A stretch of DNA of 64,000 nucleotides. It comes from an uncultured Pelagibacteraceae bacterium. Its GTDB lineage: Bacteria > Pseudomonadota > Alphaproteobacteria > Pelagibacterales > Pelagibacteraceae. Location: NCBI GenBank assembly GCA_902570695.1, contig CACFZE010000002.1, positions 1-64,000 of the forward strand, written 5' to 3'. Below, piece by piece: positions 1 through 64,000 of this stretch. Each line of letters begins with the position of its first letter. Position 1 is the stretch's first letter. Below the pieces are notes generated by a model that saw only the letters and a program-made list of their open reading frames with translations, was not told the DNA's origin and searched no databases. The position numbers and the translations under genes are program-made.

Positions 1-66
1 ATTTTGTGGTCCTATTGCAAAAATTAATGTTAAACCCGTCAAAAAACCTAAAAAAAGAAAAGACAT
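1..66 (-). CDS. LysE/ArgO-family amino-acid exporter, N-terminal fragment
   Basis: Only the first 22 codons lie in the window; the gene runs off the left edge. The start is ATG at 66-64. The visible N terminus is hydrophobic and ends in the motif AIGPQN, which is the hallmark of the first membrane segment of LysE/RhtB/ArgO exporters (family knowledge). The start lies 2 bases beyond the stop of the MFS gene transcribed ahead of it, so the two are probably one transcript. Function beyond efflux of an amino acid or similar small solute cannot be read from the fragment. Confidence 0.6.
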   Translation of the reverse strand, partial: MSFLFLGFLTGLTLIFAIGPQN

Positions 67-68
67 GT

Positions 69-1238
69 TTAAGAAACTGATTTTTTATCAGCCATAAAAC
101 TTACTAAAATAATTAATACTAAAAAAGGTATGCAAATAAGATTCATCATTTTCCATCCAATAGAATTTAGTAAAATTCCAGCAGATAAACTGGCCAAAGC
201 CATAGTTGAAAAAACAATTAAGTCATTTATCCCTTGTACTTTAAATTTTTCTTCTTTGTTGTAAGTCAAAACCACTAAGCTGGTACCTGATATAAATAAA
301 AAATTCCAACCGAGACCTAAAAAAATTAATGAGATCATATAATTGAGATATGTCTGTTCAAATAAACTTAAAAGAACTGTAATAAAAAAAAATAAAACTC
401 CACCATAAATAATTGTACTGTGTCCATATTTTTTTATTAAATTACCTGTTATTAGCGAAGGTAAAAACATTGCAACCACATGAAATTGTAATACTAACCC
501 AGTTTCTTTTAAGCTCATATTTTCCATAACATGCATACTTAAGGGAGTTGCTGTCATTAAAAATGACATTACAGCATAAGCAAAAGCAGCTGCAGTAATT
601 GCTTGTAAAAATCTTGGTTGTAATACTATAGATTTTAGATTTCTTATATTTCCTTCCTTTAGACTATCCTCCTGCACATTTTCTACATTTTTAAAAAAAA
701 ATAAAAAAACTCCAGGCATGAAAGAAAGTAAAGATAGCAAAAGATAAGAACCTACATACAATTGATCTTGGATTAAATCTTTAGTGTAATTTGCAAGACT
801 TATGCCTAAAAATGCTGACACAATCCCTGCCAATAGAAGAGTAGAAATTGCTTTTGGTATTTTGTCTTTTTCAACACTTTCAGCTGCTGCAAATCTATAT
901 TGATGATTAAATGCAGCTCCCATTCCAAGAATTAAGCAAGATAGACAAAATAAATTAAAACTTTTCTGACTGATTGCAAAAGCAGCAAGTAGTGCAGAAC
1001 ATGAACTTCCTATAGCCGCAATTACAAAACCATTTCTCCTTCCAATTTTACTCATAATATTTGCCGCTAAAACAGTAAAGCTTGCTGTTCCAACTACGAA
1101 TAAAGCGGTTGGTAAGGTTGACAAAGATTGATTTGAGCTAATTTGAGAACCAACTATTCCGCTAAGAAATACTGTTATTGTTGCAGTGGTAAAACCAAAT
1201 ATCTGACTTAACGTAAGTAAGGATAAATTTCTGTTCAT
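69..1238 (-). CDS. MFS transporter
   Basis: A 389-residue inner-membrane protein with about twelve hydrophobic segments in two halves, the usual length of major facilitator superfamily carriers. The loop after the second segment (around residues 60-70) carries GRR, a reduced form of the MFS signature loop. A charged stretch near residue 190 separates the two halves. It is transcribed leftward, ahead of the LysE-type exporter, which fits a small export unit. It diverges from the racemase gene to the right. The substrate cannot be inferred; no drug-class signature is obvious. Confidence 0.8.
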   Translation of the reverse strand: MNRNLSLLTLSQIFGFTTATITVFLSGIVGSQISSNQSLSTLPTALFVVGTASFTVLAANIMSKIGRRNGFVIAAIGSSCSALLAAFAISQKSFNLFCLSCLILGMGAAFNHQYRFAAAESVEKDKIPKAISTLLLAGIVSAFLGISLANYTKDLIQDQLYVGSYLLLSLLSFMPGVFLFFFKNVENVQEDSLKEGNIRNLKSIVLQPRFLQAITAAAFAYAVMSFLMTATPLSMHVMENMSLKETGLVLQFHVVAMFLPSLITGNLIKKYGHSTIIYGGVLFFFITVLLSLFEQTYLNYMISLIFLGLGWNFLFISGTSLVVLTYNKEEKFKVQGINDLIVFSTMALASLSAGILLNSIGWKMMNLICIPFLVLIILVSFMADKKSVS

Positions 1239-1321
1239 ATTTAGCGATAATATATTTCTGCTGTTATTTAAATATCTATATAGATGTTTTGAATTTTAAT
1301 ATAGAAGATATTATTATAATT

Positions 1322-2023
1322 ATGATTGGAATATTAGGTGGCATGGGAACTCAAGCAGGCTTAGACTTTTGTGATAAGCTTGCAAAATTAAACAGAGGAA
1401 AATTAGATCAAAAATATCCGATGTTTGTACTCTATAATAAATCAAATACACCACGTAGAGCAGAGAATTTAAAGCAATACAAAAATGTTTTAAAAGAATT
1501 AATTGCTGGTTGTCGAATGCTGGAAAAAAATAAATGCAAGTTTATTGTAATGCCTTGTAACACAGCACATTACTGGCATGAAGATATTCAAAAAAAAATA
1601 TCAGTACCATTTCTTAGTATGCCAAAAGAGGTATATTTAAACACAAAAAAAAAATTTAAGAAAAATTCAACTATAGGATTATTATGTACTGAAGCTACTT
1701 TAGACACAAAAATCTACCATAAGTATTTTGAAAAAAATTATAATTTGATAAGTCCGAGTGAAAGGTTACAAAAGAGTTCAGTAAATACTGCAATTAAATA
1801 TGTGAAAAAAGGTAAAGTAAAAGATGCTGAAAAAGCTTTAAGACCAGCAGTTAAATTTTTAATGAAAAAAAAATGTAAAAAAATAATTCTTGGTTGTACA
1901 GAACTACCAATAGCTATTTTTTCATACAAATCTTTTAAAAAAGCAAAAGATTCAAAATTATTTATAGACCCAAATCTTTTGTTAGCTCAAGTTTGCATGA
2001 AAAAATACAAAAATTTAAAGTAA
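1322..2023 (+). CDS. aspartate/glutamate racemase family protein
   Basis: A cofactor-independent racemase of the Asp/Glu/hydantoin family (233 residues, usual length). The two catalytic cysteines are in place: Cys79 in MPCNTAH and Cys192 in GCTELP. The N terminus IGILGGMG matches the start of RacX/YgeA-type racemases. I chose the ATG at 1322. An in-frame TTG at 1289 would add 11 residues ahead of the conserved beta strand and looks spurious. The family interconverts D and L forms of acidic or broader amino acids; the exact substrate is not evident. It meets the methyltransferase gene tail to tail. Confidence 0.85.
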   Translation: MIGILGGMGTQAGLDFCDKLAKLNRGKLDQKYPMFVLYNKSNTPRRAENLKQYKNVLKELIAGCRMLEKNKCKFIVMPCNTAHYWHEDIQKKISVPFLSMPKEVYLNTKKKFKKNSTIGLLCTEATLDTKIYHKYFEKNYNLISPSERLQKSSVNTAIKYVKKGKVKDAEKALRPAVKFLMKKKCKKIILGCTELPIAIFSYKSFKKAKDSKLFIDPNLLLAQVCMKKYKNLK

Positions 2024-2025
2024 AT

Positions 2026-2679
2026 TCAATTTTTTTTATTACAAATAAAATATAATTTTCTTGGAAACGATCCTTCTTCAAAATAGTCAATACTTATGTT
2101 TTTAAATCCACTTGTTAAATTAAGTATTTTATCTTTTGAAAAAAAATGGATAATAAACCCATCTATTTCATATAGATCTTCTCCTCTATGAATTCCTTTT
2201 TTATAGTCCCCATCATCAGTATTTCTGACTGTGTAAATATTTATTCCACCTGGTTTTAAAATTCTATGAATCTCGCTATTAAGTTTGTCCAAATCTTTCT
2301 GAGTTAAAGCCATGCAATAAAGCATATGTGAATAACAAGCATCGACTGAATTACTCTCAAATGGCAAGTCCTCTCTTATATCAAATTTTAATGCAGAAAT
2401 TGAAGATATTAGATTTTCTTTTTTTATTTTTTCATTGATAACTTTAATTCCATTTTTACTATAATCTAATGCAGTAACATTTATCGAATTTTTTCCAAAG
2501 TAAATGCTATCTCTTCCTAGGCCTGCTCCTAACTCAACAATTTTAGAACAATTGTTTTCTTTGAAAATATTTAAAGCTTTTTTTGCAGGTAAACTTGGTT
2601 CTAAACCAAACATCTCAGGCTTATTTGAGAAATTAGTTTCCCAATGCTGAGATTGTCGGTTTAAAATATTTTTATCCAA
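2026..2679 (-). CDS. class I SAM-dependent methyltransferase
   Basis: A 217-residue cytoplasmic methyltransferase. Motif I is VELGAGLGRDS at residues 48-58, followed by an acidic residue (Asp72) that would bind the SAM ribose. The N-terminal FGLEPS segment resembles the TehB/thiopurine-type group, which methylates small molecules rather than DNA or protein. It begins one base after the peroxiredoxin stop, on the same strand, so the two are co-transcribed. A role in detoxifying oxidised or metalloid compounds is possible but is inference only. Confidence 0.75.
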   Translation of the reverse strand: MDKNILNRQSQHWETNFSNKPEMFGLEPSLPAKKALNIFKENNCSKIVELGAGLGRDSIYFGKNSINVTALDYSKNGIKVINEKIKKENLISSISALKFDIREDLPFESNSVDACYSHMLYCMALTQKDLDKLNSEIHRILKPGGINIYTVRNTDDGDYKKGIHRGEDLYEIDGFIIHFFSKDKILNLTSGFKNISIDYFEEGSFPRKLYFICNKKN

Positions 2680-2680
2680 T

Positions 2681-3340
2681 TTACTTAGAGGGATCTGGGA
2701 CCTTTCTTAGATAAGGTTTTACAGTTTCCCATCCATCTGGATATATTTTTTTAGCTTCGTCATCTTTAATCGCTGGCAAAATAACAACATCCTCTCCCTT
2801 TTTCCAATTTGCAGGAGTAGCTACTTTATGTTTGGCTGTTAGCTGCATAGAGTCTATTGCACGCAAAATCTCTAAAAAGTTTCTTCCAGTTGCCATAGGA
2901 TATGTAAGATATAATCCAATTCTCTTATCAGGTCTGATTACAAAAATAGTTCTTACAGTTTCATTATCAACTGCAGTTCTACCCATTGATGTTGTGCCAG
3001 CATCTGCTTCCAACATATTAAATAATTTTGCTACTTTTAAATCTTCATCAGCAATAATTGGATAATTTGGTTTTGTACCAGATACATCTTTAATATCATC
3101 TAACCATTTTTTATGATCCTCTACCCCGTCAACGCTTAAACCAATTACTTTGACATTTCTTTTATCGAACTCATCTTTCATTAAACCTAAAGCACCAAGT
3201 TCTGTAGTACAAACTGGTGTAAAATCTTTAGGGTGTGAAAAAATAACTCCCCAACTATCGCCTAACCATTCGTGGAAAGAAATATCTCCTTCAGTTGTTT
3301 TAGCTTGAAAATCAGGACACATACTATTTATTTTTAACAT
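2681..3340 (-). CDS. 1-Cys peroxiredoxin (Prx6 type)
   Basis: Reduces hydrogen peroxide and organic peroxides in the cytoplasm. The peroxidatic Cys44 sits in the motif PKDFTPVCTTE (P37, T41, C44). The length of 219 residues and the C-terminal region are typical of the Prx6 subgroup. The only other cysteine is Cys8, so there is no classical resolving cysteine and it is a 1-Cys enzyme. A strong Shine-Dalgarno (AAGGAGGAG) precedes the start. A near-consensus promoter lies in the gap to the divergent persulfide dioxygenase gene. It leads a two-gene unit with the methyltransferase. Confidence 0.92.
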   Translation of the reverse strand: MLKINSMCPDFQAKTTEGDISFHEWLGDSWGVIFSHPKDFTPVCTTELGALGLMKDEFDKRNVKVIGLSVDGVEDHKKWLDDIKDVSGTKPNYPIIADEDLKVAKLFNMLEADAGTTSMGRTAVDNETVRTIFVIRPDKRIGLYLTYPMATGRNFLEILRAIDSMQLTAKHKVATPANWKKGEDVVILPAIKDDEAKKIYPDGWETVKPYLRKVPDPSK

Positions 3341-3363
3341 TGTCTCCTCCTTATAAAAAAAAT

Positions 3364-3392
3364 ATTATATGAAAGATTGTTTTACTAAGCAA
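3364..3392 (-). promoter_or_regulatory. sigma-70 promoter of the peroxiredoxin gene
   Basis: On the minus strand a -35 box TTGCTT (3392-3387) is followed after exactly 17 bases by a perfect -10 box TATAAT (3369-3364). The ATG of the peroxiredoxin gene is about 24 bases past the -10, with a strong ribosome binding site in between. The divergent gene must use the same 74-base gap. Confidence 0.65.
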
Positions 3393-3414
3393 ACTTTTAT
3401 AAAGTTAGGTATTT

Positions 3415-4110
3415 ATGATATTTGAACAACTTTTCGATCAAAAATCTTCTACGTACACTTATATAATTGCAAGTGGGGAAGGTAGAGAAGCATTAATAAT
3501 TGATCCAGTCATTGAACATTCTGATGAGTATTCAACTATATTAAATAATTTAGATCTTAATCTTGTAAAAGTAATTGATACTCACATTCATGCTGATCAT
3601 ATCTCAGCATTAAATGAATTAAATAAAAGAACAAACTGTATAAGAGTTATGGGAGAAAAGTCTAAATCAGAAGTGATAGATCTAAGAATTAAAGATGGTG
3701 AAAAAATTAAAGTTGAAGAAGTTGAACTTCAAGCAATTTATACTCCTGGTCATACTGATTGCTCTTATAGTTTTTTGATGAATGACAGAGTTTTTACTGG
3801 AGATACACTTTTAATAAATGGAAGTGGTAGAACAGATTTTCAAAATGGTAATGCTTACGATGCTTACGACTCTATATTTAATAAATTATTAAAATTACCC
3901 GAAAAAACTCTCGTATTTCCAGCTCATGATTATAATGGCAAGAAATTTTCCACTATCGAAAATGAAAAAAATAATAATCCAAGATTACAAGTAAGTTCAA
4001 AAGAAGAATACGCAGACATAATGAATAATCTAAATCTTGCAAATCCAAAAATGATGGATGTCGCAGTGCCTGCTAATGTAAAAGGGCTTACTTTAGACAA
4101 TATTAATTAA
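3415..4110 (+). CDS. MBL-fold persulfide dioxygenase (ETHE1-like)
   Basis: A metallo-beta-lactamase fold enzyme of 231 residues. The iron/zinc ligands are visible: His57, His59, Asp61, His62 (motif THIHADH), His113, Asp130 and His171. The N terminus FEQLFDQKSSTYTYI and the single-metal layout match ETHE1-type persulfide dioxygenases, which oxidise glutathione persulfide to sulfite and glutathione, more than glyoxalase II. The neighbouring cysE and cysteine synthase genes, 37 bases downstream on the same strand, support a role in sulfur metabolism. Confidence 0.82.
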   Translation: MIFEQLFDQKSSTYTYIIASGEGREALIIDPVIEHSDEYSTILNNLDLNLVKVIDTHIHADHISALNELNKRTNCIRVMGEKSKSEVIDLRIKDGEKIKVEEVELQAIYTPGHTDCSYSFLMNDRVFTGDTLLINGSGRTDFQNGNAYDAYDSIFNKLLKLPEKTLVFPAHDYNGKKFSTIENEKNNNPRLQVSSKEEYADIMNNLNLANPKMMDVAVPANVKGLTLDNIN

Positions 4111-4147
4111 CTTTAAATTTCAACATTAATAACTATATAGGCAGTTC

Positions 4148-4723
4148 ATGAATGACTATTTGCAATCAATTATTGATAGGGATCCAGCAGCAAGATCAAA
4201 GCTAAGTGTAATTTTAACATACCCTGGCGTTAAGGCTGTATTTTTTCACAGAATTGCAAATTTTTTTGCTACTGCAAAATTTGATCTTATTGCAAGAATA
4301 ATTTCTCAATTTTCAAGATTTTTAACTGGTATTGAAATCCATCCAAGAGCTAAGATAGGTAAAAATTTATTTATTGATCACGGTATGGGCGTTGTTATAG
4401 GTGAAACATCTGACATTGCAGATAACGTAACAATTTATCATATGGTTACTTTAGGTGGAATATCTCCAAGCATAAACTCCAATGATCAAAGAGAAATTAA
4501 AAGACACCCTACTCTTCATGATAATGTTGTTGTTGGTTCAGGAGCGCAGATTTTGGGGCCTGTAGTTATAGGGAAAAATGCAAGAATTGGAGCTAATGCA
4601 GTTGTAACAAAAAATGTTCCTGAAAATGCTGTTATGGTAGGAATACCTGCTAAGAATGTTGGTACAGCAACTGAAGAATTTAAACCTTATGCTGTTACTA
4701 ATGGCAGTGAGGAAAAAGAATAA
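4148..4723 (+). CDS. cysE: serine O-acetyltransferase
   Basis: Transfers acetyl from acetyl-CoA to L-serine, the first step of cysteine synthesis. The protein (191 residues) has an N-terminal helical part and a left-handed beta helix of hexapeptide repeats from about residue 62 to 170. The catalytic block [13 protein letters not shown] (His78, Glu85) and His98 are present. It is a short form, lacking much of the N-terminal domain of E. coli CysE, as is common in Gram-positive and many alphaproteobacterial versions. The stop overlaps the start of the cysteine synthase gene by one base, so the two enzymes are translationally coupled. Confidence 0.92.
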
Positions 4724-5724
4724 TGAAAAATTACAAGGATGATTTTATCCAATCAATTGGAAATACTCCTTTAGTAAAACTAAAAGCTGCATCTGAAATA
4801 ACTGGTTGTAATATTTATGGTAAAGCCGAATATTTAAATCCAGGAGGATCTGTAAAAGACAGAGCAGCTCTTGCTCTTATAAAAGACGCTGAGGAAAAAA
4901 AATTAATATCTAAAGGTGGAACAATTGTTGAAGGTACAGCTGGAAATACTGGGATTGGATTATGTTTATTAGGAAATTCACTAGGTTACAAAACTATTAT
5001 TGTAATGAACGATAATCAAACTCAAGAAAAAAAAGATACATTAAGAAATATTGGTGCAGATCTAAAATTAGTTCCACCAAAACCTTATAAAGATGAAAAT
5101 AACTTTGTTAAAGTTGCTGCTAGAATGGCTGAAGACCTAAAAAGTTCAAATAATCACGGAGTTGTTTGGGCAAATCAATTTGATAATACAGCAAACTCAA
5201 AAGGTCACTATAATACAACGGGTCCTGAGATATGGGAACAAACGGAGGGAAAAGTTGATGGATTTGTATGTTCTTCTGGAACTGGGGGAACAATTGGTGG
5301 AGTAAGTAGTTTTTTAAAAGAAAAAAATAAAGATATAAAAATTTATCTATCAGATCCAAAGGGATCCTCTCTTTACAATCACATTGAAAACGGTGAGTTA
5401 AAAGCTGAAGGTGGATCAATAACTGAAGGCATTGGATCCAGCAGAGTAACTGCTAATTTTGCAGAAGCAAAAATAGATGGAGCCTTTTCAATTGAAGATA
5501 AAGAGTCTTTGCCAATACTATATGATTTAATCAAAAATGAAGGTTTAAGTCTTGGAACAAGTTGTGGAGTAAATATTGCAGGCGCAATAAGATTGGGTAA
5601 AAAATTAGGACCAGGAAAAACTATTGTCACTATTCTTTGCGACAAATCAGACAGATACAACTCAAAGATGTTTAATAAACCTTTTTTAATTGAAAAAGGT
5701 TTACCTTATCCCGATTGGATATAA
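4723..5724 (+). CDS. cysK: cysteine synthase (O-acetylserine sulfhydrylase)
   Basis: A PLP enzyme that makes cysteine from O-acetylserine and sulfide. The PLP lysine is Lys45 in NPGGSVKDR. The substrate loop is TAGNTG (72-77), and the phosphate-binding glycine loop is SSGTGGTIGG (184-193). It directly follows cysE with a one-base overlap. Whether it is a CysK or CysM isozyme cannot be settled by eye. The C terminus ends in PDWI rather than the usual CysK tail. A weak hairpin follows the stop. Confidence 0.88.
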   Translation: MKNYKDDFIQSIGNTPLVKLKAASEITGCNIYGKAEYLNPGGSVKDRAALALIKDAEEKKLISKGGTIVEGTAGNTGIGLCLLGNSLGYKTIIVMNDNQTQEKKDTLRNIGADLKLVPPKPYKDENNFVKVAARMAEDLKSSNNHGVVWANQFDNTANSKGHYNTTGPEIWEQTEGKVDGFVCSSGTGGTIGGVSSFLKEKNKDIKIYLSDPKGSSLYNHIENGELKAEGGSITEGIGSSRVTANFAEAKIDGAFSIEDKESLPILYDLIKNEGLSLGTSCGVNIAGAIRLGKKLGPGKTIVTILCDKSDRYNSKMFNKPFLIEKGLPYPDWI

Positions 5725-5740
5725 TAACGCATATCAGCAC

Positions 5741-5763
5741 TGTAATAAAACCATTACATTTTT
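5741..5763 (+). terminator. weak hairpin with T-tract after cysteine synthase gene
   Basis: An AT-rich 6-bp stem (TGTAAT 5741-5746 / ATTACA 5753-5758) is followed directly by five T. It could end the ETHE1-cysE-cysK transcript ahead of the small-protein operon. The stem is weak, so this is tentative; it could equally be a short operator. Confidence 0.35.
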
Positions 5764-5806
5764 AACTTACAATAAATAATAATAATTAAAAAATTAAGGA
5801 AATTTT

Positions 5807-6181
5807 ATGGACGCAAAAGAAGTAGTTAAAAAAGGATATGAACTTTTTGGCAAAGGAGATATGGAGGGATTTATGGAAATGGTACATGATGATATCACTT
5901 GGATTTATCCTGGGGATAAGCATCCAATGTCAGGAACTCATAAAGGCAAAGAGGCATATATGAAAACCATGATGCAAGTTCCAAATCTTTGGAGTAATTT
6001 TTCAGTAACCCCTGATATGATGATTAGTGAGGGGAATAAAGTGTTTGTTAAAGCAACTGCTAAGGCAGATGGCATGGATACTATTTTCGGTCATTATTTT
6101 GAAGTAGGCGATGATGGTAAACTGACATTATTTATTGCGTTTGATGACACACTAAGCATGTTCAATGCAATTAAGAAGTAA
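5807..6181 (+). CDS. SnoaL-like / NTF2-fold small protein
   Basis: A 124-residue soluble protein with the pattern of the SnoaL-like (NTF2) cone fold: an N-terminal helix pair, then HDDITW, then a beta sheet. The family includes polyketide cyclases, ketosteroid-isomerase relatives and ring-processing enzymes, as well as many proteins of unknown role. It opens a nine-gene operon (gaps of 0-27 bases, then overlaps) that also holds a second SnoaL-like protein. The ribosome binding site is AAGGAA. The substrate is unknown. Confidence 0.7.
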   Translation: MDAKEVVKKGYELFGKGDMEGFMEMVHDDITWIYPGDKHPMSGTHKGKEAYMKTMMQVPNLWSNFSVTPDMMISEGNKVFVKATAKADGMDTIFGHYFEVGDDGKLTLFIAFDDTLSMFNAIKK

Positions 6182-6187
6182 GAGTTT

Positions 6188-6586
6188 ATGAAAAAATTAT
6201 ATTTTATTTTAATTTTAAGTTTATTTACAGCTAATGTTTACGCAGATAGCCATGTAAAGAGAATTATATCAACAAGTCAAACAGGAATGGGAAATGATAT
6301 TGTATACCCTACTGGAAAAGCAAAGATAACAGCTTTTGAATTTACTGTACCTGTAGGAGCTCCAGTAACTCCTCATACGCACTCATTTCCAGTTCTAATA
6401 ATGATTCAGCAAGGTGAAATTGAATTAATTCATGAAGGAAAAACCCAAGTATTCAAAGCTGGTGATGCATTTGTTGAAGATGTTGGAATTGTACACGAGT
6501 CGAAAAATATTGGAAATGTTCCAGTTAAAGCGATTGTAGTTGCAATTGGTGTCGAAGGACAGAAAATTATGACACCGGTAAAATAA
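6188..6586 (+). CDS. secreted cupin-domain protein
   Basis: A 132-residue single-cupin protein with an N-terminal signal peptide; predicted cleavage is after Ala19 (NVYA/DS), so it acts in the periplasm. The cupin metal motif is present: His63 and His65 in PHTHSFP, and His103 in the second motif, with Glu77 as a possible fourth ligand. Such small secreted cupins bind a metal and may act on or bind small organic molecules. It starts 6 bases after the SnoaL-like gene. It is the only exported soluble member of this operon. Confidence 0.75.
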   Translation: MKKLYFILILSLFTANVYADSHVKRIISTSQTGMGNDIVYPTGKAKITAFEFTVPVGAPVTPHTHSFPVLIMIQQGEIELIHEGKTQVFKAGDAFVEDVGIVHESKNIGNVPVKAIVVAIGVEGQKIMTPVK

Positions 6587-6599
6587 AAAGGAAAAAGAA

Positions 6600-6890
6600 A
6601 TGATCATAAAAATAGAAGAAAATATAAAATCATTTTCATCTTGGATGAATATGGTAAAGGCGAATGCTGAAAAAATTAAAGGATTTGGTGCTACTATTAT
6701 TTTTGCGGGTGTATCTAAAGAAGACCCTTCAAAATTTACTGTAATCGTTAAGTATGCAACCATGCAAGGTTTTGAAGCATTTAAAAATGACAAAGAACTT
6801 CATGCAGCAAGAGCTGAAGCAGGTGTGGATTTAGATTCAGCAAAGGTTACACCAATGCATGAAGATTTTATGGAAAATTTTAGTGGATAA
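6600..6890 (+). CDS. small alpha/beta-barrel protein, DUF3764-like
   Basis: 96 residues. The central stretch IFAGVSKEDPSKFTVIVKY recalls DUF3764 proteins and the wider dimeric alpha/beta-barrel (ABM-type) superfamily; this is from memory and not checked by search. There are no cysteines and no obvious metal site. It lies 13 bases after the cupin gene and 27 bases before a second protein of the same size and general pattern. The function is unknown. It may be a small oxygenase, isomerase or binding protein acting with its neighbours. Confidence 0.6.
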   Translation: MIIKIEENIKSFSSWMNMVKANAEKIKGFGATIIFAGVSKEDPSKFTVIVKYATMQGFEAFKNDKELHAARAEAGVDLDSAKVTPMHEDFMENFSG

Positions 6891-6917
6891 ACAATTAATA
6901 TAAAGAAAGGATAAATT

Positions 6918-7208
6918 ATGGAAACAGAAACATTAGTCGTAGCTCACCTTAAAGAAGGGATGTTAGAAAAGTTTATGGGCTTTATGCAATCAGATGCTGG
7001 TATGGCAGAAAGATCGAAAGTTGCAAATGTATCAAAAACAATTGGAACAGTTGCACCTGACAAAAAAACAGTAATGTTTAAAATTTTTGTGACCGATAAA
7101 GCTGCCCTTAAAGCTTTTATAGATGGAAGTAACCCAGTATCAGGTCCAGTTATGAAAGAAGTTATGGAAAGTTATAGTGTCTACGAATTAAATAAAGTAG
7201 ATATGTAA
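6918..7208 (+). CDS. small alpha/beta-barrel protein of unknown function
   Basis: 96 residues, the same length as the preceding and following proteins. It shows an alternating strand-helix-strand pattern (ETLVVAHLKEG, then a methionine-rich helix, then TVMFKIFVTD), consistent with a ferredoxin-like dimeric barrel. It looks distantly related to the product of 6600-6890. A clear AAAGGA ribosome binding site precedes it. No catalytic residues can be named. Confidence 0.6.
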   Translation: METETLVVAHLKEGMLEKFMGFMQSDAGMAERSKVANVSKTIGTVAPDKKTVMFKIFVTDKAALKAFIDGSNPVSGPVMKEVMESYSVYELNKVDM

Positions 7209-7231
7209 TAATTTTTGTAATAAGGTTTGTA

Positions 7232-7522
7232 ATGCCTTCAGGATATATCATATTAAATATTAATGTGTTAAATCCTGAAAATTACAAAGAGTATTTGGAA
7301 AAAGCTCCTCCAACTGCTCAAATGTTTGGTGGCGAATACATTATAAGAGGTGGCGAAAATGAAGTCATTGAAGGTGAGTGGAAATATCCAAGAACTGTTG
7401 TAATTAAATTCCCATCTTATGAAAAAGTTTTTGAGTGGTACAATTCAGAAATATATAAACCTATCAGACAAATTAGATTAGATAATACAGTATCAAATAC
7501 ATTAATAATTAAAGGAGCATAA
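7232..7522 (+). CDS. DUF1330 family protein
   Basis: A 96-residue soluble protein with the features of DUF1330: an N-terminal strand ending in YIILNINV, then a YKEYLEKAP helix, a GGEYIIRGG turn and an RTVVIKFPS strand. DUF1330 proteins adopt the dimeric alpha/beta barrel fold of ABM monooxygenases and heme-degrading-like proteins, but their reaction is mostly unknown. It is the third ferredoxin-like barrel in a row in this operon. Confidence 0.85.
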   Translation: MPSGYIILNINVLNPENYKEYLEKAPPTAQMFGGEYIIRGGENEVIEGEWKYPRTVVIKFPSYEKVFEWYNSEIYKPIRQIRLDNTVSNTLIIKGA

Positions 7523-7533
7523 AGGAGAAAAAA

Positions 7534-7854
7534 ATGTCAATATTAGAAAAATATAGTGCTGCAATTAAAAATAAAGATGAAGCAGCAATGAACGAACTTT
7601 TGCATGATGATTTTAAATTCACAATGCATAAATCAGGGAGTGTTTTAACTAAAGGTGATGTTATCAAATGGGCAATGAGTGGTGATATCAAGCAAGATAA
7701 AACTAGAATTGTTTATGAAAATGATGAAGTTGGTGTTCACCATGCGTTCGTAACATTTGATGATGGTAATGTAGAAGCAGTTATGGCAGTCTACAAATAC
7801 AAAGATGGCAAAATGATTAGTTTAGAAACTGGCGCAACGCCAATGTCAAAATAA
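7534..7854 (+). CDS. second SnoaL-like / NTF2-fold small protein
   Basis: 106 residues with an N-terminal helical hairpin (AIKNKDEAAMNELLHDDFKF) and a following sheet, the SnoaL/NTF2 pattern, shorter than the first family member in the same operon. AGGAG lies 8 bases before the start. The next gene starts on the base after its stop codon, which suggests coupled translation. No catalytic residue can be assigned. Confidence 0.65.
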   Translation: MSILEKYSAAIKNKDEAAMNELLHDDFKFTMHKSGSVLTKGDVIKWAMSGDIKQDKTRIVYENDEVGVHHAFVTFDDGNVEAVMAVYKYKDGKMISLETGATPMSK

Positions 7855-8451
7855 GTGAACATTATAGATTTTTATTTTTCTATTGGAAGTACTTATACTT
7901 ATCTTTCGGTTACTCGAGCACTAGAAGCAGAAAAACAACATCAAATTAAGTTTAACTGGACTCCTTTTAGTGTGAGAGCAATAATGAAAGAAATGAACAA
8001 TGTTCCCTTTCCTAAAGAAAAAAAAAATAAAGTAGATTACATGTGGAGAGACATAGAAAGACGAGCAAAAAATTATGGATTTTTTGCCAAAACACCAGTC
8101 CCTTACCCTTTAACAGAATTTGATTTAGCTAATAAAATTGCAATATTAGGTTTAAAAAATAACTGGGGTGTAGATTACGTTCAGCTTACGTATAAACGAT
8201 GGTTTCAAGAAGGAAAAGAGCCTGCTGTTGAACCCAACTTGAGTGAAATCTGCGAAAAACTAAGCTTAGATAAAGAAAAGATTGTTTCAGAGGCAAGCTC
8301 TGAGGAAGTTAATAATATTTATTTATCAAATACAGAAAAGGCTAGAAAAAATAAAATATTTGGAAGTCCGTCATTTATTGTAAAAAATGAAATATTCTGG
8401 GGAGATGATAGAATGGAAGATGCAATCAAATGGTCGAAGGCAAATGAATAA
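7855..8451 (+). CDS. 2-hydroxychromene-2-carboxylate isomerase-like (DsbA/GST-kappa family)
   Basis: 198 residues with a GTG start immediately after the preceding stop codon. The N terminus DFYFSIGSTYTYL matches the thioredoxin-fold active-site region of HCCA isomerases and kappa-class glutathione transferases, with Ser12 at the catalytic serine position. The C-terminal GSPSFIVKNEIFWGDDR is the family signature. Known members isomerise a naphthalene-degradation intermediate with glutathione. It is the only gene of this operon with a recognised enzyme family, and hints that the operon acts on an aromatic or unsaturated carboxylate. Confidence 0.82.
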   Translation: MNIIDFYFSIGSTYTYLSVTRALEAEKQHQIKFNWTPFSVRAIMKEMNNVPFPKEKKNKVDYMWRDIERRAKNYGFFAKTPVPYPLTEFDLANKIAILGLKNNWGVDYVQLTYKRWFQEGKEPAVEPNLSEICEKLSLDKEKIVSEASSEEVNNIYLSNTEKARKNKIFGSPSFIVKNEIFWGDDRMEDAIKWSKANE

Positions 8452-8779
8452 TATAACTGCTTATATAATTTTATTAATCGCAGTAATTCTTGGAACAGCT
8501 TCAAATAGTTTTGCTAAAAGTGCTCAAGGTTTTACATTATTAATACCTAGCATAATTACAGCAGTAACAATTGTTGGATGCATGTATACTTTGTCTTTAG
8601 TTATGAAAAGTATACCAGTTGGAATAACATATGCCTCTTTTGCAGGCTTATGTATAATTGCAACAGCTGCTGTTGGTGTTATAAAATTTAATCAAGTACC
8701 AAATTTTTATACAATAATTGGATTGATTTTAATTATATCGGGTGTCTTAATAGTTAACTTATTAGGAACAAATAAATGA
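8444..8779 (+). CDS. SMR-family membrane protein without TM1 glutamate (subunit A)
   Basis: 111 residues with four membrane segments, the length and layout of small multidrug resistance proteins. I chose the ATG at 8444, overlapping the isomerase gene by 8 bases. An upstream in-frame start at 8387 would add 19 residues out of register with the family. The segment around GTASNSFAKSAQGF aligns to membrane segment 1 of QacC/EmrE, but the essential proton/cation-binding Glu (EmrE Glu14) is replaced by Gly17. The conserved tryptophan of the YATW motif is Phe here. Classical H+-coupled drug efflux is therefore doubtful. Confidence 0.85.
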   Translation: MNNITAYIILLIAVILGTASNSFAKSAQGFTLLIPSIITAVTIVGCMYTLSLVMKSIPVGITYASFAGLCIIATAAVGVIKFNQVPNFYTIIGLILIISGVLIVNLLGTNK

Positions 8780-9111
8780 AACCATTATCTGGTTATATTT
8801 ATTTGGTATTAGCTATATCAACAGGAATTGCTGCAAATAGTTTTGCTAAAATTTCAGATGGATTTTCAAAATTAACACCAACGATATTATCAATAGCTTT
8901 TATGTGTATAACTATGTATGGACTTGCAAAAGCTATGTCTATGATACCAGTAGGTTTTACTTATGCCACTTATAGTGGGATAACAGTGGCTGCTATTTTA
9001 GTCTTCGGTATGATTAAATATAACCAGATACCAAATATGTATGGGTTAATTGGGATTTTTTTAATTATTATTGGTGTTGTAATGGTTAATTATCTTGGAA
9101 GAATTAATTAG
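8776..9111 (+). CDS. SMR-family membrane protein without TM1 glutamate (subunit B)
   Basis: 111 residues with four membrane segments, overlapping subunit A by 4 bases (ATGA). It aligns with QacC without gaps through segment 1 (YIYLVLAIS) up to DGFSK, but Gly17 stands where QacC has its essential Glu13. The YATW motif reads YATYSG. Paired SMR genes usually encode heteromeric transporters with opposite membrane orientation. The shared loss of the glutamate shows that this pair evolved together and is not a casual degeneration. Its 3' end overlaps the convergent EamA gene by 4 bases. Confidence 0.85.
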   Translation: MKPLSGYIYLVLAISTGIAANSFAKISDGFSKLTPTILSIAFMCITMYGLAKAMSMIPVGFTYATYSGITVAAILVFGMIKYNQIPNMYGLIGIFLIIIGVVMVNYLGRIN

Positions 9112-10007
9112 CTCTTATTTAATAATAAAATTAGTACTCCTACAACAAATATAATTATCCCTAAAATTTCTGTAATTTTAACTTTTTCTTTAAACATATA
9201 CTTTGAAGACACATAGCTAAATAATAATTCTATTTGGCCGATAGCTCTTACGAATGAAGACTGTATTAAGGTAAAAGCATAAAACCAAGATAATGTTGCG
9301 AGAAATCCAGCTAACCCAGCTGTCAAGCATTCATACTTGTTTTCATATAATTTTTTAAACTGTGACTTTTCAAATATAATTAAATAAATAGTAACTAATG
9401 TTGTTTGTATAACTAGACCAAAAAATAGTGTTGCTATAGCTTTTTCAAAGTTATTACTAAAATTTTCCAATGTTAATGCTGCTGCTCTAAAATATACAAC
9501 GCTTAAACCTAGGAATAGTCCTGCGGATAAACCAATTAAAGTTGTTTTTGAAAATAAGTTTTTTAGAAATAAACTTAAATCTTTAATCGATAGTATAATT
9601 ACTCCAATTGTAGATACAATAATTCCTGTTATTCCAAATTTATTTAATTTGTCCCCTATTATCAAATATTCAAAAATCGCAACCTGAATAACTTCAGTCT
9701 TACTTAATGAAGTTCCAACTACAAAATTAGCAAATCTAAATAAATAGAGTAAAACAAATGTAAAAATTATTTGGAAAATTGAACCTAATAATACGTTAAA
9801 TATAAATTTTTTTTGACTAAGGATTTCAGGAATTACATTTAAGTCTTGAAAATACAAAAAAAATAAAATTGTCCCAAATGGTAATGCAAAAGCAAATCTT
9901 ACATAGGTAGATGCAATAGTTGATACTTTTTGATTAAGTTTTTTCTGTAAAGTTGATCTAAGATTTTGAAAAAAAGCCCCAGAAATAGCTACAATTATCC
10001 AATTCAT
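9108..10007 (-). CDS. EamA/DMT-superfamily transporter
   Basis: 299 residues with about ten hydrophobic segments arranged as two five-segment repeats, the EamA (drug/metabolite transporter) pattern. It starts with a membrane segment and has no signal peptide. It is transcribed towards the SMR pair and away from dctP, so it is a single-gene unit. The family exports or imports amino acids, nucleosides, sugars and other small solutes; the substrate is unknown. Confidence 0.75.
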   Translation of the reverse strand: MNWIIVAISGAFFQNLRSTLQKKLNQKVSTIASTYVRFAFALPFGTILFFLYFQDLNVIPEILSQKKFIFNVLLGSIFQIIFTFVLLYLFRFANFVVGTSLSKTEVIQVAIFEYLIIGDKLNKFGITGIIVSTIGVIILSIKDLSLFLKNLFSKTTLIGLSAGLFLGLSVVYFRAAALTLENFSNNFEKAIATLFFGLVIQTTLVTIYLIIFEKSQFKKLYENKYECLTAGLAGFLATLSWFYAFTLIQSSFVRAIGQIELLFSYVSSKYMFKEKVKITEILGIIIFVVGVLILLLNKS

Positions 10008-10022
10008 TGATGATTATTAATA

Positions 10023-10051
10023 TTGTATTTAATTTTAAAGTCGACTTAAAT
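10023..10051 (+). promoter_or_regulatory. putative dctP promoter with internal palindrome
   Basis: TTGTAT (10023-10028) and TTAAAT (10046-10051) are spaced 17 bases apart. A perfect 10-bp palindrome AAGTCGACTT (10038-10047) overlaps the edge of the -10 box and could be an operator. Both boxes deviate from consensus in an AT-rich background, so this is tentative. Confidence 0.35.
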
Positions 10052-10082
10052 AGTCTCATTTAACAAAAAAGAGGGAAATAAC

Positions 10083-11072
10083 ATGAAAATCTTTAAAAGA
10101 ATAATATTTTCTCTAATTTTCGTTTCTTTTGCCAGTGCAAGTTTGGCAGAAACAAAAATGAGAATTACACTTCAATTACCATTAAAGGCTCACTTAGGTC
10201 AGAACCTTTTGGTGTTTAAAAAAGAATTAGAATCAAGATCAGACATTAAAGTAGAGATTTACGACTCTGCACAACTTTACAAAGATAAAGAGGTACCACA
10301 AGCTGTAGGTTCAGGAGCGATCGAAGCTGGTGTTGCATCTATAACAAGATTTGCAGGAACTAATCCTGAAGTTGATGTTTTCTATCTTCCATTCTTATTT
10401 GACTCAGAACAAAAAGTAAGAAAAGCAACTCAAGCTGGATCTGAGATAAGAGCTATCCTTGATCCTGCAATAGCAAAGACTGGAGCAGTTCCACTTTATT
10501 ATCAAGCTTATGGATCAGCAATTATGTTATCTAATGGTGGTCCGATGAAAACTCCGGCTGACTTTAAAGATAAAAAAATTAGAGTATTTGGAAAAACACT
10601 TGGAGCTTTTGTAAGTTCTTTAGGTGGTAAACCAGCATTAATATCTGGATCTGAGCAATATTTAGCTTACCAAAGAAATACAGTTGATGCAGGTATGACT
10701 GGTGTATCTGGTGTAAAATCTAGAAAATTATATCAAGTAATGGATACTTTAACGGTTACAAACCATGGCGATATCGAATTCGTTGTTGTTGCTAATGATA
10801 AATGGCTAAGCTCATTAACTCAAAAACAAAGAGACGCTATAGCTGAAGCATCAAAAGTAGCTGAAAAAGCTGTTAGAGATGACATGGCTAACATCGAAGC
10901 TGGCGCTTACAAAGAAGCAAAAGAAAATGGAATGAACATTGTAAACCTAAGTAGTTCTGAAGTTTCTGCTCTTAAAAAAGCATCGTCATCTGTTATTGAT
11001 GATTACATTTCTAGAACAGGTGGAGCTGGTGGAGTTGGTGATCAACTTGTAAAAGCTGCAAACAAACTTTAA
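10083..11072 (+). CDS. dctP: TRAP transporter solute-binding protein (DctP family)
   Basis: The periplasmic binding protein of a tripartite ATP-independent (sodium-driven) carboxylate transporter; 329 residues. The signal peptide is predicted to be cleaved after Ala22 (SLA/ET). The conserved carboxylate-binding Arg167 lies in KKIRVFGK, the DctP signature that salt-bridges the ligand carboxyl. It is followed by a strong hairpin and then dctQ and dctM, so the binding protein can be made in excess. The adjoining ICL/PEP-mutase-like and HIBADH-like enzymes suggest a branched or hydroxylated organic acid as ligand (inference). Confidence 0.9.
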   Translation: MKIFKRIIFSLIFVSFASASLAETKMRITLQLPLKAHLGQNLLVFKKELESRSDIKVEIYDSAQLYKDKEVPQAVGSGAIEAGVASITRFAGTNPEVDVFYLPFLFDSEQKVRKATQAGSEIRAILDPAIAKTGAVPLYYQAYGSAIMLSNGGPMKTPADFKDKKIRVFGKTLGAFVSSLGGKPALISGSEQYLAYQRNTVDAGMTGVSGVKSRKLYQVMDTLTVTNHGDIEFVVVANDKWLSSLTQKQRDAIAEASKVAEKAVRDDMANIEAGAYKEAKENGMNIVNLSSSEVSALKKASSSVIDDYISRTGGAGGVGDQLVKAANKL

Positions 11073-11084
11073 ATCGTATAAATA

Positions 11085-11108
11085 CCCCGCACGTAAGTGC
11101 GGGGTTTT
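11085..11108 (+). terminator. hairpin between dctP and dctQ (attenuator/terminator)
   Basis: A perfect GC-rich 8-bp stem (CCCCGCAC 11085-11092 / GTGCGGGG 11097-11104) with a GTAA loop is followed by TTTT. It begins 12 bases after the dctP stop and ends 8 bases before the dctQ ATG. It should stop most transcripts after dctP while letting some read into the permease genes. Confidence 0.8.
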
Positions 11109-11111
11109 CAA

Positions 11112-11588
11112 ATGAATACCTACGACAAAATTGTAAAATATTCTGGCTATTTAGCTTCAGCGTTATTTATTATGATAGGCTTTATAGTTTCTTATGAAGT
11201 TATCATGAGATACATATTTAATTCACCTACTATTTGGGTAAATGAAATTTCTCGATTTTTACAAATTTGGGCTACTTATTTAGCCTTAACTTATACTTTT
11301 CATAAAAATGATTTTATCAGAATAACAGTTATATATGACAAAGTAGGAGATAAAGGAAAAAAGATATTAGATTTAATAAGTGCAATATTCATTTTAATTT
11401 TTAGTGGATTTGTACTTTATTATGGATGGTTAATTGCTTACGACTCTCTTAAAGTTGGGAGAACAAGCTCCACAATTTTAGATGTTCCATCCTTTCTTAC
11501 AGAATTTGCAATACCATTATGTTTTGCATTTTTGGTATTAAGAGTGCTTTTTGAAGTACCTAAATACATAAAAGATATAATTAAATGA
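11112..11588 (+). CDS. dctQ: TRAP transporter small permease (DctQ)
   Basis: 158 residues with four membrane segments and the DctQ features (ISRFLQIWATYLA in the middle and FRITV-like FIRITVIYD after it). I chose the ATG at 11112; the open frame extends back into the hairpin but without a family-like start. There is no separate Shine-Dalgarno between the hairpin and the ATG. It overlaps dctM by 4 bases. It joins the binding protein to the large DctM subunit in the inner membrane. Confidence 0.88.
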   Translation: MNTYDKIVKYSGYLASALFIMIGFIVSYEVIMRYIFNSPTIWVNEISRFLQIWATYLALTYTFHKNDFIRITVIYDKVGDKGKKILDLISAIFILIFSGFVLYYGWLIAYDSLKVGRTSSTILDVPSFLTEFAIPLCFAFLVLRVLFEVPKYIKDIIK

Positions 11589-12856
11589 CAGTAGCAATAA
11601 TCTTATTTTTGTTATTTTTTGTACTTTTTTTAGGAGTGCCAATAGCATTTGGTTTAGGCTCTATAGGATTGGGTTTAATGTTATTTGGAGATATTTCTCC
11701 TTTAATGATCCCACAAACTTTTTACAGTGTGGCAGATAACTTTATTTTATTAGCTGTTCCGATGTTTTTGATGATGTCTAATATATTGTTAAAAGCAGGT
11801 GTTGGAGAAGATCTATTTAATTTTGCTCAAAGCTGGGTTGGAAATTTTCCAGGAGGTTTAGCAATAGCAACTATAGTTTCTTGCAGTATTTTTGCTGCTA
11901 TATCTGGATCATCAGTGGCTACTGCTGCAACAATCTCAACTGTAGCATTTCCTGCAATGATTAATAGAGGTTATCACAGAAATTTTACTTTAGGTATTTT
12001 GGCAGCGGGTGGCACTTTAGGGATTTTAATTCCTCCATCAATTCCAATGATTGTTTATGCATTTGTTGTTGAAGAGTCTGTACTAAGTATGTTTCTTGCA
12101 GGAATTGGGCCAGGAATAGTTTTAGCATTATTTTTTATTATCTTTTCAGTTTTTTACGTAAAATTTTTTAATAAAGAAGTTCAAAATGTATCCAGTACTT
12201 TAGAAGAAAAAATTAAGTACACAAAAAGAGGTTTGCCAATATTATTAATGGCCTTCATCATGCTAGGTGGAATTTATGCTGGAATTTATACACCAACAGA
12301 GGCAGGTGGTATTGGTTTTTTAATATCATTTATCTATGTTGTGGCTAAAAAAAGATTAGATTTTAAAGGTTTTATCGAAGCTGGTTTGGAGACAATGAAA
12401 ACTACAGTTACTATATTTATAATTATTGCAGGAGCTAAAGTTTTTGGTAAAGCAATTTCTCTTTATAGAATTCCTCAAGATTTATCATCTTTCATAGTTA
12501 CTAATATTAATGAGACTGGTTTATTTATACTAGTTGTTTGTATTACTTTGTTAATCCTAGGATTTATAATGGAAACTCTTTCATTAATTTTAATCATGAT
12601 GCCTATATTTTCGATTTCAATCGCTGCAATGAATATTGATTTAATTTGGTTTGGAATAATTTTTACACTAATGATTGAGTGTGCATTAATTACACCACCC
12701 GTTGGACTAAATATTTATGTTCTCCAAGCAATTGGTAAAGCAAAAATGTCAGAAATAGCTAAAGGTGTGATACCTTTTGTCATTATAATGTTATTTACAG
12801 TATTTGTTATTTACTTATTCCCTGACCTAGCATTATATATACCTTTTAAATTATAA
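11585..12856 (+). CDS. dctM: TRAP transporter large permease (DctM)
   Basis: 423 residues and about twelve membrane segments, the standard DctM length. Recognisable family blocks are LAVPMFLMMS near residue 58, SGSSVATAATI near 108, the GGTLGILIPPSIPMIVYA segment near 142-159, and TPPVGLN near 373. It forms the sodium-coupled elevator domain of the transporter. ATGA overlap with dctQ implies coupled translation. The next gene, an ICL/PEP-mutase family enzyme, begins two bases after its stop. Confidence 0.93.
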   Translation: MTVAIILFLLFFVLFLGVPIAFGLGSIGLGLMLFGDISPLMIPQTFYSVADNFILLAVPMFLMMSNILLKAGVGEDLFNFAQSWVGNFPGGLAIATIVSCSIFAAISGSSVATAATISTVAFPAMINRGYHRNFTLGILAAGGTLGILIPPSIPMIVYAFVVEESVLSMFLAGIGPGIVLALFFIIFSVFYVKFFNKEVQNVSSTLEEKIKYTKRGLPILLMAFIMLGGIYAGIYTPTEAGGIGFLISFIYVVAKKRLDFKGFIEAGLETMKTTVTIFIIIAGAKVFGKAISLYRIPQDLSSFIVTNINETGLFILVVCITLLILGFIMETLSLILIMMPIFSISIAAMNIDLIWFGIIFTLMIECALITPPVGLNIYVLQAIGKAKMSEIAKGVIPFVIIMLFTVFVIYLFPDLALYIPFKL

Positions 12857-12858
12857 AT

Positions 12859-13734
12859 ATGTTTTCAAAAATAAAATCAAAAGATAAAGCAGAACAATTA
12901 AGACAATTATTAAATGGACCAGAAATAATTGTAATGCCTGGATGCTTTGATGCATTATCAGCAAAATTAATTGAAAGAGAAGGTTTGAAAGTTGGGTTTA
13001 TGTCTGGCTTCAGTGTTTCATCAACAAAACTTGGTATGCCGGACACAGGTTTAATTTCTTTTTCTGAAATGGCAGAACAAGTAAGAAATATATGTAATGC
13101 TACATCAATTCCAATAATATTTGATGGGGATACTGGATATGGAAATTCAGTGAACGTATTTAGAACTGTAAGAGGATATGCGGATGCAGGAGCAGCTGGT
13201 GTGATGATTGAAGACCAAAAGTGGCCAAAAAAATGTGGTCACACAAAGGGTAAAGATGTTGTCGAACTTGATGAGGCAAACTCAAGAATTAAAGCTGCGG
13301 TGGATGCAAGAGAATATGGAAATAAAGATATCTTAATAATGGCAAGAACTGATGCCATAGCAACTAGAGGATTAGATGATGCAATTAAAAGAATGCAATC
13401 TTTTTCAAAACTTGGTGTTGATATTTTATTTATTGAAGCTGTTAAAAATAAAGAAGATATGAAAAGAATTATTAAAGAAGTTCCAGGTCATCATATGTTA
13501 AATTTGATCGAAGATGGTGAAACCCCATTATTGGAAATTAATGAAATAGAGGAAATTGGTTATAAAATTGCTGTAATGCCTCTAACCCTAATGAGTGCAT
13601 CAGTAAAAACGATGCAAGAATGTTTGAATAATATGAAAAATAAAGTTTATAATAAAAATGTTTCTAAATTTTCAGACTTAAGAGATATAGTTGGCTTCAA
13701 CGAATATTACGATATTGAAGACAAATATAAATAA
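12859..13734 (+). CDS. isocitrate lyase/PEP mutase superfamily enzyme
   Basis: 291 residues with the alpha/beta-barrel family features: magnesium ligands in DGDTGYGN (Asp89, Asp91) and the catalytic-loop motif KKCGH with Cys126, equivalent to the KRCGH motif of the lyase branch. Cysteine in the loop indicates a C-C lyase (2-methylisocitrate, 2,3-dimethylmalate or a related branched hydroxy-dicarboxylate) and not a phosphonate mutase. The length is close to PrpB and dimethylmalate lyase. It is co-transcribed with a TRAP transporter and a hydroxyisobutyrate-type dehydrogenase, so the substrate may be an imported organic acid. The exact substrate is not established. Confidence 0.8.
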   Translation: MFSKIKSKDKAEQLRQLLNGPEIIVMPGCFDALSAKLIEREGLKVGFMSGFSVSSTKLGMPDTGLISFSEMAEQVRNICNATSIPIIFDGDTGYGNSVNVFRTVRGYADAGAAGVMIEDQKWPKKCGHTKGKDVVELDEANSRIKAAVDAREYGNKDILIMARTDAIATRGLDDAIKRMQSFSKLGVDILFIEAVKNKEDMKRIIKEVPGHHMLNLIEDGETPLLEINEIEEIGYKIAVMPLTLMSASVKTMQECLNNMKNKVYNKNVSKFSDLRDIVGFNEYYDIEDKYK

Positions 13735-13955
13735 TGTTTCCAAAAAAATTTTCTAAAATTCTTTTCGTTTTTTTTATGGGTTTAGGAATGAGTTTGTTAA
13801 TGACCCTAATTATTACATTTATAAATACAGGTTATGATGAATTTTATTATAAAAGATTTTTCAAAGCTTGGTCTATTAGTTTGCCAGTTGCATTAGTTGC
13901 AACGACTTTTGTTGCACCATTGGTTAATAAATTAGTGGAAAAAATTACTAAATAG
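13734..13955 (+). CDS. small two-TM membrane protein, DUF2798-like
   Basis: 73 residues with two membrane segments (about residues 8-30 and 46-64) separated by an aromatic, charged loop with YDEFYYKRFFKAW. This matches the general pattern of DUF2798 proteins, whose role is unknown. Its ATG overlaps the stop of the lyase gene by one base, so it is translationally coupled and presumably made with the TRAP/lyase operon. Confidence 0.7.
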   Translation: MFPKKFSKILFVFFMGLGMSLLMTLIITFINTGYDEFYYKRFFKAWSISLPVALVATTFVAPLVNKLVEKITK

Positions 13956-13967
13956 AGAGGATGTCAT

Positions 13968-14882
13968 ATGAGTGAAAATATAGCTTTTATAGGAGTTGGT
14001 AATATGGGAAACCCAATGGCCTGTAATTTAAAAAATGCTGGGAAAAAAGTTAAGGTTTTTGATGTTTCTAAAGAGATGATTGATAAAGCTATTGAAAATA
14101 ATCTTGATGTTGAGAAGGATTTTGGAAAGCTAATCAATAGTGAAACGTCTATTGTAATCACTATGCTGCCTGAAGGCAAACATTCTAAAGAAGTTTATTT
14201 AAAAGAAAATGGTGTTCTAGATAAAGTTTCTAAAAATTGTCTACTAATAGATTGTTCAACAATCGATATAGATACTTCTAAAGAAATAGGAAAAAAAGCA
14301 AATGAAAAAGGTATTAAGATGATTGATGCACCAGTAAGTGGTGGAGTGATGGGTGCACAAAAAGCAACATTAAATATTATGGTCGGTGGATCAAATGATG
14401 CATTTAATCAAGCTTTACCTATTTTAAAATTAATGGGTAAAAACATATACCATGCTGGAGAAATAGGAAGCGGAAACGGTGCAAAGATTTGTAACAACAT
14501 GTCTCTTGGAATAACAATGATTGCTGCTTCAGAGTCGTTAATGTTAGCAAGAAGATTGAATATAGATATAAAGAAAGTTCATGAAATTATGAAAAATGCC
14601 TCTGGAAATAGCTGGCCTATTTCAGTTTATCCACCCTTGCCTGGATTAATTGAAGGAACTCCATCTAACAACAAATATAAGCCTGGCTTTTCTGCAGGTA
14701 TGATGAACAAAGATTTAAAACTTGCAAATGAATGTGCTAAAAATGCAAATGCATCTACTCCATTAGGGGAGATGGCATTAGAAATATATTCAAAGTTTTG
14801 TGAAGATGGAAATGGTTCGAAAGATTTTTCCGCTATATCAAAAGTTATTGGTGGAGATGCTTGGGATTATCCAATAGAATAA
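13968..14882 (+). CDS. 3-hydroxyisobutyrate dehydrogenase family enzyme
   Basis: 304 residues, a beta-hydroxyacid dehydrogenase. The N-terminal Rossmann motif is GVGNMGNPM (residues 9-17). The substrate loop is DAPVSGGVMGA, with Ser124 and the two following glycines. The catalytic lysine is Lys173 in GAKICNN, with Asn177. The family oxidises 3-hydroxyisobutyrate, tartronate semialdehyde or related beta-hydroxyacids with NAD(P). It closes the TRAP-lyase operon, suggesting the pathway runs through a 2-methyl-3-hydroxy acid or similar. It ends one base from the convergent DUF924 gene. Confidence 0.85.
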   Translation: MSENIAFIGVGNMGNPMACNLKNAGKKVKVFDVSKEMIDKAIENNLDVEKDFGKLINSETSIVITMLPEGKHSKEVYLKENGVLDKVSKNCLLIDCSTIDIDTSKEIGKKANEKGIKMIDAPVSGGVMGAQKATLNIMVGGSNDAFNQALPILKLMGKNIYHAGEIGSGNGAKICNNMSLGITMIAASESLMLARRLNIDIKKVHEIMKNASGNSWPISVYPPLPGLIEGTPSNNKYKPGFSAGMMNKDLKLANECAKNANASTPLGEMALEIYSKFCEDGNGSKDFSAISKVIGGDAWDYPIE

Positions 14883-15443
14883 TTACCACGAGGAATTTGG
14901 ACTTTCCAAAAATTTTAACTCATCTGGTGTAGATTTTCTTCCCATAACTTTATTTCGATGAGGATATCTATGAAATCTTTTAATTGCAGCTGTATGATCT
15001 TTCCAAAATTTTTTTATCTCATTATAGTTTGGATGGTTAGATAAATAGTTATCCAACAATTTATATGCTCTATCATGATCTATAACTTCTTCGCTGTGAA
15101 TGTATGGCAGTAGCATGAAAAAACGTTGATATTCATCCATTTGATCAAGATACCCGTTATAAACTGCATCATTTACTATCAGTCTTGCTTTATGGTCAAA
15201 CTCGAAAGCTTTTTTATCGTCTCTATATAAATTTCTTGAAAATTGATCCAATAAAATAACTAAAGCTAGAGTGCTTAATGGTTCATCTTGCCAATCATCA
15301 TATTCATTCAAAGTAGCTTTTTCATGATCATCTTTGAATTTGTCTTTAATCAATTGATCAAAATTATCATCTCTTTTAAATCGCTTTTCAACAACCATAT
15401 CATCAAACCAAAAATCTAATATTGCTTTGGCTCTATCATTCAT
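14883..15443 (-). CDS. DUF924 family protein
   Basis: 186 residues, soluble and helical, with the DUF924 signatures ILDFWFDD near the N terminus, LIDQFSRNLYR-like LLDQFSRNLYR in the middle and RFHRYPHRNKVMGR near the end. I used the ATG at 15443 instead of a TTG 12 bases upstream; it overlaps the AhpD-like gene by 8 bases. The family's function is unknown. It sits at the end of the Dpp transporter operon. Confidence 0.85.
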   Translation of the reverse strand: MNDRAKAILDFWFDDMVVEKRFKRDDNFDQLIKDKFKDDHEKATLNEYDDWQDEPLSTLALVILLDQFSRNLYRDDKKAFEFDHKARLIVNDAVYNGYLDQMDEYQRFFMLLPYIHSEEVIDHDRAYKLLDNYLSNHPNYNEIKKFWKDHTAAIKRFHRYPHRNKVMGRKSTPDELKFLESPNSSW

Positions 15444-15828
15444 AAACTTTATCAACTTTTACCTGATATGACTCAACAAGTCTGTTGGTTTCATTTGCCA
15501 TTGCAACGACTGCTATAAGTTCACTTAACATCTCAGTAGTAGCACCTTTAGATTTAGCAGCGATACTGTGAGATTTAATGCAATACTCACAACTATTTGT
15601 CATTGAAACTGCAACATAAATAAGCTCTTTTGTCATTTCATCCAAAGCACCTTTTTTCATCACTTGCTGTATAGAAGTCCAAGTTCTCTCTAAAGTTTCT
15701 GGGTTGTTGGCTAACATTTTCCAAAAATTGTTTATGTAATCTGTGTTTCTTTTCTTTTTTATATCTTCAAATACCTCTTTCACCTTTCCTGTAGCATCAG
15801 CTTCTTCAATCATATTAAAAACTGCCAT
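15436..15828 (-). CDS. carboxymuconolactone decarboxylase/AhpD-like protein
   Basis: 130 residues. It has the AhpD-type redox centre Cys80-Glu-Tyr-Cys83 with His87 (CEYCIKSH), typical of AhpD-like alkylhydroperoxidases and not of true decarboxylases of protocatechuate breakdown. Such proteins cycle a disulfide to reduce peroxides. It lies 9 bases after the Dpp ATPase gene with an AGGAGG ribosome binding site, and overlaps DUF924. The link to peptide transport is unclear. Confidence 0.82.
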   Translation of the reverse strand: MAVFNMIEEADATGKVKEVFEDIKKKRNTDYINNFWKMLANNPETLERTWTSIQQVMKKGALDEMTKELIYVAVSMTNSCEYCIKSHSIAAKSKGATTEMLSELIAVVAMANETNRLVESYQVKVDKVYE

Positions 15829-15837
15829 TTCACCTCC

Positions 15838-17520
15838 TTAATTGTAAATTGTTTCTATTTTAGGCATTAATCTTAATAATTCCTTAGTATATTCATGATT
15901 TGGATTTTTAAACAACTCTTCTGTCTCAGACACTTCGCATAGTTTTCCATTCCTTAAAACTCCAATGTCATCACACATTTGTCGTACAACTGGTAGATCA
16001 TGACTTATAAAAAGTATAGTTAAATTAAGTTGTTCTTGTAAATCTTTAAGTAAATTTAGTATTTGAGCCTGAATACTCACATCCAAAGCAGATGTTGGTT
16101 CATCACAAACTAATAATCTTGGTTTTGTTGCTAACGCTCTTGCAATAGAAATTCTTTGTCTTTGTCCTCCCGAAAACTCATGCGGATATCTTTCAGCTGA
16201 AGACTTAGATAACTCCACAGAGTCTAAGAGATCATTTATATATTCATTTAATTCATTAGAGTTAATATTTGCATCATGTAACTTTATAGGTTCAGCAATG
16301 ATATCTTTAACCTTAAGCCTACCATTCAACGAAGAGTATGGATCTTGAAATATCATTTGAATTTGTTTTCTGAATTTAAGTAATTCTTTGTTACTTTTTA
16401 TATTATTAATACATACATCATCGAAATAAATTTCACCTGAGGTGGGTTTAAATAAATTAACAATCATTTTTGCGATTGTAGTCTTTCCACTGCCACTTTC
16501 ACCAACAAGTCCAAAAGATTTTCCTTCTTGTATATTAAATGAAACAGTATCAACTGCTAATACATTATTTTGAGATTTTTCTGTAAAAAAACCTTCATTA
16601 AAAGTTTTAGAAAGATTTTTTATTTGAACTAAATCTTTTTTTGAAATTTCTCTTTTATTCCATCTGTTTAAAATTTTTAAATTAATATTTTCCTGGTTAT
16701 TATTTTCTTTCTCTATAATTTTAAATCTGGATATCTTTTTATTTGTGGGAGGAACAGAACTAACTAAACTTTTTGTATAAGTTTCTTTTGGTTCTGTTAA
16801 TATTTGCTTTGTTGTTCCCAATTCTACCAAATTACCATTTTTCATGACAGCAACTCTATTGGTAGTCTCTGCTATAACTCCCATATCATGTGTAATTAAT
16901 ATAACTGCTAAATTTCTTTCTTTAGTCAGTTTTTTGATAAGTTCTAATATTTGTGATTGTATTGATACATCAAGTGCAGTTGTGGGCTCATCTGCAATTA
17001 ACAACTCTGGTTCACAACACAGAGAAAGAGATATAACTACTCTTTGTCTCATACCTCCTGAAAATTGATGAGGATAATCATTAAATCTTTTTTCAGCATC
17101 TTTTATGCCTACTTCTTTTAAAAGATTTATTGATTTTTCTTTTGCTTCTGAGTTACTGAGGTTTAAATGAGTTTGAATTGTTTCAATAAGTTGTTGTCCA
17201 ATTGTTAAGATAGGATTTAAAGATGTCTGGGGATCTTGAAAAATAAATCCAATTTTTTTTCCTCTTAAACTTAGAATATTTTTTTTATTTTCATGAATAT
17301 TTATGTCACTTAAATAAATTGATCCTTCAGATACTTTCCCTGGTTCGTCAATTAAATCAATTATTGCATTTGCTACGGTACTTTTTCCAGACCCAGATTC
17401 CCCAACTAATCCTACAATTTCTCCTCTTTTTATCTCAATATTAATGTCTTTTGCAGCATGAACCGTCTCTTTTCTCAATTTATAATCCACGCTTAAATTT
17501 TGTATTTTTAAAAAACTCAT
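15838..17520 (-). CDS. oligopeptide/dipeptide-type ABC transporter, fused double ATPase
   Basis: 560 residues holding two complete ABC domains, each equivalent to DppD and DppF. The first Walker A is GESGSGKST at 40-48 with signature FSGGM at 153-157. The second Walker A is GESGSGKTT at 340-348 with signature FSGGQ at 449-453. The linker around 260-300 includes the usual C-terminal extension of the first domain. It powers the permease pair encoded just upstream and overlaps the DppC-like gene by 4 bases. It is a fused form like GsiA/YejF. Substrate class: peptides or similar (SBP_bac_5 system). Confidence 0.92.
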   Translation of the reverse strand: MSFLKIQNLSVDYKLRKETVHAAKDINIEIKRGEIVGLVGESGSGKSTVANAIIDLIDEPGKVSEGSIYLSDINIHENKKNILSLRGKKIGFIFQDPQTSLNPILTIGQQLIETIQTHLNLSNSEAKEKSINLLKEVGIKDAEKRFNDYPHQFSGGMRQRVVISLSLCCEPELLIADEPTTALDVSIQSQILELIKKLTKERNLAVILITHDMGVIAETTNRVAVMKNGNLVELGTTKQILTEPKETYTKSLVSSVPPTNKKISRFKIIEKENNNQENINLKILNRWNKREISKKDLVQIKNLSKTFNEGFFTEKSQNNVLAVDTVSFNIQEGKSFGLVGESGSGKTTIAKMIVNLFKPTSGEIYFDDVCINNIKSNKELLKFRKQIQMIFQDPYSSLNGRLKVKDIIAEPIKLHDANINSNELNEYINDLLDSVELSKSSAERYPHEFSGGQRQRISIARALATKPRLLVCDEPTSALDVSIQAQILNLLKDLQEQLNLTILFISHDLPVVRQMCDDIGVLRNGKLCEVSETEELFKNPNHEYTKELLRLMPKIETIYN

Positions 17521-18446
17521 TTTTTTAATTTAGGATTAAGTGTGTCTCTCATCCAATCTCCTAATAGATTAATGGAAAAAGCTAGAACAACTAAGAATAT
17601 TGCTGGAAAAAAGGTAATCCACCATTCACCGGAAAATAAAAAATCATTTCCAAGTCTAATTAAAGTTCCTAAAGAAGGAGTAGTTGGAGGAACACCAACA
17701 CCCAGAAAACTCAATGTGGCTTCCGCAATGATTGCTAATGCAAGACCTATAGTCCCTATAACAAGTACGGGTCTCATAATGTTTGGAAGAATATGTTTAA
17801 ACATTACTATAAAATTAGAAACACCAATAATTGTTGAAGCTGAAACATAATCTTTATTTTTTTCAACTAAAGTTGCTGCTCTTGATACTCTTGCAAACTG
17901 TGGCCACTCTGAAATACCAATTGCAAAAATTAAAACATATATTGCCATTTCGTCGTGAAGTTCACGAGAAATTATACCTCGCGCAATACCATCAACAAGG
18001 AGCGCCATCAAAATACTTGGAACTGTTAACTGAACATCTGTTAATCTCATAACAATCATTTCATACTTGCCACCAAAAAAACCAGCTGTAAGACCTAATC
18101 CAACTCCTAAAATTAAACTAAATAAAATTGCTGAGAAACCAACTATTAAAGATATTCTAGATCCATAAAGAATAGTAGATAACATATCTCTTCCTTGTCC
18201 ATCAGTACCAAGTAAAAATTCTACTTTTCCTTCGCTAGTCCAAGATGGTGGGGTGAATGCGTCCATTAAAGATAAAGATGATGGATCGAATGGATTATAA
18301 GGTGTGATAAATTCTACAAAAAATGAACAGAAAAATATTATTACTAATAAAATAGATGAAACTATTGCTGTAGGAGATTTTATAAAACTAAAATAAATTT
18401 CACTATCTTTTATTTTGTCCCAAGTTGTTAAAGCTTTATTATCCAC
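17517..18446 (-). CDS. Dpp-type ABC transporter permease (DppC-like)
   Basis: 309 residues with an N-terminal extra segment, six membrane segments in total, and the EAA-type cytoplasmic loop around residues 180-215 (ISEWPQFARVSRAATL). The periplasmic stretch FLLGTDGQGRDMLSTILYGSR is the DppC signature. It overlaps the DppB-like gene by 8 bases and the ATPase gene by 4, a tightly coupled operon. Confidence 0.9.
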   Translation of the reverse strand: MDNKALTTWDKIKDSEIYFSFIKSPTAIVSSILLVIIFFCSFFVEFITPYNPFDPSSLSLMDAFTPPSWTSEGKVEFLLGTDGQGRDMLSTILYGSRISLIVGFSAILFSLILGVGLGLTAGFFGGKYEMIVMRLTDVQLTVPSILMALLVDGIARGIISRELHDEMAIYVLIFAIGISEWPQFARVSRAATLVEKNKDYVSASTIIGVSNFIVMFKHILPNIMRPVLVIGTIGLALAIIAEATLSFLGVGVPPTTPSLGTLIRLGNDFLFSGEWWITFFPAIFLVVLAFSINLLGDWMRDTLNPKLKK

Positions 18447-19422
18447 TAGCTGTGTCTCCTTTAACTCTAATTCTTGGATCTATAAAGTAATACAAGATAT
18501 CGACTATAAAATTTATCATTACAAAAACGAATGCTATAAATACTAAATATGCTGACATAATTGGAATATCTACAAACTGAACAGCTTGAATGAAAAGAAA
18601 TCCCATCCCTGGCCATTGAAATACTGTTTCCGTAATAATTGAAAATGCAATTAATGTTCCAATATTTATACCAGCAATAGTTATTACTGGAATTAGTCCA
18701 TTTTTAAGTGCGTGCTTATAATTAATGCTTTTTTCATTAATGCCTCTGGCTCTTGCAAACTTTATGTAATCAGTCTGAAGTATTTCCATCATTTCAGCTC
18801 TGACGAGTCTTATTATATAGGTCATTTGAAAAAGACTTAAAGTAACTGATGGCAATATAATTGCTTTTAAACCTGATATGGTTAAAAAGCCTGTTGACCA
18901 AAATCCTAGATCTACCACCTCACCTCTTCCAAACGATGGTAGAACGCCCAATATAACTGCAAAAAGATAAATAAATAAAATACCAATTACAAAAGTTGGA
19001 AGAGAAACACCTAATAAAGAAACTGCTAAGATAAAATCACTCAAAAAACCTTTTCTTTTTATGCCTGTATATACTCCCAATAAAGTACCTGAAACCAATG
19101 CAATTAAAGCAGATATTAAAACCAATTCAATTGTTGCCGGTAATCTTTCAATGATTAATTCTGATACAGGTCTTCTTAATTGATAAGATATTCCAAATTC
19201 TCCTTTTGAGGCATTAATTATAAACCTAGCAAATTGTACATGAATTGGGTCCATTAAACCCAAAGTTTCTCTTAACTCAGCTCTTTCTTCATCTGATGTT
19301 TCCTCACCTACCATGTTATTTATTGGGTCTCCTACAAAATTAAAAAGAGAGAATGATACAAAAGCTACGACAAGCATAACCATTGCAGATTGAAACAATC
19401 GTTTGAAAAAATACTTTATCAA
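18439..19422 (-). CDS. Dpp-type ABC transporter permease (DppB-like)
   Basis: 327 residues with six membrane segments and the DppB N terminus IKYFFKRLFQSAMVM. The start is TTG at 19422; the next ATG (residue 14) would cut into the first membrane segment. The EAA-loop region reads VRAEMMEILQTDYIKFARARG, and the C terminus DPRIRVKG is typical. It pairs with the DppC-like subunit. A hairpin separates it from the binding-protein gene upstream. Confidence 0.88.
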   Translation of the reverse strand: MIKYFFKRLFQSAMVMLVVAFVSFSLFNFVGDPINNMVGEETSDEERAELRETLGLMDPIHVQFARFIINASKGEFGISYQLRRPVSELIIERLPATIELVLISALIALVSGTLLGVYTGIKRKGFLSDFILAVSLLGVSLPTFVIGILFIYLFAVILGVLPSFGRGEVVDLGFWSTGFLTISGLKAIILPSVTLSLFQMTYIIRLVRAEMMEILQTDYIKFARARGINEKSINYKHALKNGLIPVITIAGINIGTLIAFSIITETVFQWPGMGFLFIQAVQFVDIPIMSAYLVFIAFVFVMINFIVDILYYFIDPRIRVKGDTASG

Positions 19423-19444
19423 TTTATGAAATTTTATTTTTATG

Positions 19445-19470
19445 CAAGCCCTTTAATTAAAAAGGGCTTG
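19445..19470 (-). other. intergenic hairpin after the Dpp-type binding-protein gene
   Basis: A perfect 10-bp stem (CAAGCCCTTT 19445-19454 / AAAGGGCTTG 19461-19470) with a 6-base loop lies in the 59-base gap between the binding-protein stop and the DppB start. On the transcribed strand it is followed by an A-rich, not a T-rich, stretch. It is therefore more likely a 3'-end stabilising stem or processing site than an intrinsic terminator. Confidence 0.65.
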
Positions 19471-19481
19471 TAATAAATTAT

Positions 19482-21044
19482 TTAGTCAAAGCTCGCAAAA
19501 CGGAATAACGGTTCGTTATTCGGTCTTATCGGAACATTGACATCTTTTTTTGCAGCCCAAGATATAACTTGGTGATGTAAAGGAAGATAAGAAATATCAT
19601 CTTTTACTATTTTCCAAGCTTTAGCTATCGCAGCATTTCTCTTATCTAGGTTAACCTCACCTTCCATAACTCTTATCGCGGCATCTACATCAGAGTTACT
19701 AAAGTTAACTCTATTCCAGCTTGCTCCACTTTCATATAGGTAATGGAAAACATAATGACTATCTAAAGTCGGAACTCCCCAACCCAACATATAAAAGTCA
19801 CCTTGATTATCTTTTAGTTCTTTAAAGTGCTTACTTTTTGTTTGGGCAAATAGATTTACTTTAACACCGATTTTACCTAACATACCAACAACAGCTGTAC
19901 ATATAGCTTCATCATTTACATACCTGTCATTTGGACATCTAAGCTCAACTTCAAATCCATTTGGATATCCAGCATCAGCTAAAAGTTTTTTTGCAGCAGC
20001 TACATCATAAGGAAGTCTCTTATCAAGTTCTTCTGTGTATCCATTAACACCTGGAAAAGTAATTATTCCAGCAGGTTCGCTTAAACCTCTCATTACTTTT
20101 TTCTTAATAGCCTCAATATCTATAGCTTGATAAAGAGCTTGTCTAACTGCTTTCTTTTTAAATGGGTTATCACCTGTATTACCTGTTCTAAGTTTATCTG
20201 CTCCCTGATCCATTCCTAGGAATATAGTTCTCATTTGAGCAGTGCTTTCAACTTTGTGAGCAGGTGAATTTTTAATTCTAGCCAAATCCTGCACAGGTGC
20301 ATCAGTAACAACATCAATTTCACCAGATAAAAGAGCTGCAACTCTAGTAGCTGCATTTTTTATAGGTAGTAGATGAATTTCTGTTACTTTATTATCTTTC
20401 ATTGTTCCCCACCATTTTTTATTACGTTTGAAAACTGTTTTAGTGTTTGGTTCTCTTAATGTAATTTTAAATGGTCCAGTTCCCATAGCATTTGTGGCTG
20501 AAAATGTTTCTTGTCCAGCATCCCAGTTCTGCGCCATAACTGCAAAATTCTTTTCACTCCATTTTTTTGACATTATAAAAATGTTTGAAAGTTGGTTTAA
20601 AAGAATTGGATTTGGTTTACTTGTTGTAATTTCTACCGTGTAGTCATTAACTGCTTTTACACCTGATACTGTACTAATATATTCTTTAAAATCAGATGTT
20701 CTTTGTTTTGCTCTTAAAATACTAAATACAACGTCTTCAGATGTAAATGGAGTTCCATCAGAAAATTTAACATCTTCTCTTAATTTAAAGATCCAAGTAT
20801 TAGGACCTTGAGTTCTCCACTCTGTTGCTAGCTGAGGTCCAATTTTCATATCTAATCCTCTGGTAACTAGAGCTTCGTATACTTGTCTAGATACTTGAGT
20901 GGTAGGACCTTCGTTTTGAGCATGAGGATCAAGTGTTAAACTATCACCCTGCATTGACCATTTAATAGTTTTTGCAAACGCTTGTGTTGGAACAAAAGCT
21001 AGAAAAAAAGCCAATAAAATTTTTATAAAATACCCATACTTCAT
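19482..21044 (-). CDS. ABC transporter substrate-binding protein (SBP_bac_5 family)
   Basis: 520 residues, a periplasmic binding protein of the dipeptide/oligopeptide/nickel class. The signal peptide is predicted to be cleaved after Ala24 (AFA/KT). Family blocks are visible: LDPHAQNEGPT at the mature N terminus, PQLATEWRTQGPNTWIFKLR near 68-87 and VRQALYQAIDIEAI near 300. AGGAGAGAG precedes the ATG. It leads the transport operon and is followed by a hairpin. There is no lipobox. The ligand is probably a peptide or peptide-like compound, but family members also bind opines and glutathione. Confidence 0.9.
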   Translation of the reverse strand: MKYGYFIKILLAFFLAFVPTQAFAKTIKWSMQGDSLTLDPHAQNEGPTTQVSRQVYEALVTRGLDMKIGPQLATEWRTQGPNTWIFKLREDVKFSDGTPFTSEDVVFSILRAKQRTSDFKEYISTVSGVKAVNDYTVEITTSKPNPILLNQLSNIFIMSKKWSEKNFAVMAQNWDAGQETFSATNAMGTGPFKITLREPNTKTVFKRNKKWWGTMKDNKVTEIHLLPIKNAATRVAALLSGEIDVVTDAPVQDLARIKNSPAHKVESTAQMRTIFLGMDQGADKLRTGNTGDNPFKKKAVRQALYQAIDIEAIKKKVMRGLSEPAGIITFPGVNGYTEELDKRLPYDVAAAKKLLADAGYPNGFEVELRCPNDRYVNDEAICTAVVGMLGKIGVKVNLFAQTKSKHFKELKDNQGDFYMLGWGVPTLDSHYVFHYLYESGASWNRVNFSNSDVDAAIRVMEGEVNLDKRNAAIAKAWKIVKDDISYLPLHHQVISWAAKKDVNVPIRPNNEPLFRFASFD

Positions 21045-21105
21045 TTCTCTCTCCTATATTATTAAAATAAAAATCTAACTTATTAATTATGTAAACTAAA
21101 GTGAT

Positions 21106-21831
21106 TTAATTCACTATTTTTTTGAAGTTTTCGTAAAGAATTTTAGAATATTTGTTCATAGATTGAATGTTGTCTTTCGCATCACTATCAAATTTATCAA
21201 GAGCTCCTTGTCCTAACTGACTCTCTAAAGCAGACTTATATTCAGGCACACATCCCCATTCTCCTACAGTGGTATCTTTTATCTCTATATGAAATTGAAT
21301 ACCGTAAGCATGTTTTTTGTATTTAAAAATTTGGTATTTCGTTTCAGGAGATGACGCTAAAAGAGTTATATCATTATTATTTTCTAGATTTTGAACTTCA
21401 TATGAATGCCATTGGAGTGATTTAATAATATCAGGATATTCTTTAAATAATAAATCGTCCTTTTTACTATTTAAAAAATTAATGTCTAAAATACCTATCT
21501 CTGGATTTTTTGATTTAACTACTTTACCTCCAACTACCTCTCCTAATAATTGACAACCTAAACAAAAACCTAAATATGGTTTATTTAAGTCTACTACAAA
21601 TTCTTTGATTTTTTTTTTCTCTTCTATTAACCAAGGGTAATCTTTTTCCATCCAAGTATCCATTGGTCCGCCCATACAAAACATTGCATCAAATCCAGTT
21701 AAATCATCAGGTATTTTTTCTCCTTCGTCAAGTTCTACAGTTTTAATATGAACTTTATCCTTTAACATTAAATCTTTAATATAACCTGGATCCTCAATTT
21801 TAATGTGTTGAAGAACAATTATATTTTTCAT
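21106..21831 (-). CDS. class I glutamine amidotransferase (GATase1) domain protein
   Basis: 241 residues. The nucleophile is Cys90 in GFCLGCQ. The other triad residues are His181 and Glu183 in QFHIEIK. It is a stand-alone amidotransferase similar to GMP-synthase-like or gamma-glutamyl hydrolases such as PuuD relatives; no synthetase domain is attached. It overlaps the HisN-like phosphatase gene upstream by 4 bases. The acceptor substrate is not identifiable. Confidence 0.85.
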   Translation of the reverse strand: MKNIIVLQHIKIEDPGYIKDLMLKDKVHIKTVELDEGEKIPDDLTGFDAMFCMGGPMDTWMEKDYPWLIEEKKKIKEFVVDLNKPYLGFCLGCQLLGEVVGGKVVKSKNPEIGILDINFLNSKKDDLLFKEYPDIIKSLQWHSYEVQNLENNNDITLLASSPETKYQIFKYKKHAYGIQFHIEIKDTTVGEWGCVPEYKSALESQLGQGALDKFDSDAKDNIQSMNKYSKILYENFKKIVN

Positions 21832-22631
21832 GTAGCTGGCTTGAGTAATTTTAAAATTTTTTTATGATTTGATAAATTATTTGAAACAATTATGTTTCCA
21901 CCTAATGAAGCATCTTTATTATCCCATGTAGTAATTATTCCACCTGATGCTTTAATAATTGGTATTATCGGATGTATATCCCAAATTTTGTTTGCACATT
22001 GAGCTACTATATCTAGTCTTCCCTCTGCTAATTGGCAATATGTTAGTGCATCGAAACATGGAAACTGCATTCTATTGATAAATTTCATTATTTTTTTTTG
22101 TTTTTTAAAAGATAAAGTTCCGTGAAAAGCAGCAGCTACTTTCAAATAATCAAATTTTATTTTTTTGTTTACTTTTAATTTTCTTTTTTTTCCATTTTCA
22201 AACACAAAAGCAGATTTATCATCTTGATTTAAATAGTATCTTTTCATTCTTGGAAAATTTGCTAAACCAACTATAGGGGCGTCGTTATAATTTAGAGATA
22301 TTAAATTGCTCCATGTAGGATTTCCAGCGACAAATGATCTTGTCCCATCAATTGGGTCAATTATCCATGAAAATAGACTTTTTGTTTTTTTTGCTCCAAA
22401 CTCTTCACCGATAATTTGATGATCTGGGAACTTATCATTAATCTTTTTTCTTATAAATTTTTCAAAAGCTTTATCAGCACTTGTAACGGGATCATAACCT
22501 TTACCTTTTAACTTGTTATTAATTATAAAAGTTTTGTTAAGTTTAGTGTAATAAAAATTAGTTAAATCCTTAGCAAGCTTATTCAAAAAGGTGTTATAAA
22601 TCTTGAAATCTTTTGTTTTTTTGAAGGTCAT
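21828..22631 (-). CDS. inositol monophosphatase family, HisN-like phosphatase
   Basis: 267 residues with the magnesium site residues of the family: Glu76-Glu77 (GEE), DPIDGT at 92-97 (Asp92, Asp95) and a third aspartate in WDIHP near residue 219. The DPIDGTRSFVAGNPTWSNL segment is close to histidinol-phosphate phosphatases of the HisN type. It may therefore supply the histidinol-phosphatase step rather than act on inositol phosphates, although an inositol gene region lies further along. It starts a two-gene unit with the amidotransferase. Confidence 0.82.
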   Translation of the reverse strand: MTFKKTKDFKIYNTFLNKLAKDLTNFYYTKLNKTFIINNKLKGKGYDPVTSADKAFEKFIRKKINDKFPDHQIIGEEFGAKKTKSLFSWIIDPIDGTRSFVAGNPTWSNLISLNYNDAPIVGLANFPRMKRYYLNQDDKSAFVFENGKKRKLKVNKKIKFDYLKVAAAFHGTLSFKKQKKIMKFINRMQFPCFDALTYCQLAEGRLDIVAQCANKIWDIHPIIPIIKASGGIITTWDNKDASLGGNIIVSNNLSNHKKILKLLKPAT

Positions 22632-22718
22632 TTATCTGATGAGTAATAGTTAAAATATACAACTAGTTCAAATAAAATATCTTGAAAATTTTACAATTTG
22701 ATAGAAGAATCCAGATAG

Positions 22719-23822
22719 ATGAAAATAGAAATCGTTTCTAAAAAAGTATTTATAAATAGTGGAAATAATAAAGAAGAAATACATCCATTTTGGCTTAGAG
22801 AAAGAATAAATAACGAAGATGCTCTGGATAAAGGAAATCAACAAAGATTATTTGATCCAAATTCTATAAATACTAACATTGATATAGAAAAAATTGAGAA
22901 TGAAGATGGATTACTTAATTTATTTTTCAATGATGGAACCAATTATAAAATAAAAGAAGATCAAATATTAAATGAGTATAAATCACAAAATCTTGATCCT
23001 ATTTCAATTGATAAAATTAAATGGGATTCAAATTTTAATAATTTTCAAAAATTTAAATTTGAAAATGATATTTTTGAAAAAAAAATCATGTATGATTTAT
23101 TAGTATCATTCTATAAATATGGCTTTGTAGTTTTAACTAATGTTACAACTGAAGATAATTTTATTATTAAATTTGCAAATTCAATTGGCAGTGTCAGAAG
23201 AACTAATTTTGGGGAATTTTTTAATGTAAGATCTGTGCCTAATCCAAATGATTTGGCTTATACATCATTAGCATTATCTCCACATACAGATAATCCGTAT
23301 AGAAAACCAGTTCCTTGTGTTCAATTATTGCATTGTATTACAAATAATGTGAGTGGAGGAAATTCTACCTTGGTTGATGGTTACACAGTAAGTGAAAAAA
23401 TCAAAGAGGATTATCCAGAATATTATGAAATTTTATCTTCAGTTAAAGTAAAATTTAAATTTATAGACAATACAGTTGTTCTAGAAGATATGTCTGAGTT
23501 AATTAAATTGGATGAAAAAAATAATTTTAAACAAGTTAGATTTAGTCCAAGATTAGATTATGCTCCGATATTAGAAAAATCAAAATTGGATTTATTCTAT
23601 AAAGCTAGAAATAAAATTTCTGAATTATATAACTCTGATAAATATAAAGTTGAATTTAAATTAGAAACTGGAGATTTATTAATGATGGACAATCATAGAT
23701 TACTTCATGGAAGAACAAAGTATGATGTTAACGAAGGTGATAGATATTTACAAGGATGCTACATTGATTTCGACAGTACAGAAGGTAAACTTAGACATTT
23801 AAAAAGAAAATTTAATCTTTAA
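22719..23822 (+). CDS. TauD/BBOX-like 2-oxoglutarate dioxygenase lacking the N-terminal zinc site
   Basis: 367 residues of the gamma-butyrobetaine/trimethyllysine hydroxylase group of Fe(II)/2-oxoglutarate oxygenases. The iron ligands are His189 and Asp191 (SPHTDNP) and His330 in LLHGRTKY, with Arg332 expected to hold 2-oxoglutarate. The N-terminal domain begins like butyrobetaine hydroxylases (HPFWLRER, residues 22-29), but the first 100 residues contain no cysteine, so the usual zinc site is absent. The substrate may be a quaternary amine or another small acid. It is a single-gene unit whose end overlaps the convergent azoreductase gene by 11 bases. Confidence 0.82.
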   Translation: MKIEIVSKKVFINSGNNKEEIHPFWLRERINNEDALDKGNQQRLFDPNSINTNIDIEKIENEDGLLNLFFNDGTNYKIKEDQILNEYKSQNLDPISIDKIKWDSNFNNFQKFKFENDIFEKKIMYDLLVSFYKYGFVVLTNVTTEDNFIIKFANSIGSVRRTNFGEFFNVRSVPNPNDLAYTSLALSPHTDNPYRKPVPCVQLLHCITNNVSGGNSTLVDGYTVSEKIKEDYPEYYEILSSVKVKFKFIDNTVVLEDMSELIKLDEKNNFKQVRFSPRLDYAPILEKSKLDLFYKARNKISELYNSDKYKVEFKLETGDLLMMDNHRLLHGRTKYDVNEGDRYLQGCYIDFDSTEGKLRHLKRKFNL

Positions 23823-24399
23823 ATAATTCTTTTATTTTTTCTTCAGCGTTTTTTATCGACTTTTCATAATCTAAAGCCATTTGATCTGCTGCAACTATAT
23901 CGATTTTTTTAATACCAAAAAAATTTAACATATGTATCAACCACGGAGTTAAAAAGTCTTCTTCACCTTGTATTTTTGTTCCGCCAGAAGTAATTACTAA
24001 ATATACCTGCTTATCTTCTAATAAACCTTTTCTTCTTCCGTCATCCCCATATTTAAATGTCAATTTTACTCTGGCTGCAAGATCAGCCCAAGCTTTAAGG
24101 GTTGCTGGTGGGCCAAAATTATAAATTGGCACTGATATAATAATTACATCACATTCTTTTAACTCAGATACTAACTTATCAGATAATTCAAACATTTTTT
24201 TATGTTCATCTGTTTGCTCATTCTCTGGAATTTTCATTCCAGACTCAGTTAAGCCAGATATAAAAAGCATTTCGTCATCTAGGTCTCTATAAATGACCTC
24301 ATCATTATCTTTTTTAACTTTATCAAGTATTTTTTTTGCAAGCATCCTTGAGGTAGAACCTTCTTTTCTAGCACTGCAATCGATTTGATATATTTTCAT
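23812..24399 (-). CDS. FMN-dependent NADH-azoreductase/quinone reductase-like flavoprotein
   Basis: 195 residues with the flavodoxin-like fold of AzoR-type reductases: SARKEGSTSRMLA at the N terminus binds the FMN phosphate, VPIYNFGPPATLKAWAD (near 100-116) is the flavin loop, and TSGGT near 147 completes the site. It catalyses two-electron reduction of quinones or azo compounds by NAD(P)H, in the cytoplasm. It lies 2 bases after the CcdA-like gene on the same strand, so it is last in a three-gene unit with ppc and ccdA. Confidence 0.85.
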   Translation of the reverse strand: MKIYQIDCSARKEGSTSRMLAKKILDKVKKDNDEVIYRDLDDEMLFISGLTESGMKIPENEQTDEHKKMFELSDKLVSELKECDVIIISVPIYNFGPPATLKAWADLAARVKLTFKYGDDGRRKGLLEDKQVYLVITSGGTKIQGEEDFLTPWLIHMLNFFGIKKIDIVAADQMALDYEKSIKNAEEKIKELFKD

Positions 24400-24401
24400 T
24401 T

Positions 24402-25109
24402 TTATCCAAGTTTTTGAAGTATAGGAAAATACTTTAATATGTAAAATCCTAAAGCTTGCAACTGGTTTGTAATCATTAATATTCCTGTTATCAATAATAA
24501 TCCTCCACCAACTCTTGAAATAGTTATCATTTTTGATTTTAGATTTTTTGTAACAGCCATAAAACGTTGAATCAAATAACCTGATGCAATAAAAGGCAGT
24601 GCTAAACCAAGTGAATAGAACACAAGTAACAATATACCTCGGTTCAAACTTTGCTCAGTTGAAGCTAGAGCTAATATTGATCCTAAAATAGGTCCAATAC
24701 ATGGAGTCCATCCAAATCCAAATGCCATACCAACTAATATTGAGCTAAAATTTCCTGATTTAATCTCAGTATTAATTCTTTTTTCATAATTTAAAAACTT
24801 AATATTAATTAATCCCATAATATGAAGGGAGAAAATAATTATAATACTTCCTGCAATAATTCTTAGTTCAAAAGAGTTACTTAAAATTAAAGAACCTAAA
24901 AAAGTTGCGGTAGCTCCAAAGCTTATAAAAACAATTGAAAAACCAAAAGTAAATAAAACTATAGGGAATATATTAATCGTTTTTTTTTCTAATAATTCAT
25001 TTAAAGAGCTTCCAGAAATATAAGATATATATCCAGGTATTAATGGAAGTACACATGGAGACAAAAAGCTTATCAATCCAGCTCCAAATGCAACAAATAA
25101 TTCTATCAT
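24402..25109 (-). CDS. ccdA: cytochrome c biogenesis protein CcdA
   Basis: 235 residues, about six membrane segments. The two redox cysteines are in place: Cys19 in SPCVLPLIPGY and Cys137 in GWTPCIGP. It carries reducing equivalents from cytoplasmic thioredoxin across the inner membrane for haem attachment to cytochromes c and other periplasmic thiols. Its start lies immediately after the ppc stop codon, with no gap. Confidence 0.92.
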   Translation of the reverse strand: MIELFVAFGAGLISFLSPCVLPLIPGYISYISGSSLNELLEKKTINIFPIVLFTFGFSIVFISFGATATFLGSLILSNSFELRIIAGSIIIIFSLHIMGLINIKFLNYEKRINTEIKSGNFSSILVGMAFGFGWTPCIGPILGSILALASTEQSLNRGILLLVFYSLGLALPFIASGYLIQRFMAVTKNLKSKMITISRVGGGLLLITGILMITNQLQALGFYILKYFPILQKLG

Positions 25110-27791
25110 TTAACCAGTATTTTTCATTGCAGCTGAAATACCTGCAATAGATGTTAATAATGCATCATTAAGATCATTTTTTTTATCTGAATTTAATTTT
25201 TTGTTTTTAATTTTATTCATAACTACTGCTTGAATTATATTTAAAACTTCTGTGTAAATATTCCTTACAATAACTCCTGATCTAAATTTTTTTCTTTCAT
25301 TTATAATTTCTTTTGGCGTAATCTTTTTATTTAATTTCTTAATAACTTCGAATTGGAACCTAAGTTTTTTTCCAACTCTTTTTAAATCTTTGTCTGCTAA
25401 ATACTCCTCATATATTTTTGAAATATCTGGGTCCACTTTTGAAATTACCATATCCAAGATATCCATCATTGAATTGAAGAAAGGCCAATTTTTTTCCATA
25501 TCTATTAAAGTTTTCTCAAATTTTTCTATCGATGAATATCTTAAAGCTTCTGCACTTCCAAGCCATGCTGGGAGCATTAGTCTTATTTGTGTCCATGCAA
25601 ATACCCAGGGTATTGCTCTTAAACCTTTGATATTATCAATATTCTTTCTTTTAGACGGTCTTGATCCAATTGAAAGTTTTCCTAAAGACACATGTGGCGT
25701 AACGGTTTTGAAATATTTAATAAAATCCGAACTTTGATTAATATTTTTTCTATATGAACTTTTTGAAATATCAGACATTTTTTCAATTAGATTTCTCCAT
25801 TCTTTTTTAGGGACTGGCGGTGGGTTTAATGTTGCCTCCATTACCGCTCCTATATAGCTACATAAATTGTAAATTGCTAAAGGTTGATATCCATATTTCT
25901 GTTGAATTACTTCTCCTTGATCGGTTATTCTAATTTTTCCATTAACTGTATTTGGCGGCTGAGATTTTAAAGTAGCTTGAATTGGGCCTCCACCTCTACC
26001 TGCTGAACCACCTCTTCCATGAAAGAAGGTAACATCTATTTTATATTTTTTAGCAATTTTAATAATTTCTTCTTGAGCCTTATATTGATGCCAACTTGCG
26101 CAAATTTTTCCAGCATCTTTGCTTGAGTCTGAATATCCAATCATGACTTCTTGTTTATTTTTTATTAAATCTCTGTACCACTTTAATGAAAACAAGCTGG
26201 CCATTATTGATTTTGCGTTAATTAAGTCATCTAATGTTTCAAATAAAGGGACAACTCTTAATTTGTTTTTAATATTTGCTTCTTTTTGCAAATATAAAAC
26301 GGAGAGAATGTCAGATGCAGATGATGTCATTGAAATAACATAAGCCCCTAAACATTCAGGCGGCTCTTCAGATAAAATTTTAAATGTTGACCAAACTTCT
26401 TTATTTTCTTTATTTTTAAAATTAAAATTTTTTATGAAATTTGATTTTTTTTTCATCTTAGATGATAAAAATTTAATTTTTTCCTCCTCACTCCATTTTA
26501 AATAATTAAGTTTATTTTTTTTCTTAATAAGTTCATTAATTAACTGTGAGTGTCTAGATGACTCTTGTCTAATATCTAGTTTTGCCAGATTAATTCCAAA
26601 ACATTTTGCTCTTCTCATTAAATCTAATAATTCACCACTTGATATATTTTCACTTTGATTTTCTTCTAAGGACTCACGGATAATTCTAAGAGGTTTTAAA
26701 ATTTCCTCTTTTGAGTTTAGCAATTTTTTGTAGTCCAAAGGTTTTTTATTCACTATGAACTGTTCAATTGCTCGGTGAGTAAATCGCATTTTATCCCTTA
26801 GAGGTCTTAAGAAAACTCTGTAAGGCTCAAATGATTTTCCTGTTAGTTTTTGAATTTTTTTTGAACATTTTCTCATTGAATACGATCTAATTAATTTAGT
26901 GAGTTCTTTTTCATACAATTTTGCTGCTTCCCATCTTGATAATAACAAAACTTCTTTAGTTACTTTTGAAGTTACATTTGGATTTCCATCTCTATCACCA
27001 CCCATCCATGATCCAAACTCAATAGGATTAAAATTTTTTGGCAAACCTTTACCCATATTTTTCAAAAATATCTCATTAAGTCTCCTGTAGACTTTTGGAA
27101 TAGTCTCCCAAAGACTATCCTCTATTATTGCAAGACCCCACCGCGCTTCATCGGTCGGAGAAGGTTTTGATCTTTTTAAGTCATCTGTATTCCAGATAAT
27201 GGTAAATTCATCGTGGATTTTTTTATTTAAAGATTTTATTTTTGAAGAGTGATCTTTAAATAACTCTCTATCTTCAAGTATTTCTGTAATTTTATGATAT
27301 TTTTGAATTAAAGTTCTTCTTTTGACCTCTGTTGGATGAGCTGTCAAAACTATTCCAATATTTAGATTTTTTGCAAAACTATATATTTTATTATTATTTA
27401 TTTTTTTATTTTTAAATAATTTCTCAAAAATTTCCTCTATAAAAATATTTTTTTGATTTTTACCGTCTCTTTTATTTTCATATTGATTGAGTTGTCTAGA
27501 TGCATCAATAGATTCAGCCAGATTTATAAAATTCATAAAATGATTAAATGCTCTTGCAAGCTTATAAGTATTTTTAGGATTAATACTTTTTATTTCACTA
27601 GAAATTTTTTTATATGATCTTTTTTGGATTTTATTTGCTTTTGATAACTTTCTAATTTTCTCAACAAGATTATAAAAACTTTTCCCTTCTTGTTCTTTGA
27701 TTACATTTCCTAATGAATTTCCTAAAAACCTAACATCCTCTCTTAAAGATTTTGTGGGAATTCTTTCATAATATAAGTCTCTTTTGATCAC
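25110..27791 (-). CDS. ppc: phosphoenolpyruvate carboxylase
   Basis: 893 residues, the standard bacterial length. It carboxylates PEP to oxaloacetate, refilling the citric acid cycle. The catalytic histidine is His152 in LTAHPTEVKRRT. The second catalytic block FHGRGGSAGRGGGP is near residue 590, and the C terminus ends in KNTG, the conserved tail that reaches the active site. MGGDRDGNPNVT near 265 is also canonical. The gene is intact, with very lysine-rich and isoleucine-rich codon use like its neighbours. Confidence 0.97.
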   Translation of the reverse strand: MIKRDLYYERIPTKSLREDVRFLGNSLGNVIKEQEGKSFYNLVEKIRKLSKANKIQKRSYKKISSEIKSINPKNTYKLARAFNHFMNFINLAESIDASRQLNQYENKRDGKNQKNIFIEEIFEKLFKNKKINNNKIYSFAKNLNIGIVLTAHPTEVKRRTLIQKYHKITEILEDRELFKDHSSKIKSLNKKIHDEFTIIWNTDDLKRSKPSPTDEARWGLAIIEDSLWETIPKVYRRLNEIFLKNMGKGLPKNFNPIEFGSWMGGDRDGNPNVTSKVTKEVLLLSRWEAAKLYEKELTKLIRSYSMRKCSKKIQKLTGKSFEPYRVFLRPLRDKMRFTHRAIEQFIVNKKPLDYKKLLNSKEEILKPLRIIRESLEENQSENISSGELLDLMRRAKCFGINLAKLDIRQESSRHSQLINELIKKKNKLNYLKWSEEEKIKFLSSKMKKKSNFIKNFNFKNKENKEVWSTFKILSEEPPECLGAYVISMTSSASDILSVLYLQKEANIKNKLRVVPLFETLDDLINAKSIMASLFSLKWYRDLIKNKQEVMIGYSDSSKDAGKICASWHQYKAQEEIIKIAKKYKIDVTFFHGRGGSAGRGGGPIQATLKSQPPNTVNGKIRITDQGEVIQQKYGYQPLAIYNLCSYIGAVMEATLNPPPVPKKEWRNLIEKMSDISKSSYRKNINQSSDFIKYFKTVTPHVSLGKLSIGSRPSKRKNIDNIKGLRAIPWVFAWTQIRLMLPAWLGSAEALRYSSIEKFEKTLIDMEKNWPFFNSMMDILDMVISKVDPDISKIYEEYLADKDLKRVGKKLRFQFEVIKKLNKKITPKEIINERKKFRSGVIVRNIYTEVLNIIQAVVMNKIKNKKLNSDKKNDLNDALLTSIAGISAAMKNTG

Positions 27792-27825
27792 AATTTATTA
27801 TATCAAAAAAGAGATTATATTTGGA

Positions 27826-28668
27826 TTAAATTGCGACTACTTTTGATTTTTGTTCACCAAGAAGTTCAATTGAAAGCCTCATTTCATCACCTGCTTTTAA
27901 AAATTTTTGTGGCTTCATTCCCATTCCAACTCCTGGAGGTGTTCCTGTGGTAATAATATCTCCTGGCTGAAGAGACATGTATCGACTAACATATGAAACA
28001 ATATGATCTACATTAAAAATCATTGTTTTTGTATTGCCTGTTTGCATTCGATCACCATTTAAATCTAATTCCATATTTAGGTTGTTTACATCATTAATCT
28101 CATCTTTGGTTACAAGATATGGGCCAACAGGACCAAATGTATCGTGCGACTTTCCTTTTACCCACTGTCCCATTTTTTCTATTTGCCACTCCCTCTCACT
28201 TACATCATTCACTAAACAATAGCCTAAGATATAATCTTGTGAATTTTTTTCTGGAATATTTTTAGCATTTTTTCCAATAACTAAACCTAGCTCAACTTCC
28301 CAATCTAGTTTGTTTGAATAGTTTGTAATTTCAATATCATCATTTGGTCCATTGATTGAACTAGTGGCTTTCATAAATATAATTGGTTCTGTTGGTGGTT
28401 TTGCTCCAGTTTCTGCAGCATGATCAGAGAAATTTAATCCGATTGCAATAAATTTTCCTGGTTTAGTTATGCATGAACCAATCCTTGTATTATTTGAAAT
28501 CTCAGGTTGTGATGATAAATCAATTTGTTTAATTTTTTCAAATGTTTCAAAATTTAAATGAGTTGGATCTAAATCATTTATATGTTTGGATATATCTCTG
28601 AACTTTCCATCTTTATCTAATATAGCTGGCTTTTCTTGATTTTTTTCTCCCACTCTTAGTAATTTCAT
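27826..28668 (-). CDS. fumarylacetoacetate hydrolase family enzyme
   Basis: 280 residues. Metal ligands are Glu124 and Glu126 in DWEVELG and Asp155 in VNDVSERE. The block GKSHDTFGPVGPYLVT is typical of the branch that hydrolyses acylpyruvates, such as 2,4-diketo-3-deoxy-L-fuconate or -rhamnonate, and related diketo acids, more than of true fumarylacetoacetase. A FucU-type mutarotase gene lies 4 kb away on the same strand, so a role in deoxysugar-acid cleavage is possible; that link is inference. It is preceded on the transcript by a HIBADH-like gene 14 bases upstream. Confidence 0.85.
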   Translation of the reverse strand: MKLLRVGEKNQEKPAILDKDGKFRDISKHINDLDPTHLNFETFEKIKQIDLSSQPEISNNTRIGSCITKPGKFIAIGLNFSDHAAETGAKPPTEPIIFMKATSSINGPNDDIEITNYSNKLDWEVELGLVIGKNAKNIPEKNSQDYILGYCLVNDVSEREWQIEKMGQWVKGKSHDTFGPVGPYLVTKDEINDVNNLNMELDLNGDRMQTGNTKTMIFNVDHIVSYVSRYMSLQPGDIITTGTPPGVGMGMKPQKFLKAGDEMRLSIELLGEQKSKVVAI

Positions 28669-28682
28669 TTCATCTCCAAGAA

Positions 28683-29543
28683 TTATTTATAACTTTTGTA
28701 TAAAGAACTATGATCATAATCACCCAATCCATTTTTAACTAGATTATTATACATTTTTTTTACTATTTTAGACAAAGGTAATTCTAACTTTTTATTTTTC
28801 GCACAATCTAGAATGTTGTTCATATCTTTTAATTGCGAAAAATTTTTTCCTCTTGGTTTAAAATCTTTTTTGATCATTCTTAATCCATGAGTTTGTAAAA
28901 CTTTACTGTCAGCCCATCCACCTTTTAAAGCGTTGAGAATATTTATTGGATTTATATTGTTTTTTTGTGAAAATTTTATAGCCTCTGCGACAGATCCAAT
29001 TGTAATTCCTACTATTATTTGATTAGCTAATTTTGCTATTTGACCTGCAGAATTTTTTCCAACTAAAACAGGATTGCCTAATTTCTTAAGTATATTTAAA
29101 TTTTTAGAAAAAACTTTCTTTTCTCCACCAACCATTATGGCTAGCTCTGCATTCTCTGCGCCATTGGTGCCTCCAGAAACTGGTGCGTCTAAAAAATTAA
29201 TTTTATATTTTTTTAATAATTTTGATAAATTAATTGCTGTTCTAGGATTTGCAGAACTCATATCAATGACTGTAGATCCTTTTTTTAAATTTTTTAAAAA
29301 TTCTGAATTAAAATAAATTTTTTTTATAGCCTTATCATCAGACAACATGGTAATTATTAGATCCTGGTCAGTAACAACTTCCTTCAGAGAATTACATACT
29401 TTCGCACCAAATTTTTTTAGTCTAATGGCTTTATTTTTAGTTCTATTAAAAACTTTAACTTCATATTTTGATTTTAGAAGATTTTTAGCCATTGGAAATC
29501 CCATTAAACCTATTCCAATAAAACCAATTTTACATTTTTTCAT
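28683..29543 (-). CDS. 3-hydroxyisobutyrate dehydrogenase family oxidoreductase
   Basis: 286 residues, the second beta-hydroxyacid dehydrogenase of the window. It has the N-terminal GIGLMGFPMA Rossmann loop, the DAPVSGGTNGA substrate loop near residue 119 and the catalytic lysine region GQIAKLANQ near 167. Possible substrates are tartronate semialdehyde, 3-hydroxyisobutyrate or 2-hydroxy-3-oxo acids. It lies 9 bases after the ROK kinase gene and before the FAH hydrolase, in a run of sugar and sugar-acid enzymes on the minus strand. Confidence 0.83.
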   Translation of the reverse strand: MKKCKIGFIGIGLMGFPMAKNLLKSKYEVKVFNRTKNKAIRLKKFGAKVCNSLKEVVTDQDLIITMLSDDKAIKKIYFNSEFLKNLKKGSTVIDMSSANPRTAINLSKLLKKYKINFLDAPVSGGTNGAENAELAIMVGGEKKVFSKNLNILKKLGNPVLVGKNSAGQIAKLANQIIVGITIGSVAEAIKFSQKNNINPINILNALKGGWADSKVLQTHGLRMIKKDFKPRGKNFSQLKDMNNILDCAKNKKLELPLSKIVKKMYNNLVKNGLGDYDHSSLYKSYK

Positions 29544-29552
29544 TATTTAAAT

Positions 29553-30458
29553 TTATATTGTGTCGTTTGATCTTCCTAAATCTGCAGCTCCTCTTACGCC
29601 ACTAGAATCACCATGAATATTTTTCAAAACTTTAGTATTTACAGTGTCACTAAATACGTATTTTTTTAATTTTGAATTTATATTTCCATAAATCTGCTTC
29701 ATATTGGAAACACCTCCACCCATAACAATTGCACCAGGATCAACAATATTAATTACAGTGGATAAGCCTCGTGCTAAGTAATCTAAGTATTGAAATACAA
29801 ATTCTAAAGATTTTTCATCTCCTTTGTTTGCATTTTCTTGAATTATTTTAGCATCTAGATCTATTTTATGAATGTCATAAAAATGTTTTGAAAACCCTGG
29901 ACCAGATAGAAATGTTTCAATGCATCCTTTTTTACCACAATAACAATCGTGCCTTTTCCACTTATCATTTGTTCCTATTGGCATTTGATTATGTCCCCAT
30001 TCTCCAGTTATGTTATTAAATCCATTGACAATTTTATTATTAATAATTAATCCTCCGCCAACACCTGTTCCAATTATAACCCCAAATACTATTTCATGAT
30101 TAAGACCAGCTCCATCAATTGATTCAGATAAAGCAAAGCAATTAGCATCATTTTCAAGAAATATTTTTCTATTTAACCTAAGCTCAATATCTTTTTTTAA
30201 AGGTCTGTCATTTAACCAGGTTGAATTTCCACCTTTTATACAATTTGTTTCTTTAGATAAAGCTCCAGGTGAGCCAACACCAACACTGCAACTTTTTTTG
30301 TATTTATCTTCTAAATAATTTACAAGCTCACATACTGTATCTAAAGTTCCATTATAATTTTTTGGTGTTGTTCTCCTAATTCTCTCGAGCTCTTTTCCAT
30401 GTTCATCAATAATGATTGACTCTGTTTTGGTTCCACCTAAATCAATACCAATATGCAT
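29553..30458 (-). CDS. ROK-family hexokinase, Mak (fructokinase/mannokinase)-like
   Basis: 301 residues. The phosphate-binding loop IGIDLGGTKTE opens the protein. The catalytic region ENDANCFALSE, the ROK block IIGTGVGGG and the zinc motif with EWGHN then CYCGKKGCIE follow in order. The overall sequence resembles E. coli Mak. I chose the ATG at 30458 (1 base after the upstream stop) over 30500, which lies inside the reductase gene and precedes the conserved strand by 14 residues. It likely phosphorylates fructose, mannose or a related hexose. Confidence 0.88.
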   Translation of the reverse strand: MHIGIDLGGTKTESIIIDEHGKELERIRRTTPKNYNGTLDTVCELVNYLEDKYKKSCSVGVGSPGALSKETNCIKGGNSTWLNDRPLKKDIELRLNRKIFLENDANCFALSESIDGAGLNHEIVFGVIIGTGVGGGLIINNKIVNGFNNITGEWGHNQMPIGTNDKWKRHDCYCGKKGCIETFLSGPGFSKHFYDIHKIDLDAKIIQENANKGDEKSLEFVFQYLDYLARGLSTVINIVDPGAIVMGGGVSNMKQIYGNINSKLKKYVFSDTVNTKVLKNIHGDSSGVRGAADLGRSNDTI

Positions 30459-30459
30459 T

Positions 30460-31488
30460 TTAATATGAACTTGATTGCTTCCAGATGTTAATATTACCAT
30501 CTTTTGCAGTTTTATTAATTATTTTCATTTCAGAAGTTGTAAATTTAAGTTTGTTTAGACTTTCTAAATTTTCTTTTAATTGATTAATATTTCTTACTCC
30601 TATTAGAGCGGATGTTACATAATTATTTGATAGAACCCAAGAGATTGCCATTTGAGATAAAGATTGACCTCTTTTATTTGCAATCTTATTTAAATCTGAA
30701 ACTATCTTTAAGTTTTTTTTTGTTATTAAAGATTTATCTAAATACGATGTAGCATCACTCGCTCTTGAAACTTTAGGTATCTTTTTTAAATATTTATCTG
30801 ATAGCATACCTTGAGCAAGAGGCGAAAAGGCAATACATCCAATTTTAAGTTTTTTTATAGTTTTAGTTAAATCTTTTTCAATCCATCTATTAATTAAAGA
30901 ATATGAAGGCTGATGAATAAATAATTTAATATTTCTTGATTTTAGAATTTTGTAAATTTGGTTCGTCTTTTTGGAAGAATAAGATGATATACCGACATAT
31001 AGAGCTTTTCCTGATTTATAAATACTCTCTAATGCATCTGCTGTTTCTTCTAAAGGTGTTTTTGGATCAAATCTATGTGAATAAAATATATCAAAGTAAT
31101 CAATTTTCATTCTTTTTAAACTTTGATCACAACTTGCGATAATATGTTTTTTTGAACCCCATTCTCCATAAGGCCCTTCCCACATATCATAACCAGCTTT
31201 TGATGATATAATCAGTTCATCTCTGTATTTTTTTAAATCTTTGCTTATTATTTTTCCAAAATTACTTTCTGTGCTACCGTAAGGTGGGCCATAATTATTT
31301 GCCAAATCAAAATGAGTAATGCCTTTATCAAAAGCATAAAATAATATTTTTTTAATGTTATAAAGTGGTACTTTGCCTCCAAAGTTATGCCAAAGCCCAA
31401 GGCTTATTAGTGGTAATTTAACTCCACTATCGCCACAAGTTCTATATAACATCTCTGAATATCTTTTATTATAAGCTTTATATTTCAT
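30460..31488 (-). CDS. aldo/keto reductase, YghZ (L-glyceraldehyde 3-phosphate reductase)-like
   Basis: 342 residues. The catalytic tetrad is Asp61, Tyr66, Lys97 and His138. Long blocks match E. coli YghZ (LSLGLWHNFG, GITHFDLANNYGPP, KAGYDMWPGPYG-like, QPSYSLINRW, GQSLSQMAISW). YghZ-type enzymes reduce L-glyceraldehyde 3-phosphate or methylglyoxal with NADPH. It is co-transcribed with ribokinase (2 bases upstream) and the ROK kinase (1 base downstream). A role in disposing of toxic triose or aldehyde by-products of sugar breakdown fits. Confidence 0.9.
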   Translation of the reverse strand: MKYKAYNKRYSEMLYRTCGDSGVKLPLISLGLWHNFGGKVPLYNIKKILFYAFDKGITHFDLANNYGPPYGSTESNFGKIISKDLKKYRDELIISSKAGYDMWEGPYGEWGSKKHIIASCDQSLKRMKIDYFDIFYSHRFDPKTPLEETADALESIYKSGKALYVGISSYSSKKTNQIYKILKSRNIKLFIHQPSYSLINRWIEKDLTKTIKKLKIGCIAFSPLAQGMLSDKYLKKIPKVSRASDATSYLDKSLITKKNLKIVSDLNKIANKRGQSLSQMAISWVLSNNYVTSALIGVRNINQLKENLESLNKLKFTTSEMKIINKTAKDGNINIWKQSSSY

Positions 31489-31490
31489 AT

Positions 31491-32405
31491 TTAGTAAACC
31501 TCGACCTCTTCATATGTTGGCATTGAATTTGCTGCTCCTTCTTTAGTTGTAGAAATACCAGCAACTTTATTTGAAAATTCTAATGCATCAACAATTTTTA
31601 ATGATTTAGCTAATGCTACACTAAAAGCTCCATTAAAAGCATCACCTGCTCCAGTAGTATCTTTTACATCCTCTTTTAATTCATGGGCCTCTACAAAATG
31701 GCTTTCAGTTCCATTTGAAAAATAAACTCCTTTAGAACCTAGAGTTATTAAGATATTTTTTACTCCTTTTTTTAAAAAATCTTTAGCTGCATTCTCTATT
31801 TCAGATTTTGTTTCTATTTTTTTTTCTAAATAAAAACTAGCTTCAGTTTCATTTGGTGTAAAATAGTCTATATTTTTAAAGTCATTCTCAGATATTTTCG
31901 AAGCCGGAGCTGGATTTAATATTGTAATTGAACCAGTATCTTTAGCTTTTTGTAAAGCATAGCTTGTAACATCATATGGTGTTTCTAATTGTGTTAAGAA
32001 TATATCTGACTTCTCGATTGCTTTTAAATTATTGTCGATATCTGAATTATTTAAAGTGCCAGCAGCGCCTGGTATGATGTTTATTGCATTATCACCTGTA
32101 TTAGTATTAATCATAATACCAGCAACGCCAGTTGATTGATTTTTATCTTTGATAATATAATCGGTATTTACTCCAGAGGATTTATATAAATTTAGTGCCA
32201 TTTCAGCATTATTATCATCACCTATTTTTGTAATAAAACTTATGTTTCCACCAAGTCTTGCTGCAGCAATGGCTTGGTTAGATCCTTTTCCACCAGGTCC
32301 TATTAAGTGTTTTGTTCCTAAAATAGTTTGCCCCACTTCAGGAATTTTTTCACCAATAAAACATAAGTCTGCAACAAATACTCCAAATACACATATAGAT
32401 TTCAT
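31491..32405 (-). CDS. rbsK: ribokinase (PfkB family)
   Basis: 304 residues with the ribokinase signatures GGKGSNQAIAAARLGG (from residue 38) and TGAGDAFNGAF, with catalytic Asp255. The sequence follows RbsK rather than the IolC or KdgK branches of PfkB kinases. It phosphorylates ribose or a similar free sugar using ATP. It sits 4 bases after a FucU/RbsD-type mutarotase and downstream of a ribose-type ABC transporter, so uptake, anomer interconversion and phosphorylation are encoded together. Confidence 0.9.
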   Translation of the reverse strand: MKSICVFGVFVADLCFIGEKIPEVGQTILGTKHLIGPGGKGSNQAIAAARLGGNISFITKIGDDNNAEMALNLYKSSGVNTDYIIKDKNQSTGVAGIMINTNTGDNAINIIPGAAGTLNNSDIDNNLKAIEKSDIFLTQLETPYDVTSYALQKAKDTGSITILNPAPASKISENDFKNIDYFTPNETEASFYLEKKIETKSEIENAAKDFLKKGVKNILITLGSKGVYFSNGTESHFVEAHELKEDVKDTTGAGDAFNGAFSVALAKSLKIVDALEFSNKVAGISTTKEGAANSMPTYEEVEVY

Positions 32406-32409
32406 TTAA

Positions 32410-32871
32410 TTAAGACCAGACTTTACCGTCAGGAAGAATAACTCCTTTAGTAATAATAAAACATCCAAAAGGTCGAGCATCTGTAGTGGTTACAATACAA
32501 TATGCTTTTTTTGCTTCTTCATAAAAATTTTGTCTTGAAATTGATCCAACTTTCCATTGGGGACCAGAATTATTTTTTACTGCATCAATAAATTCTTTAT
32601 GAGTTTCAGTTAGTTCCTCTGGTTTATCATCTACTTCCATTCTAAGTGCAGGTGAGCCCCCTTGTGATAAGATAAAACTATCTAATGGAAAAACAGATAA
32701 AATTGCATTTGCTGCACTTTTAATATCTACCCCATCTAATCGAATTACATTTTTGTTCATAGAGTTTGCAGGAAAATTAGCATCAGCAAGAATAATTTTC
32801 TCGCCATGACCCATGGATCTTAAATTAAAAAGTAAATCAGGGCTTAAAACAGGGTTAATATTTATTAACAT
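32410..32871 (-). CDS. FucU/RbsD-family sugar mutarotase
   Basis: 153 residues. The N terminus (SPDLLFNLRSMGHGEKIILADANFPA in part) and IRLDGVD near residue 43 match FucU (L-fucose mutarotase) more than RbsD. Conserved His22 and Asp30 are kept. It speeds alpha/beta anomer exchange of an imported sugar so that downstream enzymes receive the right form. It is the first gene after the terminator that follows the sugar-binding protein. Confidence 0.85.
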   Translation of the reverse strand: MLININPVLSPDLLFNLRSMGHGEKIILADANFPANSMNKNVIRLDGVDIKSAANAILSVFPLDSFILSQGGSPALRMEVDDKPEELTETHKEFIDAVKNNSGPQWKVGSISRQNFYEEAKKAYCIVTTTDARPFGCFIITKGVILPDGKVWS

Positions 32872-32893
32872 TAAAAGATTATATTACATAAAA

Positions 32894-32925
32894 AAAAAGG
32901 GTGGAATAAAAATTCCACCCTTTTT
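32894..32925 (-). terminator. intrinsic terminator after the ribose-type binding-protein gene
   Basis: A perfect 14-bp inverted repeat (arms 32894-32907 and 32912-32925, core GGGTGGAAT / ATTCCACCC) with a 4-base loop. On the minus strand it is followed by a run of T from position 32898 downward. It lies 20 bases after the stop of the binding-protein gene and 23 bases before the FucU start, so it separates the transporter from the catabolic genes. Confidence 0.88.
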
Positions 32926-32944
32926 AAATGTTATATACTAATGA

Positions 32945-33877
32945 TTATTTAAAATCGTTAGCGTTTTCTTTTGTTACTAGTTGTGTTCCAGTATCAATGT
33001 TTGGATCAATACTTCCACCATTAGCTAGCTCAAGAGCATATTTAACACCGTAAGCACCCATGTTATATGAGAACTGAGCAATAGTTGCAGTCATTTCACC
33101 TTTTAAGATACTTGTAGCAGCATCTGGAGTTGCATCAAAACCAACAACAACAACATCATTCATATCTGCATCTTTAAGAGCTTGCATAGCACCTAAGCCC
33201 ATATTGTCATTTGAAGCAAATATTGCTTTGATGTTAGGATTTTTCAAAATAATAGACTCAGTAACTGATCTACCTTTTGCAGTATCCCACTCAGCTGTTT
33301 GAGTAGCAACTATATTTAAACCGCAATTTTTAAATCCTTTTATTGCACCGTCTCTTCTTAGTAAAGCTGTTGATTGAGACTCTATTCCAGTCAAAATTGC
33401 AACATCTGAACCTTTTGGAGTTTTGTCACAAATGAATTTAGCAGCTAATTCTGCTCCATTCATATTGTTAGTTCCAATAAAAGTAACACCTTCATTGATC
33501 CCTTTTGTATCTACGAATACAACTGGAACACCACTTTTGATAGCGTCATCTACAATTGGAGCAAATGCATTTGGATCTCCTGGTGCAAGAGCTAAAGCAT
33601 CAACACCTTTAGCAAGTTGGTCTTCCACTTGGTTAATTTGTGCTTGAACATCACCTTCCTGAGGTGGCGCAACCAAGATTAACTTAACACCTAATTTTTT
33701 AGCTTCTTCTTCAGCACCTTTTGTAACTGAAGCCCAGAAAGGATTTCCAGACCCAGGACCTTTAATACTGAACAAGATTTTTTTACCATGACCATCAGCA
33801 AAAGAAGCTGAAATCATGCTTATCGATAAAAAAATTGCTGAAACGAAAACAACAATTTTTCTTGATAGTTCTCTCAT
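32945..33877 (-). CDS. sugar ABC transporter substrate-binding protein (RbsB-like)
   Basis: 310 residues, periplasmic-binding-protein-like domain of the ribose/galactose class. The signal peptide is predicted to be cleaved after Ala27 (SFA/DG). The mature N terminus has GPGSGNPFWASVTKGAEEEAKKLG, split here as the ligand-contact loop GNPFW. Later blocks are AQINQVEDQLAKGVDALALAP and GFDATPDA near the C terminus. A 107-base gap separates it from the permease gene upstream, so it may have its own promoter, although I could not fix one with confidence. It is followed by a strong terminator. Confidence 0.9.
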   Translation of the reverse strand: MRELSRKIVVFVSAIFLSISMISASFADGHGKKILFSIKGPGSGNPFWASVTKGAEEEAKKLGVKLILVAPPQEGDVQAQINQVEDQLAKGVDALALAPGDPNAFAPIVDDAIKSGVPVVFVDTKGINEGVTFIGTNNMNGAELAAKFICDKTPKGSDVAILTGIESQSTALLRRDGAIKGFKNCGLNIVATQTAEWDTAKGRSVTESIILKNPNIKAIFASNDNMGLGAMQALKDADMNDVVVVGFDATPDAATSILKGEMTATIAQFSYNMGAYGVKYALELANGGSIDPNIDTGTQLVTKENANDFK

Positions 33878-33984
33878 AAATTTCCCCTTTAATAATTAAT
33901 AAAGATTAATTTAATAAAATTTTTAAAAAAAATTCAACTGTTTACAGAGTCTCTTATGATAGCATCTATTCAACTTTAACGTGT

Positions 33985-34998
33985 TTATTTTCTCGTGCCA
34001 AAATCCCTTCTTAAAACATCCACGTAAACTGCTAATACAATGATCGAGCCAATCAATACTTGTTGCCAGAAAGAACTTACATCCATCAAATTAAGTCCAT
34101 TTCTTAAAATTCCCATAATCATTACACCGGCAAAAACTCCAAGAACAGTTCCTCTACCACCAAAGAAACTAGCTCCGCCAATTATACATGCTGCTATAGC
34201 ATCCAATTCAGATTGTAATCCTGCGTTAGGATAACCGGAGTCTGTTCTTCCTGCTAAAATTAATGCTCCAATACCTGATAAAAATCCACAAAGTGAATAA
34301 ACAATTATTAAAATTTTATTAACATTAATTCCTGAAGCTCTTGCTGCACTTGGGTTACCACCAATTGCATAAATCCACTTTCCTGTTCGACTATGATTTA
34401 AGAAAACCCAAAAAACAAAATATACAACAGCAATTAAAACTAAGCTTACGGGGAGATATTGAGATTTTTCTAATCCTAACCAAGTAAGATCTATTCTACC
34501 ATGACCTAAGTACCTAACTTCATCGGTAAATCCGCTTATGGGTGTTCCACCTGATATTAAGTTTCCTGTTCCTCTAAAAATATAAAGAGTTCCTAAAGTC
34601 ATTATAAAAGGATGAGGCATTCTTAAAAGTGTTATCCCCAAGCCATTTATCAACCCACATAAAAATCCAGCAAATAAAGGTACTAGAACAACTACAAACC
34701 AAGGTGCTCCAGCTTTAGCTACTATTGCTAAAATCATCAACGATAGCATCATTATTGAGCCAACTGATAGATCTATACCCGCAGTCACAATCACCATAAA
34801 AACACCTAAAGCTAACATTGATTGCCAAGATATTTGTTTAAATACGTTTGTTACATTTCTCCAAGACAAGAAGACATCTGGTTGCAAAATATGCATTACC
34901 AAGATCATGATAACTAATAATAGTAAAATCCCATATTTTTCAAAATATGGAATAAGTTTTACGTATAAGGTATCTTGTTTTTTTTCTTTATCGTCCAT
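33985..34998 (-). CDS. sugar ABC transporter permease (RbsC-like)
   Basis: 337 residues with eight to ten membrane segments. It has the family blocks TAGIDLSVGSIM near residue 80 and GISAARASG-like NPSAARASGINV near 225. I chose the ATG at 34998, two bases after the ATPase stop. A TTG at 35022 would overlap the ATPase by 22 bases without a better ribosome site. Together with the ATPase encoded just upstream it forms the membrane part of a ribose-type importer. Confidence 0.9.
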   Translation of the reverse strand: MDDKEKKQDTLYVKLIPYFEKYGILLLLVIMILVMHILQPDVFLSWRNVTNVFKQISWQSMLALGVFMVIVTAGIDLSVGSIMMLSLMILAIVAKAGAPWFVVVLVPLFAGFLCGLINGLGITLLRMPHPFIMTLGTLYIFRGTGNLISGGTPISGFTDEVRYLGHGRIDLTWLGLEKSQYLPVSLVLIAVVYFVFWVFLNHSRTGKWIYAIGGNPSAARASGINVNKILIIVYSLCGFLSGIGALILAGRTDSGYPNAGLQSELDAIAACIIGGASFFGGRGTVLGVFAGVMIMGILRNGLNLMDVSSFWQQVLIGSIIVLAVYVDVLRRDFGTRK

Positions 34999-35000
34999 AT

Positions 35001-35750
35001 TTATTTTTTTCCCATAATCCAACCAATGACTTCATCTCTTGAAGTTTTATCTAATTGGGACTCAGCAAAGTTTGTTCCTTGAAAAAGTGCCATTACTCTG
35101 TCACAAACAGTAAAAATATCATCCATTCTATGACTTATTACTATAACACCTACGCCAGTACTTTTTAATTTATTAATTAAGTCTAATACTTTTCCAACTT
35201 CTTTTATTGCTAAAGCAGCAGTTGGTTCATCCATTATAACAACTTTAGCATTAAATGCAGTTGACCTAGCTATTGCAACCGCTTGTCTTTGTCCTCCTGA
35301 TAATTCCTCTACTTTCTGGTCAGCACTTTTAACATTTATTTTTAGTTTCTCTAAGTGTGCGCTCGTCATTTCTTGAATTTTTTTAAAATCTAGAAATTTT
35401 AATAAGCCAATATTTTTTGTAGGCTCTCTTCCTAAGAATATATTTTCTCCAATGGGTAAATTACCTGCCAATGCAAGATCTTGATAAACCATTTCTAAAC
35501 CTAAATTTTGAGAATCTTTTGGGCTATCTAACACGTGTTCTTTGCCCTCAAAAAATAAAGCACCTGCACTTGGTTTATACAGACCAGATAAAACTTTCAT
35601 TAGTGTAGATTTACCTGCACCATTATCTCCCACAACACCTAAACATTCACCTTCGTGTACTTTCAAATTTACATTTTCTAGAGCAGTTATTGTTCCAAAA
35701 TACTTTGTGATACCTTTGGCCTCTAAGAGTAATTTATTTGTTGAAGTCAT
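35001..35750 (-). CDS. sugar ABC transporter ATPase, single-domain (FrcA-like)
   Basis: 249 residues with one ABC domain: Walker [10 protein letters not shown] at 41-49, signature LSGGQRQ near 149, and Walker B VVIMDEPTAAL. Most ribose-type systems use a double-domain RbsA of about 500 residues. A single-domain protein must work as a homodimer, as in the FrcA/FrcB/FrcC fructose type. It is the first gene of the transport unit. Confidence 0.9.
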   Translation of the reverse strand: MTSTNKLLLEAKGITKYFGTITALENVNLKVHEGECLGVVGDNGAGKSTLMKVLSGLYKPSAGALFFEGKEHVLDSPKDSQNLGLEMVYQDLALAGNLPIGENIFLGREPTKNIGLLKFLDFKKIQEMTSAHLEKLKINVKSADQKVEELSGGQRQAVAIARSTAFNAKVVIMDEPTAALAIKEVGKVLDLINKLKSTGVGVIVISHRMDDIFTVCDRVMALFQGTNFAESQLDKTSRDEVIGWIMGKK

Positions 35751-35772
35751 TTAATTTAAATTAAAAAAAAAA

Positions 35773-36792
35773 TTAATTAATTGCAACAGGTTTTGACCTT
35801 AAAAGATGAACAGTTTTTCTTTGAGCCTTTTTACAAAATCTTGGATTAAGATTTTTTGAAATTAACTTCATATCTTCAAAAACAATATTGCCCATTTCCT
35901 TGAATGCTTCGTCTAATGCACCCGCTCTGTGTGCTGAAAATAAAACATTTTTTAATTTTCTTATTGGATCATTTATTTTAACTGGTTCTTCTGGAAAAAC
36001 ATCAAGCGCTGCATAAATATCACCTTTTTTTAGTCTATTTTTTAAATCTTTAAAATTAACGACTGCAGATCTACTCATTAGTATAAAAAGTGAGTTTGAT
36101 TTCATAAGATTGAGTAATTTTTTATTAATTAATCCTTTGTTTTTTGTAGTAATTGCAGCAAGTACATAAATAACCTCACATTCTTTAAACATTTTTTTTA
36201 AAGTAATTGTTTTAAATCCTTGATTAATAATTTTTTTCTTTGGTATCCAGGGATCATAGATATTTATTTTGCTCGAAAATGGTTTCAATAATGGAACCAA
36301 AGCTTTCCCTAGGTCTCCAAATCCCAATAATCCAATTTTTTTGTCTGTTAACAATGAAGCCTTAAGATTTCCATCTAATCCATACTTTTCTTTTTTATTA
36401 ATGAAATCCTGATGTGCTCCATGGATATTTCTAAGAAGAGAAAGTGTAAATCCAAGAGCAATTTCTGCGACTGGTTTTGAGAAAACGGGCGATGTTGCAA
36501 TGACGTAAATACCTTTATCAAAGCAATAATTATAATCCATATTATCCAGAAAGTTACTTTCAACATTTATTACTGCTTTCAATTTTTTTGCTTTTATTAA
36601 TAAAAATTTAGGAAGATCAGGCTGTCCAATTATAAATTTCGCTTTATGAATATTATTAATATAAAATTTCTGTTTATGTATTTTTGGTGCAAAAATAAGC
36701 TTAAATTTATTTTTTAATTCATTAAATTTTGATTTTGAAAAAATTAGCTCCATAGTTCTTGGGTACGGATCAACAATTACAATATCTTTCAT
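35773..36792 (-). CDS. D-isomer-specific 2-hydroxyacid dehydrogenase
   Basis: 339 residues. It has the NAD-binding loop GLLGFGDLGKA followed by an acidic INIYDPW strand end, the catalytic arginine region MSRSAVVNFKDL, glutamate in FPEEP, and histidine in FSAHRAG. The family oxidises or reduces 2-hydroxyacids such as glycerate, glyoxylate or phosphoglycerate. It starts 3 bases after the stop of a Gfo/Idh/MocA gene and is part of the minus-strand inositol/sugar run headed by iolD. The substrate is unknown. Confidence 0.82.
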   Translation of the reverse strand: MKDIVIVDPYPRTMELIFSKSKFNELKNKFKLIFAPKIHKQKFYINNIHKAKFIIGQPDLPKFLLIKAKKLKAVINVESNFLDNMDYNYCFDKGIYVIATSPVFSKPVAEIALGFTLSLLRNIHGAHQDFINKKEKYGLDGNLKASLLTDKKIGLLGFGDLGKALVPLLKPFSSKINIYDPWIPKKKIINQGFKTITLKKMFKECEVIYVLAAITTKNKGLINKKLLNLMKSNSLFILMSRSAVVNFKDLKNRLKKGDIYAALDVFPEEPVKINDPIRKLKNVLFSAHRAGALDEAFKEMGNIVFEDMKLISKNLNPRFCKKAQRKTVHLLRSKPVAIN

Positions 36793-36795
36793 TAT

Positions 36796-37950
36796 CTATA
36801 AGAGAATTTTTTTTACTTCTTCTTCTGTAAATTTTTTTGGCTTTTCACATTTTGTTTTTATTTTTTGAGGAACTCCAGTTGTTGATGCTCTCATGGTTGA
36901 CTCAATTATATCTAAAACATGAAGGGATAACTCTCCTGAACAACGATGTTTTTTCTTTTTTTCTATTGAATATAACATCTCTGACATTCCAACACTTCTA
37001 TAGTTTGCATTTGTTGACGTCTCGTTGGATCTACCGCTTGCAGATGTAATATTTATTTTTCCTAAATGCATTTTATCAGTTTTATGCTCACCCCAACGAC
37101 CACCTTCTGTAACAGAAATATAAACAGATCCACCAAACATATTTGGATCTGGAACAATTATAGATCCTTTTGTTCCATAAAGCTCCATATGATTTCTTTG
37201 ATGATTAATAACATCAAATGATAAAGTGACTTGAATTATTGCTTCATTATGAAATTGAATTGTTGCTAAATAAGTAGTTGGTGTTTCAACCTTAAATGTT
37301 TTTCCTTTATTTGGACCTGCTCTATAACTTCGTCTTTTAAACGCTGTTAATGTTCTTCCTTGCACCTGTTTGGCTGGCCCTAAAAGATTAACAAGTGTTG
37401 TAAAAAAATAGGGACCCATATCTATTACTGGTCCTCCTTCTTTTTTATACCAAGATTCTGGTTTTGGATGAAAATTTTCAACGCCGGGAAACGCAAAGAT
37501 TGCATTTCCAAGTTTGATTTGTCCAATTAGATCAGAGTCAATTAATTCTTTTGCTTTCTGTCCACCTCCACCAAGAAAAGTATCTGGTGCGTTACCTATG
37601 TATAGCTTCTTTTTTTTTGCTAAAGCTACTAGCTCTTTACCTTTTTGAAAGTATGTTGCTAATGGCTTTTCTGAATAAACATGCTTGCCTGCATTTAATA
37701 CTTTTTTTGATACAGAATAATGTGATTGAGGAATTGTTAAATTTAAAATAACCTCGATATTTTTATCTTTTAGTATTTCATTAACTGTCATTGGTTTGAT
37801 GTTGTATAATTTTGCACATTTTTCAGCTGCTTTTTGATTTTTATCTGCACAAGCAACGATTTTGAAGTTATTAAAATATTGGTGTCCTCTAAAATATGTT
37901 TCTGCGATATGGCCACATCCTATGAGACCAACCTTAAAAACTTTATTCAT
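36796..37950 (-). CDS. Gfo/Idh/MocA-family oxidoreductase
   Basis: 384 residues. The N-terminal Rossmann motif is GLIGCGHIAETYFRG. The catalytic lysine is in SEKPLATY near residue 95, and the C-terminal GFO_IDH_MocA domain has GGPVIDMGPYFFTTL. The family uses NAD(P) to oxidise sugars or inositols. It lies 5 bases after iolD and is one of three such dehydrogenases in the region, so interconversion of inositol isomers or keto-inositols is a reasonable guess. Confidence 0.85.
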   Translation of the reverse strand: MNKVFKVGLIGCGHIAETYFRGHQYFNNFKIVACADKNQKAAEKCAKLYNIKPMTVNEILKDKNIEVILNLTIPQSHYSVSKKVLNAGKHVYSEKPLATYFQKGKELVALAKKKKLYIGNAPDTFLGGGGQKAKELIDSDLIGQIKLGNAIFAFPGVENFHPKPESWYKKEGGPVIDMGPYFFTTLVNLLGPAKQVQGRTLTAFKRRSYRAGPNKGKTFKVETPTTYLATIQFHNEAIIQVTLSFDVINHQRNHMELYGTKGSIIVPDPNMFGGSVYISVTEGGRWGEHKTDKMHLGKINITSASGRSNETSTNANYRSVGMSEMLYSIEKKKKHRCSGELSLHVLDIIESTMRASTTGVPQKIKTKCEKPKKFTEEEVKKILL

Positions 37951-37955
37951 GGATT

Positions 37956-39800
37956 TTAGACACCTTGTCTTTGCTTTGATTTTCCTTCTTTATGAAGTTT
38001 TAATGCCTCTTCATTTTCTTTTGTTCTAGGCATTTCTAAAGTAGGACTTTCCCAGTAAGCAGAACCTTCTAGCCACTCATAAGAATGGGTTTTTATTGAA
38101 ATTAAATAAGTCACATCAGATTTTTTAGCTCTTTTAAATGCTTCTTCTAATTCAGAAATAGATGATACCTCCTCAGATTTTGCACCCATACTCTCTGCAT
38201 GTTTGGCAAAATTAACAGGTACTAGATTTGGAGCTTTTGAACTATTAAATAGACAATTAAATTCTTTCCCACCTTTAAATAATTGTAGCCTGTTGATAAC
38301 GGCATGGCCTCCATTGTCACATAAAACTATTATTAATTTATTATTTGTTATAACTGATGAATAAATATCTGAATTAAAAAGTAAATAAGATCCATCTCCT
38401 ACAAAAGCTATTACTTCTTTATCAGGGTTTGCCATTTTAACTCCTAATGCACCTGAAATTTCATAACTCATACAGCTAAAACCCCATTCGGTTTCATGTG
38501 TATTTAATTCTTTTGGCCTCCAAATTTGAACAACTTCTCCAACCAATCCTCCTGCTGCAGTTACAGCGATGTCTGTTGGATCTGAATTACGATATATTGC
38601 TCCTACTGCATGAGCGTAACTTGGTAGTTCTTGATTAGTTGGTCCACTTTCTTTGTCAACATAATCATTCCAATTTTTTAATTCATCTCTTGATTTTTTA
38701 TGCCATTCATCAGGTGCTTTCCAATCTCCTAAAGCATTTGATAGATCTTGTAAGCTTACTTTTGCATCACCTATTACTGATTTCGCCAAATGTTTGCTAG
38801 CATCAAATCTAGAGACATTAACACTAACAAGTGAAAAGTCTGGGTTCTCAAAATTTGCCCATGACCCAGTTGTAAAATCAGCTAACCTTGTTCCAACAGC
38901 AATAGCTAGGTCAGTTTGTTTTGCTAAATTATTTGCTGCTTTGCCACCAAGACCACCTATGGGACCCAAAAAATGAGAATGGTCTCTCTTCATTGTTGAG
39001 TAGCCCATAACTGTTTGTGTTACTGGTATATTGTGTTTAATTGCAAAATTACTTAGATCTTCCATTGCGTCTGAGTAAAAAACTCCTCCACCTGAAATCA
39101 ATAAAGGATTTTTAGATTTTTTTATTTGCTCTGCTGCTTGTTTTATTTGAAAATCATCAGGTCTTGGTCGTCTAATATTATGAACCCTCTCTTTAAAAAA
39201 TTCCTCAGGATATTCATAAATTTCTCCTTGAACATCTTGAGATAATGATAAGCAAGCTGGTCCACAATCTGCTGGATCTAACATTGTTTGGATTGCTTGA
39301 GGTAATGTTTGTAAAATTTGTTCTGGTCTTGTAATTCTATCAAAATATTTTGTTACCGGTTTGAAAGCATCATTCTGAGTAATGCCAGGATTATTAAAAT
39401 GCTCAACTTGTTGAAGAACTGGGTCAGGCATTCTGTTTGCATAAGTATCTCCAGGTAAAAATAAAATTGGAATTCTATTACTCATAGCAACAGCCGAGGC
39501 TGTAACCATATTTGTAGATCCTGGTCCAACTGAACTAGTTGCAACAAAAAATTGTTTTCTTCTTTTAGCTCTAGCATATGCTATTCCAGTCAGAGCCATA
39601 TTTTGTTCATGATGCCCTCTATAAGTTGGTAATTTATCTTGATTTTCTTGTAAAGCTTGTCCTAAACAAGCAACATTGCCATGTCCAAAAATACCAAAAG
39701 CTCCAGCAAATAACTGCTCTTTTTTACCATCTATTAAAATTTTTTGAGAAATAAGATGTTTTATTATTGCATGTGCACAAGTGAGCTTTATTTTTTTCAT
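37956..39800 (-). CDS. iolD: 3D-(3,5/4)-trihydroxycyclohexane-1,2-dione acylhydrolase
   Basis: 614 residues, a thiamine-diphosphate enzyme that opens the cyclohexane ring of the inositol breakdown intermediate to 5-deoxy-glucuronate. The ThDP-activating glutamate is Glu65 in YRGHHEQNMAL. The magnesium/diphosphate motif starts at GDGS, residues 468-471, with the partner asparagine in CDNGGH. The blocks VGPGSTNMVTASAVA and MPDPVLQQVEH are IolD-specific rather than acetolactate-synthase-like. It is divergent from an aldehyde dehydrogenase gene across only 52 bases. It has no visible Shine-Dalgarno and may be leaderless. Confidence 0.93.
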   Translation of the reverse strand: MKKIKLTCAHAIIKHLISQKILIDGKKEQLFAGAFGIFGHGNVACLGQALQENQDKLPTYRGHHEQNMALTGIAYARAKRRKQFFVATSSVGPGSTNMVTASAVAMSNRIPILFLPGDTYANRMPDPVLQQVEHFNNPGITQNDAFKPVTKYFDRITRPEQILQTLPQAIQTMLDPADCGPACLSLSQDVQGEIYEYPEEFFKERVHNIRRPRPDDFQIKQAAEQIKKSKNPLLISGGGVFYSDAMEDLSNFAIKHNIPVTQTVMGYSTMKRDHSHFLGPIGGLGGKAANNLAKQTDLAIAVGTRLADFTTGSWANFENPDFSLVSVNVSRFDASKHLAKSVIGDAKVSLQDLSNALGDWKAPDEWHKKSRDELKNWNDYVDKESGPTNQELPSYAHAVGAIYRNSDPTDIAVTAAGGLVGEVVQIWRPKELNTHETEWGFSCMSYEISGALGVKMANPDKEVIAFVGDGSYLLFNSDIYSSVITNNKLIIVLCDNGGHAVINRLQLFKGGKEFNCLFNSSKAPNLVPVNFAKHAESMGAKSEEVSSISELEEAFKRAKKSDVTYLISIKTHSYEWLEGSAYWESPTLEMPRTKENEEALKLHKEGKSKQRQGV

Positions 39801-39852
39801 TATTCTATATATAAATCTTTAACTTTTAACAATTAAACATAATTTAAAAAAT

Positions 39853-41295
39853 ATGTATAGCAATTTTGGTCAATTCATTGATGGTCAGTGGCAACAAGCA
39901 GAAAAAAAAGAAACTTATAAAGTTATCAATCCAGCTACAGAAGAAGTTTTAGGAGAAGCATCAAAAGCGTCGTCTGTTGACGTTCAAAAAGCATTAAAAT
40001 CAGCAGAGAAAGGACTCGAAATTTGGAAAAATACTACTCCATGGCAGAGGTCTTATGTAATAAGAAAAATTGCAGATTTGATGCGTGAAAGAAAAGATGT
40101 ATTGGCTAAATGGCTTACACTTGAAGTTGGAAAACCTCTTAAAGAAGCAATTGGAGAAGTTGGTGGTGGAGCAGATATATTTGAGTGGAATGCAGAAGAA
40201 ACTAAGAGAATTTATGGTGAAACGTTACAAAGTAGATTTCCAGAAACAAGAGTTCATGTTTACTATCAGCCAGTAGGTGTTGTAGCAGCACTTGTGCCAT
40301 GGAATTTTCCTATAGTTTTAGCATCTAGAAAAATTTCAACTGCACTGGCTGCTGGTTGTTCAGTTATTTGTAAACCAGATGTAATTACGCCTGGAGCAGT
40401 TATGGAACTTGTAAATATTTGTAAAGATGCTGGAGTTCCTGATGGAGTAGTCAATTTATTATCTGGAGACCCAGCTGAAATATCAAATGAATTACTTGAA
40501 TCAGATATAATTAAAAAAGTTTCTATAACTGGCTCAACACGTGTTGGAAAATTAATACTTAAAAAAGCTGCAGATAAAGTTCAAAGAGTTACAATGGAAT
40601 TAAGTGGTCATTCTCCATTTATAGTATTTGACGATGTTGACATGAATAAAGTTGCAGATATGGCAATAACAGCAAAATTTCGTAACAATGGTCAAGTTTG
40701 TATATCCCCAAATAGGTTTTACATTCAAGAAACAAGAAAAGAAGAATTTGTAAATGCTTTCGTAGATAGAGCAAAAAAATTAAAAATTGGAAATGGTATG
40801 GATGAAGGTACTGACTTAGGACCTTTAACAACAGCAAAACGTTTGGAGGAAATTGAAAAATTAGTTGAAACGACAAAGAGTGAAGGAGCGAAAGTTGTTT
40901 TAGGTGGAGGTAGACCTTCAGGATTTAATAAAGGTTATTATTTTGAACCAACTGTATTTGATGAAGTGCAGGACAATTTTACAATTATGAAAGAAGAACC
41001 TTTTGGTCCCTTAGTGCCCGTTTTAACTTTCAAGGATTTTGACGAAGTAGTAGAGAGAGCAAATAATAATGACCTGGGACTTTGTAGCTATTTATATACA
41101 AACTCAATGGACAAAGCTAATAGAGCATCAGAGATGATGGAAACCGGTTGTGTAGCAGTAAATACAGCTGCAGTCGCAGTTGCTGAAGCTCCATTTGGTG
41201 GGATAAAACAAACTGGTTATGGTCGTGAAGGAGGATCCATGGCGATAAAAGATTATTTAAATATAAAATATACACACATGGGTTTGAAAACGTAA
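39853..41295 (+). CDS. NAD(P)-dependent aldehyde dehydrogenase
   Basis: 480 residues with a complete active site: Glu249 in TMELSGHSP, Cys283 in NNGQVCISPNR, and Lys174 (CKPDV) for cofactor binding. VPWNFPIVLASRK near 148-160 is the cofactor entrance. The sequence looks like the succinate-semialdehyde/glycolaldehyde dehydrogenase group rather than CoA-acylating MmsA/IolA, though this is a judgement by eye. It opens a plus-strand unit with an aldolase and a hydroxyacid dehydrogenase; the aldolase product would be a suitable aldehyde substrate. Confidence 0.88.
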   Translation: MYSNFGQFIDGQWQQAEKKETYKVINPATEEVLGEASKASSVDVQKALKSAEKGLEIWKNTTPWQRSYVIRKIADLMRERKDVLAKWLTLEVGKPLKEAIGEVGGGADIFEWNAEETKRIYGETLQSRFPETRVHVYYQPVGVVAALVPWNFPIVLASRKISTALAAGCSVICKPDVITPGAVMELVNICKDAGVPDGVVNLLSGDPAEISNELLESDIIKKVSITGSTRVGKLILKKAADKVQRVTMELSGHSPFIVFDDVDMNKVADMAITAKFRNNGQVCISPNRFYIQETRKEEFVNAFVDRAKKLKIGNGMDEGTDLGPLTTAKRLEEIEKLVETTKSEGAKVVLGGGRPSGFNKGYYFEPTVFDEVQDNFTIMKEEPFGPLVPVLTFKDFDEVVERANNNDLGLCSYLYTNSMDKANRASEMMETGCVAVNTAAVAVAEAPFGGIKQTGYGREGGSMAIKDYLNIKYTHMGLKT

Positions 41296-41299
41296 ATAG

Positions 41300-42091
41300 A
41301 TGAGAAAAAATAAAGCTAAAGAAATTATTAGTTCTGGTAACGCTGTAATCAACGGTTGGTTACAAATACCAAGTTCAGTCTCAGCAGAAACTATGTCTCA
41401 GCAGGGTTGGGATACATTAACAATTGATATGCAACATGGGCTCATAGATTACACAAATGCTTTACCAATTTTACAAACAATTTCTTCAACTAATGTTATG
41501 CCTTTTGCCAGGGTTAATTGGAATGAGCCTGGCCAAATAATGAAAATTTTAGACGCTGGTTGCTATGGAGTTATTTGTCCTATGGTCAGTAATCGAGATG
41601 AAGCAGAAAAATTTGTTCAAGCCTGCAAGTATCCTCCAGAAGGATATAGAAGTTTTGGTCCAATGAGAGGGTTAATCTATGGAGGACCTGATTATGGAGA
41701 TCATGCAAACGATGAAATATTAAAAATGGCTATGATTGAAACTAAAGAAGCTTTAGAAAATCTTGATAAAATAATGAGTACTCCAGGTCTTGATGGAATT
41801 TATATTGGGCCAGCAGATTTAAGTTTAGCAATCGGTGAGAAGCCTGGATTTGATAAAGGAGAAGGTACTAAGGCCTATTCCACAATAATGAAAATATTAG
41901 AGCATTCAAAAAAAAATAATATTTTTGCTGGAATTCATAATGGTAGTGCCGAGTATGCAAAAAAAATGATAGAAAAAGGTTTTCAATTTGTAACTGTAGG
42001 ATCAGACTCAAGATTTATTAGTGCTGGAGCAAAAGCTACTATTGATAGCTTGAAAGACACTGTTAAATCAGAAGTATCAAAAACTTATTAA
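41300..42091 (+). CDS. HpcH/HpaI-family class II aldolase
   Basis: 263 residues. The family blocks are present: TIDMQHGLIDY near residue 48, FARVNWNEPGQIMKILDAGCYGVICP in part near 72, the glycine-rich RSFGPMRG loop, and IGPADLSLAIGE near 172. It cleaves or condenses 2-keto-3-deoxy acids to pyruvate plus an aldehyde (2-keto-3-deoxy-L-rhamnonate or 4-hydroxy-2-oxoheptanedioate type) with a divalent metal. It lies 4 bases after the aldehyde dehydrogenase gene, which could oxidise the aldehyde it releases. Confidence 0.88.
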   Translation: MRKNKAKEIISSGNAVINGWLQIPSSVSAETMSQQGWDTLTIDMQHGLIDYTNALPILQTISSTNVMPFARVNWNEPGQIMKILDAGCYGVICPMVSNRDEAEKFVQACKYPPEGYRSFGPMRGLIYGGPDYGDHANDEILKMAMIETKEALENLDKIMSTPGLDGIYIGPADLSLAIGEKPGFDKGEGTKAYSTIMKILEHSKKNNIFAGIHNGSAEYAKKMIEKGFQFVTVGSDSRFISAGAKATIDSLKDTVKSEVSKTY

Positions 42092-42118
42092 AAAAAAAAT
42101 TAATCAAAATTATAAAGT

Positions 42119-43078
42119 ATGAAAAAAGTCTTGATAATAGGATCAATACATAATCACGGTATTGATTTACTAAAAGAAAATAAAAATTTTGAATTTGAAG
42201 TTGTAGACAATACAGAAATAGAATTTTTAAAAGATAAAATAAAAGACTGTGAAGCAATAAGTGTTAGAACATCTAAATTATCAAAAGAAATTATAGAGTC
42301 AGCTAAGAATTTAAAAGTGATATCTAGACATGGTGTTGGTTATGATAATATAAATCTTGAAGCAACAAAGCAAAATAATATTACATTAGCAATAACAGCT
42401 ACATCAAATGCTCAAGCTGTAGCAGAACATGTTTTATTCATGCTGTTCAGCATCGCAAAAAGAAATAATATGTACAACGAGACTGTAAAAACTGGAAAGT
42501 TCAGTGATAGAACTAAGCTTCCTAAAACAATTGAGTTATGGAATAAAAATATTTTAATTGCAGGTTTTGGTCGAATTGGAAAATGTTTACTAGAGAAATG
42601 TAAGGGTTTAGAAATGAACATTTTTGTTTATGATCCTTTTGTCAGCGAAGAGAAAATTAAAAAAGTTGGTGGCACTAAAATTAAGGATTTAAATGAGAGT
42701 TTAAATAAAATGGACGCAATTTCAATTCATATGCCTTTAAACGAAAATACAAAACATTTAATCAATTATGAAATGATAAAAAAAATGAAAAAAAATTGTA
42801 TTTTAATTAATGCTGCAAGAGGTGGTATTATTAATGAGGAAGATCTTAATAAGGCATTAAACGAAGATTTAATTTTTGGTGCAGGGCTTGATGTTTTTGA
42901 AAAGGAGCCTCCATCTTTAGATAACCCATTGCTAAAAAATGAGAAAGCATTTTTAAGCCCTCATTCAGCAGTATTTACCGAAGAATGTTTGTCTAGAATG
43001 GGTATTGAAACAGTCCAAAATATTATTGATTTTTTTGACAATAAATTGGAAAAGTCAAAAATAGTAAAAATCTCATGA
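42119..43078 (+). CDS. D-isomer-specific 2-hydroxyacid dehydrogenase (SerA-like)
   Basis: 319 residues. The catalytic triad is Arg234 (NAARGG), Glu263 (FEKEPP) and His282 (SPHSA). The NAD loop is GFGRIG at 149-154, with Asp172 (YDP) for ribose binding. It resembles the catalytic part of phosphoglycerate or hydroxypyruvate dehydrogenases without a C-terminal ACT domain. It follows the aldolase gene by 27 bases and overlaps the pilin-like gene by 4 bases. Confidence 0.87.
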   Translation: MKKVLIIGSIHNHGIDLLKENKNFEFEVVDNTEIEFLKDKIKDCEAISVRTSKLSKEIIESAKNLKVISRHGVGYDNINLEATKQNNITLAITATSNAQAVAEHVLFMLFSIAKRNNMYNETVKTGKFSDRTKLPKTIELWNKNILIAGFGRIGKCLLEKCKGLEMNIFVYDPFVSEEKIKKVGGTKIKDLNESLNKMDAISIHMPLNENTKHLINYEMIKKMKKNCILINAARGGIINEEDLNKALNEDLIFGAGLDVFEKEPPSLDNPLLKNEKAFLSPHSAVFTEECLSRMGIETVQNIIDFFDNKLEKSKIVKIS

Positions 43079-43575
43079 GCTTAAAATTAAAAAATTTTGG
43101 ATTGTTAGAGTTTCTTATCATTATATCAGCTGTTTATGTTGTAGGAATGTTGATATGGACAGCGAGTACAAGGCCTGAAGTTGAAGCTCGTGCAAATTTA
43201 GTAAAAGAAAATCATAAAAAAGTTGTCGATTTTATTAATGGCGAAATTAATAATTGTGGAAATAATGATGAAGGGAAGACAACAGTTTGGGGTGATCCAT
43301 GTAATGCTGAATGGATAGCTGAAAAGGTTGTTAATCATATAAATGATAATCTTAAGATTGAAAATCCATTTTCAGATGATAATAAAGTTAAAACAGACCC
43401 TGACCCAAGAATAAAAGCAGAGGGAAAAGCTGGTCAGTCAGTAGAAATGGGTGTTATTTTTATAATGTCATCAAATTTTCTAGCAGAACCAGGATCAGAA
43501 TGGATTGTTGGTACTTGTTTTAAATCTCCATGTGTGGCTGCTGGTAATAATGAATTAACTTCTTTATATAGATAG
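43075..43575 (+). CDS. pilin-like single-TM protein of unknown function
   Basis: 166 residues with one N-terminal hydrophobic helix (about residues 9-29, GLLEFLIIISAVYVVGMLIW) and a soluble remainder. A glutamate five residues into the hydrophobic start (Glu12, after GLL) resembles type IV pilins and pseudopilins, which carry Glu5 after the cleavage site. The domain has four cysteines (CGNN, DPCNAEW, TCFKSPC), possibly two disulfides as in pilin D-loops. It overlaps the hydroxyacid dehydrogenase by 4 bases. No other pilus gene is near. Identity is tentative. Confidence 0.6.
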   Translation: MSLKLKNFGLLEFLIIISAVYVVGMLIWTASTRPEVEARANLVKENHKKVVDFINGEINNCGNNDEGKTTVWGDPCNAEWIAEKVVNHINDNLKIENPFSDDNKVKTDPDPRIKAEGKAGQSVEMGVIFIMSSNFLAEPGSEWIVGTCFKSPCVAAGNNELTSLYR

Positions 43576-44478
43576 CTAATTATTTTCAATTTCTAAATTT
43601 GCGCTTTTTAAAGTCTCAATTAGATATTTGTATCCAATTTTAGCATATTCAAAAGGATTTGCTTTTGCGGGATCTTGCTCCGCTTCTACAACTAACCATC
43701 CAGAATAATTTTGTTCTTTTAACAAGTCAAAAAAAGGCTTGTAATCAATACAACCATCTCCTGGAACAGTGAAGGCTCCTTCTAAAAAGGCCTTTCTAAA
43801 ACTATAATCGTGATTTAACGAATTATCTAAAACATTTTTTCTCATATCTTTGCAATGTATATGAATTATTCTTTCTTTAAATTCTTTATAAATTTTCAAA
43901 CTATCTCCTTTTGCAAATAACATGTGTCCAGTATCTAAAGTTAGTTTGACACTACCATCTGTGTTTTCTAATAATCTTCTTGTGTCTTCTTCACTTTCAA
44001 TGCAAGTTCCCATATGATGATGGTAAGCAAGAGGCATGTCTTGATCCTCTAGATATTTTCCCATTTCTGAAATTTTTTTATAATATTTTTTAGACTCTTC
44101 TAAATCCATTCTAGGTCTTTTAGATAAATTTATATTTGGATCGCCTTGAATAGAACCATAAACTTCGGCAAAAACCATACAGGGTGCTTTACAATCTTGA
44201 AATAGTTTCAATTGATTTTGAATTTTTGATTTTTCCTCTTCAAAAGTATTTTTTCTTAAATTTGCCCCATACCAACCTGAACATAATTTTAAATTATATT
44301 TATTTAATATAGGAATTAATTCTTTTGATGTTTTTGGAAATTTTCCTCCAGATTCTATTCCTTTAAATCCTGCCTCACTAGCTTCAGAAAGACATTGTTC
44401 AAGCGGAGTATCACCACCAAGTTCAGGCATGTCATCATTGCTCCAAGCTATTGGGGCTATACCTAATTTTACTGACAT
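43576..44478 (-). CDS. iolE: myo-inosose-2 dehydratase
   Basis: 300 residues of the xylose-isomerase-like TIM barrel family. IolE removes water from 2-keto-myo-inositol to give trihydroxycyclohexane-1,2-dione, the substrate of IolD. Signature blocks are GIAPIAWSNDDMPELGG at the N terminus, AEASEAGF-like SEASEAGFKGIESG, MPLAYHHHMGTCIE near 155, LTLDTGHM near 190 and HCKDMR near 217, which carry the metal and substrate ligands. It ends one base from the pilin-like gene and is divergent from a Gfo/Idh gene across 26 bases. Confidence 0.93.
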   Translation of the reverse strand: MSVKLGIAPIAWSNDDMPELGGDTPLEQCLSEASEAGFKGIESGGKFPKTSKELIPILNKYNLKLCSGWYGANLRKNTFEEEKSKIQNQLKLFQDCKAPCMVFAEVYGSIQGDPNINLSKRPRMDLEESKKYYKKISEMGKYLEDQDMPLAYHHHMGTCIESEEDTRRLLENTDGSVKLTLDTGHMLFAKGDSLKIYKEFKERIIHIHCKDMRKNVLDNSLNHDYSFRKAFLEGAFTVPGDGCIDYKPFFDLLKEQNYSGWLVVEAEQDPAKANPFEYAKIGYKYLIETLKSANLEIENN

Positions 44479-44504
44479 AAATAATAGTTTTGTTATGATA
44501 TTAG

Positions 44505-45650
44505 ATGCTTCAAAAAATTAAACCTAAAAAATTTAAACTTGGAATTGTTGGAGGAGGACCTGGATCTTGGATCGGGCATGTTCATAGAATTTCATCTAGA
44601 TATGATGACAAATACGAAATAGTTGCAGGGGTATTTTCTAGAAGTGTTGATAAGTCTAGGAAATTTGGACAAAGTATAGGTTTAGATAAATCTAGATGTT
44701 ATTCAAATTACAAGGAGATGTCTGAAAAAGAAGCGAAAAGAAAAGATGGTATTAATGTTGTAGCAATAATGACTCCACCATCAAGTCACCAGATTATTGC
44801 AGAGAATTTTATAAAAAAAAATATACATGTAATTTCAGACAAGCCATTTGCTGGAAATCTTGATCAGGGAAAAAAACTATATAAAGCGATAAAAAATAAC
44901 AAAAAAATTAAATATGCACTGACTCACAACTATTCATCTTATCCAATGGTTAGAGAGGCAAAAAATTTAGTTGAAAAAGGAAAAATTGGAAAAGTTGAAT
45001 ATATCAATGTTGAATATATTCAGGATTGGACAGATGGTAATAAAATTTTAAAAACAAATTCAAAAAAGGTTTTTAAATGGAAAGTTGATAAAAAAATTGT
45101 TGGTGTATCAGCAGTTCTCAATGAAATAGGATCACACGCATATCATCTAGCAATTTATATTACAGGCCTTAAAGGAGAAAAACTAATAGCCGATGTAAGT
45201 AAATATTCAAAGGACGTTAAAATGGATAATAACGCACAAGTTTTTGTTAATTTTAATAATGGCGCTAAAGGAATTGTATGGACATGTGTAACAGCTAAAG
45301 GTGGTGTTTATGGTTTAAGAATTAGAGTATATGGTTCTAAAGGAAGTTTAGAATGGGTTCAAAATGATCCAAATTATCTAAAATTTAATCCAAGCAAAGG
45401 AGCAGTAAAGTTTTTAGAAAGAGGATATACAAAGGCAAATTTTTCAAAAAAATTTTCTAGAGTAAAATTTGGTCACCCTGAAGGATATTTAGATGCTTTT
45501 GCAAATATATATAAGGAATTTGCTGAATATTTAAAAACAAATACAAAAAAAAGATTTTATTTTCCTAACGAAGAAGAGGGTTTGGAGACTGCTAAATTCA
45601 TTGATGCATGCAAGAAATCATCATTAAAAAAACAATGGGTAAAAATTTAA
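44505..45650 (+). CDS. Gfo/Idh/MocA-family oxidoreductase
   Basis: 381 residues. The N-terminal nucleotide loop reads GIVGGGPGSWIGHVHR. The catalytic lysine lies in SDKPFAGN near residue 122, and NEIGSHAYHLA near 205-215 holds the catalytic histidine. A long C-terminal domain follows. The GGPGSWIGHVHR start marks a sub-branch often found with inositol genes. Only 26 bases separate its ATG from that of iolE on the other strand. It overlaps iolG by 16 bases, so it is likely a second inositol or keto-inositol dehydrogenase. Confidence 0.85.
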   Translation: MLQKIKPKKFKLGIVGGGPGSWIGHVHRISSRYDDKYEIVAGVFSRSVDKSRKFGQSIGLDKSRCYSNYKEMSEKEAKRKDGINVVAIMTPPSSHQIIAENFIKKNIHVISDKPFAGNLDQGKKLYKAIKNNKKIKYALTHNYSSYPMVREAKNLVEKGKIGKVEYINVEYIQDWTDGNKILKTNSKKVFKWKVDKKIVGVSAVLNEIGSHAYHLAIYITGLKGEKLIADVSKYSKDVKMDNNAQVFVNFNNGAKGIVWTCVTAKGGVYGLRIRVYGSKGSLEWVQNDPNYLKFNPSKGAVKFLERGYTKANFSKKFSRVKFGHPEGYLDAFANIYKEFAEYLKTNTKKRFYFPNEEEGLETAKFIDACKKSSLKKQWVKI

Positions 45651-46648
45651 TTAACGTAGCATTATTCGGTTTGGGAAGAATAGGACTAATGCATGCAAAT
45701 AATTTAATAAATAATAAAAATTTTAATCTTAAATATATTTTCGATGTTAATAGAAAACTTGCAAAAAAAGTTTCAAAAAATCTAAATTGTCAAAATATTG
45801 AAAGTCCTCAAATAGCATATAAAGACAAAAAAATTGATTGTATTTTTATATCTTCCACTACATCAACTCATCTTAAATTTATATATGAAAGTATAAAAAA
45901 TAATAAAACAGTATTTTGTGAAAAACCTTTAGATTTAAATTTAAAAAGAATTCAAAATTACGAAAAAAAAATAAATAAATTTAATCATAAAATTCAAATT
46001 GGATTTAATAGGAGATACGATCCAGGTCATAGTTCTCTAAAAAATAATTTAATAAAAGGCAAGATAGGAAAGCTAGAGAAAATTATTATTACTAGCAGAG
46101 ATCCGGCTGCTCCATCTATAAATTATTTAAAAGCCTCAGGTGGTATTTTTAAAGATATGATGATCCATGATTTCGATCTAGCAAGATATTATGCAGGTAA
46201 AGATGAATTTGTTTCTATATTTGCTACAGGGAGCAATATTTCTAATAAATACTTCAATAAACTTAAAGATTTCGAGCTCGCAACGGCAATTTTGAAAACA
46301 AAAAATGGTGTTCAATGTATTATTACTAATTCCAGACATTGTAGTTTTGGATATGATCAAAGAGTAGAGCTCTTTGGAAGTAAAGGAATGATTATTTCTG
46401 ATAATATCAAAGAAAATGAGATTAGTTTGTATTCTAATAAAAGTACAAATGCACGTTCAAGCTTTAAACATTTTTTTATAGAAAGATACGATCAGGCATA
46501 CAAAGAACAGTTAAATGATCTTGCTAAATTATTCAGATCAAATTTGAGACCTAAAAGTGGTTTTATTGATGGAAAGATTTCAATACAAATTGCTGAGAGT
46601 GGTATACGGTCATTAAAATCAAAAAAATTTGAAAAAATAAAATATTAA
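45635..46648 (+). CDS. iolG: inositol 2-dehydrogenase
   Basis: 337 residues. It oxidises myo-inositol to 2-keto-myo-inositol with NAD. The catalytic set Lys97 (CEKPLD), Asp174 and His178 (FKDMMIHDFD) corresponds to Lys97, Asp172 and His176 of the B. subtilis enzyme. The blocks QIGFNRRYDPGH and TSRDPAAP are IolG-specific. I chose the ATG at 45635; the open frame extends 27 bases further up but into the preceding gene. It is directly upstream of the second sugar ABC transporter, which supports inositol as the transported sugar. Confidence 0.92.
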   Translation: MGKNLINVALFGLGRIGLMHANNLINNKNFNLKYIFDVNRKLAKKVSKNLNCQNIESPQIAYKDKKIDCIFISSTTSTHLKFIYESIKNNKTVFCEKPLDLNLKRIQNYEKKINKFNHKIQIGFNRRYDPGHSSLKNNLIKGKIGKLEKIIITSRDPAAPSINYLKASGGIFKDMMIHDFDLARYYAGKDEFVSIFATGSNISNKYFNKLKDFELATAILKTKNGVQCIITNSRHCSFGYDQRVELFGSKGMIISDNIKENEISLYSNKSTNARSSFKHFFIERYDQAYKEQLNDLAKLFRSNLRPKSGFIDGKISIQIAESGIRSLKSKKFEKIKY

Positions 46649-46659
46649 AAATCAACTTT

Positions 46660-46675
46660 AGGTTGAATACAACCT
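46660..46675 (+). terminator. short hairpin downstream of iolG
   Basis: A 6-bp stem (AGGTTG 46660-46665 / CAACCT 46670-46675) with an AATA loop lies 11 bases after the iolG stop. It is followed only by a mixed pyrimidine stretch (GCTTCTTT), so termination would be weak. Confidence 0.35.
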
Positions 46676-46717
46676 GCTTCTTTACAATCTAAATAAATTT
46701 ATGTTAGCTTTAATGTT

Positions 46718-46733
46718 TAAAAGTTAACTTTTA
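46718..46733 (+). promoter_or_regulatory. 16-bp palindrome upstream of the inositol-type binding-protein gene
   Basis: A perfect 16-bp inverted repeat, TAAAAGTTAACTTTTA, lies 20 bases before the start of the binding-protein gene, between any promoter and the AGAGAGGA ribosome binding site. Its size and position fit an operator. The half-site TTAACTTTTA also occurs at 39819-39828 in the iolD/aldehyde dehydrogenase gap. No candidate regulator gene is in the window. Confidence 0.45.
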
Positions 46734-46753
46734 TTTAAGAGAGGAAATTAAAA

Positions 46754-47677
46754 ATGAAAACAATAAAGAACTTTATATTAGCTGTTGCTGCATGGGCAAT
46801 GATGTCTGTATCAGCATTAGCAACTGATATAATTGTTGTTTCGCATGGACAAGCTAATGACCCTTTTTGGTCGGTAGCTAAAAATGGAGTTGATGCTGCT
46901 TGTAAAGATATGGGAGTATCTTGCAAATACACTGCGCCTGGAACTTTTGACATGGTTGAAATGGCAAAACTAATTGATAACGCTGTATCACAAAAACCAA
47001 AAGGTATTGTAATTACTTTGCCTGATGCAGCTGCATTAGGAAAATCTGTTAAAGCAGCAATAGCTGCTGGTATACCAGTAGTTTCTATGAACTCTGGTTC
47101 GGATGACTATGCATCACTAGGAATTAGTGCACACGTAGGTCAAACTGAATTTGAAGCTGGCGTTGGTGGCGGACAAAAAATGAAAGCTGCTGGAGGAAAA
47201 AAAGCTTTATGCGTTAACCACGAAGTTGGAAACGTAGCGCTTGATAGAAGATGTGCAGGTTTCAAAAAAGGTTTTGGTGGATCTGTTGATATTCTTGGAA
47301 CATCAAATGACCCAACTGAAATTCAAAAAGCTGTTGCTGCTAAATTAGGTGGTGGATATGACACTATTCTAACTTTAGGAGCTGGTTTATCTGGTGAAGC
47401 AGCATTAAAAGCTTTAGAAGCTGCTGGTAAAGTTGGAAATGTTAAATTAGGGACATTTGATATGTCACCTAACATGTTAAAAGCTGCTGCTGCAGGTAAG
47501 GTAGAGTTTTTAATTGACCAACAACAATATCTACAAGGTTATTTGCCTATAGCTATATTTGCTCAGTACATGAGATGGGGAACAATGCCTGCTGGTGTAG
47601 TTATGACTGGACCTGGATTTGTTACTCCTGATAATGCTGCTAAAGTAATTAAATGGGCAGCTCAAGGTTATAGATAA
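46754..47677 (+). CDS. sugar (probably inositol) ABC transporter substrate-binding protein
   Basis: 307 residues, ribose/galactose-class periplasmic binding protein. The signal peptide is predicted to be cleaved after Ala23 (ALA/TD). The ligand-contact loop is HGQANDPFW near the mature N terminus. VTLPDAAALGKSVKAAI and CVNHEVGNVALDRRC follow, the latter characteristic of a sub-branch with a cysteine pair. It lies 105 bases after iolG, with a palindrome and an AGAGAGGA ribosome site ahead. Inositol as ligand is inferred from the iolE/iolG neighbours. A strong hairpin follows the gene. Confidence 0.88.
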   Translation: MKTIKNFILAVAAWAMMSVSALATDIIVVSHGQANDPFWSVAKNGVDAACKDMGVSCKYTAPGTFDMVEMAKLIDNAVSQKPKGIVITLPDAAALGKSVKAAIAAGIPVVSMNSGSDDYASLGISAHVGQTEFEAGVGGGQKMKAAGGKKALCVNHEVGNVALDRRCAGFKKGFGGSVDILGTSNDPTEIQKAVAAKLGGGYDTILTLGAGLSGEAALKALEAAGKVGNVKLGTFDMSPNMLKAAAAGKVEFLIDQQQYLQGYLPIAIFAQYMRWGTMPAGVVMTGPGFVTPDNAAKVIKWAAQGYR

Positions 47678-47687
47678 AATCTATATT

Positions 47688-47722
47688 AAGGCCTGACTAA
47701 ATTTTATAGTCAGGCCTTTTTT
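47688..47722 (+). terminator. hairpin between binding-protein and permease genes
   Basis: A perfect 11-bp stem (47688-47698 / 47708-47718, core GGCCTGACT / AGTCAGGCC) with a 9-base loop runs into six T. It begins 11 bases after the binding-protein stop and ends 11 bases before the permease ATG, so read-through is needed to express the permease and ATPase. Confidence 0.87.
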
Positions 47723-47732
47723 CAAAATTTAA

Positions 47733-48860
47733 ATGTCATTAAAATCAAAAAGTATTTCATCAAAAAGTAGTCTTAATGAAGACGAACGTCTAAAAAAAAT
47801 ATCATCACTAAGAGTTTTATTGAATAGGCCTGAGCTAGGTGCATTAGGTGGCTCAATACTTGTATTTATTTTCTTTGGAATTGTAGCCGGCGATACCGGT
47901 ATGTTTAGCGCCTATGGAATGCTTAATTTCCTTGATGTTTCAGCTAATTTAGGAATTATAGCAATAGCAGCGGCAATGTTAATGATTGGTGGTGAATTTG
48001 ATTTGTCAATTGGATCAATGATTGGCTTTGCTGGAATTTGTATTGCAATTCCTGCGATTTATTGGGGTTGGCCTTTATGGATGAGTATAGTTTTTGCTTT
48101 CGCTATGGCAGTATTGGTTGGATACTTTAATGGCATAATGGTTGTCAAAACTGGTTTGCCCTCTTTTATTGTAACACTTGCAATGCTTTTTATTTTAAGA
48201 GGTTTAACATTAGCAATAACAAGATTGATTACTGGTAGAACTCAAGTTCCAGGACTAAGAGTATTAATTGAAGATGATCCATTAGCTTGGTTATTTGCAA
48301 CAGATACTTTTAAATGGCTTTTTACTTGGTTGGGATCATTAAAATTAATTGAACTAAGGACTGATGGAACTCCTCTTGCAACTGGAATACCTCCATCAGT
48401 TATTTGGTTTATTGCATTAACATTGTTTGCAACATGGATATTGATGAAAACAAGATACGGTAATTGGATCTTCGCATCTGGAGGCGATAAGGTTGGAGCA
48501 ACAAATGTAGGTGTACCAGTTGGAAGGGTAAAAATAAGTCTATTTATCGGTACGGCAGTCGCTTCAACTATTTTTGCTTGTATTCAAGTATTAGATGCAG
48601 GTTCTGCAGATACTATGAGAGGTACTTTAAAAGAACTAGAAGCTATTGCAGCTGCTGTTGTTGGTGGTTGTCTCTTAACAGGTGGATATGGATCTGCAAT
48701 AGGTGCTGCTTTTGGTGCAATTATATTTGGCACTGTATCTATGGGAATATTTTATACAGATGTTGACACTGATTGGTTTAAAGTTTTCTTAGGAGCAATG
48801 ATGTTGATAGCTGTAGTGTTTAATAACTATATCAGAAAGAAAGTGACTGAGAGTAAATAA
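47733..48860 (+). CDS. sugar ABC transporter permease (inositol-type)
   Basis: 375 residues with about ten membrane segments. [16 protein letters not shown] near residue 88 and [16 protein letters not shown] near 308 are the family signatures. A 50-residue soluble N terminus precedes the first segment. There is no Shine-Dalgarno between the upstream hairpin and the ATG. It overlaps the ATPase gene by one base. Between about 155 and 215 an insertion is present compared with RbsC, as in other single-ATPase sugar systems. Confidence 0.9.
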
Positions 48861-49657
48861 TGTCTGACTATCTCGTTCAATTTAATAATATTAGTAAGTT
48901 TTTTGGGAAGGTAATAGCGCTTAAAGATGTCACTATGAGATTAAAAAAAGGTGAGATCATGTGCTTACTTGGAGATAATGGAGCAGGAAAGTCGACTTTA
49001 ATTAAAACCTTAGCAGGTGTTCATAAGCCTGATGAAGGTGAAATTATATTTGAAGATAATAAAATTGTTTTTGACTCACCTAAAGATGCTTTAGATATTG
49101 GTATAGGAACAGTTTATCAAGATCTAGCATTAGTTCCTTTAATGAGTGTTACTAGAAATTTTTTTATGGGAAGAGAGCCTCAAAAAGGTATTCCTTTCCT
49201 TAAAACTTTTGATGTGGAGAAAGCAAATAAGATAGCAGCAGATAGAATGGGACAGATAGGTATCGATGTTAGAGATCCATCTCAGGCAGTTGGAACTATG
49301 TCCGGTGGTGAAAGACAATGCCTAGCAATATCAAGAGCTATATATTTTGGTGCAAAAGTTTTAGTTTTAGATGAACCAACTTCTGCTTTAGGAGTTCATC
49401 AAGCATCAATGGTATTAAAATATATTGTGAAGGCTGCATCTGAGGGATTGGCTGTAATTTTAATTACTCATAATGTACATCATGCTTACCCTGTTGGTAA
49501 TAGTTTCACTGTACTTAACCGAGGAAAAAGCATGGGAACATTCCAAAAAAAAGATATTTCTAGAGAAAAGCTTCTTAGTATGATGGCTGGTGGTGAAGAA
49601 TTAGACAAACTTGAAGTCGAACTTCAAGAAATGGATAGAATTCACAACAAAAATTAG
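48860..49657 (+). CDS. sugar ABC transporter ATPase, single-domain
   Basis: 265 residues with one ABC domain: Walker [10 protein letters not shown] at 38-46, signature MSGGERQ near 149 and Walker [13 protein letters not shown]. It must act as a homodimer, unlike the usual double-domain sugar ATPase of about 500 residues. It is the second such protein in the window. It ends the transport operon; the EamA gene starts 23 bases further. Confidence 0.9.
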
Positions 49658-49680
49658 ATATTACGCCATATATCTTTACC

Positions 49681-50541
49681 ATGACAAAATCATTTCCTTT
49701 GCTCTTTATATTATTATGGTCGTCGGCATTCATATCTGGGAAAGAAATTGTTCAAAACGCTTCTCCATTTGCAGCTTTAGCATTTAGATTTGGGATTGTA
49801 ACAATTGGTTTTCTCGTATTTGCTTATTTCAGTAATGATAAAATTTTTGGAAAATTAAAAAATATTATTGAAAGTCTTTCAACAGGTATTTTATTTCATG
49901 GGATTTATTTAGGTGGCTGTTGGTATGCATTTTCAATTGGGATGCCAGCTGCAATTGTGGCTTTAATAGTTACACTTCAACCGATTTTAACAAATATTTT
50001 ATCTGGTCCTATTTTTGGAGAAAAAATATCTTGGAAACAGTGGGTAGGTATCAGTTTAGGTTTCATTGGTTCTGTCACTGTCTTAGGTATTGATTTTGGA
50101 AAAGAAATTCCTCCTTTAGGATTGTTAGCTACAGTCTTAGCTTTATTTGCAATAACGGCTGGAACATTGTGGCAAAAAAAATTGAGTGGAAATTTAGCTT
50201 TGTCAGTTAACAATGCGTATCAAGCAGTTGGTGGTTGCCTTTTTAATTTATTATTAATGTTTATATTTGAAAATGCTTACATAAATTTTACAACTAGTTT
50301 TATATTGGGTATGTCTCACCAAATTATATTAGTTTCATTTGGAGCTTTTACTATTCTTATGTTTTTAATCAAAAGAGGTACTGTGGGCAAAACTACTACT
50401 TTATTTTTTTTAGTACCTCCCACTTCAGCAGTGATGGCATGGATATTTTTAAATGAACAATTAACATTTACTGACATAATTGGTTTTTTAATAACAACCG
50501 TTGGAGTATTTATAGCTACAAGGGATAAAAAAAATGGATAA
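49681..50541 (+). CDS. EamA/DMT-superfamily transporter
   Basis: 286 residues with ten membrane segments in two EamA repeats. It opens with FPLLFILLWSSAFISGKEIVQ, the typical first segment of RhtA/YdcZ-like exporters. It overlaps the homocysteine methyltransferase gene by 8 bases, so the two are translationally coupled. This suggests export or import of a methionine-, homocysteine- or S-methyl-related metabolite, but the substrate is not established. Confidence 0.8.
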   Translation: MTKSFPLLFILLWSSAFISGKEIVQNASPFAALAFRFGIVTIGFLVFAYFSNDKIFGKLKNIIESLSTGILFHGIYLGGCWYAFSIGMPAAIVALIVTLQPILTNILSGPIFGEKISWKQWVGISLGFIGSVTVLGIDFGKEIPPLGLLATVLALFAITAGTLWQKKLSGNLALSVNNAYQAVGGCLFNLLLMFIFENAYINFTTSFILGMSHQIILVSFGAFTILMFLIKRGTVGKTTTLFFLVPPTSAVMAWIFLNEQLTFTDIIGFLITTVGVFIATRDKKNG

Positions 50542-51451
50542 CAATTTTTTTAAAAAAATAAGAATTTTAGATGGTGGTATGGGTCAATTATTGCTTGAAA
50601 AAGGAATGGTATCTATGGGGACTTTATGGTCTGCTAGCGCTTTATTAAATGAAAAATATCATCAAATGTTAGTTGATACTCATCTATCATATATCAACGC
50701 AGGCTCAGATGTTATTGTTACTAACACCTTTAGTTGTAGAAAATTTAGATTAATAGAAAATAAAGTTGGTGATGAATTCAAAAAATTAAACGAAATTGCA
50801 TGTAAACTTGCAATCAAAGCTAAAGATTTATCAAAGAAAAATATATTAGTAGCTGGATCAATTCCAAGCCAAAGAGACACTTATATAACTGATGATCGTG
50901 ATATCAAATTAATAGAGGAAGATATGTTTGAACAAGCTGATATTTTAAGTGAATTTACTGATTTTTTATACTTAGATGTTATTAGCAGTACTAATGAAGT
51001 TAAAGCCGCTCTTAATATATCTAAAAAATTAAACAAAAAAGTTTTAATTGGAATACATTTAAAAAAAAATGGCGACCTACCCTCAGAAGAAAATATTGAG
51101 CAATTACTTGAAATTATTCAAAATGAAAATACTCTTGGTGTAGTTTGTGCATGTATTTCTCCAGAAATATCTCTATCCGTATTAGATAAATTTTTAAATT
51201 GTGAAGTGCCATTTGGATTTAAAATAAATTTGTGGGGAATTGATGAGCCAGGCCCAATACAGACATTTAATACAGCAAAACCTCATGAAATTGGAGTAAA
51301 TCCTAACCAATCTTTAGGAAAAAGAGATAATTTTGATGCAAATGAATTTTATAATCTATCAAAAAAATTTATAGAAGGTGGGGCAACAATTTTAGGTGGA
51401 TGTTGTGAGACAAAACCAGAACATATTAGCTCTATATCTTCATTTAAATAA
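50534..51451 (+). CDS. homocysteine S-methyltransferase family protein
   Basis: 305 residues, the length of MmuM-type enzymes. The barrel start is ILDGGMGQLLLEKG. Zinc-binding cysteines are Cys207 (CACISPE region) and Cys290-Cys291 in GGCCETKPEH. The family moves a methyl group from S-methylmethionine or another donor to homocysteine. There is no cobalamin domain. The first zinc-cysteine region reads VVCACISP instead of the common GxNC, so the donor may differ. It overlaps the EamA gene ahead and meets a second EamA gene tail to tail with an 8-base overlap. Confidence 0.82.
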   Translation: MDNNFFKKIRILDGGMGQLLLEKGMVSMGTLWSASALLNEKYHQMLVDTHLSYINAGSDVIVTNTFSCRKFRLIENKVGDEFKKLNEIACKLAIKAKDLSKKNILVAGSIPSQRDTYITDDRDIKLIEEDMFEQADILSEFTDFLYLDVISSTNEVKAALNISKKLNKKVLIGIHLKKNGDLPSEENIEQLLEIIQNENTLGVVCACISPEISLSVLDKFLNCEVPFGFKINLWGIDEPGPIQTFNTAKPHEIGVNPNQSLGKRDNFDANEFYNLSKKFIEGGATILGGCCETKPEHISSISSFK

Positions 51452-52331
51452 TAATTTTTGTATCTGCTTTTCTAACAAAATAAATTCCTACAACTACAGC
51501 TAATAAAGATATTAATACCTTGTAAGTTATTAATTCACTTAAAAATATATAGCCTAAAATAATTCCAAAGATTGGAATTAAGTATGAGACTTGAGATTGA
51601 AAAATTAAACCATTCTTTTTCAAAATTTTAAATCTTAAAAGCCACGCAACTCCTGTTGGTACTATACCAAGATAAATTACTGACATGGTTGAATTTATTG
51701 ATGGAGTATTTTCCCAAGGAGTTTCTAATAAACACATCAAAGGAAATAAAATCAGAGTTGCCCAAATTAATATTGATCCAGTAACGTTTTCATTTTTTTT
51801 CTTACTAATTTTAAGTGTTAAAACTCCACCTATTACATAACATGTTGATCCTAGTAAAATTAATATTGCTGAAAGAAAATTATTTTCATCAATTAAAATA
51901 TTATCAGAAAATAAATAAACAATTCCTGCAAATCCGATTAGTATTCCAACAGTTTTTGCAAAATTAAATTTTTCATTTTTTGTATAAAAGTGACCTAATA
52001 TGGTAGAACTCAAAGGAGTAGTGGACATCAAAATTGCAGCCAAATTACTTTGGACAGATTTTACTCCATAAGCAATTAAAAAAAATGGTATAACTAAATT
52101 GATTAGTCCTATTAACATGAACCAATGCCAATCTTTTGAAAATGCTTCAATTACTATTTTTTTATAATAACATAAAATTAATACTGGTATAGATCCAAAA
52201 AATACTCTCAAAAAAGCAATTGTCATTGGACCGAAAGATTCTGTTGCAATTTTTATATTAAAAAAAGCAGATGCCCAAATTATTGATAATAATGTTAATA
52301 AAATATAATCTGTTAAATTAGCTTGCTTCAT
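51444..52331 (-). CDS. EamA/DMT-superfamily transporter
   Basis: 295 residues with ten membrane segments in two repeats. The N terminus YILLTLLSIIWASAFFNIKIA is typical of EamA, and the C-terminal half contains GVAWLLRFKIL and SYLIPIFGIILG. It overlaps the YbaK gene upstream by 4 bases and converges with the methyltransferase gene. The substrate is unknown. Confidence 0.8.
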   Translation of the reverse strand: MKQANLTDYILLTLLSIIWASAFFNIKIATESFGPMTIAFLRVFFGSIPVLILCYYKKIVIEAFSKDWHWFMLIGLINLVIPFFLIAYGVKSVQSNLAAILMSTTPLSSTILGHFYTKNEKFNFAKTVGILIGFAGIVYLFSDNILIDENNFLSAILILLGSTCYVIGGVLTLKISKKKNENVTGSILIWATLILFPLMCLLETPWENTPSINSTMSVIYLGIVPTGVAWLLRFKILKKNGLIFQSQVSYLIPIFGIILGYIFLSELITYKVLISLLAVVVGIYFVRKADTKIII

Positions 52332-52813
52332 TCTGTAATATCTTTCACATCACCTTTTGTAATTTGAATTAATTTTTCATAATTGATCTTAAAAATTGCA
52401 TTAGGATGACCGGCTGCAGCAAAAATATCTGTAAACCTACTTAAAGAATTATCTATAAATATTTGAATTTTATTTATATGACCTACAGGAGATACACCTC
52501 CAATTGTATATCCTGTTTGAGATTTAACCTCGTCAGCAGAAGCCATTCTTACATTTTTTTTTTCAGAAATTTTTTTTAATTTATTTAACGAGCATCTTTT
52601 GTCACCAGAAACTAAACAAAGTAAAAAATCATTTTCTATCTTAATAAGCAGACTTTTAATAATTGCTCCTACTTCACAATTTAATGAATTTGCTGCATCC
52701 AATGCTGTTTTTGCTGAGTTTTCTAATTCAACAACTGATAGATTTTCGTCAAACTCTTTAAGACACTTCTCAGCCCTTTTAACTGGTTCTTTATTTAATA
52801 AAGTCATATTCAA
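52328..52813 (-). CDS. YbaK/EbsC-family aminoacyl-tRNA deacylase
   Basis: 161 residues, a stand-alone editing domain that hydrolyses mischarged tRNAs (Cys-tRNAPro or Ala-tRNAPro type). Family blocks are CEVGAIIKSLLIK near residue 47, SGDKRCSLNKL near 76 and TGYTIGGVSPVGH near 106. The genes ahead and behind are unrelated. It is divergent from glnA over a 139-base gap. Confidence 0.87.
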   Translation of the reverse strand: MNMTLLNKEPVKRAEKCLKEFDENLSVVELENSAKTALDAANSLNCEVGAIIKSLLIKIENDFLLCLVSGDKRCSLNKLKKISEKKNVRMASADEVKSQTGYTIGGVSPVGHINKIQIFIDNSLSRFTDIFAAAGHPNAIFKINYEKLIQITKGDVKDITE

Positions 52814-52952
52814 CTTATGATTGATTAAAAAGCAGTGAAATTATTAGCAAAATTATATGTTTAAATTGCATAGGTGATATCCTCATTATATGTATTCTTT
52901 ATTATAGCAATATTGGTAATTAACCCAGATATTTAATTCTACAGGAGATAAT

Positions 52953-54359
52953 ATGAGCGCAAGCAAAGTTCTAAAAATGATGAAAGACAAGCAAATTGAG
53001 TTTGTCGATTTAAGATTTACAGACCCAAGAGGTAAATTACAGCACTTAACTATGGATGCAACGGTAGTTGATGGTGACATGTTAACAGATGGTGTATTTT
53101 TTGACGGATCGTCTATTGCTGGATGGAAGGCAATAAATGAGTCTGACATGATTTTAAAACCAGATTTAAACAGACAAATAGTTGATCCATTTACATCTCA
53201 TAATACTCTTGTTTTATTTTGCGATATTTTAGATGCAATTAAAAGAAATCCTTATGAAAGAGATCCAAGAGGGATAGCGAAGAAAGCTGAAGCTTATTTA
53301 AAGAAGACTGGTATAGGTGATAAAGCTTACTTTGGTCCTGAACCAGAATTTTTTGTTTTTGATGATGTTAAAATTAAAAACGATATGAACGAAACAAGTT
53401 TTTCAATAGATAGTACCGAAGGTCCATATAATTCAGGAAAAAATTATGAAAACGGAAATATGGGTCATAGACCTGGAGTTAAAGGTGGATATTTTCCAGT
53501 CCCTCCAGTAGATAGTGCTCAGGATATAAGAGGTGAATACCTAAAAGGTTTAAGAGATGTAGGTATTACAGTTGAAAAACATCACCATGAAGTTGCTCCA
53601 AGTCAACACGAACTTGGAATGCTTTTTGGTACATTAGTTGATCAAGCTGATAATGTTCAATTATACAAATATGTAGTTCAAATGGTTTCACATTCATTTG
53701 GTAAAACTGCTACGTTTATGCCTAAACCTGTAAAAGGTGATAATGGATCAGGAATGCACGTTCACCAATCAGTTTGGAAAGGAAAAACTCCAGTTTTTTC
53801 TGGAAATAAATATTCAGGTTTGTCACAAACTGCACTTTATTATATTGGTGGAATACTTAAACATGCTAAAGCGATTAATGCATTTTCAAATGCTACAACA
53901 AATAGTTATAAAAGATTAATTCCAGGTTTTGAAGCTCCAGTGTTGCTTGCTTATTCAGCAAGAAACAGGTCAGCATCATGTCGAATTCCGATAACTCTAA
54001 GCAAAAAAGGAGCGAGATGTGAAATTAGATTCCCAGATGCATCTGGTAATCCATACTTAACATTTGCATCTATGTTAATGGCTGGAATTGACGGTATCAA
54101 AAATAAAATTGATCCAGGCAAATCCTTTGATAAAGATCTTTACGCTTTATCAGAGAAGGAAGTTAAAAAAGTTCCAACTGTTTGCGGATCATTAAGAGAA
54201 GCAATGGAAAGTTTAGATAAAGATAGAAAGTTTTTAACTCAAGGTGGAGTATTTACTGACGATCAAATTGATGCTTATATTGCTCTTAAATTTGAGGAGA
54301 TACACAACTTTGAACATACACCTCATCCTATTGAGTTTGATATGTACTATAGTTGTTAA
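52953..54359 (+). CDS. glnA: glutamine synthetase, type I
   Basis: 468 residues, the standard GS-I length. It makes glutamine from glutamate, ammonia and ATP. FFDGSSIAGW near residue 51, the metal-site block PEPEFFVFDD near 130, HHHEVAPSQHE near 210 and NRSASCRIP near 343 are canonical. Tyr397 in DKDLYALSEKE aligns with the adenylylated Tyr397 of E. coli, so covalent control is possible. It stands alone, with ACAGGAGA as ribosome site. A hairpin overlaps its stop codon. Confidence 0.97.
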   Translation: MSASKVLKMMKDKQIEFVDLRFTDPRGKLQHLTMDATVVDGDMLTDGVFFDGSSIAGWKAINESDMILKPDLNRQIVDPFTSHNTLVLFCDILDAIKRNPYERDPRGIAKKAEAYLKKTGIGDKAYFGPEPEFFVFDDVKIKNDMNETSFSIDSTEGPYNSGKNYENGNMGHRPGVKGGYFPVPPVDSAQDIRGEYLKGLRDVGITVEKHHHEVAPSQHELGMLFGTLVDQADNVQLYKYVVQMVSHSFGKTATFMPKPVKGDNGSGMHVHQSVWKGKTPVFSGNKYSGLSQTALYYIGGILKHAKAINAFSNATTNSYKRLIPGFEAPVLLAYSARNRSASCRIPITLSKKGARCEIRFPDASGNPYLTFASMLMAGIDGIKNKIDPGKSFDKDLYALSEKEVKKVPTVCGSLREAMESLDKDRKFLTQGGVFTDDQIDAYIALKFEEIHNFEHTPHPIEFDMYYSC

Positions 54360-54385
54360 ATAGCTTTTTTATTTTTTAGCTATTT
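54358..54385 (+). terminator. hairpin at the 3' end of glnA
   Basis: An 8-bp stem (AAATAGCT 54358-54365 / AGCTATTT 54378-54385) encloses a T-rich 12-base loop and overlaps the last two bases of the glnA stop codon. It is followed by ATTTTTTCC. It also overlaps the end of the small convergent ORF. It probably ends glnA transcripts. Confidence 0.55.
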
Positions 54386-54533
54386 TATTTTTTCCTAAAC
54401 CTTTTTTAACCACGTAGTTGAGGGTGCCATGTGCGCCCGCTTCTACTGGTTTAATCAAACTTCTGAATAAAGACTTTCTTTTTTGAGTTTTAACTTCAGA
54501 GTTAATAAGGTTTTTATGCTCAAAAGTGTTCAT
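54369..54533 (-). CDS. small basic protein of unknown function
   Basis: 54 residues from the ATG at 54533; a TTG 36 bases upstream would give 66 residues. It is strongly basic, with no clear membrane segment. The middle reads KSLFRSLIKPVEAGAHGTLNYVVKKGLG in part, an amphipathic pattern with conserved-looking glycines. I recognise no family. It follows the suf operon on the same strand by 59 bases and converges on glnA. Its compact position between two well-used genes favours it being real, but the evidence is thin. Confidence 0.45.
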   Translation of the reverse strand: MNTFEHKNLINSEVKTQKRKSLFRSLIKPVEAGAHGTLNYVVKKGLGKNKIAKK

Positions 54534-54592
54534 ATCAATGATTCTATCATAGATATGCAATAAACGCAATTCTGATATGCGTATATTAAATA

Positions 54593-54928
54593 CTATATTT
54601 TAAAGGATTCTCCGCATCCACATCTCTCTGTTTCATTCGGGTTATTAAATACAAATTGTGAAGAAAATTTTTCTTTTTTAAAATCCATTTCTGTTCCAAG
54701 TAGATACATTACCGCCGCAGAGTCTATGAAAACTTTCACACCCTTATCTTCTACTACTTCGTCATTTGGTTTTGCCTCTTTTGTGTACTCCATAACATAA
54801 GACATACCTGCGCATCCACCTGACTTAACTCCAACTCTAACTCCTAAAGAGTCTTTTTCAGCATTAGACATAATTTCTTTTATTCTTTGAGCTGCGTTAT
54901 CACTTAATGTTATAATTTGTTTTGTCAT
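54593..54928 (-). CDS. sufA: SufA/IscA-type Fe-S carrier
   Basis: 111 residues, HesB/IscA fold. The three cysteines that hold the iron or Fe-S cluster are Cys39 (GGCAGM) and Cys103 and Cys105 (RCGCGESF). It receives clusters from the SufBCD scaffold and passes them to target proteins. It is the last gene of the suf operon and overlaps sufT by 4 bases. Confidence 0.92.
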   Translation of the reverse strand: MTKQIITLSDNAAQRIKEIMSNAEKDSLGVRVGVKSGGCAGMSYVMEYTKEAKPNDEVVEDKGVKVFIDSAAVMYLLGTEMDFKKEKFSSQFVFNNPNETERCGCGESFKI

Positions 54929-55227
54929 AAATTTAGTTCAAGTTTTGCAGCTTCAGACATCATTGATTTGTCCCATGGAGGCTCCCATACTAAATCAAGA
55001 TCTACTTTTGAAACTTCTTTAATTTCTAATATACTGTCTTTAACTTCTTTAGGCAAACTTTCAGCTACTGGGCAATTTGGTGTGGTTAAAGTCATTTTTA
55101 CCTTAACTTCAGAATTATTAACAATAATATCGTATATCAATCCTAATTCATATATATTAACAGGTATCTCTGGATCATAAATTTTTTTTATTTCAGCAAT
55201 TACCTTTTCTTTAAGATCCATCTTCAT
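54925..55227 (-). CDS. sufT: SufT/MIP18-family (DUF59) Fe-S assembly protein
   Basis: 100 residues with the MIP18 pattern IYDPEIPVNIYELGLIYDI and the conserved cysteine Cys52 in LTTPNCPVAE. Proteins of this type help mature Fe-S targets and are common in alphaproteobacterial and Gram-positive suf operons. It overlaps sufU and sufA by 4 bases each, so the three are co-translated. Confidence 0.9.
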   Translation of the reverse strand: MKMDLKEKVIAEIKKIYDPEIPVNIYELGLIYDIIVNNSEVKVKMTLTTPNCPVAESLPKEVKDSILEIKEVSKVDLDLVWEPPWDKSMMSEAAKLELNL

Positions 55228-55688
55228 TCCTCTGTTTTTACAATTTGATCTGAATTATCTAATGCTGATGTAAGAGTATGCCAAGATAAAGTTGCACACT
55301 TTACTCTCATAGGATATTGCTTAACACCTGATAAACTCATCAATTTAGTTTTTTCGTCATCTTTTAAAATATTAGTTTCTAAAGAATCTTTTTCTTTTAT
55401 CATTCCTAGGAAATCAGTTACAATTTCTTTTACCTCTTTTTCTTCTTTACCTCTAACCATGTCAGTCATAATTGATGCCGATGCCATTGAAATAGCGCAG
55501 CCATGACCTTCAAATGCAATATCTTCAACTTTTTTATTTTCATTTAATCTGAGATAGACATGGACATTATCGCCACATAAAGGGTTATTTCCCTTTGCAT
55601 CTTTATTATAATTATCAAACTTTCCTAAATTCCTTGGATTTTTTCCATGATCTAATATTATTTCTTGATATAAATCTTTTAAGTCCAT
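55224..55688 (-). CDS. sufU: SufU-type Fe-S scaffold/sulfur acceptor
   Basis: 154 residues of the IscU/SufU family. Zinc or cluster ligands are Cys38 and Asp40 (NPLCGDN), Cys64 (GHGCAIS) and Cys131 (VKCATLSW). The spacing between the second and third cysteine includes the extra residues typical of SufU. It takes sulfur from SufS. There is no sufE in the operon, so SufU is the expected partner. It overlaps sufS by one base. Confidence 0.92.
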   Translation of the reverse strand: MDLKDLYQEIILDHGKNPRNLGKFDNYNKDAKGNNPLCGDNVHVYLRLNENKKVEDIAFEGHGCAISMASASIMTDMVRGKEEKEVKEIVTDFLGMIKEKDSLETNILKDDEKTKLMSLSGVKQYPMRVKCATLSWHTLTSALDNSDQIVKTEE

Positions 55689-56905
55689 TATAAGTTAAAA
55701 ATTTTTTTACATTTGTTTATTGCTTCATCAAGTTTATCAATATCATCTTTCGTATTATAAACTCCAAATGAAGCTCTTGCGGTTGCAGGTAAATTTAATT
55801 TATCGTGTAATATTTGACAGCAGTGATGCCCTGCTCTAATAGCCACTCCATCCTCATCAAGAATAGTTGCAATATCATGTGGATGAACACCTTCAATAGT
55901 AAATGATATAACCCCACCCTTTTCTTTTGGATTTCCTATAATATTGACTGAATTATTTTTTCTTAACTTTTCTAGTCCGTAGTCTAATAATTCTTTTTCA
56001 TGTTTTTCGATATTTTGAATACCAATTTTTTCCATAAATTTTATGGATTCATTAAAAGCTATAACTTGAGCTGTAGCCATCGTGCCAGCCTCGTATTTAT
56101 TAGGTAATTCGCCATAAGTAATACCTTCTTTTTTAACTTCATTTATCATTCCTCCTCCACCTTGATATGGGGGTAAATCTTCAAGCCATTTTTTTTTAGC
56201 ATAAAGAACACCTATTCCGGTTGGTCCGTACATTTTATGTCCAGATATTGCATAAAAATCACAATCTATATCTTGCATATCTAATTTTAAATGAGGAGCT
56301 CCTTGGCATCCATCAATTAGAACAGGTATATTTTTCGAATGTGCTAATTCTACAATTTCTTTAATTGGCAATATTGCGCCTGTTACATTCGACAAATGAC
56401 TTACACTGATTATTTTTGTTTTGTTTGTAATTTTTTTCTCTATAGCTTCTAATGTTACTTCTCCATCATCGTTAATTTCAGCAAATTCTATTTTTATATT
56501 TTTTGCTTTTCTAAGAAAATGCCAAGGAACATAATTTGAATGATGCTCGAGTTCAGTCAACAAAACTTCATCTCCTTCAGATAAATATTTTTGACCAAAA
56601 GTGTTAGCGACTAAATTAATTGCTTCTGTAGCACCTTTAGTAAATACGATCTCATCTTTATCTTTAGCGTTAATATATTTTTGAACTGAAACTCTTGTTT
56701 GTTCATATAAATTAGTGGCAGCAACTGCTAAATAATGAACACTTCTACCTACATTAGAAAACTCTTTTGTGTAAAAGTCATAAATTCTATCTACAACAAC
56801 TCTAGGTTTTTGAGATGAATTGGCGCTATCTAAATATACTAAATCATTATTCTGAATTTTATCATCAAAAATTGGAAATTCTCTTTTTATATCATCTATG
56901 TTCAT
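55688..56905 (-). CDS. sufS: cysteine desulfurase SufS
   Basis: 405 residues, a PLP enzyme that frees sulfur from cysteine as a persulfide. The PLP lysine is Lys224 in SGHKMYGPTGIG. The catalytic cysteine is Cys362 in AGHHCCQ, on the short loop typical of group II (SufS) enzymes. ELEHHSNYVPW near 118-128 is canonical. It overlaps both sufD and sufU by one base. Confidence 0.95.
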   Translation of the reverse strand: MNIDDIKREFPIFDDKIQNNDLVYLDSANSSQKPRVVVDRIYDFYTKEFSNVGRSVHYLAVAATNLYEQTRVSVQKYINAKDKDEIVFTKGATEAINLVANTFGQKYLSEGDEVLLTELEHHSNYVPWHFLRKAKNIKIEFAEINDDGEVTLEAIEKKITNKTKIISVSHLSNVTGAILPIKEIVELAHSKNIPVLIDGCQGAPHLKLDMQDIDCDFYAISGHKMYGPTGIGVLYAKKKWLEDLPPYQGGGGMINEVKKEGITYGELPNKYEAGTMATAQVIAFNESIKFMEKIGIQNIEKHEKELLDYGLEKLRKNNSVNIIGNPKEKGGVISFTIEGVHPHDIATILDEDGVAIRAGHHCCQILHDKLNLPATARASFGVYNTKDDIDKLDEAINKCKKIFNL

Positions 56906-58149
56906 TAATTTAATCCAATCATATTTTTTAACAATTTTTTAATTTCATTATCTGTAATTTTCTCAATAACATCTAAAAGAAAACCATTAATTAATAGTTC
57001 TTTTGCAGTTGTTTGATTTAATCCCCTGGACATTAAATAAAAAATAGAATTTTCGTCTAAACTTCCCGACGCAGAACCATGTGAACATTTAACATCATCA
57101 GCATAAATCTCTAGTTCAGGCTTTGCATTAAATTCTGCTTGTTCATTTAAGAGTAGAGCTTTACTTAATTGATAACCATCTGTTTTTTGAGCTTTTGAGT
57201 CCACATATATTTTCCCTTGATAGACAGACTTTGAGCTATCATTAATTACACTTTTTATTAACTGATAACTTTTTGTGTTTTCGTACAAATGGTTAGTCTT
57301 AGTTCTTATTTCGTGATGTTTATTTTTAGACAATAGGTGTATTCCATTAATAAATGCGGATGAATATTTGCCTTCAAGATTACAGGTAACTTCATTTTTT
57401 ATATAATCAGCACCTGATGAAAATATAAATGTTTCAGAAATACTATTTTCTTTTTGAATAATACTAGAATAATCATACTTAATGTTTGTATTACTTTTTT
57501 TATCTATTTTATAATTCTTAAGAATTGAATTTTTACCAAGATTAAAATTAAATAAATTGTTGATGAAATTCTTTTCTGAATTATCATCAGAAAGATTAAT
57601 AATTTTTATTGAGCTGTTTTCTTCTAGCTCAAAGTTTAATTGAAAATTAATATTAGTATTGCTCACTTTCTCGTTTGTTATTTGATAGATAATTAAAGGT
57701 TTTTTGAATGAATAATTCTTTTTAACTAAAATATTGCTTATTTTATTAGAAAAAGAATTATTTAGACTTAAAAGAGAATTACTTTCATTTGAGTTTTGGT
57801 TAAAATTATCTAAAGTCAACAAATTAATTTTATCTTTTTCTTCATATTCAAAACTCAATCGCTCAACTTTACCGTTAACAATTACAATTTTATTATGTTC
57901 AATTTCCTTTATAAAAATATCATCATTAATTTCATTTTTGATGCTATAATCATTATAAAATGCTAGTTCTCCAATATTTTTTTTAATTATCTGGTTTATA
58001 TCAGAGAATTTCCAGCTTTCTAGTTTTCTACTAGGAAATCCATTTTTCAAAAAATTATCAAGAGCTTCTTTTTTTAATTTAATTTCTTGGCTTGAGAAAT
58101 TTGAAGTACTTATAAACTTATCAAAATCTGTTTTTAATTTTTGTTCCAT
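56905..58149 (-). CDS. sufD: SufD scaffold subunit
   Basis: 414 residues. The N-terminal half is poorly conserved and rich in Asn and Lys. The C-terminal beta-helix has the SufBD signature IYADDVKCSHGSASGSLDE near residue 350, then FYLMSRGLNQTTAKELLINGFL. It pairs with SufB and SufC in the cluster-building complex. It starts right after sufC, with no gap. Confidence 0.92.
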   Translation of the reverse strand: MEQKLKTDFDKFISTSNFSSQEIKLKKEALDNFLKNGFPSRKLESWKFSDINQIIKKNIGELAFYNDYSIKNEINDDIFIKEIEHNKIVIVNGKVERLSFEYEEKDKINLLTLDNFNQNSNESNSLLSLNNSFSNKISNILVKKNYSFKKPLIIYQITNEKVSNTNINFQLNFELEENSSIKIINLSDDNSEKNFINNLFNFNLGKNSILKNYKIDKKSNTNIKYDYSSIIQKENSISETFIFSSGADYIKNEVTCNLEGKYSSAFINGIHLLSKNKHHEIRTKTNHLYENTKSYQLIKSVINDSSKSVYQGKIYVDSKAQKTDGYQLSKALLLNEQAEFNAKPELEIYADDVKCSHGSASGSLDENSIFYLMSRGLNQTTAKELLINGFLLDVIEKITDNEIKKLLKNMIGLN

Positions 58150-58884
58150 TTAATTAAAATTTTCATATCCTTTTTTTTCTAACTCTAAAGCTAATTCTGC
58201 GCCTCCTGATTTAATAATTTTTCCACCCATAAGAACATGCACAAAGTCAGGTTTTATATAATCAAGTAGTCTTTGATAGTGTGTTATTATAAGAAAGGAA
58301 TTATTTTTTTTTCTTAATGCATTAACTCCATCTGCAACTATTTTAAGAGCATCTATATCTAATCCAGAGTCAGTTTCATCTAGTATAGATAATTTTGGAT
58401 CTAAAATTGACATTTGTAAAATTTCGTTTTTCTTTTTTTCACCACCAGAGAAACCAACATTTAATTGTCTATTTAATTTTTCTTCATCAAATTTTAGTTC
58501 TTTTGCTTTTTCTTTAACTAATTTTAAAAATTCTAATGCATCTAATTCTTTTTCGCCCCTAGCTTTTCTAATTGAATTTAAGGATGTTTTTAAAAAAATA
58601 TTTGTATTCACCCCAGGTATTTCCAGTGGATACTGGAATGCTAAGAAGATACCTTTGTGTGCTCTTTCCTCTGTTTCAAGATCAAATAAATTATTGTTCT
58701 CATATAATACTTCTCCAGATATCTCATATCCTTTTTTACCTGATAGAATATTTGATAAAGTGCTTTTTCCTGATCCATTAGGTCCCATTATTGCATGAAC
58801 CTCCCCAGGTTTTATTTCTAAATTAAAACCACTTAATATAGATTTTTCCTGAATTTTTGCATTTAAATTGTTAATTTTTAACAT
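58150..58884 (-). CDS. sufC: SufC ATPase
   Basis: 244 residues, an ABC-type soluble ATPase. Walker A is GPNGSGKST at 34-42. The signature region FSGGEKKKNEILQM and the Walker B ILDETDSGLD are SufC-specific. It drives the shape change of the SufBD scaffold during cluster assembly. It abuts both sufB and sufD without spacing. Confidence 0.95.
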   Translation of the reverse strand: MLKINNLNAKIQEKSILSGFNLEIKPGEVHAIMGPNGSGKSTLSNILSGKKGYEISGEVLYENNNLFDLETEERAHKGIFLAFQYPLEIPGVNTNIFLKTSLNSIRKARGEKELDALEFLKLVKEKAKELKFDEEKLNRQLNVGFSGGEKKKNEILQMSILDPKLSILDETDSGLDIDALKIVADGVNALRKKNNSFLIITHYQRLLDYIKPDFVHVLMGGKIIKSGGAELALELEKKGYENFN

Positions 58885-60321
58885 TTACCCAACACTTCCT
58901 TCTAAACTTATTCCAACTAATTTTTGAGCTTCTACGGCAAATTCCATTGGTAATTGTTGCAATACCTCTTTGCAAAAACCATTAACAATCAGTCCCACAG
59001 CTTCCTCTTGATTTAGCCCTCTTTGTTGACAATAATGTAATTGATCTTCACTAATTTTAGAGGTGGTCGCTTCATGAGCAATATTAGAATTTGAATTTTT
59101 ATTTTTAATATAAGGTACAGTGTGTGCTCCACATTTATTACCCATTAATAATGAATCACATTGAGTATAATTTGTTGAATTAGATGCATTTTTAGAAATA
59201 TCTACTAAACCTCTGTAAGTCATATCTGATTTACCTGCACTTATACCTTTTGAAATAATTTTACTTTTTGTATTTTTTCCTAAATGTATCATCTTCGTTC
59301 CAGTATCAGCCTTTTGATGATTATTTGTAATTGCAATTGAATAAAATTCACCAATTGAATTATCACCTTTTAAAATACAGCTTGGATATTTCCATGTAAT
59401 AGCAGAACCTGTTTCTACTTGTGTCCATGAAATTTTTGAATTTTTGCCTCTACATAATCCTCTTTTTGTTACAAAATTATATATTCCTCCTTTACCGTCT
59501 TTATCACCTGGATACCAGTTTTGTACTGTAGAATATTTTATCTCTGCATTATCCAACGCAATAAGTTCAACATTTGCTGCATGCAACTGATTTTCATCTC
59601 TCATCGGTGCTGTACATCCTTCTAAATAACTTACATAACTGCCTTTATCTGCAATAATTAATGTTCTTTCAAACTGACCAGTATCAGATGCATTGATCCT
59701 AAAATAAGTTGAAAGTTCCATTGGACACTTTACGTTTGGTGGGATGTAAACAAACGATCCATCAGTAAAGACTGCTGAGTTTAATGTTGCGAAAAAATGA
59801 TCACTGATTGGAATAACTGAACCTAAATATTTTTTGACTAAGTCTGGATGTTTTTGTATTGCTTCAGAAATTGAACAAAAAATAATTCCTTTTTTTGTTA
59901 AAGTATCTTTAAAAGTTGTAGCAACAGATACTGAGTCAAATACTGCATCAACAGCAATACCATTTAACCTTTTTTGTTCTTGCAAGGGTATTCCCAGTTT
60001 TTTGTAAGTTTCTAACAATTTAGGATCTAAATCTTCTAAATTTTTTGGCTTTTCTTTAAAACTTTTAGGTGCAGAATAATAGTACAAATCTTGGTAATCA
60101 ATTTTTGGATATTTTGGCTTTTGCCAATCAGGTTCTTTCAATACTTTTAATCTTTCGAAAGCTTTTAATCTCCATTGAAGTAACCAATCTGGCTCTTTTT
60201 TTATATTTGATATAAATCTTATAACTTCTTCATTTAGACCTTTTGGAGCTTTAAAACTTTCAATATCAGTTGAAAAGCCATATTTATAATCTTTTAAATC
60301 TTCTATTTGTTTATCTCTCAT
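58885..60321 (-). CDS. sufB: SufB scaffold subunit
   Basis: 478 residues, the usual length. Clear blocks include [31 protein letters not shown] in part, [23 protein letters not shown] and the C-terminal [23 protein letters not shown]. The core Fe-S scaffold forms with SufC and SufD. It is the first structural gene of the operon, and its start overlaps the regulator stop by one base. Confidence 0.96.
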
Positions 60322-60743
60322 TATAATCTATTTTCAGTTTTATTTATTAGATCTCCAAGATTTTTTTCTTGGAAAAAAACGTTTATATGTGTTTCCAGCT
60401 CATCCCACAAATTGTGAGTAATACATTTAGCAGATTTACCATTACATCCTTTTTTAGAATGTTTTTGACAACCAATTGTTTTTACTTTTTCCTCTACTGC
60501 AGAAAGAATATCAGAAATTTTAATTTCACTAGGGATCTTATTTAAAGTATACCCTCCTTTTTTTCCTCGTATGCTCTTCACAATCTCATTCTTTTTTAAT
60601 TTTAAAAATAATTGTTCTAGGTAAACTAAAGATATTCCTTGTCTGATAGATACATCTCTTAGTGATATTGGCTGATTATTTTTGAACCTAGCTATATCTG
60701 CTAGAGCCATTACAGCATATCTACTTTTAGTTGATAGTTTCAT
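60321..60743 (-). CDS. Rrf2-family Fe-S regulator (IscR/RirA-like)
   Basis: 140 residues. The winged helix starts [18 protein letters not shown], the Rrf2 hallmark. The cluster-binding region has Cys92, Cys100 and Cys107 with His110, close to Cys92/98/104-His107 of E. coli IscR but with wider spacing. It senses iron or Fe-S status and should control its own operon through the inverted repeat upstream. It is the only recognisable transcription factor in the window. Whether it works like IscR or RirA cannot be decided by eye. Confidence 0.9.
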
Positions 60744-60763
60744 ATTTTCTTCAATTCACGGGG

Positions 60764-60791
60764 TTTATATATACCTGACTAAATTAGTCAA
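60764..60791 (-). promoter_or_regulatory. suf operon promoter with TGA-N9-TCA operator
   Basis: On the minus strand, -35 TTGACT (60791-60786) and -10 TATAAA (60769-60764) are 16 bases apart. A perfect 15-base inverted repeat (TGACTAA A TTAGTCA, 60776-60790) overlaps the -35 and the spacer. It matches the TGA-N9-TCA form of iron-responsive boxes known for alphaproteobacterial Rrf2 regulators. Binding there would block RNA polymerase, so it is likely an autoregulatory operator. Confidence 0.8.
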
Positions 60792-60873
60792 GATTATGCT
60801 TATTTAAAATACTTGCATTTTGTCGCTCAATTTTGATAGAAAAATACAATTTTTTTTTTGAGACTGATAATCA

Positions 60874-61539
60874 ATGCCATCTACAGATACAAAAATTACT
60901 GAAATTTTCATTCCTGGGCCAGCAGGAAGATTGGAAGCTAAGTATTTTAAAAGTAAAAAAAATACTTCCCCGATTGCATTAGTGCTTCATCCTCATCCTC
61001 AATATGGTGGAACTATGAACAACAAAGTTGTTGTTGATACTTTTCAAACCTTTGTTGATAGTAATTTTTCTGTCTGCAGAGTAAATTTTAGAGGTGTTGG
61101 AAAAAGTGATGGAGAATTTGATAATGGTCAAGGAGAATTAGCTGACGCCGCAGCAGCATTGGATTGGTTGGAAAGAGAAAATTTTGATAACTCACAATGT
61201 TGGATATCTGGATTTTCTTTTGGCTCATTAATAGCTATGCAGTTATTAATGAGAAGACCAGAAATAAATAGATTTATAGCTATATCACCTCAACCCAATG
61301 TATATGATTTTTCGTTTTTATCACCCTGTCCAACATCTGGCCTTATTATACATGGAAAGAAAGATGAATTAGTTCCTTTTGAAGATATAAATGAATTAAA
61401 TAAAAGATTAAGTGCACAAAAAGGAATTAAGGTTGAATTCGATATTATATCAGAAGCAAATCATTTTTTTTCAAAAGCTGATACTTCATTAATTAAATCT
61501 TTAAATAAATATATAAAAAAAGAGACAGCTCTATACTAA
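60874..61539 (+). CDS. alpha/beta hydrolase
   Basis: 221 residues with a complete catalytic set: nucleophile Ser115 in SGFSFGS, acid Asp164 in GKKDELVP and His197 in EANHFF. HPHPQYGGTMNNK near 39-51 is the oxyanion region typical of a widespread bacterial subfamily (COG2945-like) of unknown substrate. There is no signal peptide, so it is cytoplasmic. It is divergent from the suf operon over 130 bases, and its 3' end overlaps the convergent anmK by 4 bases. Confidence 0.87.
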   Translation: MPSTDTKITEIFIPGPAGRLEAKYFKSKKNTSPIALVLHPHPQYGGTMNNKVVVDTFQTFVDSNFSVCRVNFRGVGKSDGEFDNGQGELADAAAALDWLERENFDNSQCWISGFSFGSLIAMQLLMRRPEINRFIAISPQPNVYDFSFLSPCPTSGLIIHGKKDELVPFEDINELNKRLSAQKGIKVEFDIISEANHFFSKADTSLIKSLNKYIKKETALY

Positions 61540-62633
61540 TAGTTAATTGTAATTTCGCCACCTGTAACAGGAATTTTAACATTTGTGGTACTTGGATAGC
61601 TTATTGGTTTTTTTAGATAAGATCTAATGGAAAGATATGCAAATGCTTGGGACTCTATAAAATCTCCATCTATATTATAATCGTCTATTAACTTAATTTT
61701 ATATTTTGTTAAGTTCTTTAAATGACTTACTAATGTCAAATTTTTTCTTCCTCCACCACATAAAATAATATTTATTTTTTTTTTAAATATTTTTTTTATA
61801 TTGTTTGAAATTATCAATGCTGTAAAATAGGTTAGAGTAGCTAATGCATCTGAAAATTCTAAACCTTTAACAAAATTAATATCAAATTCTTTCCTGTCAT
61901 AAGAATGTTTTTCATCAACGTTATAATATTCATGTTCATAAAATTGATTAATTATATCTTGATTAATATTTCCAGCAGATGCTATATCGCCGTTGTTATC
62001 AAATTTTATTCCTTTCGTTTTTTTTAAGTATTCATCAATTAGAACATTGCCAGGCCCTATATCTTTTGCCATTAATTTATCTTTAAAACAATAAGTATAA
62101 TTTGATATTCCTCCAATATTTAAAATTAATGTGGGATCATTTATCTGAAATTTTTTTATTAAAAGTTTATGATAGATAGGAGCTAAAGGCGCCCCTTCAC
62201 CATTATTTTTAATATCATTACCTCTAAAATTATAAATTACTTTCTCGTTTAACAATTGTGAAAGTAATTTTGCATCTCCCATTTGTACAGAATAACCATC
62301 TTTAGGTTTATGAATTATTGTTTGCCCATGCAGTCCAACTAATTGAATTTTACAATTATTATCATTAATAATACTTTGAGATATTCTGGAATGATAAATT
62401 GTTAAATCTCTTTCTAAAGATTTATAAATTTTTATATTTTCCTCTATATCTGATCTATTATTTATATTTAAGATAAAAGTAGAGAGTCTTTTTCTAAATT
62501 CTTCAGGATAATTAAAATACTTATTATCTATTATATCTAAATTGTTTTCACCATCTGATTTGATAATACTTGCATCAATACCATCAAGAGATGTACCACT
62601 CATTAAACCCAGTGCTATAAAAGAATTATCCAT
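61536..62633 (-). CDS. anmK: anhydro-N-acetylmuramic acid kinase
   Basis: 365 residues, the standard length. The nucleotide loop is GLMSGTSLDG at 9-18. GLHGQTI-like VGLHGQTIIHKP near 105, NIGGISNYT near 173 and the catalytic aspartate in KDIGPGNVLID follow. It phosphorylates and opens anhydro-MurNAc released during peptidoglycan turnover. It is a single-gene unit, divergent from tyrS over 47 bases. Confidence 0.93.
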   Translation of the reverse strand: MDNSFIALGLMSGTSLDGIDASIIKSDGENNLDIIDNKYFNYPEEFRKRLSTFILNINNRSDIEENIKIYKSLERDLTIYHSRISQSIINDNNCKIQLVGLHGQTIIHKPKDGYSVQMGDAKLLSQLLNEKVIYNFRGNDIKNNGEGAPLAPIYHKLLIKKFQINDPTLILNIGGISNYTYCFKDKLMAKDIGPGNVLIDEYLKKTKGIKFDNNGDIASAGNINQDIINQFYEHEYYNVDEKHSYDRKEFDINFVKGLEFSDALATLTYFTALIISNNIKKIFKKKINIILCGGGRKNLTLVSHLKNLTKYKIKLIDDYNIDGDFIESQAFAYLSIRSYLKKPISYPSTTNVKIPVTGGEITINY

Positions 62634-62680
62634 TGTTGATTATTATTTTTATTTAAATATGTATATTAAAAGTACCACTT

Positions 62681-63904
62681 ATGAATGAATTTTTAAAAGA
62701 ATTTAAAGATAGAGGATATTTTTATCAATGCACAGACGAAAAGGCTCTTTCAAAGAAGCTTAGTGAAGAGAGCATAAAAGGATATATAGGCTTTGATTGC
62801 ACTGCTCAATCTTTACACGTAGGAAGCTTGCTTCAAATCATGTGCTTAAGATTAATGCAAAAACATGGACATAAACCAATTGTTTTGCTCGGGGGAGGAA
62901 CTACAAGAATAGGAGATCCATCTGGAAAAGATAAAACAAGAAAAATTTTAGAGGAAAATGAAATAGAAAAAAATATAAAAAGTATAGAGAGCATACTAAA
63001 AAAATTTTTAGAAACTGAAGATGAAAAAGTAGCTCCAATTTTTGTTAACAACTATACTTGGCTAAAGAATTTAAATTATATATCTTTTCTAAGAGATATA
63101 GGAAAACATTTTACTATAAATAAAATGTTAAGTTTTGATAGTGTTAAATTAAGATTAGAGAGAGAGCAATCATTAAGTTACATGGAATTTAATTATATGA
63201 TTTTGCAAGCCTATGATTTTCTAGAATTAAATAAGAAAGAGAATTGTTTGCTCCAAATTGGAGGGTCAGATCAATGGGGTAATATTGTAAATGGAGTTGA
63301 GCTAATTAAAAGATATTCATCTAATGAAGTTTATGGTTTAACAACAGAACTTATAACTTTAGCATCCGGTGCTAAGATGGGTAAATCCGAAAGTGGTGCT
63401 ATTTGGTTAGATAAAAAATTGTATTCAGTTTTTGATTATTGGCAATTTTGGAGAAATGTTGATGATAAAGATGTGTTGAAATTTCTTAAAATGTTTACAG
63501 ATTTAAATTTAAGCGAAATCGAGATAATAAGTAATCATGATATTAATGAACAAAAAATTATTTTAGCGAACAAGGCTACCTCTATTCTACACGGGGCTAA
63601 TGAGGCTACTAAAGCAGAAGAAATTGCTAAGAATTCTTTTTCCGAAAATTCGTCTGGAGAAAATTTGCCAAGTACAAAAGTAGATATCTCTAATATTGGT
63701 AATGATGTAGTTAATTTAGTCTCAATTATTGATAAAAACTTATCTAAAAGCGAAATAAGAAGACTAATAAAATCTAATGGTATTAAAATCAATAATGAAA
63801 CTATTTCAGATGATAAATTTATAATTTCAAATGAGCTTATGAAAAGAAACAATTTTATTAAGGTCTCAATCGGTAAGAAAAAACATTATAAAATAGTAAC
63901 TTAA
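62681..63904 (+). CDS. tyrS: tyrosyl-tRNA synthetase
   Basis: 407 residues, class I aminoacyl-tRNA synthetase. The HIGH-like motif is HVGS at 46-49 and the KMSKS-like motif is KMGKS at 232-236. The tyrosine pocket region is GGSDQWGNIVNG near 194-205. A C-terminal S4 RNA-binding domain spans roughly 340-405. It is essential for charging tRNA-Tyr. The gene is complete and its last bases overlap the end of a convergent gene. Confidence 0.96.
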   Translation: MNEFLKEFKDRGYFYQCTDEKALSKKLSEESIKGYIGFDCTAQSLHVGSLLQIMCLRLMQKHGHKPIVLLGGGTTRIGDPSGKDKTRKILEENEIEKNIKSIESILKKFLETEDEKVAPIFVNNYTWLKNLNYISFLRDIGKHFTINKMLSFDSVKLRLEREQSLSYMEFNYMILQAYDFLELNKKENCLLQIGGSDQWGNIVNGVELIKRYSSNEVYGLTTELITLASGAKMGKSESGAIWLDKKLYSVFDYWQFWRNVDDKDVLKFLKMFTDLNLSEIEIISNHDINEQKIILANKATSILHGANEATKAEEIAKNSFSENSSGENLPSTKVDISNIGNDVVNLVSIIDKNLSKSEIRRLIKSNGIKINNETISDDKFIISNELMKRNNFIKVSIGKKKHYKIVT

Positions 63905-64000
63905 TTAGAAATTTTTTCCAAAGTTCTTGTAATAAATCTTGGAGTCAGAGTTTTTATTGGATTAACAGTGGATTTAAGTTTTTTCGGTGGCCCTTTAATT
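63901..64000 (-). CDS. C-terminal fragment of an unidentified gene
   Basis: The only open minus-strand frame at the right edge gives 32 residues ending in LTPRFITRTLEKISN and a TAA at 63903-63901, overlapping the tyrS stop by four bases. The tail is basic. This convergent overlap is typical for this genome, which supports a real gene end, but no family can be named from so little sequence. Confidence 0.45.
   Translation of the reverse strand, partial: IKGPPKKLKSTVNPIKTLTPRFITRTLEKISN

Follow-up and report, generated by a model that had tools for sequence, protein, structure and literature searches.

Nine small-protein genes behind cysK in a SAR11 genome are one version of a larger modular array

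Results

Layout of the nine-gene block

The window, that is, the whole stretch of 64,000 nucleotides that was analysed, comes from an uncultured Pelagibacteraceae bacterium with a genome of 1.3 Mb. All nine open reading frames (ORFs) named in the preliminary description are present on the + strand between 5807 and 9111. Its account of narrow gaps (0–27 bases) followed by overlaps was also accurate: the intergenic gaps are 6, 13, 27, 23, 11 and 0 bases, after which SMR1 begins inside the seventh gene and SMR2 shares 4 bases with SMR1. The longest ORF of SMR1 begins at 8387; the start that fits the family alignment is 8444, and this gives an overlap of 8 bases with the seventh gene. The features are as follows.

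4148–5724, +, cysE-cysK, flanking the slot on its left in genus g1 (named by eye from the sequence)
5729–5758, +, array leader: GCATATCAG at 5729–5737, then the dyad TGTAAT-N6-ATTACA at 5741–5758 (conserved motif)
5807–6181, +, Sno1, SnoaL_2-like, 124 aa (ORF, Pfam)
6188–6586, +, Cup1, cupin, probably secreted, 132 aa, with a chimeric signal peptide (ORF, Pfam, comparison with strain L093)
6188–6216, +, deletion scar, in which the Cup1 gene opens with 29 nt that match the start of the SEC27 gene in sister strain L093
6600–6890, +, D3764, DUF3764 family, 96 aa (ORF, Pfam above cut-off)
6918–7208, +, ABM4, 96 aa, without a Pfam match (ORF, monomer model)
7232–7522, +, D1330, DUF1330, 96 aa (ORF, Pfam, PDB 2fiu)
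7534–7854, +, Sno2, DUF4440/SnoaL_2-like, 106 aa (ORF, Pfam)
7855–8451, +, DsbA/HCCA-isomerase-like protein, 198 aa (ORF, Pfam, PDB 2imd)
8444–8779, +, SMR1, SMR-family membrane protein, Gly17 for EmrE Glu14 (ORF, Pfam)
8776–9111, +, SMR2, SMR-family membrane protein, Gly17 for EmrE Glu14 (ORF, Pfam)
9108–10007, −, EamA-family transporter, right flank in window-type strains (Pfam)

Genes other than EamA form the right flank in other strains, and further genes, invisible from the window alone, occupy the same slot in related strains. TRAP-transporter genes and an isocitrate-lyase-like gene, both named by eye, lie just downstream of the window array.

Protein families and folds

Eight of the nine proteins scored above the curated Pfam cut-off: SnoaL_2 for gene 1 (E 1.8e-12), Cupin_2 for gene 2 (E 4.2e-12), DUF3764 for gene 3 (E 5.9e-6), DUF1330 for gene 5 (E 4e-29), both DUF4440 and SnoaL_2 for gene 6, DSBA for gene 7 and SMR for genes 8 and 9. 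Gene 4 had no match in Pfam. The start of gene 2 resembles a signal peptide, as judged by eye, and the cupin is probably secreted, as had been supposed. Oxygenase activity is conceivable for a cupin or an ABM protein.

The products of genes 3, 4 and 5 are all 96 aa long. D1330 matches PDB 2fiu in a family-profile search (E 9.6e-24). ABM4 had been described as a barrel-type protein, and its monomer model (pLDDT 95.5) agrees, predicting a ferredoxin-like subunit fold of the dimeric alpha+beta barrel type. The best Foldseek match to this model has E 1.6e-4 and eight matches have E ≤ 0.001; the 50 matches listed, with query TM values of 0.49–0.68, include LsrG, SnoaB, ActVA-Orf6, OAC and FasU. Because profile comparison unites none of the barrel families, the barrel fold is attributed only to ABM4 (model) and DUF1330 (Pfam and PDB relation). 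A common ancestry of the small barrels was rejected, the comparisons being too weak (ABM4 with DUF1330, 26.7% probability; ABM4 with DUF3764/B50, 1.3%; B12 with ABM4, 0.3%; DUF1330 with DUF3764/B50, 13.2%).

The seventh protein had been likened to HCCA isomerases, and its closest solved relative by family profile is indeed 2-hydroxychromene-2-carboxylate isomerase (PDB 2imd, E 3.5e-16). Its Ser12 is the same in all 7 aligned rows and lines up with the Ser in the first loop of 2imd, which we take to be the catalytic residue. By sequence, the protein is a relative of this NahD-type isomerase. SEC27, a family absent from the window, was modelled with eight strands (pLDDT 87.4); its top structural matches (TM about 0.5) were the dirigent GePTS1 and JAC1, and PloI4, with allene oxide cyclase (AOC) lower, and the model points to a dirigent/AOC barrel. 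SEC3, B52 and MEM1 are families without an assigned fold.

The array across SAR11

Across 92 SAR11 loci, the slot behind cysK holds 47 gene strings made up of 19 small-protein families, and the nine window genes are one version of this larger modular array. The 80 named loci are the best 80 of 549 and are tilted towards near relatives; the searches that found the loci used ABM4, Sno2 and B12, which inflates the occupancy of these three families. Gene order in relatives, proposed earlier as a check, proved largely conserved: 1071 of 1125 gene pairs match the majority order (at most 753 in shuffles), and both orders were seen, in at least one string, for 30 of 154 family pairs. The genes had been expected to stay together, and in their own genus most carriers that were read hold one same-strand block behind cysK.

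Membership of the block changes gene by gene. On a tree of 81 loci built from cysE-cysK, parsimony counts 130 single-gene gains and losses. Most array genes are often missing, Sno2 and the SMR genes excepted; Sno1 is optional (38 of the 81 slots on the tree), and Sno2, one of the two most constant families, is found in 90 of 92 slots, an occupancy partly owed to its use as a search query. One nearly empty slot (G026) holds the SMR pair only. Cup1 prefers the company of D3764, and B52 that of MEM1 (phi 0.67 in both cases, uncorrected for ancestry), and therefore the modules are not all independent.

The preliminary description held that nine such genes kept in a streamlined genome imply real benefit, and the 17 array families tested are under purifying selection. 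Their median dN/dS values are 0.03–0.16, compared with 0.10 for cysE and 0.06 for cysK under the same filter, a restriction to pairs of at least 80% amino acid identity that lowers every value, those of cysE and cysK included. The highest single-pair values were 0.57 (ABM4), 0.54 (Cup1) and 0.46 (MEM1). Estimates with distant paralogues mixed in (e.g., SMR 0.50, TM11 0.33, ABM4 0.28) were discarded. The 92 slots contain only 8 unlabelled ORFs of at least 70 aa; among these and the labelled families, judged partly by eye, no dehydrogenase, CoA ligase, PKS or known ring-cleaving enzyme was recognised.

A deletion scar and a moved array

The window is identical to sister strain L093 over 6160–6216 (57 nt), a stretch that in L093 runs from upstream of SEC27 into SEC27. 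From 6188 on, the window also aligns with the Cup1 gene of L093 (95.3% over 792 nt), and beyond 6216 it tracks that gene. The chimeric start of Cup1 marks the deletion of SEC27, which is still present in sister strains. The junction overlap at this scar is 29 nt. Ten single-gene differences were compared. Where identity reaches at least 93% on either side of the gene, as it does in six of them, the overlaps are 8–16 nt; of the remaining four, three have no overlap and TM11 has one of 16 nt, at an identity of 83–86%. These lengths are reported as observed.

In strain G017, an eight-gene array without an SMR gene lies at another locus, attached to a cysK tail, and no array follows the intact cysK. 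The idea that the genes form one unit is borne out in part by this block of eight array genes, relocated together. The lack of an SMR gene in the relocated array counts against the reading of parallel modules discussed below.

The SMR pair

The last two proteins had been identified as a paired SMR-type membrane protein, and both match Pfam Multi_Drug_Res well above its cut-off (56.4 and 68.3 bits; cut-off 23.7). The match is full-length, and EmrE is nearest among solved structures. With EmrE numbering taken from HMMER alignments of SMR1 and SMR2, the position of the central glutamate (Glu14) is Gly in 187 of 187 SMR copies at the mapped loci (106 of 106 unique ones). The Trp63 position is Tyr in 94 copies and Phe in 93, the Tyr40 position is Ile or Met, and Tyr60 and Lys22 are retained in all 187. 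A different SMR protein in the same genome retains both Glu and Trp.

According to a review of the SMR family, opposite charge bias (Arg/Lys) is seen in over 95% of adjacent SMR pairs; with loop limits drawn by hand, it was found in 0 of 78 adjacent array pairs, whose biases are 0 or −1 only. This speaks against a heterodimeric pair of opposite bias. A proton-coupled exporter of the Qac, Gdx or polyamine kind is not supported either, as the central Glu that it needs and the binding-site Trp are both replaced. An ArnE/ArnF lipid-SMR identity was likewise set aside: SMR1 scores 17.2 bits for ArnE and 73.3 for QacCGHJ, SMR2 has no ArnE match, and the central position is Gly, not Asn. The earlier suggestion that the membrane pair moves substrate or product has lost ground, both proteins being without the glutamate needed by the family's proton-coupled exporters.

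The leader

The leader begins 4 nt past the cysK stop. Of the 92 slot loci, 82 have GCATANCNG no more than 170 nt from the first array gene; so do 9 of 10 genus g4 arrays at another locus and 1 of 19 other small groups. In the window by itself, both motifs stay within chance expectation: the dyad has 1 match (one present in 34 of 100 shuffles) and GCATAYCWG has 2 (two present in 23 of 100). The whole genome has 19 GCATAYCWG matches, and the reversed pattern has 3. Of the 19 sites, 12 were read and 10 of these fall within ORFs, and for this reason no regulon is claimed. A riboswitch was rejected, no Rfam family reaching its gathering score in the window or in four loci from relatives, where the one hit was a tRNA.

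Occurrence elsewhere

The same families occur in smaller arrays, at other loci, in other families of the class. Among 57 loci from other genera (L034–L090), 23 have between one and three array genes and no more, mostly in different surroundings, and array genes are also found alone; therefore, they are not necessarily one system. The preliminary description had named failure to co-occur as the finding that would count against it: the block of the own genus speaks for co-occurrence, but the solitary or few genes of other genera come near to a refutation.

A phage origin was rejected: alignments of ABM4 and DUF1330 found no relative among viral contigs, and only the two SMR proteins had PHROGs matches. 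A plasmid origin was also rejected, ABM4 having no match in 72,556 plasmid records. PADLOC, which covers anti-phage systems only, gave hits for 0 of the 9 window proteins at E 0.01. B12 was found in 0 of 299 genomes of the phylum, a weak result, as the set lacks a positive control. Two flavobacterial carriers (L143 and L152) are MAG records in which no other array gene was seen, and we take them for misbinned contigs. The array is undescribed in the literature searched.

Discussion

What might such an array do? We favour, tentatively and at somewhat less than even odds, the reading that it supplies modular isomerases or binders acting in parallel on uncharged small molecules, with the glutamate-less SMR pair as a permeation route. 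Most modules would be small, self-sufficient barrels (dimeric alpha+beta, SnoaL/NTF2-like, cupin, dirigent/AOC or HCCA-isomerase type) that need neither a redox cofactor nor a partner step. Each would bind or isomerise one kind of small, probably uncharged, partly hydrophobic molecule, in the cytoplasm for some modules and in the periplasm for others, and because the modules would act in parallel, any single one could be dropped. Without the central glutamate, the SMR pair might let uncharged substrates cross without proton coupling. A strain would then keep the subset suited to the molecules it meets, for detoxification, salvage or repair. The words "isomerase or binder" are a guess, because cupins and ABM proteins can be oxygenases.

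A role in antagonism or defence, in which the modules neutralise or sequester competitor or algal toxins and the SMR pair serves as efflux, seems unlikely to us. The strain-by-strain variation in subsets is what an arms race might produce, and the SMR homology fits, but the pair lacks the efflux glutamate and the anti-phage search returned none of the nine proteins. This reading overlaps with that of parallel modules.

It is unlikely that the array is a serial pathway that makes or degrades a single acid, aromatic or unsaturated, or that it is a route of polyketide-like tailoring. The preliminary description had favoured a compact pathway of this kind, and the part concerning folds stood: ABM/SnoaB/ActVA-Orf6, SnoaL, cupin and dirigent/PyrI4/PloI4-cyclase folds recall aromatic-polyketide tailoring, an HCCA-isomerase relative is in the array, and the TRAP-transporter and isocitrate-lyase-like genes are close by. 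The compact pathway itself was not supported, as close strains differ in which individual genes they have; moreover, the 92 slots, judged partly by eye, yielded no recognised PKS, CoA ligase or dehydrogenase, and array carriers other than the window-type strains lack the TRAP genes on their right flank.

That recombination carries small genes of little function into and out of the locus, as it does in other islands of SAR11, is distinctly unlikely, since the turnover, the junction overlaps, the SMR-only slot, the array-free intact cysK of G017 and the solitary genes of other genera are set against selection like that on cysE and cysK, a largely conserved order, the GCATANCNG leader at two loci, the co-occurrence of these gene families elsewhere in the class, in other bacterial families, and a genome of 1.3 Mb.

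Returning to the reading of parallel modules, its wider form is possible but rather doubtful: a combinatorial chemical toolkit, in SAR11 and, as smaller arrays, in at least one other small-genome marine alphaproteobacterial family, would combine a fixed-order operon, strain-specific subsets and a new glutamate-less SMR channel or flippase for uncharged molecules. SAR11 bacteria rank with the most abundant cells in the sea, and this locus bears on how such small genomes accommodate the ecological differences between strains. Close strains vary gene by gene within one ordered, selected operon, with a deletion scar visible, and the single-cell genomes already available therefore allow a test for a link between subset and environment. 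If the toolkit reading is true, the dissolved molecules that each population meets could be read off from the content of its array, and if the glutamate-less SMR pair transports, it would do so by a mechanism new to a well-studied family.

Comparison with known systems

Vibrio integrons carry exchangeable single-gene cassettes in one direction. The SAR11 array resembles such cassette arrays in its exchangeable, same-direction single-gene modules but differs in its largely fixed order, and the window slot and the unlabelled ORFs contain no recognised integrase. Like the SMR transporters (Qac/EmrE, Gdx, MdtIJ, ArnEF), the array pair matches the family over its full length and keeps Tyr60 and Lys22, whereas it has Gly for the central Glu, Tyr or Phe for Trp63 and Ile or Met for Tyr40, and it departs from the adjacent pairs of the review in lacking opposite charge bias. 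The folds are those of aromatic polyketide tailoring genes (SnoaL, SnoaB/ActVA-Orf6, cupin cyclases, dirigent/AOC-type cyclases), among which ABM proteins are assigned a role in fidelity control in PMC6689052; unlike those clusters, the array has no recognised synthase, and its genes other than Sno2 and SMR are often missing. The array also resembles the polymorphic gene indels and hypervariable regions of SAR11 described by Wilhelm et al. (2007; PMC2217521), in which close strains differ by single genes, present or absent, in core regions and under purifying selection. In that study, the indels are scattered and accompanied by four large regions, whereas here the variation is gathered into one ordered operon of 19 small-protein families, in which Sno2 and the SMR genes are near-constant.

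Array genes and alternative families

All nine open reading frames on the forward strand at 5807-9111 are present as the preliminary description had them, and eight of the nine proteins have Pfam matches over a cut-off. The assembly that contains them comprises 27 contigs (1.30 Mb, completeness 97%).

Array genes of the window (5807-9111, forward strand) and families found at the same site in other strains
Gene 1 (Sno1): SnoaL_2
Gene 2 (Cup1): Cupin_2, probably secreted
Gene 3 (D3764): DUF3764
Gene 4 (named ABM4): no match in the Pfam search
Gene 5 (D1330): DUF1330
Gene 6 (Sno2): DUF4440/SnoaL_2
Gene 7 (DsbA): DSBA family; solved relatives are 2-hydroxychromene-2-carboxylate isomerases
Genes 8 and 9 (SMR1, SMR2): SMR
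SEC3, SEC27 (alternative): secreted, by eye
B12 (alternative): SCO4226-like, below the cut-off
B50 (alternative): DUF3764
B52 (alternative): no match
GYD7 (alternative): GYD, below the cut-off
Cup39 (alternative): Cupin_2, below the cut-off
MEM1 (alternative): predicted membrane protein by eye; no match
TM11 (alternative): DUF2798
Cupredoxin and a few further families: in slots of other strains

The DsbA gene is divided into two open reading frames in loci L105 and L065, which may reflect either decay or a sequencing error.

Distribution

ABM4 was found in 38 of the 147 sampled Pelagibacteraceae genomes (21 of the 54 that are at least 90% complete), Sno2 in 62 and B12, which is not a window family, in 28. 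Profiles were built for every family encountered and then mapped onto a set of loci comprising the surroundings of the carriers and 80 named-collection loci, the best 80 of at least 549 relatives. The proposal that the genes constitute one system holds in part: in most carriers belonging to the window's genus (g1), array genes form a block behind cysE-cysK, at a site that we term the slot. Evidence against a single system comes from 23 of the 57 loci L034-L090, all 23 belonging to other genera and mostly situated elsewhere, which have just one to three array genes. The slot contents also vary, other strains holding other small families at the same place.

Across the class, Sno2 profiles matched 9 of 289 genomes (including the window's own and a weak match from the same family) and ABM4 matched 3, the window's own included. 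Outside the family, the orders ABM4-Cup39-B52-Sno2 (genome G470) and ABM4-Cup39-Sno2 (G680) agree with the commoner SAR11 order. G680, which belongs to another family of the class, also has a larger group at a second, unrelated locus (L192; G680:C6:42000-60000), containing two Sno1 genes, an ABM protein, a ydhR protein, DUF3764-like genes and others, with a weak dirigent match (E 0.097). In genome G588, one locus has Sno2 alone, and the other has Sno2, D3764 (43.5 bits) and a weak D1330 match (21.9 bits), plus a GYD gene in the opposite orientation; four other Sno2 genomes carry this gene alone or with at most three array-type genes.

Several further groups were observed. In the window's genome, a second small locus of array-type genes (G000:C1:144851-149690; L172:6852-11691) includes a paralogue of DUF1330 that scores 148 bits against the array profile. 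The proteins on either side of it (315 aa and 329 aa) begin like signal peptides and match no Pfam family over the cut-off; a MEM1 relative lies 3 kb away. A tandem DUF1330 pair also lies away from the slot (G000:C3:36707-37312; L171:6708-7313). ABM4 relatives in L143 and L152 are on contigs labelled as Flavobacteriales/Flavobacteriaceae MAGs, which are perhaps misbinned SAR11.

Conserved order and variable content of the slot

Gene order was compared in 92 loci, recruited via ABM4, Sno2 or B12, each having a cysK followed by three or more array genes; the set includes at least two duplicates (L034 is the contig of L108, and L036 that of L116), a few contigs that stop within the array (e.g., L110 and L135) and one moved array copy (L040). 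These loci display 47 gene strings built from 19 families and hold a median of 10 genes. Gene pairs follow the majority order in 1071 of 1125 cases, compared with a mean of 718 and a maximum of 753 in 500 shuffles, and both orders occur for 30 of 154 family pairs. Inside the 92 slots lie eight unlabelled ORFs of at least 70 aa, of seven kinds, the largest of which (428 aa, in a single locus) is an enolase-type dehydratase by eye.

An ABM4 at least 92% identical to that of the window occurs in 48 loci (L091-L138), 43 of which span both flanks, cysK and the EamA-family transporter gene. The flanks are identical in kind in all 43, and by manual count nine contents lie between them, one differing by nothing but the split DsbA gene. 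On a tree of cysE and cysK from 81 loci (11 of the 92 were omitted because either gene was missing or of odd length), the 19 families require a minimum of 130 presence/absence changes, a count that flank recombination would raise; these range from 18 for SEC27, 13 for Cup39, 11 for DsbA and 10 for D3764 down to 2 each for SMR and Sno2.

Among the open-licence papers listed for SAR11, Pelagibacter and the array families, some judged by listing alone, we found no description of this array. Published work reports polymorphic gene indels in SAR11, together with four hypervariable regions (PMC2217521), islands of hypothetical proteins (PMC7318151) and a Prochlorococcus match naming DUF3764 (PMC10434023).

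Junctions and moved arrays

How might these differences have arisen? The 57 nt at 6160-6216 of the window are the SEC27 start of locus L093, and beyond 6216 the window tracks the L093 Cup1 gene (95.3% over 792 nt). This junction is a scar, and it gives the window's cupin a chimeric signal peptide. The chimeric start is also found in L092; L103 and L109, which share the gene string, begin Cup1 in the ordinary way, suggesting at least two losses of SEC27. Because L109 is just 378 nt shorter than L096, it may hold a remnant. We compared the overlap of left and right alignments at ten single-gene differences, using raw lengths, uncorrected for chance and possibly increased by BLAST extension. Six differences whose two sides are each at least 93% identical have overlaps of 8-16 nt, and the TM11 difference (83% identity) has 16 nt; SEC3 in L148 (92.7% identity on the left; -9) and two low-identity pairs have none.

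Arrays move as well as single genes changing. Genome G017 carries an array of eight families, none of them SMR, at 662 kb; it follows a cysK fragment consisting of the final 52 codons (L040 8754-8921), and there are no array genes behind the intact cysK of this genome (C1, 342 kb). The tail and spacer are closer to those of another strain, L072 (88.8% over 187 nt), than to G017's own cysK (82.5% over 114 nt), suggesting that the array was imported. In genome G026, cysK is followed only by two SMR genes, apart from a 69-aa ORF.

Leader

Of the 92 slot loci, 82 have the motif GCATANCNG upstream of their first array gene, as do 9 of the 10 genus g4 arrays at another place and 1 of 19 further small groups; close relatives account for many of these loci. 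In the window, TGTAATAAAACCATTACA comes after it; neither motif is above chance within the window alone. A relaxed form of the TGTAATAAAACCATTACA dyad occurs in 67 of the 92 slots, leaving 25 without it, and its arms are TGTAAT/ATTACA in 39 and TGTAAC/GTTACA in 7, with unmatched arms as well (e.g., TGTTAT/ATTACA in 4 and TGTAAT/GTTACA in 2). The leader, which has no Rfam match, may be a promoter or operator. A second intergenic copy in the window, GCATATCAG (54572-54580, reverse strand), follows the stop codon of gene 54593-54928 by about 12 nt, and its pattern has 19 genome matches versus 3 for the reversed pattern.

Selection and a proposed parallel mode of action

Among sequence pairs with at least 80% aa identity, a filter that was the same for array families, cysE and cysK and depresses all values alike (unfiltered medians are higher for some families), median dN/dS was 0.10 for cysE, 0.06 for cysK and 0.03 (GYD7) to 0.16 (SEC27) for 17 array families, a set without cupredoxin and family SEC135. 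The window families had medians of 0.10 (Sno1), 0.11 (Cup1), 0.06 (D3764), 0.06 (ABM4), 0.04 (D1330), 0.08 (Sno2), 0.08 (DsbA) and 0.05 (SMR); the highest single-pair values were 0.57 (ABM4), 0.54 (Cup1) and 0.46 (MEM1). On the whole, the retained genes are maintained by selection.

Because close strains retain many different subsets, with the order unchanged and selection acting on the genes, we infer that the array proteins would work in parallel rather than as steps of one route. In a serial route, a strain that loses a middle step would be expected to lose the remaining genes too, which is not the pattern observed. Cup1 occurs preferentially with D3764, and B52 with MEM1, so small sub-modules within the array are possible.

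Predicted folds

The AlphaFold2 model of ABM4 (pLDDT 95.5) has Foldseek matches to small dimeric alpha+beta barrel type proteins, namely LsrG, NIPSNAP proteins, SnoaB, ActVA-Orf6 and the polyketide cyclases FasU and OAC. For SEC27, which sister strains have but the window lacks, the model shows eight strands (pLDDT 87.4); its matches, at a TM of about 0.5, are dirigent proteins, the cyclases PloI4 and PyrI4, and allene oxide cyclase. DUF1330 has a solved relative, 2fiu. Sequence-profile comparison did not join the barrel families to one another. Many fold-assigned modules belong to folds that, as families, are known for chemistry without a redox cofactor; oxygenases do occur among cupins and ABM proteins, so any single module may differ.

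The SMR pair

The two array proteins are full SMR relatives. In all 187 SMR copies of the mapped loci (106/106 unique), Gly stands where EmrE has Glu14; Trp63 is replaced by Tyr in 94 and by Phe in 93, and Tyr40 by Ile or Met. Glu, Trp and Tyr are all kept in a second SMR protein of the window's genome (G000:C2:164310). According to the review PMC9574504, the glutamates are conserved and essential in three of four SMR subtypes; lipid flippases, the fourth subtype, transport noncationic substrates and frequently carry Asn. The array pair is a putative facilitator for uncharged molecules. Opposite charge bias, reported in that review for over 95% of adjacent SMR pairs, is found in 0 of 78 adjacent array pairs, and the array proteins have Gly at the glutamate place, whereas the lipid flippases described in the review often have Asn.
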